NCBI GenBank assembly: GCA_945897545.1
Contig: CAMDGJ010000072.1
Coordinates: 1-12,025, forward strand
DNA: 12,025 nt
Source of the DNA: Flavobacterium psychrophilum
GTDB taxonomy: Bacteria; Bacteroidota; Bacteroidia; Flavobacteriales; Flavobacteriaceae
Direction: 5' to 3'
Positions 1 to 12,025 of the stretch are shown piece by piece (the first letter of the stretch is position 1; every line of letters begins with the position of its first letter). The position numbers were made by a program, and so were the translations under genes. Below the pieces are notes generated by a model. That model was given only the letters and a program-made list of their open reading frames with translations. It made no database searches and had not been told where the DNA came from.

Positions 1-218
1 ATAATATTATTTTCTTCATACCAAGATAAAGTACTCATCGACAAATCATCTGCAGACTTGCCACCAAAGTATTCACTTAAATGTACACGGTCATAAGCAC
101 GTCTTGGCTCTTCTCCAAATACTGTGATTTGATAGTTTTCCTGCCCTGATTTTGAGATAAATTTTTCACAGAATTTGTATCCAACCATTCCGTTTCCGAC
201 TACTACAACTTTAATCAT
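1..218 (-). CDS. nirB: Nitrite reductase [NAD(P)H] large subunit, N-terminal fragment (runs off the left edge)
   Basis: The reading frame starts at the ATG at 218-216 and stays open to the window edge (72 codons). The translation begins MIKVVVVGNGMVGYKFCEKF, a glycine-rich dinucleotide-binding beta-alpha-beta turn (GNGMVG) of an FAD/NAD(P)H oxidoreductase, followed by ITVFGEEPRRAYDRVHLSEYF. That second stretch is characteristic of the flavoprotein half of assimilatory NirB, which passes electrons from NAD(P)H via FAD to a 4Fe-4S/siroheme centre and reduces nitrite to ammonium in the cytoplasm. Only the FAD-binding start is visible; the siroheme domains lie outside. The start is supported by a -7 promoter box about 27 bp upstream and by repeated AAGTAT motifs. 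Its composition and family suggest core chromosome, so it marks the left flank of the accessory block. Confidence 0.85.
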   Translation of the reverse strand, partial: MIKVVVVGNGMVGYKFCEKFISKSGQENYQITVFGEEPRRAYDRVHLSEYFGGKSADDLSMSTLSWYEENNI

Positions 219-229
219 AATTCAAAAAA

Positions 230-284
230 TTAAGTATTATTACGCAAACATACGTATTAATACTTAATTTATATACTTAATTTA
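230..284. promoter_or_regulatory. Iterated AAGTAT / AATACTT operator-like region upstream of nirB
   Basis: A perfect 10-bp inverted repeat, TTAAGTATTA (230-239) and TAATACTTAA (258-267), flanks the -7 box. A further TACTTAATTTA unit is repeated directly at 261-271 and 274-284 (13-bp step). GTATTAATAC (254-263 region) is itself palindromic. The arrangement around the -7 and -33 positions of a nitrite reductase promoter fits binding sites for a regulator of nitrogen assimilation. The regulator's identity cannot be seen here. Confidence 0.4.
245..252 (-). promoter_or_regulatory. Probable nirB promoter -7 box
   Basis: Read on the minus strand this is TATGTTTG, a full match to the Bacteroidota sigma-A -7 consensus TAnnTTTG. 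It would place the transcript start roughly 20 nt before the nirB ATG. No TTTG/TTG -33 box is seen 19-21 bp upstream; that position is filled by the AAGTAT repeats instead, which suggests an activator-dependent promoter (inference). Confidence 0.5.
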
Positions 285-431
285 GTTTTTTTTATTTTTT
301 GTAGCTTCTCATATTAAATATTTTATTAGTCTAATAATTCCAATATTTGTCAAGAGTCCTATTCGAAAAGGATTGGATTTATTAAAATTATATTTTTATA
401 GCTTTTATTTTGGGTATTGATAAGTTAATAG

Positions 432-463
432 GTCTATGTATATAGACACAAGCGGGACGCTTG
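432..463. repeat. Two adjacent short inverted repeats
   Basis: GTCTAT (432-437) pairs with ATAGAC (442-447) across a 4-nt gap, and CAAGCG (449-454) pairs with CGCTTG (458-463) across GGA. The two perfect 6-bp hairpins are separated by one base and sit in otherwise A+T-rich non-coding DNA. They could be a REP-like element or a terminator relic. No T-run follows on either side. Confidence 0.5.
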
Positions 464-506
464 CGCCAGTTGAGGTGTTATTGAATTTTTGAAATCTATT
501 GTGTAT

Positions 507-610
507 ATCTTACTCTTTTGCTCGCCAAAATGGCGAGTAATTGACGAGTAAGATAATTTTATTTTTAAAAAAGTATTTTTTTCTCGCCTAGACCGCGATC
601 ATATGGCGAG
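507..610. repeat. Nested inverted repeats sharing the CTCGCC / GGCGAG arm
   Basis: CTCGCCA (521-527) and TGGCGAG (531-537) form a perfect 7-bp hairpin with loop AAA. Outside it ATCTTACTC (507-515) pairs perfectly with GAGTAAGAT (546-554). A second copy of the same arms, CTCGCC (583-588) and GGCGAG (605-610), follows with a different 16-nt loop. The rest of 219-757 shows nothing else I can support: no ORF, tRNA or repeat. Confidence 0.55.
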
Positions 611-757
611 CAAATTATTCATTAATGATGTATTTAGTACTCTTGCTTAATGCAAAAATGGCTCCCATAAATGGATAATTATAATTTATAAAGGATTTCA
701 GAGTTCATACAAGTGGATTAAAATTCAAGATTTTTTCTACCCACCTTTTCTACCCAC

Positions 758-1021
758 TTATGGTACTAAATAATTGATTCTCCAATTACCCCCTTTATCA
801 CTTCCTTCTCTAGTAAGTAGTCCTAAATTTTTAAGAACATCTATGTTATTGTCTATAGCATAAGCACTTATGCTCACTGCTTGTTCTAATTCTTTCTTAG
901 TTACTTTTGGATTATTATGAACTTCTCTAAGAATTTTAACTCTATTATCTGTTAGTTTTTCTACCCACTTTTCTGCCCACTTATCAAAATCAAAAGGTCT
1001 TCTAAGTGTAACTGTAAACAT
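758..1021 (-). CDS. Small stand-alone winged-helix DNA-binding protein
   Basis: The 87-aa product begins 15 nt after the stop of the R-M gene and is probably co-transcribed with it. Residues about 26-83 form a winged helix: NRVKILREVHNNP (first helix), VTKKELEQAVSIS (helix-turn), AYAIDNNIDVLKNLGLLTR (recognition helix), then a wing ending EGSDKGGNW. That ending is a hallmark of the C-terminal winged helix of AlbA_2/AAA_4 (RecG-like) and Fic-type proteins, where it follows a variable run of short repeats. Residues 14-24 (KWAEKWVEKL) look like the last such repeats. So this may be a severed C-terminal module of a larger protein, or a small regulator or accessory protein for the R-M gene. The catalytic domains that normally precede this module are absent. 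Function is not established. Confidence 0.6.
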   Translation of the reverse strand: MFTVTLRRPFDFDKWAEKWVEKLTDNRVKILREVHNNPKVTKKELEQAVSISAYAIDNNIDVLKNLGLLTREGSDKGGNWRINYLVP

Positions 1022-1036
1022 TCCATCAATATTAAA

Positions 1037-4000
1037 TTAACTGTTTTCAACAATCTCAATCTCTTCCTCACTCAAACCATACAATTCATACACCATTGTA
1101 TCAATGGCTTTTTCTGTGGTTTCTATTTGTGATTTTAGGGTTTGGGCTTTTGTTTTATTTTCTTCAAATAAATCCAGCCATTCGAATTCGTCTTTTTTTG
1201 TGAGAGGTGTATGTCCTGCAGTTTTAATGGCTTTGTTGAGTTCAGTTATGAAATCAGCAAAAGTTAATTGGTGCCAGTTTTGGAGTTTTTTTGAGAGTTT
1301 GTCCAATGAAAACTTCGAAGAAAAGTATTTTTGAAATTTAGATTCTAATTGTTGAAAAGAGGAGACATAACCAATCATTAAATCAGCTTGATTTTCAAAT
1401 TCAATTTCGTTTTTAAATTTAGGTATTGGGATTTGTTCAAAATACTGTGGTTTCACTTCAATATATCCACCACTACGAACCACGCAGATAGATAATAGAA
1501 ATTTCCATACAACTTTTGAGTTTAAAACACATAAAAGCGTTTTACTTGAATTAGGCAAAAATACTGCAGGAGCATTTATGTAAACACCTTCTGAGTCTAA
1601 AGCAAATTTGTTCGAATTTTGAAGGTTTGGAAATATAATTTTTGGTTTTTCAAATAAATCGTAATAGGCGCAATTTCTCAATTCCCACCAAAAATCTCCC
1701 TTGTCGAATCGTTTTTTTGCCAAATTTTCGTAAGGTAAAAGATGATTCATAATTAGAGGAAAATCTTTCTTTAAAATCGTCAAAGCTTCTTGTTCAGAAA
1801 TATCATTTCTATAAGTTGATTTTGTCCATTTACTTTTAAACAGAATCAATTGTTGTTCAGCTGCAGGAACTACCCACTTTTTTATTTCTTTCCCTTCGTA
1901 AATGGGTTTTATATGTTTTGAAACTTCATTTTTTGCTAATATGAATGCTTCATTAAGAGCGGTTTTAACACCATAATAACACTTTCCAAATGTTTGTCTT
2001 ACGGATGGGAAACTTGATATTTTCTTTAACAACACAGCTTCATTTAATGAAGAAAAAGACCAAGTATCCTTTGAAAGCGTATTTTGATTTACAATTACAT
2101 TTTTATGAAATTCAATATCAATTATTTTTGACTGGCTTGACTTTGGAATTTTTATATATTCAAATTTATTAGTCTTTGATAAAGAATTTTTATTTAGAGT
2201 TATAATTACAGGATAAGTTGTTGCTCCTTCAAATATTTGTACTTCTGTAAAATCGATATATTTTTCAAACGAAATATTTTGTTGGAGATAATTTCTTAAA
2301 ACATTTCCTGCACTCGTTTTATCAAAAGTATTAGATATGAATCCCATACTTCCCGTTATATTTATGATGGAAACACCCAATTCATAGAAATAAGCAAACA
2401 AATCACTTGCAGGATGAAACACACTATAGTTTTTACTAAAATAATCTCTATAATCTCCTAAAAGTTCCGCTCTAACATAAGGTGGATTCCCAATTATCAC
2501 ATCGAAACCTCCTTTGGCAAACACTTCCGGGAATTGTTCCTTCCAGTTGAAAGCTTTGTCATTGGCAATGGCTTTGCTGTCAATAAGCGAGTTCCCGCAT
2601 TTGATGTTGTTGTTAAGGCTGGTCAGTTTTCGTTTGGGTTTGGCAGTGCGCAGCCACAAAGAGAGTTTTGCAATTTCAATACTTTCTTCGTTGAGATCGA
2701 CCCCATAGATGTTGTGTTCCAGAATTTGGTTTTCGATATCGGGAAAAACAAAGAAACCTCCAAAGAGTTGTTTGTTGAGTTCGTCCAGGTAGGCGTGTTC
2801 CCGAATCAGGAAATCCAAAGCTTGGTTCAGGAAAGCTCCCGAGCCACAAGCCAGGTCGCAAATGGTGAGGTCCAAGAGCCATTCGCGATAGTCCTTGAGT
2901 TGCTGGTCCAGCTTTATGATGGTGGTGGTTTGGCGATTCTTGCGGCCTTTGGCATATTCCTCGTCGATGATGCCCAGTTCCTGTTTTTTCTGGGTGCAGA
3001 GTCTACCAATCGTATTGTCGACTATGTATTTGGTAATGTATTTTGGGGTATAGAAAACACCGTCTTTCTTGCGTTTGGTTTTTTGCTTGTCGAAATCGGT
3101 TCCTTCAATTTCGGCATTGACACTTTCGATTTCGTTTAAGGAATGTTCGAAAATATGTCCCAGAATATTGACATCCACCTGACTTTCGAAGTCGTAAGAG
3201 GACAGCTTTAAAGTATGGCGGTACAACATTTCGTTGTCAATGATAACCGCATCAAGTATGGCATCAGGTTGGAAAAGTCCACCGTTGTAGGCAAAGATTT
3301 CTTCTTTCTTTTCAGTGCCTTTGCGACCCGTGTCGAGATAGCCAAAGTATTGTTTGTAGCGGTCGTATAGCGGCACTTCGACATCCAAATCGGCCAAGGC
3401 TTTCCATTCTTTGAGAACGGTATTGATGGAGTTTGGCACCAATAGTCCACGGTCTTCGGCAAAGAGAATAAACAGAAAACGGTCGATTAGTTTTTGCGAC
3501 TTCTTGAAAAGCATCAGCTTGGAGGTCTTTTCGGGTAAGTCGGTCAATAGTATGTTGTTTCGGTTTTGTTTGACCAAATCCCGGTACAATTCGCGTTTGA
3601 ACACCGAATAATCGGCATAGAATTTCTTGGTGATGTTTTCTTCTTCCACCACCGAAGCTTCTTTTATGCTAAGTGGTTTGTTAGTCAAGATGTTTTCTTT
3701 GGCCAGACAGAGGTAGAATATTTCGAATTCAGCGTGAGTGAGGGTAAAGAGATTGAATTCCTCGTAGTCCACGGCATTGTTGATGTAGAATCGCAACTTT
3801 TCGAAATTGGAGGTAATGACATAAATGCAGCCTGTTTGGTTGGCTTTGTAATCAAAGGCTTGTTGGCGGATGCTTTCGAGGTCTTTGGTATTGGTTCCTT
3901 TGAGTTCAATTACACCAAGTGCGTTTCCGTCTTTGAGGATGGCGCCATCTACTTTTTTGGCTCCTTTGATGTTTTTGAGTTCCGTGGTCAGGTTAAAGTT

Positions 4001-4210
4001 AGCTGCCGGATTTAGTGTGTAGCCCTATATATCCACAAATAATTCGCGCAAGAATCCTTCCTGGAATTGTTCTTCCTTGCTGTTGCGGATGTTTTCCTGA
4101 ATGGCCGCATTGTGAAAATACTTGGTGTATTTTTTATAGGCTTTTTGGACTACGAAAGTATCTTGTTGGCTTAAATATTTCTTGAGGATTGAGGGCTGGA
4201 ATAAAGACAT
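1037..4210 (-). pseudogene. Type IIG restriction enzyme / N6-adenine methyltransferase (Eco57I-like), interrupted by an in-frame TAG
   Basis: One continuous frame of 1058 codons (about 1057 residues, counting the TAG) runs from the ATG at 4210 to the TAA at 1037, broken only by TAG at 4025-4027 (codon 62). Translation on both sides is in the same frame and reads as one protein: MSLFQPSILKKYL... FLRELFVDI*GYTLNPAANFN. A PD-(D/E)xK nuclease motif follows (D88, then E102-L-K104 in GVIELKG). Next come a methyltransferase motif X (GVFYTP), motif I (DLACGSGAF, about 452-460) and catalytic motif IV NPPY (about 575-578, DNA 2477-2488). A TaqI-type target-recognition region and a C-terminal coiled coil ending YELYGLSEEEIEIVE complete it. 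Such enzymes methylate adenine and cut at the same site within one polypeptide. Length is normal for the family. No ATG, GTG or TTG lies between the TAG and a TTG at 3796, so reinitiation would make a 919-aa methylase lacking the nuclease. The target-recognition part is markedly more A+T rich than the rest. Confidence 0.85.
4025..4027 (-). other. In-frame amber stop in the R-M gene
   Basis: The context is GTG GAT ATA TAG GGC TAC (V-D-I-stop-G-Y). From memory of related proteins this position commonly reads LGYT, and TTG to TAG is a single base change. It lies just before the nuclease motif, so it removes cleavage activity from anything translated from the normal start. A sequencing error is possible but would have to be a substitution, because the frame is kept. 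Confidence 0.75.
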
Positions 4211-4833
4211 TGGTAACGCTTTTGTTTGAGAATCTAAAATTACACAATTTGAAAGCAGTGTAAGATTTTTGTTATTAACAAAAACGGTTGATAAATACAC
4301 ATTCTACTTAGCTCAAATTTGCTTGATTTTTTCAAAGTTATGGGGACTAAATTGAATTGGATTATGGTTTTCCACATTTTGAATTTAATTTTAAATCAAC
4401 GTTTGTCATTAGAATTTTAACTAAAGCTAATGCCGTTTTTCCTATTTCGCATTCGGGAAGGCAGGTGGTTTCCGTAGAGTAAATTAATTTCGTAAATCTA
4501 CGATTTCAAGTCTTGGAATTTACAGAGGCCAATTTAACTTCGCTCCGTTTGTTATTTGTGCTCGGGTCAATCTCAAATTAGCTTCTCTCAATTCGCTTCG
4601 CTCGGGTTACGGATTTTTAAATTGCTATGCCAGTTAGCTCTTCTTATGTGATTGAGGCTCGCTTCCAAATTCCTATTATAGTTGAGGAGCGACAGCATTT
4701 ATTTTTTTTACAGCTTAAAATCCTGAGAAGGTTTGAAGTTATGATAAACCCTTTTTTTGATAAATAAATGACCATCGCTCTGTCTGGCTCCTTCGCTAAA
4801 ATAGGCCATAGGACTGTTACTTATTGCTCGAAT
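4211..4833. other. Intergenic stretch, apparently degenerate
   Basis: I find no credible coding frame, tRNA or mobile element here. Apart from the palindrome at 4266-4284, it holds a short repeat of GCTCGGGT at 4560-4567 and 4600-4607, each near a TTCGCTcc/TTCGCTTCGC stretch. This is typical of decayed spacer DNA between R-M cargo and the integrase module. It separates the R-M gene from the replication-type gene and may hold a lost cargo gene. Confidence 0.4.
4266..4284. promoter_or_regulatory. Palindromic operator-like site upstream of the R-M gene
   Basis: TTTTTGTTA and TAACAAAAA are perfect 9-bp arms around one central base, 56 bp upstream of the R-M start codon. Downstream of it on the minus strand is TAATTTTA, which matches the TAnnTTTG -7 box at 7 of 8 positions. 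This is consistent with a repressor or activator site for the R-M gene, but A+T-rich palindromes arise easily by chance. Confidence 0.3.
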
Positions 4834-5688
4834 CTATAGTGGTTCGTCATATTTTTTTGAATTTGGAGAGTGTAAGTGATTTTGTTTTGACCCTTCGCCA
4901 AGCTTAGGATGACGATTAGATTTTGGTTGGAATCTGTATTGGTTCATCATCCAATTTCGCGCAACTGCTTTCCAATCTCTCATTTTGTTTTTACCACCAA
5001 TCAACCAATCGATGCTTGAATAGTAATTGAAAAATCTATTGCCTTCCGTTTCAGTACTCAATTTGAAAATAAAATACTCTACTACGGATTCAAGAGAGGG
5101 GATTTCGGAATTGCTTTTATATTTTTCTTCTTTTTTTGCGGAACTTTTTTTTTCTTTTTTTAAACTATCGTTTGAGTCAATATTTTTTTTAAAAATTAAA
5201 TTTTCATTACTATCAAAATTTGATTGTGTGCCAATTTCAATGTTTATATTATTTAATTTTGTTTTATTATTATTTAATATATATGCAAGTTCATTAACCT
5301 GTTCAATATGCTGACTGTTTTTTGATAATGCAATTTGATTATCCTGTTCAAAAATTGGATAGTTAATTTCTTTAATTTTTAATCCAAATTTGCCGTATTC
5401 TGATAGATCTACCATAATTACATTTGAATTTGAATGAGGATTGCTAGTGGGCAAATGTTCAATAAAACCGTACAATTGCAATTCTTTGATACATTTGTAA
5501 TACGTTGTATTGGAACTTATTTTACTTGCTTTCATGATTTTTTCTTTTGGAAAACTAGTGGGATTTTTGAACCTGTTCGAATTCCAATTATTAAAAAGCA
5601 TCATGTAGAGCGAAATGTGATTTGGTTTCATGCGGATATCTGCATTTGCTTTGTTAAAAAAACCGTTTAAATGATTAACGTAATTCAT
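4834..5688 (-). CDS. Replication-initiator / replisome-organiser-like protein of a mobile element
   Basis: The 284-aa product has a winged-helix N-terminus: PNHISLYMMLFNNWN (24-38), then FPKEKIMKASKISSNTTYYKCIKELQLYGFIE with a helix-turn-helix at about 46-77. A long Asn/Ser/Lys-rich, probably disordered linker follows (about 105-195). The C-terminal domain (196-250) reads EIPSLESVVEYF, then RFFNYYSSIDWLIGGKNKMRDWKAVARNWM. That last pattern, a Phe/Tyr cluster, GW-like turn and MRDWKAxxRNWM, recurs at the C-terminus of phage replication organisers and DnaD/DnaT-like primosome proteins. It is 67 bp downstream of the integrase on the same strand, an arrangement common in Bacteroidota integrative elements. 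Likely role: starting replication of the excised element by binding its origin and recruiting helicase. No catalytic motif is seen, so an adaptor or regulator role is also possible. Confidence 0.65.
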   Translation of the reverse strand: MNYVNHLNGFFNKANADIRMKPNHISLYMMLFNNWNSNRFKNPTSFPKEKIMKASKISSNTTYYKCIKELQLYGFIEHLPTSNPHSNSNVIMVDLSEYGKFGLKIKEINYPIFEQDNQIALSKNSQHIEQVNELAYILNNNKTKLNNINIEIGTQSNFDSNENLIFKKNIDSNDSLKKEKKSSAKKEEKYKSNSEIPSLESVVEYFIFKLSTETEGNRFFNYYSSIDWLIGGKNKMRDWKAVARNWMMNQYRFQPKSNRHPKLGEGSKQNHLHSPNSKKYDEPL

Positions 5689-5755
5689 AATTTTAAAATT
5701 TTATTGTTATTAATTAGTGTATATAAAACAACTTCTGTGTTGCTTTTTTTTTGAT

Positions 5756-7000
5756 TTATATTATCTTTTTGTTTTCTTTGGTTGGAGTTAATGAAAATTT
5801 ATTTCGCAATATTTTCATGTCTTCGCTTACTTTTTTATCCAATATTTTGGCATAATGCTGAGTTGTACGCAAATTTTTATGTCCTAGCATTTTACTCACG
5901 CTTTCAATTGGAACACCATTCGTGAGTGTCACTGTAGTTGCAAAAGTGTGTCGAGCAATGTGGAAGGTTAATTCTTTTTCTATTTCGCAAACCCCAGCAA
6001 TTTCTTTTAAGTACTCGTTCATTTTCTGGTTGCTTAAAATGGGTAGCAGCGTATTTTTTATGTCACATTCCGTGTTGTCTTTGTACTTGTCAATAATCAT
6101 TTGGGTGATTGGAAGAATAGGAATCTTCGAGGCAGTTTCTGTTTTTTGGCGGTGGGTGAATATCCATTTTTCCCCGTCAATACCGATGCTTATATGGGAT
6201 TTAGTCAAGTTTTTGACATCAATGTATGCCAAGCCGGTAAAGCAGCTGAAAAGGAAGATATCGCGTACCAGGGAAAGTCTTTCTGTTTTGAATTCTTTAT
6301 TGATGATACTTTGAATTTCGCCTTCTGACAAGTAAAGGCGTTCCACTTCCTTGACTTTGGATTTATAATTGCTGAACGGGTTTTTGTCAAGCCAGTCATT
6401 GGCCAAACAAATCTTGATGATTTTGCTGAAGTTCTTGATGTATTTTACTGCCGTGTTATTGCAGCAGTTCCGGACACTTCTCAAATAGAACTCATATTCC
6501 GTAATAAATGCGTGATCTATTTTAGAGATTTCAATATCGGATATTTGAAATTTCCATTCCAGAAATTCTTCCGTATGCTTCAAGGAGGTCTTGTAGCGTT
6601 CCAGTGTTCCAGGAGCATACTCTTTGCCAAGCAATTCCTTGATTTTGTTGTTGTGATCCTTGAAAATAGGAATGAGCATCCTTTTATTTTCATTAATGCC
6701 GAACAATTCATTTTTAAGATTAATGGAAGTTAAAACTATGTCTTTCTTATATAATCTTTTTTCAGCTTCAAATATTTTACTTTTTATATTTTCAAGATGA
6801 CTGTTTATTGAACGGGTATCCTCATTGGAACCCTTCACTTTCGACCCTTCACTAGACCATCTTTCTGGATCAATATACTTGTTGGTGCTAAATTCAAATC
6901 GTTGTGTTAGAATTGTAACACGTACGTAAATAGGGCAGATGCCGTCAACATTGGTTTTGGATCTCTTAATATAAAAGAGAATAGATGAGGTAGTGTTCAT
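5756..7000 (-). CDS. Tyrosine recombinase / site-specific integrase (Bacteroidota IntDOT-like group)
   Basis: The 414-aa product has the usual three parts. An arm-binding N-terminus (1-100) starts SSILFYIKRSKTNVDGICPIYVRVT and includes FEFSTNKYIDPERW. A SAM-like core-binding domain spans about 105-210. The catalytic domain spans about 220-400. Visible active-site residues are K286 (QKTETASKIPI), H347-x-x-R350 (FHIARHTFA), H374 (MLGHKN) and the nucleophile Y383 (TTQHYAKI). The canonical first arginine is absent: the box reads FTGLAYID with Ala258 where many relatives have Arg. R246, twelve residues earlier, may stand in, as described for the CTnDOT integrase, which also lacks Arg I. It would catalyse integration and excision through a 3'-phosphotyrosine intermediate. 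Its start lies about 250 bp from a tRNA-Ser 3' fragment, its probable target. Confidence 0.92.
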   Translation of the reverse strand: MNTTSSILFYIKRSKTNVDGICPIYVRVTILTQRFEFSTNKYIDPERWSSEGSKVKGSNEDTRSINSHLENIKSKIFEAEKRLYKKDIVLTSINLKNELFGINENKRMLIPIFKDHNNKIKELLGKEYAPGTLERYKTSLKHTEEFLEWKFQISDIEISKIDHAFITEYEFYLRSVRNCCNNTAVKYIKNFSKIIKICLANDWLDKNPFSNYKSKVKEVERLYLSEGEIQSIINKEFKTERLSLVRDIFLFSCFTGLAYIDVKNLTKSHISIGIDGEKWIFTHRQKTETASKIPILPITQMIIDKYKDNTECDIKNTLLPILSNQKMNEYLKEIAGVCEIEKELTFHIARHTFATTVTLTNGVPIESVSKMLGHKNLRTTQHYAKILDKKVSEDMKILRNKFSLTPTKENKKII

Positions 7001-7058
7001 AATGGGTAACCTTTTAGTTATTATTAAATTTAAACTTTAAAATGATTCCAAACAAGAT

Positions 7059-7073
7059 GTTCAAATTTTGAAC
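7059..7073. promoter_or_regulatory. Palindrome upstream of the integrase gene
   Basis: GTTCAAA (7059-7065) and TTTGAAC (7067-7073) are perfect 7-bp arms around one base, 59 bp upstream of the integrase start. The position suits an operator, or a recombinase/excisionase arm site. This is inference from symmetry and position only. Confidence 0.35.
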
Positions 7074-7094
7074 ACCTTGATGGAGGCCTGGTTA

Positions 7095-7152
7095 CTTTTG
7101 AGACAGGTGTCACTTAAAAATAATTATTTAAGTGACACCTCAAAAGACACCT
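7095..7152. repeat. Large palindrome with iterated AGGTGTC / GACACCT beside the integrase
   Basis: AGGTGTCACTTAAA (7105-7118) and its perfect complement (7127-7140) form 14-bp arms around an 8-nt A+T loop. Outside them CTTTTGAG (7095-7102) pairs with CTCAAAAG (7139-7146) if a short extra stretch on the left is looped out. GACACCT occurs again directly at 7146-7152, so the motif is present three times, twice in one orientation. Candidates are an excision/integration control site, an origin-like site for the element, or a strong operator. Confidence 0.6.
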
Positions 7153-7193
7153 AAGTTTTGAGATTTAATATATAATTTGGTATGCCATAAATG

Positions 7194-7226
7194 AAAAAAA
7201 CCCACTAAATCCTTGAATTTAGTGAG
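7194..7226 (-). terminator. Intrinsic terminator downstream of the tRNA-Ser 3' fragment
   Basis: On the minus strand CTCACTAAAT pairs with ATTTAGTGGG (one G-U) around a short TCAAGG loop and is followed by seven T (7200-7194). It lies 25 bp beyond the tRNA-like fragment, as expected for the natural terminator of a tRNA transcript. The A-run on the other side may let it work in both directions. Confidence 0.75.
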
Positions 7227-7250
7227 TTTTGCTTCGTTTTGTATTTCTAC

Positions 7251-7269
7251 TGGCGGAGAAAGAGGGATT
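7251..7269 (-). other. tRNA-Ser 3'-end fragment, probable attachment-site scar
   Basis: The minus strand reads AATCCCTCTTTCTCCGCCA. This fits the end of a tRNA: last bases of the T loop (AAT), 3' strand of the T stem (CCCTC), 3' acceptor strand (TTTCTCC), discriminator G and CCA. A G discriminator points to serine. Upstream of it the T-loop start TTCG is replaced by TTGTAC and no tRNA body follows. A transcription terminator lies just downstream. A tRNA 3' end beside a tyrosine recombinase gene is a classic attachment site. The exact core and the partner copy are not in the window. Confidence 0.65.
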
Positions 7270-7285
7270 TGTACAACACTCTTTA

Positions 7286-7304
7286 GACCTTTATTTATAA
7301 GGTC
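7286..7304. repeat. Short inverted repeat next to the tRNA fragment
   Basis: GACCTT (7286-7291) and AAGGTC (7299-7304) are perfect 6-bp arms with a 7-nt A+T loop, 17 bp from the tRNA fragment. It may be an arm-type binding site or simple hairpin. Confidence 0.35.
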
Positions 7305-7342
7305 CTTTGCAAAATAATATTCTAGGGTCTCGATTTTGAACC

Positions 7343-7366
7343 TCAAAAAAATCACGCTTTTTTTGA
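7343..7366. terminator. Possible bidirectional terminator hairpin
   Basis: TCAAAAAAA (7343-7351) and TTTTTTTGA (7358-7366) are perfect 9-bp arms around TCACGC. It lies 70 bp after the stop of the 67-aa minus-strand gene. The stem is almost all A-T, so termination strength is uncertain. Confidence 0.35.
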
Positions 7367-7436
7367 CAAAACTTAAAGTACAAATATAAGAAACTATATT
7401 TTAAAACTAGTTCAAATAACAAACAAGTTTAAGCCT

Positions 7437-7640
7437 TTATCCTTTAATATGAGGTTCAATTAATTCATATTTTAAACTAGTGTATTGGCAGAACTCCTCG
7501 ATGCTCACAAGCTCATTTTCGAGCTTCTGGAGGTCAATTCTAATCTTTTGCATCAATCTAATGCTTTGGCGATAACTTTTGCCGGTAATGCGTTGTATGT
7601 CCTTCGGGTAGATACATACTCTCTTTAATTCTGTTTTCAT
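7437..7640 (-). CDS. Small conserved Bacteroidota protein, DNA-binding-like, function unknown
   Basis: The 67-aa basic product starts at the ATG at 7640. It has a helix-turn-helix-like N-terminal half (YPKDIQRITGKSYRQSIRLMQKIR, about 11-34), where a CIYPKDIQRITGKSY segment precedes a basic helix. The C-terminal half, VSIEEFCQYTSLKYELIEPHI, resembles the second helix pair of excisionase-like proteins. I recognise the pattern as a common small Bacteroidota hypothetical but know no tested function. It lies between the attachment-like site and the divergent plus-strand cassette, a position that would suit an excisionase or directionality factor. That role is inference from size, charge and place. 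Confidence 0.65.
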   Translation of the reverse strand: MKTELKRVCIYPKDIQRITGKSYRQSIRLMQKIRIDLQKLENELVSIEEFCQYTSLKYELIEPHIKG

Positions 7641-7949
7641 ACACTATCCATACTTTTGACTAGGCTTTGAGTGGCTTTTGAATACTTCTCACACTCTAAA
7701 TACCAGGAAATAAAATTAGTAATTTTTTTATCTTGTTTTTAAGCTGCAATTTACAACTGGTTTAACTCTTATTAATAGGACATTTGCGTTTATAATTGCC
7801 ATTTATACCACTGTAGGACATTTAGAATAGTCCGCTGTTTTAAATAATTAGTTTAAGTGTAATATTGTGTCGAAATCAATTGAATAATGTTGCAACAGGA
7901 AGATGATTGAGGGAGTTTTAACTGATTTTATAATCTAAATTTTAATGTT
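7641..7949. promoter_or_regulatory. Divergent intergenic region with a repeated AGGACATTT motif
   Basis: This 309-bp spacer separates the minus-strand 67-aa gene from the plus-strand cassette. AGGACATTT occurs directly at 7777-7785 and 7815-7823, a 38-bp step. The second copy forms GGAC(7816-7819)...GTCC(7830-7833). It is likely a shared control region. I see no full TAnnTTTG box with a well-placed -33 element; TAATATTG near 7860 is a one-mismatch candidate only. Confidence 0.35.
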
Positions 7950-8708
7950 ATGGCTAGACAGAAAGGCATAATTAAACTAAAAGGTACTATCGGAGATATT
8001 ACTTTTTACAAAACCCAAGATGGACACTTGGCTCGTGAAAAAGGTGGCGTTGATGCAAGCAGAATCAAGAATGATCCTGCGTTTCAAAGAACACGTGAGA
8101 ATGGTTCTGAATTTGGTAGAGCTGGAAAAGCCGGAAAGGTTTTGAGACTTGCTTTGAGAGCGTTATTGATTAATTCTGCTGACAGCAAAATGGTTAGTAG
8201 ACTAACGCAACAAATGGTGAAAGTTATCCAAGCGGATATGGTAAGCGAACGTGGTTTGCGAAACGTAATTGATGGAGAAGCAGAATTGCTTATTGGTTTT
8301 GAATTTAACATCCGTGGTAAATTAGGAACTAGTTTGTTTGCACCTTATGTTGGAACAATTGACAGAGCTGCTGGAGAAATCACAGTTGATTTGGCACCAT
8401 TTGTTCCTGCAAATATGATTGCTGCACCAGGTGGAACAACGCATTTTAAAATTACCTCAGCTGGTGCTGAAGTAGATTTTGAAGCGGAAACATTTGTAGA
8501 AACGCATTCAGAAACTGCAATTTTGCCATGGAATTCGGCACCGACGGTGGCGATAACTCATACCAATGCGGTTACAGCTGCAAGTACAAAACCATTGTTT
8601 TTGGCGTTAGGTATTGAGTTTTTCCAAGAGGTAAATGGGCAAATGTATCCATTGAAAAATGGTGCTTTCAACCCGTTATCGGTTGTAAAAGTAGATAGCG
8701 GAGTGTAA
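7950..8708 (+). CDS. Conserved Bacteroidota hypothetical protein (first gene of a four-gene cassette)
   Basis: The 252-aa product starts MARQKGIIKLKGTIGDITFY. It has a basic N-terminus with a beta-hairpin-like stretch (GTIGDITFYKTQDGHLAREKGG, about 12-33) and a helical segment rich in R/K (about 45-110, AGKAGKVLRLALRALL and RLTQQMVKVIQ). A beta-rich C-terminal half follows (115-252), ending LFLALGIEFFQEVNGQMYPL. There is no signal peptide, membrane segment or catalytic motif I recognise. I recall near-identical N-termini in many flavobacterial hypothetical proteins, commonly beside a DUF5675 gene. The shape would suit a phage-type structural protein or a nucleic-acid-binding scaffold, but that is a guess. 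Its TAA overlaps the next ATG by one base, so the two are translationally coupled. Confidence 0.85.
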   Translation: MARQKGIIKLKGTIGDITFYKTQDGHLAREKGGVDASRIKNDPAFQRTRENGSEFGRAGKAGKVLRLALRALLINSADSKMVSRLTQQMVKVIQADMVSERGLRNVIDGEAELLIGFEFNIRGKLGTSLFAPYVGTIDRAAGEITVDLAPFVPANMIAAPGGTTHFKITSAGAEVDFEAETFVETHSETAILPWNSAPTVAITHTNAVTAASTKPLFLALGIEFFQEVNGQMYPLKNGAFNPLSVVKVDSGV

Positions 8709-9103
8709 TGGTTCTTGAATTGACCAGAACTTATTTCCCTAACGGAACTAACGGAAAACTCGAATGTAAAGGAAAATCCATTTGTAATACTATTGAGTTA
8801 CCATGGAGAGAAAACGAAACAAGAGTTTCTTGTATTCCGGAAGGGAAATATTTTATTAAAAAACGATACAGTCAAAAATTTCAATGGCATTTGGAGGTTT
8901 TGGATGTGAAAAATAGAAGTTTGATTCTGTTTCATCCAGCCAATAATGCTTTGCAAGAATTGAACGGTTGTATTGCTCCAGTAACAAAACTTTCTGGACC
9001 AGGATTAGGGTTGATGTCCCGAAAATCTTTTATAAGTTTAAAATCCATGGTTTATAAAGCTTTAGACAACAAAGAAAGTGTTGAATTGATTGTGAAATCT
9101 TAA
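8708..9103 (+). CDS. DUF5675 family protein
   Basis: The 131-aa product fits the DUF5675 pattern throughout: an opening beta-strand with LTRTYFPNGTNGKLECKGKSIC, an acidic strand NTIELPW, and CIPEGKYFIKKRYSQKF. Next come WHLEVLDVKNRSLILFHPANNALQELNGCIAP and a C-terminal S-x-K-S-F-x-x-L segment. In the family, the I-P-x-G-x-Y turn, the conserved His (here H936-type, LILFHPAN) and the Gly-Cys-Ile strand are the most constant points. The function is unproven; it occurs in phage and phage-like loci, so a role in cell-wall or lysis steps has been considered. The start ATG overlaps the stop of the upstream gene (TAATG), and the next gene begins 12 nt later. No signal peptide is visible. Confidence 0.8.
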   Translation: MVLELTRTYFPNGTNGKLECKGKSICNTIELPWRENETRVSCIPEGKYFIKKRYSQKFQWHLEVLDVKNRSLILFHPANNALQELNGCIAPVTKLSGPGLGLMSRKSFISLKSMVYKALDNKESVELIVKS

Positions 9104-9115
9104 ATAGGTGTTTTT

Positions 9116-9367
9116 ATGAATATAGTTGAAAGAGCAAAAGCTCCAACTCCGAAGTTTTTTAAGATTTTGAGAAGTATTGGATTGGTATTATTGGGTATTA
9201 GTGGTTCAATAGTAGCCGCTCCTGTTCTGCTACCTGCAGCAGTAGTTACTGTAGCAGGATATGTAGCCGTTGCAGGTGGTGTAATTTCGGCAATTAGCCA
9301 AATAACAGTTGATGATAAAGCAAAGAAAGAAATTGAAAACCTCAACAAAGCACGTGATGGAAACTAA
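9116..9367 (+). CDS. Small membrane protein with a two-helix hairpin
   Basis: The 83-aa product has a short basic N-terminus (MNIVERAKAPTPKFFKILR). Two hydrophobic segments follow, about 20-40 (IGLVLLGISGSIVAAPVLLPA) and 42-62 (VVTVAGYVAVAGGVISAISQI), joined by a proline turn. The tail is charged (VDDKAKKEIENLNKARDGN). It is predicted to be an inner-membrane hairpin with both ends in the cytoplasm. Size and topology resemble a holin, but small Gly/Ala-rich hairpins occur in many systems. An AGGTG stretch lies 7 nt before the ATG. The 3' end overlaps the next gene by 11 bp, so the two are probably made together. Confidence 0.75.
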   Translation: MNIVERAKAPTPKFFKILRSIGLVLLGISGSIVAAPVLLPAAVVTVAGYVAVAGGVISAISQITVDDKAKKEIENLNKARDGN

Positions 9368-9533
9368 TATTTCTTTAAAAGCTGGCACTGCATCAGGAAC
9401 CGTATTGAGTATTTTACCCAATATTCTTTCTGAAGATGTTGTAAAAACAATTATCTTAGCAGCGTTGGGAGCTTCTGTTAGTTTTACAGTTTCGCTCTTG
9501 TTAAAATGCTTGACAAAATCTAAAAATAAATAG
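9357..9533 (+). CDS. Small single-span membrane protein, holin-like
   Basis: I choose the ATG at 9357 (58 aa), which overlaps the end of the upstream gene by 11 bp. A frame extension back to 9309 would lie entirely within that gene and adds a charged, unconvincing leader. The product is METNISLKAGTASGTVLSIL, then a helix TIILAALGASVSFTVSLLLKCL (about 32-53) and a basic tail KSKNK. The amphipathic N-terminus, one membrane span and positive C-terminus are typical of small holins or toxin-like peptides. No family is recognised. It is the last gene of the cassette; the intrinsic terminator follows 62 bp later. Confidence 0.65.
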   Translation: METNISLKAGTASGTVLSILPNILSEDVVKTIILAALGASVSFTVSLLLKCLTKSKNK

Positions 9534-9554
9534 TACTGAAAAAAGTACAGCATA

Positions 9555-9588
9555 AATCCAGTTTTCGTGTGGTAACCTTTACTGGATT
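9555..9588 (+). repeat. Inverted repeat before the cassette terminator
   Basis: AATCCAGT (9555-9562) and ACTGGATT (9581-9588) are perfect 8-bp arms. The 18-nt loop contains the palindrome GGTAACC. It stands just ahead of the terminator and may be a transcript 3'-end hairpin. Confidence 0.45.
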
Positions 9589-9595
9589 AACTAAG

Positions 9596-9623
9596 AAGCC
9601 TAGTCGTAGACCAGGCTTTTTTT
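9596..9623 (+). terminator. Intrinsic terminator of the four-gene cassette
   Basis: AAGCCT-A-GTC (9596-9605) pairs with GAC-C-AGGCTT (9609-9618) around loop GTA, with one A-C mismatch, and runs into seven T (9617-9623). It ends exactly where the convergent minus-strand gene stops. Confidence 0.85.
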
Positions 9624-10045
9624 CATTTATTACAATAGCGGTATAAAATTACTCTTCGCATATCGTTTATGAGGTTGATATTCTCGTGAAACTGCTTTTC
9701 TTTTTGTTCCAAAAGTTTGAGAGTTGCAACATTTTTTTTGTGCTCCTCGTGTTCTGCCATCATTAGACTGGCTTTTGGGATGAATTCATTTTTGAAATCT
9801 GGAAGACGCAAAAACGGAATTACTGAACCTACTAAAAACGGATGCCAGAATTTTGTTTGCCATAAACTATAAGCAATAAAAAAAACACTTTCGCAGTCCT
9901 CCTCGTTTTGAAAAATGATTACAAAACTGTTCGTAAATGGCTCTTTTTGGGGCTTTCCGCTATTCATTCCCTTGTTAAGTATAAACAAATGGGGTTTTGT
10001 GTAAATCGTTCCTACTCTGTGGGTTTTGATGATGAAATTTAGCAT
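9623..10045 (-). CDS. Conserved Bacteroidota protein, probably DUF6943 family
   Basis: The 140-aa product starts at the ATG at 10045 and ends at a TGA that overlaps the cassette terminator's T-run, so the two transcription units converge. It has no signal peptide or membrane segment. Recognisable conserved points are IKTHRVGTIYTKPHLFILNKG (start), NSGKP (about 28-32) and the aromatic block FFIAYSLWQTKFWHPFLVGSVIPFLRLPDF (about 55-84). A charged helix follows (MMAEHEEHKKNVATLKLLEQKEKQFHENINLINDMRRVILYRY). I recall this as a widespread flavobacterial family without a known function, labelled DUF6943; the number is from memory. The tryptophan-rich centre and long helix suggest a binding protein rather than an enzyme. 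Its 5' side faces the structured non-coding region. Confidence 0.75.
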   Translation of the reverse strand: MLNFIIKTHRVGTIYTKPHLFILNKGMNSGKPQKEPFTNSFVIIFQNEEDCESVFFIAYSLWQTKFWHPFLVGSVIPFLRLPDFKNEFIPKASLMMAEHEEHKKNVATLKLLEQKEKQFHENINLINDMRRVILYRYCNK

Positions 10046-10186
10046 AACATTTGGCTTTAAAAATGGGTTAGATTTTCAATTTCCTGCAGATTTTCTCTTG
10101 AAATGCAGGTGTGCCTCGCGAAGCTCGACCTATAAAATTTTTCAAAAGAAAAAAAAGAAAAAAAGAAAGCCGTCTGTTCAAGTGGA
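10046..10186. other. Leader region between the DUF6943 gene and the structured RNA candidate
   Basis: It contains a CTGCA (10084-10088) / TGCAG hairpin across about 15 nt and a purine-only run of about 26 bases (near 10145-10170). I find no convincing promoter in either direction: a TTTG at about 10054 is followed too closely by TAGATTTT. It may hold the minus-strand promoter of the DUF6943 gene and the plus-strand promoter of the RNA candidate. Confidence 0.3.
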
Positions 10187-10285
10187 AGGTTTCAAAAAAG
10201 CAGGTTTTTTTGAAAAAATACTACCCGGATGGGTGGAGATTTTTTCAAAAACCCGTAGGGCTTGAACTTGCTTTTTTGTAAACCT
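10187..10285 (+). repeat. Stem-loop 1: nested three-part hairpin
   Basis: The outer arms 10187-10202 and 10269-10285 pair over 16 bp with one bulge (T10279). The inner arms TTTTTGAAAAAAT (10207-10219) and 10239-10251 are perfect over 13 bp. The core CTACCC/GGGTGG (10221-10226, 10231-10236) closes a GGAT tetraloop and has one G-U pair. A small CCC-GTA-GGG hairpin (10252-10260) lies on the 3' side. Confidence 0.65.
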
Positions 10286-10406
10286 GGAACTTACCTTTGC
10301 TCTCTTTTTTTTTATTTTTTATTTTGATTTCAAATTCTAAATATCATCGTATAATCGGAATTTGTTTGAAGGATTGGGAGTTGATTTGGAAGATTTTCGT
10401 CTTTGG

Positions 10407-10593
10407 AAGTGTATCAATTTTTTGTAGATGGATGACTGAGTGTGATGAAAAAGAAAATGTGCTTTATCCATCTGAAAAATTGATACTCTTCCTTCTACTA
10501 TTTGATTTTTGAGGATGCTTAAATAGTGTTCAGAAATCGGATTTTAGTATTCAGTCGGAAAGGTGAACTGATAACGGTAAGCATCTTCAAAAA
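10407..10593 (+). repeat. Structured repeat unit 1 (stem A plus stem B)
   Basis: Stem A: 10407-10422 pairs with 10475-10490 (15 of 16), with an inner AGATGGAT/ATCCATCT helix (10426-10433, 10466-10473). Stem B: 10506-10521 pairs with 10578-10593 (15 Watson-Crick pairs, one G-U). The stem B loop has GTGTTCAG at 10526-10533 and GTATTCAG at 10547-10554, 21 nt apart. It is homologous to the unit at 10637-10923. Confidence 0.7.
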
Positions 10594-10636
10594 ACAATGC
10601 AAATACTTTCCTAGTGCGACGGCAGAAGCTCAGAGC

Positions 10637-10923
10637 AAGGGTGTCATTTTTTTATTTGTTTATTGGGATTTTCTGATTGCTTTTATTAATAGCTGATGCC
10701 ACAGAATGAGTTGACAGTCGCAGTCGCAGTTTGCAGTAGAAATATGTTTAGTAACGGTATGGCATCGGCTATTGTGAAAGCAATTACCTCTGTGCGTTGT
10801 GGCAAATAAAAAATGATACTCTTGCTGGCGCTTTTGGTTTTGTGGGTGCCTGATTGGTGTTCAGAGGGAAGAAGATAGTGTTCAGAAAAAAGTTGTTATG
10901 AAAATGAAAAGGCACTTACAAAA
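10637..10923 (+). repeat. Structured repeat unit 2 (stem A, long inner stem, stem B)
   Basis: Stem A: 10637-10652 pairs with 10808-10823 (14 Watson-Crick, two G-U). Inside it 10675-10701 pairs with 10760-10785 over 26 bp, with four G-U pairs and one bulged T; its loop holds the CAGTCG-CAGTCG-CAGT repeat (10715-10730). Stem B: 10838-10851 pairs with 10910-10923, with two G-U pairs. Its loop has GTGTTCAG at 10857-10864 and 10878-10885, again 21 nt apart. The motif offset from unit 1 is 331 bp. Confidence 0.7.
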
Positions 10924-11038
10924 GCAATGAAAACACTACCGATTTAACCAGTTAGTTGCTAAAAACAATTACCGTAAACGTTCTTGAAAGTAAGTATGAG
11001 CGTAAAATTTCCTATGAAATACAAGACGTTGTTTAAGA

Positions 11039-11114
11039 CAGTGGCGAAGGGTGGTGTTTTGAGTAGCCGGCTGGTGCGATGGAAGCTGCTCAAAAAGTTG
11101 CCCTAGAGCCACTG
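11039..11114 (+). repeat. Stem-loop with three stacked helices
   Basis: CAGTGGC (11039-11045) pairs with GCCACTG (11108-11114), AGGG (11048-11051) with CCCT (11101-11104), and TTTTGAGTAGC (11057-11067) with 11085-11095 with one G-U pair. Between the last two is a symmetric 5 x 5 internal loop. The hairpin loop is 17 nt. Confidence 0.65.
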
Positions 11115-11141
11115 GCAAGCGCGTCGGGTGTGGCGGCATTT

Positions 11142-11224
11142 TTACATAATGTTATTATAGTGCATCCGAGATTTTCATTAGAAGCAGGGTGTTTCTTTAT
11201 GCACTATAATGCCACATTATGTAA
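11142..11224. repeat. Long near-perfect inverted repeat
   Basis: TTACATAATGT (11142-11152) pairs perfectly with 11214-11224, and ATTATAGTGCAT (11154-11165) pairs perfectly with 11199-11210. Only one base on the left and three on the right interrupt the 23-bp stem. The loop is 33 nt. A competing pairing exists between GTGGC at about 11129-11133 and GCCAC at 11211-11215, which would break the outer helix. Confidence 0.75.
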
Positions 11225-11250
11225 CTAAGCTTGGGGAAAAAAATTTGCTC

Positions 11251-11360
11251 ACGGCGTATTTATTTGTTTTTCAAAGGAGTTCGCCGTTGCCGGGGGCAGG
11301 TCTGGCGCAAGTTGCAAAGCGTACGTGTTTTTTCTAAAAACTGTGCCAGTAATTTTTTTT
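11251..11360 (+). terminator. Hairpins and T-run ending the RNA candidate
   Basis: ACGGCG (11251-11256) pairs with CGCCGT (11282-11287), TGCC-GGG-GGCA is a tight hairpin at 11288-11298, and CTGGCGCA (11302-11309) pairs with TGTGCCAG (11342-11349) with one G-U. Three bases later comes a run of eight T (11353-11360). The last stem plus T-run looks like an intrinsic terminator for plus-strand transcription, although its loop is long (32 nt, with an inner GTTTTT/AAAAAC hairpin). Confidence 0.45.
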
Positions 11361-11439
11361 GGAGCGTTGGCAAAGGAGTGGCAACTGAAATGTAAAACTT
11401 TGTTATTTTAGTACTACTTTATAATATTTTTGATACTAA

Positions 11440-12025
11440 TTATTCATATTGACCTAAGAACATATTGTCCGTTTTTAAATAGAATAATGGAATTATATAT
11501 TTCTTTTGCTCATTAAATTGGAACTTTTTAAAATCGGTTATATTGGTCATTGTTTCAATAGGTGGAGGAGAATCAACTGTCAGAAAATATCCAAAAGGAT
11601 TAAATGTTATTTCAGAATGAGTATTCGTTGAACCATTAAAATTATTCCATTGTATCCCATACAATCGTTTATGTATTGAAATCGTATTATATAAATAAAC
11701 TTGATACTTATCAGGTAATGAATTGTTATCCTTTTCTAAAATGAAGTTTACTAATTCTTTATCATTTTTGAGATAATTTGAATGGTCAATAGCTAAAAAC
11801 ATAGTTAGAATTTGCTTCAAAACATTCAAAGGTTTAAAATTAAATTCGATAAGATTAGCTCTGTTTATCTTTTCAACATTATTAAAGTGATTGTATGCTT
11901 GACCTACAAATTCTGAGAAATCTCTAGCATACCAAGTTCCTGTATTATTGTTACAACTTTTACAAAAACAATAGGAACCAGAGCCATTATTACTTCTTAT
12001 TGATTTGCCATAAACATAACTTTTT
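11440..12025 (-). CDS. Unrecognised protein with a CxCxxC zinc-ribbon/HNH-like knuckle, C-terminal part (runs off the right edge)
   Basis: The frame ending at the TAA at 11440-11442 stays open to the window edge, giving at least 194 residues. A start inside (TTG at 11829) is therefore not needed. Near the visible N-terminus is SYCFCKSCNNNTGTWYARDFSEFV (DNA about 11975-11905): a Cys-x-Cys-x-x-Cys cluster followed by NNNTG and a WYARDF helix start. The Cys-x2-Cys-Asn-Asn-x-Thr-Gly pattern is seen in HNH-like or zinc-ribbon proteins, where the other metal ligands lie further upstream, outside this window. The rest (about 60-194) is mixed alpha/beta, Asn-rich, ending KYIIPLFYLKTDNMFLGQYE, with no motif I know. 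It converges on the RNA candidate. Its A+T-rich composition suggests accessory DNA. Function unknown. Confidence 0.6.
   Translation of the reverse strand, partial: KSYVYGKSIRSNNGSGSYCFCKSCNNNTGTWYARDFSEFVGQAYNHFNNVEKINRANLIEFNFKPLNVLKQILTMFLAIDHSNYLKNDKELVNFILEKDNNSLPDKYQVYLYNTISIHKRLYGIQWNNFNGSTNTHSEITFNPFGYFLTVDSPPPIETMTNITDFKKFQFNEQKKYIIPLFYLKTDNMFLGQYE

Follow-up and report, generated by a model that had tools for sequence, protein, structure and literature searches.

What has kept the fold of two tandem units, each consisting of a stem A followed by a stem B, in a mobile region of a Flavobacterium psychrophilum genome? The units lie in contig CAMDGJ010000072.1, in a 12,025-nucleotide stretch that was analyzed as a whole and is called the window here. 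A sequence-only reading took them to be a functional RNA or folded single-stranded DNA (ssDNA). That reading was incomplete: the units are an accessory part of variable copy number, and an adjacent hairpin with a promoter, D1, is more widely conserved. We put at about 60% the probability that D1 represents a family of ssDNA promoters of Bacteroidota and that the units are accessory plus-strand structure, either RNA or folded ssDNA. The features discussed are as follows.

10142-11400, plus strand: whole element, ~1.25 kb, in islands of Flavobacteriaceae; the tandem units are its middle
10142-10327, plus strand: D1, long hairpin with an A-rich 5' arm from 10142 and a U-rich 3' arm to 10327; proposed ssDNA promoter
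10268-10270, plus strand: TTG, -33-like box in the D1 3' arm, 21 nt ahead of the -7 box
10292-10299, plus strand: TACCTTTG, Bacteroidota -7 box (TAnnTTTG) in the D1 3' arm
10405-10492, plus strand: unit 1 stem A, inverted repeat (arms 10405-10422 and 10475-10492); 12 of 14 inner consensus pairs covary
10507-10592, plus strand: unit 1 stem B, examined by an arm-shuffle test
10631-10828, plus strand: unit 2 stem A and two inner helices (25, 11, and 9 pairs; 98, 96, and 93% paired; 7, 3, and 3 covarying pairs)
10838-10923, plus strand: unit 2 stem B, examined by the arm-shuffle test; 12 of 23 pairs covary
11039-11114, plus strand: D3 hairpin; 16 of 27 pairs covary
11135-11231, plus strand: D4 hairpin; 4 of 24 pairs covary; present in some loci without units (L084, L085, L087, L088, L089)
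11302-11360, plus strand: D5 hairpin, CTGGCGCA/TGTGCCAG and then a T run; terminator-like and conserved, as read from the sequence
11357-11400, plus strand: block conserved among relatives, right end of the element
9623-10045, minus strand: DUF6943 gene (PF22105; Pfam E 5e-57), candidate target of the D1 promoter
7950-9533, plus strand: island genes for MARQ (252 aa, no Pfam match), DUF5675, and two small hydrophobic proteins
7253-7269, minus strand: 17-nt core, island boundary at which inter-island homology stops

The tandem units and the strand that folds

Reading the bases confirmed the pairs that had been listed as compensatory between the units. In unit 1 these are A10512-T10587, A10515-T10584, T10519-A10580, G10514-C10585, and A10417-T10480, and their counterparts in unit 2 are T10843-A10918, G10846-C10915, C10850-G10911, G10845-T10916, and T10647-A10813. 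A spacing of 331 bp, as initially described, is correct for stem B but not for stem A, whose 3' arm is offset by 333 and whose 5' arm is offset by 230 because stem A of unit 2 holds more inserted sequence. The kinship of the units extends beyond the stems, with 73% identity between 10475-10511 and 10808-10844, and a profile of one unit also picks up the other at several further loci. The strongest 200-nt fold within 8901-12000 is 10401-10600, with a z of -7.5 on the plus strand and -6.9 on the minus strand. Since z is strong on both strands, it cannot by itself tell which strand folds.

Genome contigs were scanned with a profile of 18 aligned DUF6943 proteins, and the best 80 of 120 confirmed loci, mostly from Flavobacteriaceae, were taken. 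The alignment used the 55 of these 80 in which a right-end probe was found within 900-2200 nt, leaving out loci that were cut by contig ends or insertions or had no right-end probe. Together with the window this gave 56 aligned sequences, which are conserved from ~10106 to 11400. For 53 rows of <95% identity, RNAalifold predicted 191 consensus pairs on the plus strand, 74 of them with two-sided changes (counted when seen in at least two sequences each). The consensus energy was -170.6 kcal/mol on the plus strand versus -75.6 kcal/mol on the minus strand, and the plus strand was the better fold in all 53 rows. Pairs common to both strand predictions contained 76 GU versus 21 AC cells; by row, GU exceeded AC in 33, AC exceeded GU in 2, and the two were equal in 18. 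GU is far above AC on the plus strand only, and in D1 the ratio is 186:2. The GU fraction of each domain, which was meant to distinguish RNA from ssDNA, was 8-16% everywhere and did not separate them.

RNAalifold returned no structure for a pooled alignment of the units, and stem B was tested separately because unit 1 aligns poorly. The test started from 112 unit segments, less 2 that were too short and 6 in which the anchor was missing, and measured arm pairing at 14 positions. Pairing was 90.9% in unit 1 (43 distinct sequences) and 89.3% in unit 2 (34 distinct sequences), above the maxima of 84.9 and 83.0%, respectively, in 1000 arm shuffles. The covariation found by RNAalifold, the stem B arm test, and the strand comparison thus bear out, in many homologues, the earlier claim that the fold and not the sequence is kept. 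The choice between functional RNA and folded ssDNA that had been offered also gains support from covarying homologues. No known Rfam family (GOLLD, ROOL, OLE, introns) matched credibly: on the window and eight D1 loci, Rfam covariance models gave chance-level matches only (E 0.06 or weaker), far below the gathering scores. As for the statement that no protein gene explains the fold, there is no credible gene between 10046 and 11400, where the open reading frames are two short ones (10026-10265 and 10297-10512), but a divergent DUF6943 gene is linked to the element.

How constant is this architecture? D1, which adjoins DUF6943, is the steady part, even at 32-43% protein identity, and is present in 113 of 125 loci. 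The number of units ranges from one (L124) to three (L108), and in L085, L087, L088, and L089 domain profiles detected D1 and D4 and not the units or D3. The 12 loci that lack D1 comprise four in which DUF6943 lies at a contig end (L008, L010, L022, L079) and four with other sequence beside it (L043, L068, L106, L121), of which L106 and L121 retain ~40 nt of D1. L115, which has the most distant DUF6943, matches the D1 model only in part (29.6 bits), and L116-L118, also without D1, have weak PF22105 matches in which the DUF6943 of the window finds nothing. At the right end, a terminator scan gave 3 sites (1.5 expected) and none at D5, because the D5 loop is longer than the scan permits; a sigma-70 promoter scan is not suited to Bacteroidota.

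Some smaller features of the window copy may be recorded here. The apical loops of the units (10540-10560 and 10707-10738) appear by eye to be CAGT-type low-complexity sequence, as if spacer DNA were freely accepted there, and a guide-RNA reading was dropped on account of these two loops. The sequence AACGGTA, found in both units (10571 and 10752), is complementary to TTACCGT after unit 2 (10969), which would allow a pseudoknot or kissing contact. A 56-base stretch (11246-11301), present in few aligned relatives, interrupts D5.

The D1 hairpin and its promoter boxes

A covariance alignment of 33 diverse D1 sequences has 30 core pairs, 21 of them with two-sided changes. Its covariation score is 0.378 versus 0.141 in shuffled alignments, and none of 500 shuffles scored as high. 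After duplicates and hits without the anchor motif were dropped, 158 profile hits left 114 distinct D1; most of these are related Flavobacterium copies, which counts against reading D1 as an ssDNA promoter.

Promoters of Bacteroidota follow the spacing rule TTG-N17-23-TAnnTTTG. TAnnTTTG is present within 75 nt of the anchor in 73 of the 114 distinct D1, as compared with 9% of shuffles, and its reverse complement in none. With the looser form TAnnTTTR, a box is found in the 3' arm of 99 of the 114. TTG precedes this box by 17-23 nt in 66 of the 99 (15% in shuffles), and the spacing is exactly 21 in 46. The TAnnTTTR cluster in D1 occurs in 49 of the 56 aligned regions and is the sole cluster on either strand to reach 15 of the 56. 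PMC9723704 describes TAnnTTTG as the -7 box for the housekeeping sigma factor of Flavobacterium.

Is the promoter enclosed by the hairpin? In DNA folds of D1, the pairing of positions +8 to +30 beyond the box with the 5' arm is 0.78, versus 0.51 in shuffles. This pairing exceeds 0.5 in 91 of the 99 D1, and 4 of the 99 have no paired flank. The gain is modest in single sequences (the median number of shuffles that do as well is 2 of 20, and in 25 of 99 it is none), and this counts against the ssDNA promoter. A difference in the pairing of the -7 box weighs in the same direction: in island-type D1 the box is about one-third paired, being mostly open with paired flanks, and in the ICE types it is fully paired, so that the D1 types differ. 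Also against it, an ArdA-linked D1 (L169; model match 51 bits) was without a paired flank in the DNA fold test, and two partial pieces of it, folded separately, were not significant.

In D1 copies beside SSB-DUF932 and PcfK/PcfJ genes (SSB type and Pcf type), the entire promoter lies within a hairpin of ~70 consensus pairs with both boxes in the stem. All 13 of these D1 share the nine bases TACCTTTGC without change. From loop to box, 13 of 27 stem pairs covary in the SSB type (A5) and 10 of 23 in the Pcf type (A6). Beyond the box, 11 of 39 pairs covary in the Pcf type (6 of 27 with DNA parameters); in the SSB type 1 of 37 pairs covary and the stem is nearly invariant.

These features resemble those of Frpo, a single strand that folds into a stem-loop, rebuilds -10 and -35 boxes, and starts transcription of ssb and other leading genes, with SSB and ArdA among the leading-region genes in such systems (PMC9849209, PMC11541004). 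In our model, the tandem units would be part of a strand-specific element on a mobile island with D1 at its core. When the plus strand is single-stranded, D1 would fold into a long hairpin and so rebuild a double-stranded Bacteroidota promoter, with the 3' arm (TTG and TAnnTTTG) as the non-template strand and the 5' arm as the template. RNA polymerase would then exit the hairpin leftward and transcribe DUF6943; in relatives the same leftward transcription would reach DUF6266, SSB-DUF932, PcfK/PcfJ, or JAB-ArdA genes. We infer both transcription from ssDNA and a single-stranded stage of the element, whereas the fold with its covariation and strand, the boxes, the orientation of the gene, and the breadth of occurrence are results of computation. 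A sense TAnnTTTG box was found in the 250 nt before DUF6943 in 0 of 61 cases. The same control gave 7% of 60 for MARQ, 0 of 11 for INT, and 31% of 45 for HTH67, and the result is not counted as support because MARQ and INT also go without a box.

The units, D3, and D4 would be accessory plus-strand structure that accompanies DUF6943 islands. Do they act as RNA or as DNA? It is slightly more likely that they form a ~1.05-kb RNA, which the same boxes would start rightward in double-stranded DNA and which would end at D5, than that they are further ssDNA folds, because the -7 box precedes them and a terminator-like hairpin follows. This is tempered by conservation that continues to 11400, beyond D5. 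In either case the modular A/B units would represent a new large structured nucleic acid.

D1 in other mobile elements

The covariance model of the 33 diverse D1 found D1 in 26 of 395 Bacteroidota genomes, and blastn found it in 83 of 199 genomes of the genus of F. aquatile and in 15 of 199 of its family. PF22105 matched in 17 of the 395 phylum genomes (15 above cut-off) and in none of 14 control genomes. The neighbors of D1 are DUF6266 genes in L069, L094, and L100 (L069 by Pfam) and in L142 (by a profile from those three), SSB-DUF932 genes in L136 by Pfam and in six more that are alike by sequence, and PcfK/PcfJ genes in L137 by Pfam. Some weak hits of the D1 model have other neighbors (L134, L143, L146, L149-L151). 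Among 72,556 plasmid records, D1 was found in 10 with the window element and in 12 with the D1 of B. fragilis, partly the same records. In Bacteroidales, CTnDOT-like elements and plasmids also carry D1, here with PcfK/PcfJ or JAB-ArdA as the adjacent genes. One of these, NZ_OR675140, is of the CTnDOT type and has tet(Q), mobABC, tra genes, and a gene with an RteC domain; its D1 is located behind the tra operon and faces leftward genes in an operon: two small ones, PcfK, and PcfJ. The leftward genes beside D1 in NZ_CP081918 are JAB and ArdA. In NZ_CP041396, four D1 follow one another, with a leftward gene 112-136 nt away from each; on the right of the last D1, gene direction reverses. The occurrence of D1 without units in unrelated contexts counts for the ssDNA promoter.

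The folding of the right flank of D1 was meant to confine the units to DUF6943 islands. In the ICE types this flank mostly has a z near 0; the exceptions are L144, which folds in three windows, and L139, L140, and L148, which fold in the first window. These data bear on an alternative in which 10142-11360, D1 included, functions as a single giant structured RNA, noncoding and comparable to GOLLD, ROOL, or OLE. GOLLD and ROOL are also found on mobile elements. Covariation and the GU bias of the strand are alike in all domains, and the conserved junctions, the terminator-like D5, and the mobile-element setting fit such an RNA. However, no conserved TAnnTTTR box is found on the plus strand between 10046 and D1, a conserved promoter box within D1 would serve no purpose in an RNA, and D1 occurs without the rest in ICE-type elements whose right flanks, L144 excepted, are mostly unfolded. 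The element is large, structured, and covarying like GOLLD, ROOL, and OLE (PMC12286853) but differs in its modular unit number, in the promoter hairpin at its start, and in matching nothing in Rfam. We regard a giant RNA as unlikely.

The orientation of neighboring genes bears on the ssDNA promoter and on two further alternatives. Within 650 nt of D1 on its 5' side, the minus strand carried the longest ORF, which points away from D1, in 107 of 114 cases (plus strand in 5, none in 2). On the 3' side there was no rule, the longest ORF being minus in 48, plus in 38, and absent in 28 of the 114. Because the boxes lie in the 3' arm of the plus-strand hairpin, reading from them would run toward the 5' side, where the ORF points away in those 107. 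If D1 were instead an ordinary double-stranded promoter firing rightward, with the hairpin as a palindrome for a regulator, its boxes would form a normal Bacteroidota promoter, but the inconsistent rightward gene and the 186:2 ratio in D1, which marks one strand, make this highly improbable. A less far-fetched alternative, although still quite unlikely, is that D1 and the units are priming sites of the ssi or sso type for complementary-strand synthesis, with the hairpin RNA as a primer and the left gene incidental. The topology would be the same as that of a promoter, and Frpo has reportedly been assigned both roles, promoter and priming, in the title of Masai and Arai 1997. However, priming would not require a gene to stand on one particular side, and nearly all D1 have such a gene.

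The ssDNA promoter thus remains the preferred reading of D1, and its likeness to Frpo/ssi (F, ColIb-P9) is one of layout. In both, the stem-loop of one strand carries both promoter boxes, adjoins SSB, ArdA, and other establishment genes, and is oriented with the folded strand as template; D1 belongs to a different phylum and has TTG/TAnnTTTG instead of TTGACA/TATAAT. D1 also differs from Frpo in having its own internal core, GGGTGGAGAT...GGGCTTGA, and, in the window, 1 kb more of folded domains behind it. The search in PMC11541004 used five known Frpo/ssi sequences, and its islands were searched with TTGACA/TATAAT; this choice of motif and sequence would be expected to miss D1. The string "Bacteroid" is absent from the main text of that paper, and the literature on ssDNA promoters in the library searched does not mention Bacteroides. 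If D1 works as proposed, expression from incoming ssDNA would extend well beyond enterobacterial plasmids, and the D1 covariance model (R1) would mark early-expressed genes on mobile elements of Bacteroidota, those of the gut included.

Does D1 lie on a transferred strand? Six of seven ICE-type genomes have PF03432 relaxase genes 22-34 kb 5' of D1 on the minus strand; the seventh, G520, has no PF03432 relaxase on the D1 contig. The relaxase is ~29 kb from D1 in NZ_OR675140 and 49-55 kb from it, on the plus strand, in NZ_CP041396. At 22-55 kb from a relaxase gene, D1 is not adjacent to a mapped oriT, a difference from Frpo, and this counts against the ssDNA promoter. D1 would be on the transferred strand only if transfer runs from the relaxase gene toward D1. 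Also against the ssDNA promoter, the relaxases PF03432, PF03389, and PF01076 gave no match in G001, G003, G005, and G008, four of the seven island genomes searched.

The DUF6943 protein and its island

The structure of DUF6943, predicted with confidence (pLDDT 92.8, pTM 0.70), has HsdS-type recognition domains as its closest structural neighbors, with six of nine matches at 3.0-3.4 A. These matches of a model are weak but coherent, and the HsdS target-recognition domain may be the nearest known system for this protein. Because of these neighbors and because ArdA occupies the same slot elsewhere, it is a fair guess, and no more, that DUF6943 is an anti-restriction protein acting by mimicry. Should the proposal for D1 be right, DUF6943 and DUF6266 would be among the families that become testable candidates for establishment or anti-defense functions; no paper on either was found in the library searched. 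A bolder version of the model is that D1 is the first ssDNA promoter of Bacteroidota and part of a strandedness switch, in which ssDNA would drive leftward DUF6943 as an HsdS-mimicking anti-restriction factor, double-stranded DNA would drive a rightward modular 1-kb RNA of tandem A/B units, and the islands would spread as ssDNA without a known relaxase. This combination is speculative, and we consider it rather doubtful as a whole.

Read from left to right in the orientation of the locus, the island consists of a 284-aa protein (no Pfam match), an AAA-like ATPase (a Pfam match below cut-off only), cargo, the element from D5 to D1, DUF6943, two small hydrophobic proteins, DUF5675, MARQ, the small protein HTH67, and then the 17-nt core. 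The order of the MARQ, DUF5675, and hydrophobic-protein genes is the same in most of the best 80 of 120 loci whose flank reaches that far. The core was found with up to two mismatches in 31 of these 80 loci and in the window. Sequences differ beyond the core, and an integrase gene often lies immediately past it, as in the window. The core appears to resemble the 3' end of tRNA-Ser. Across the best 80 of 120 loci, no tRNA-Ser was identified by ARAGORN. Several island copies per genome are usual, with D1 at four places each in G003 and G005.

Searches for an affiliation of the island genes gave little. PHROGs matched the tested island genes with families of unknown function only, NCBIfam gave none, and the literature on Flavobacterium integrative elements and phage satellites in the library searched gave off-topic results only. 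The structure of MARQ has a weak C2/Ig-like beta sandwich at the C-terminus, and no function was assigned from it. A phage origin is without support, as distant blastn against phage records gave no match and none of 182 pattern matches to DUF6943 in IMG/VR was confirmed.

Finally, some island copies are rearranged. The cargo of L026 includes a 93-aa frame (7339-7620) whose first residues, MSRILGLDLGTNSIGW, presumably resemble the beginning of a RuvC domain of the Cas9/IscB type. In L003 (2482-2649), L005 (551-648), and L026 (8402-8472), the right end (D4/D5) recurs in additional direct copies further to the right, so that cargo is flanked by D5 repeats. Readings as attC-like sites and as an oriT were also considered, with these repeated D5 ends as the one observation that bears on them. 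In other loci the element is split at differing points by insertions that carry gene content between its halves (L021 7404-8869, L060 7797-9390, L055 5671-9700, L038 2499-5340), with a 10-base overlap of the halves in L021 that resembles a target-site duplication.
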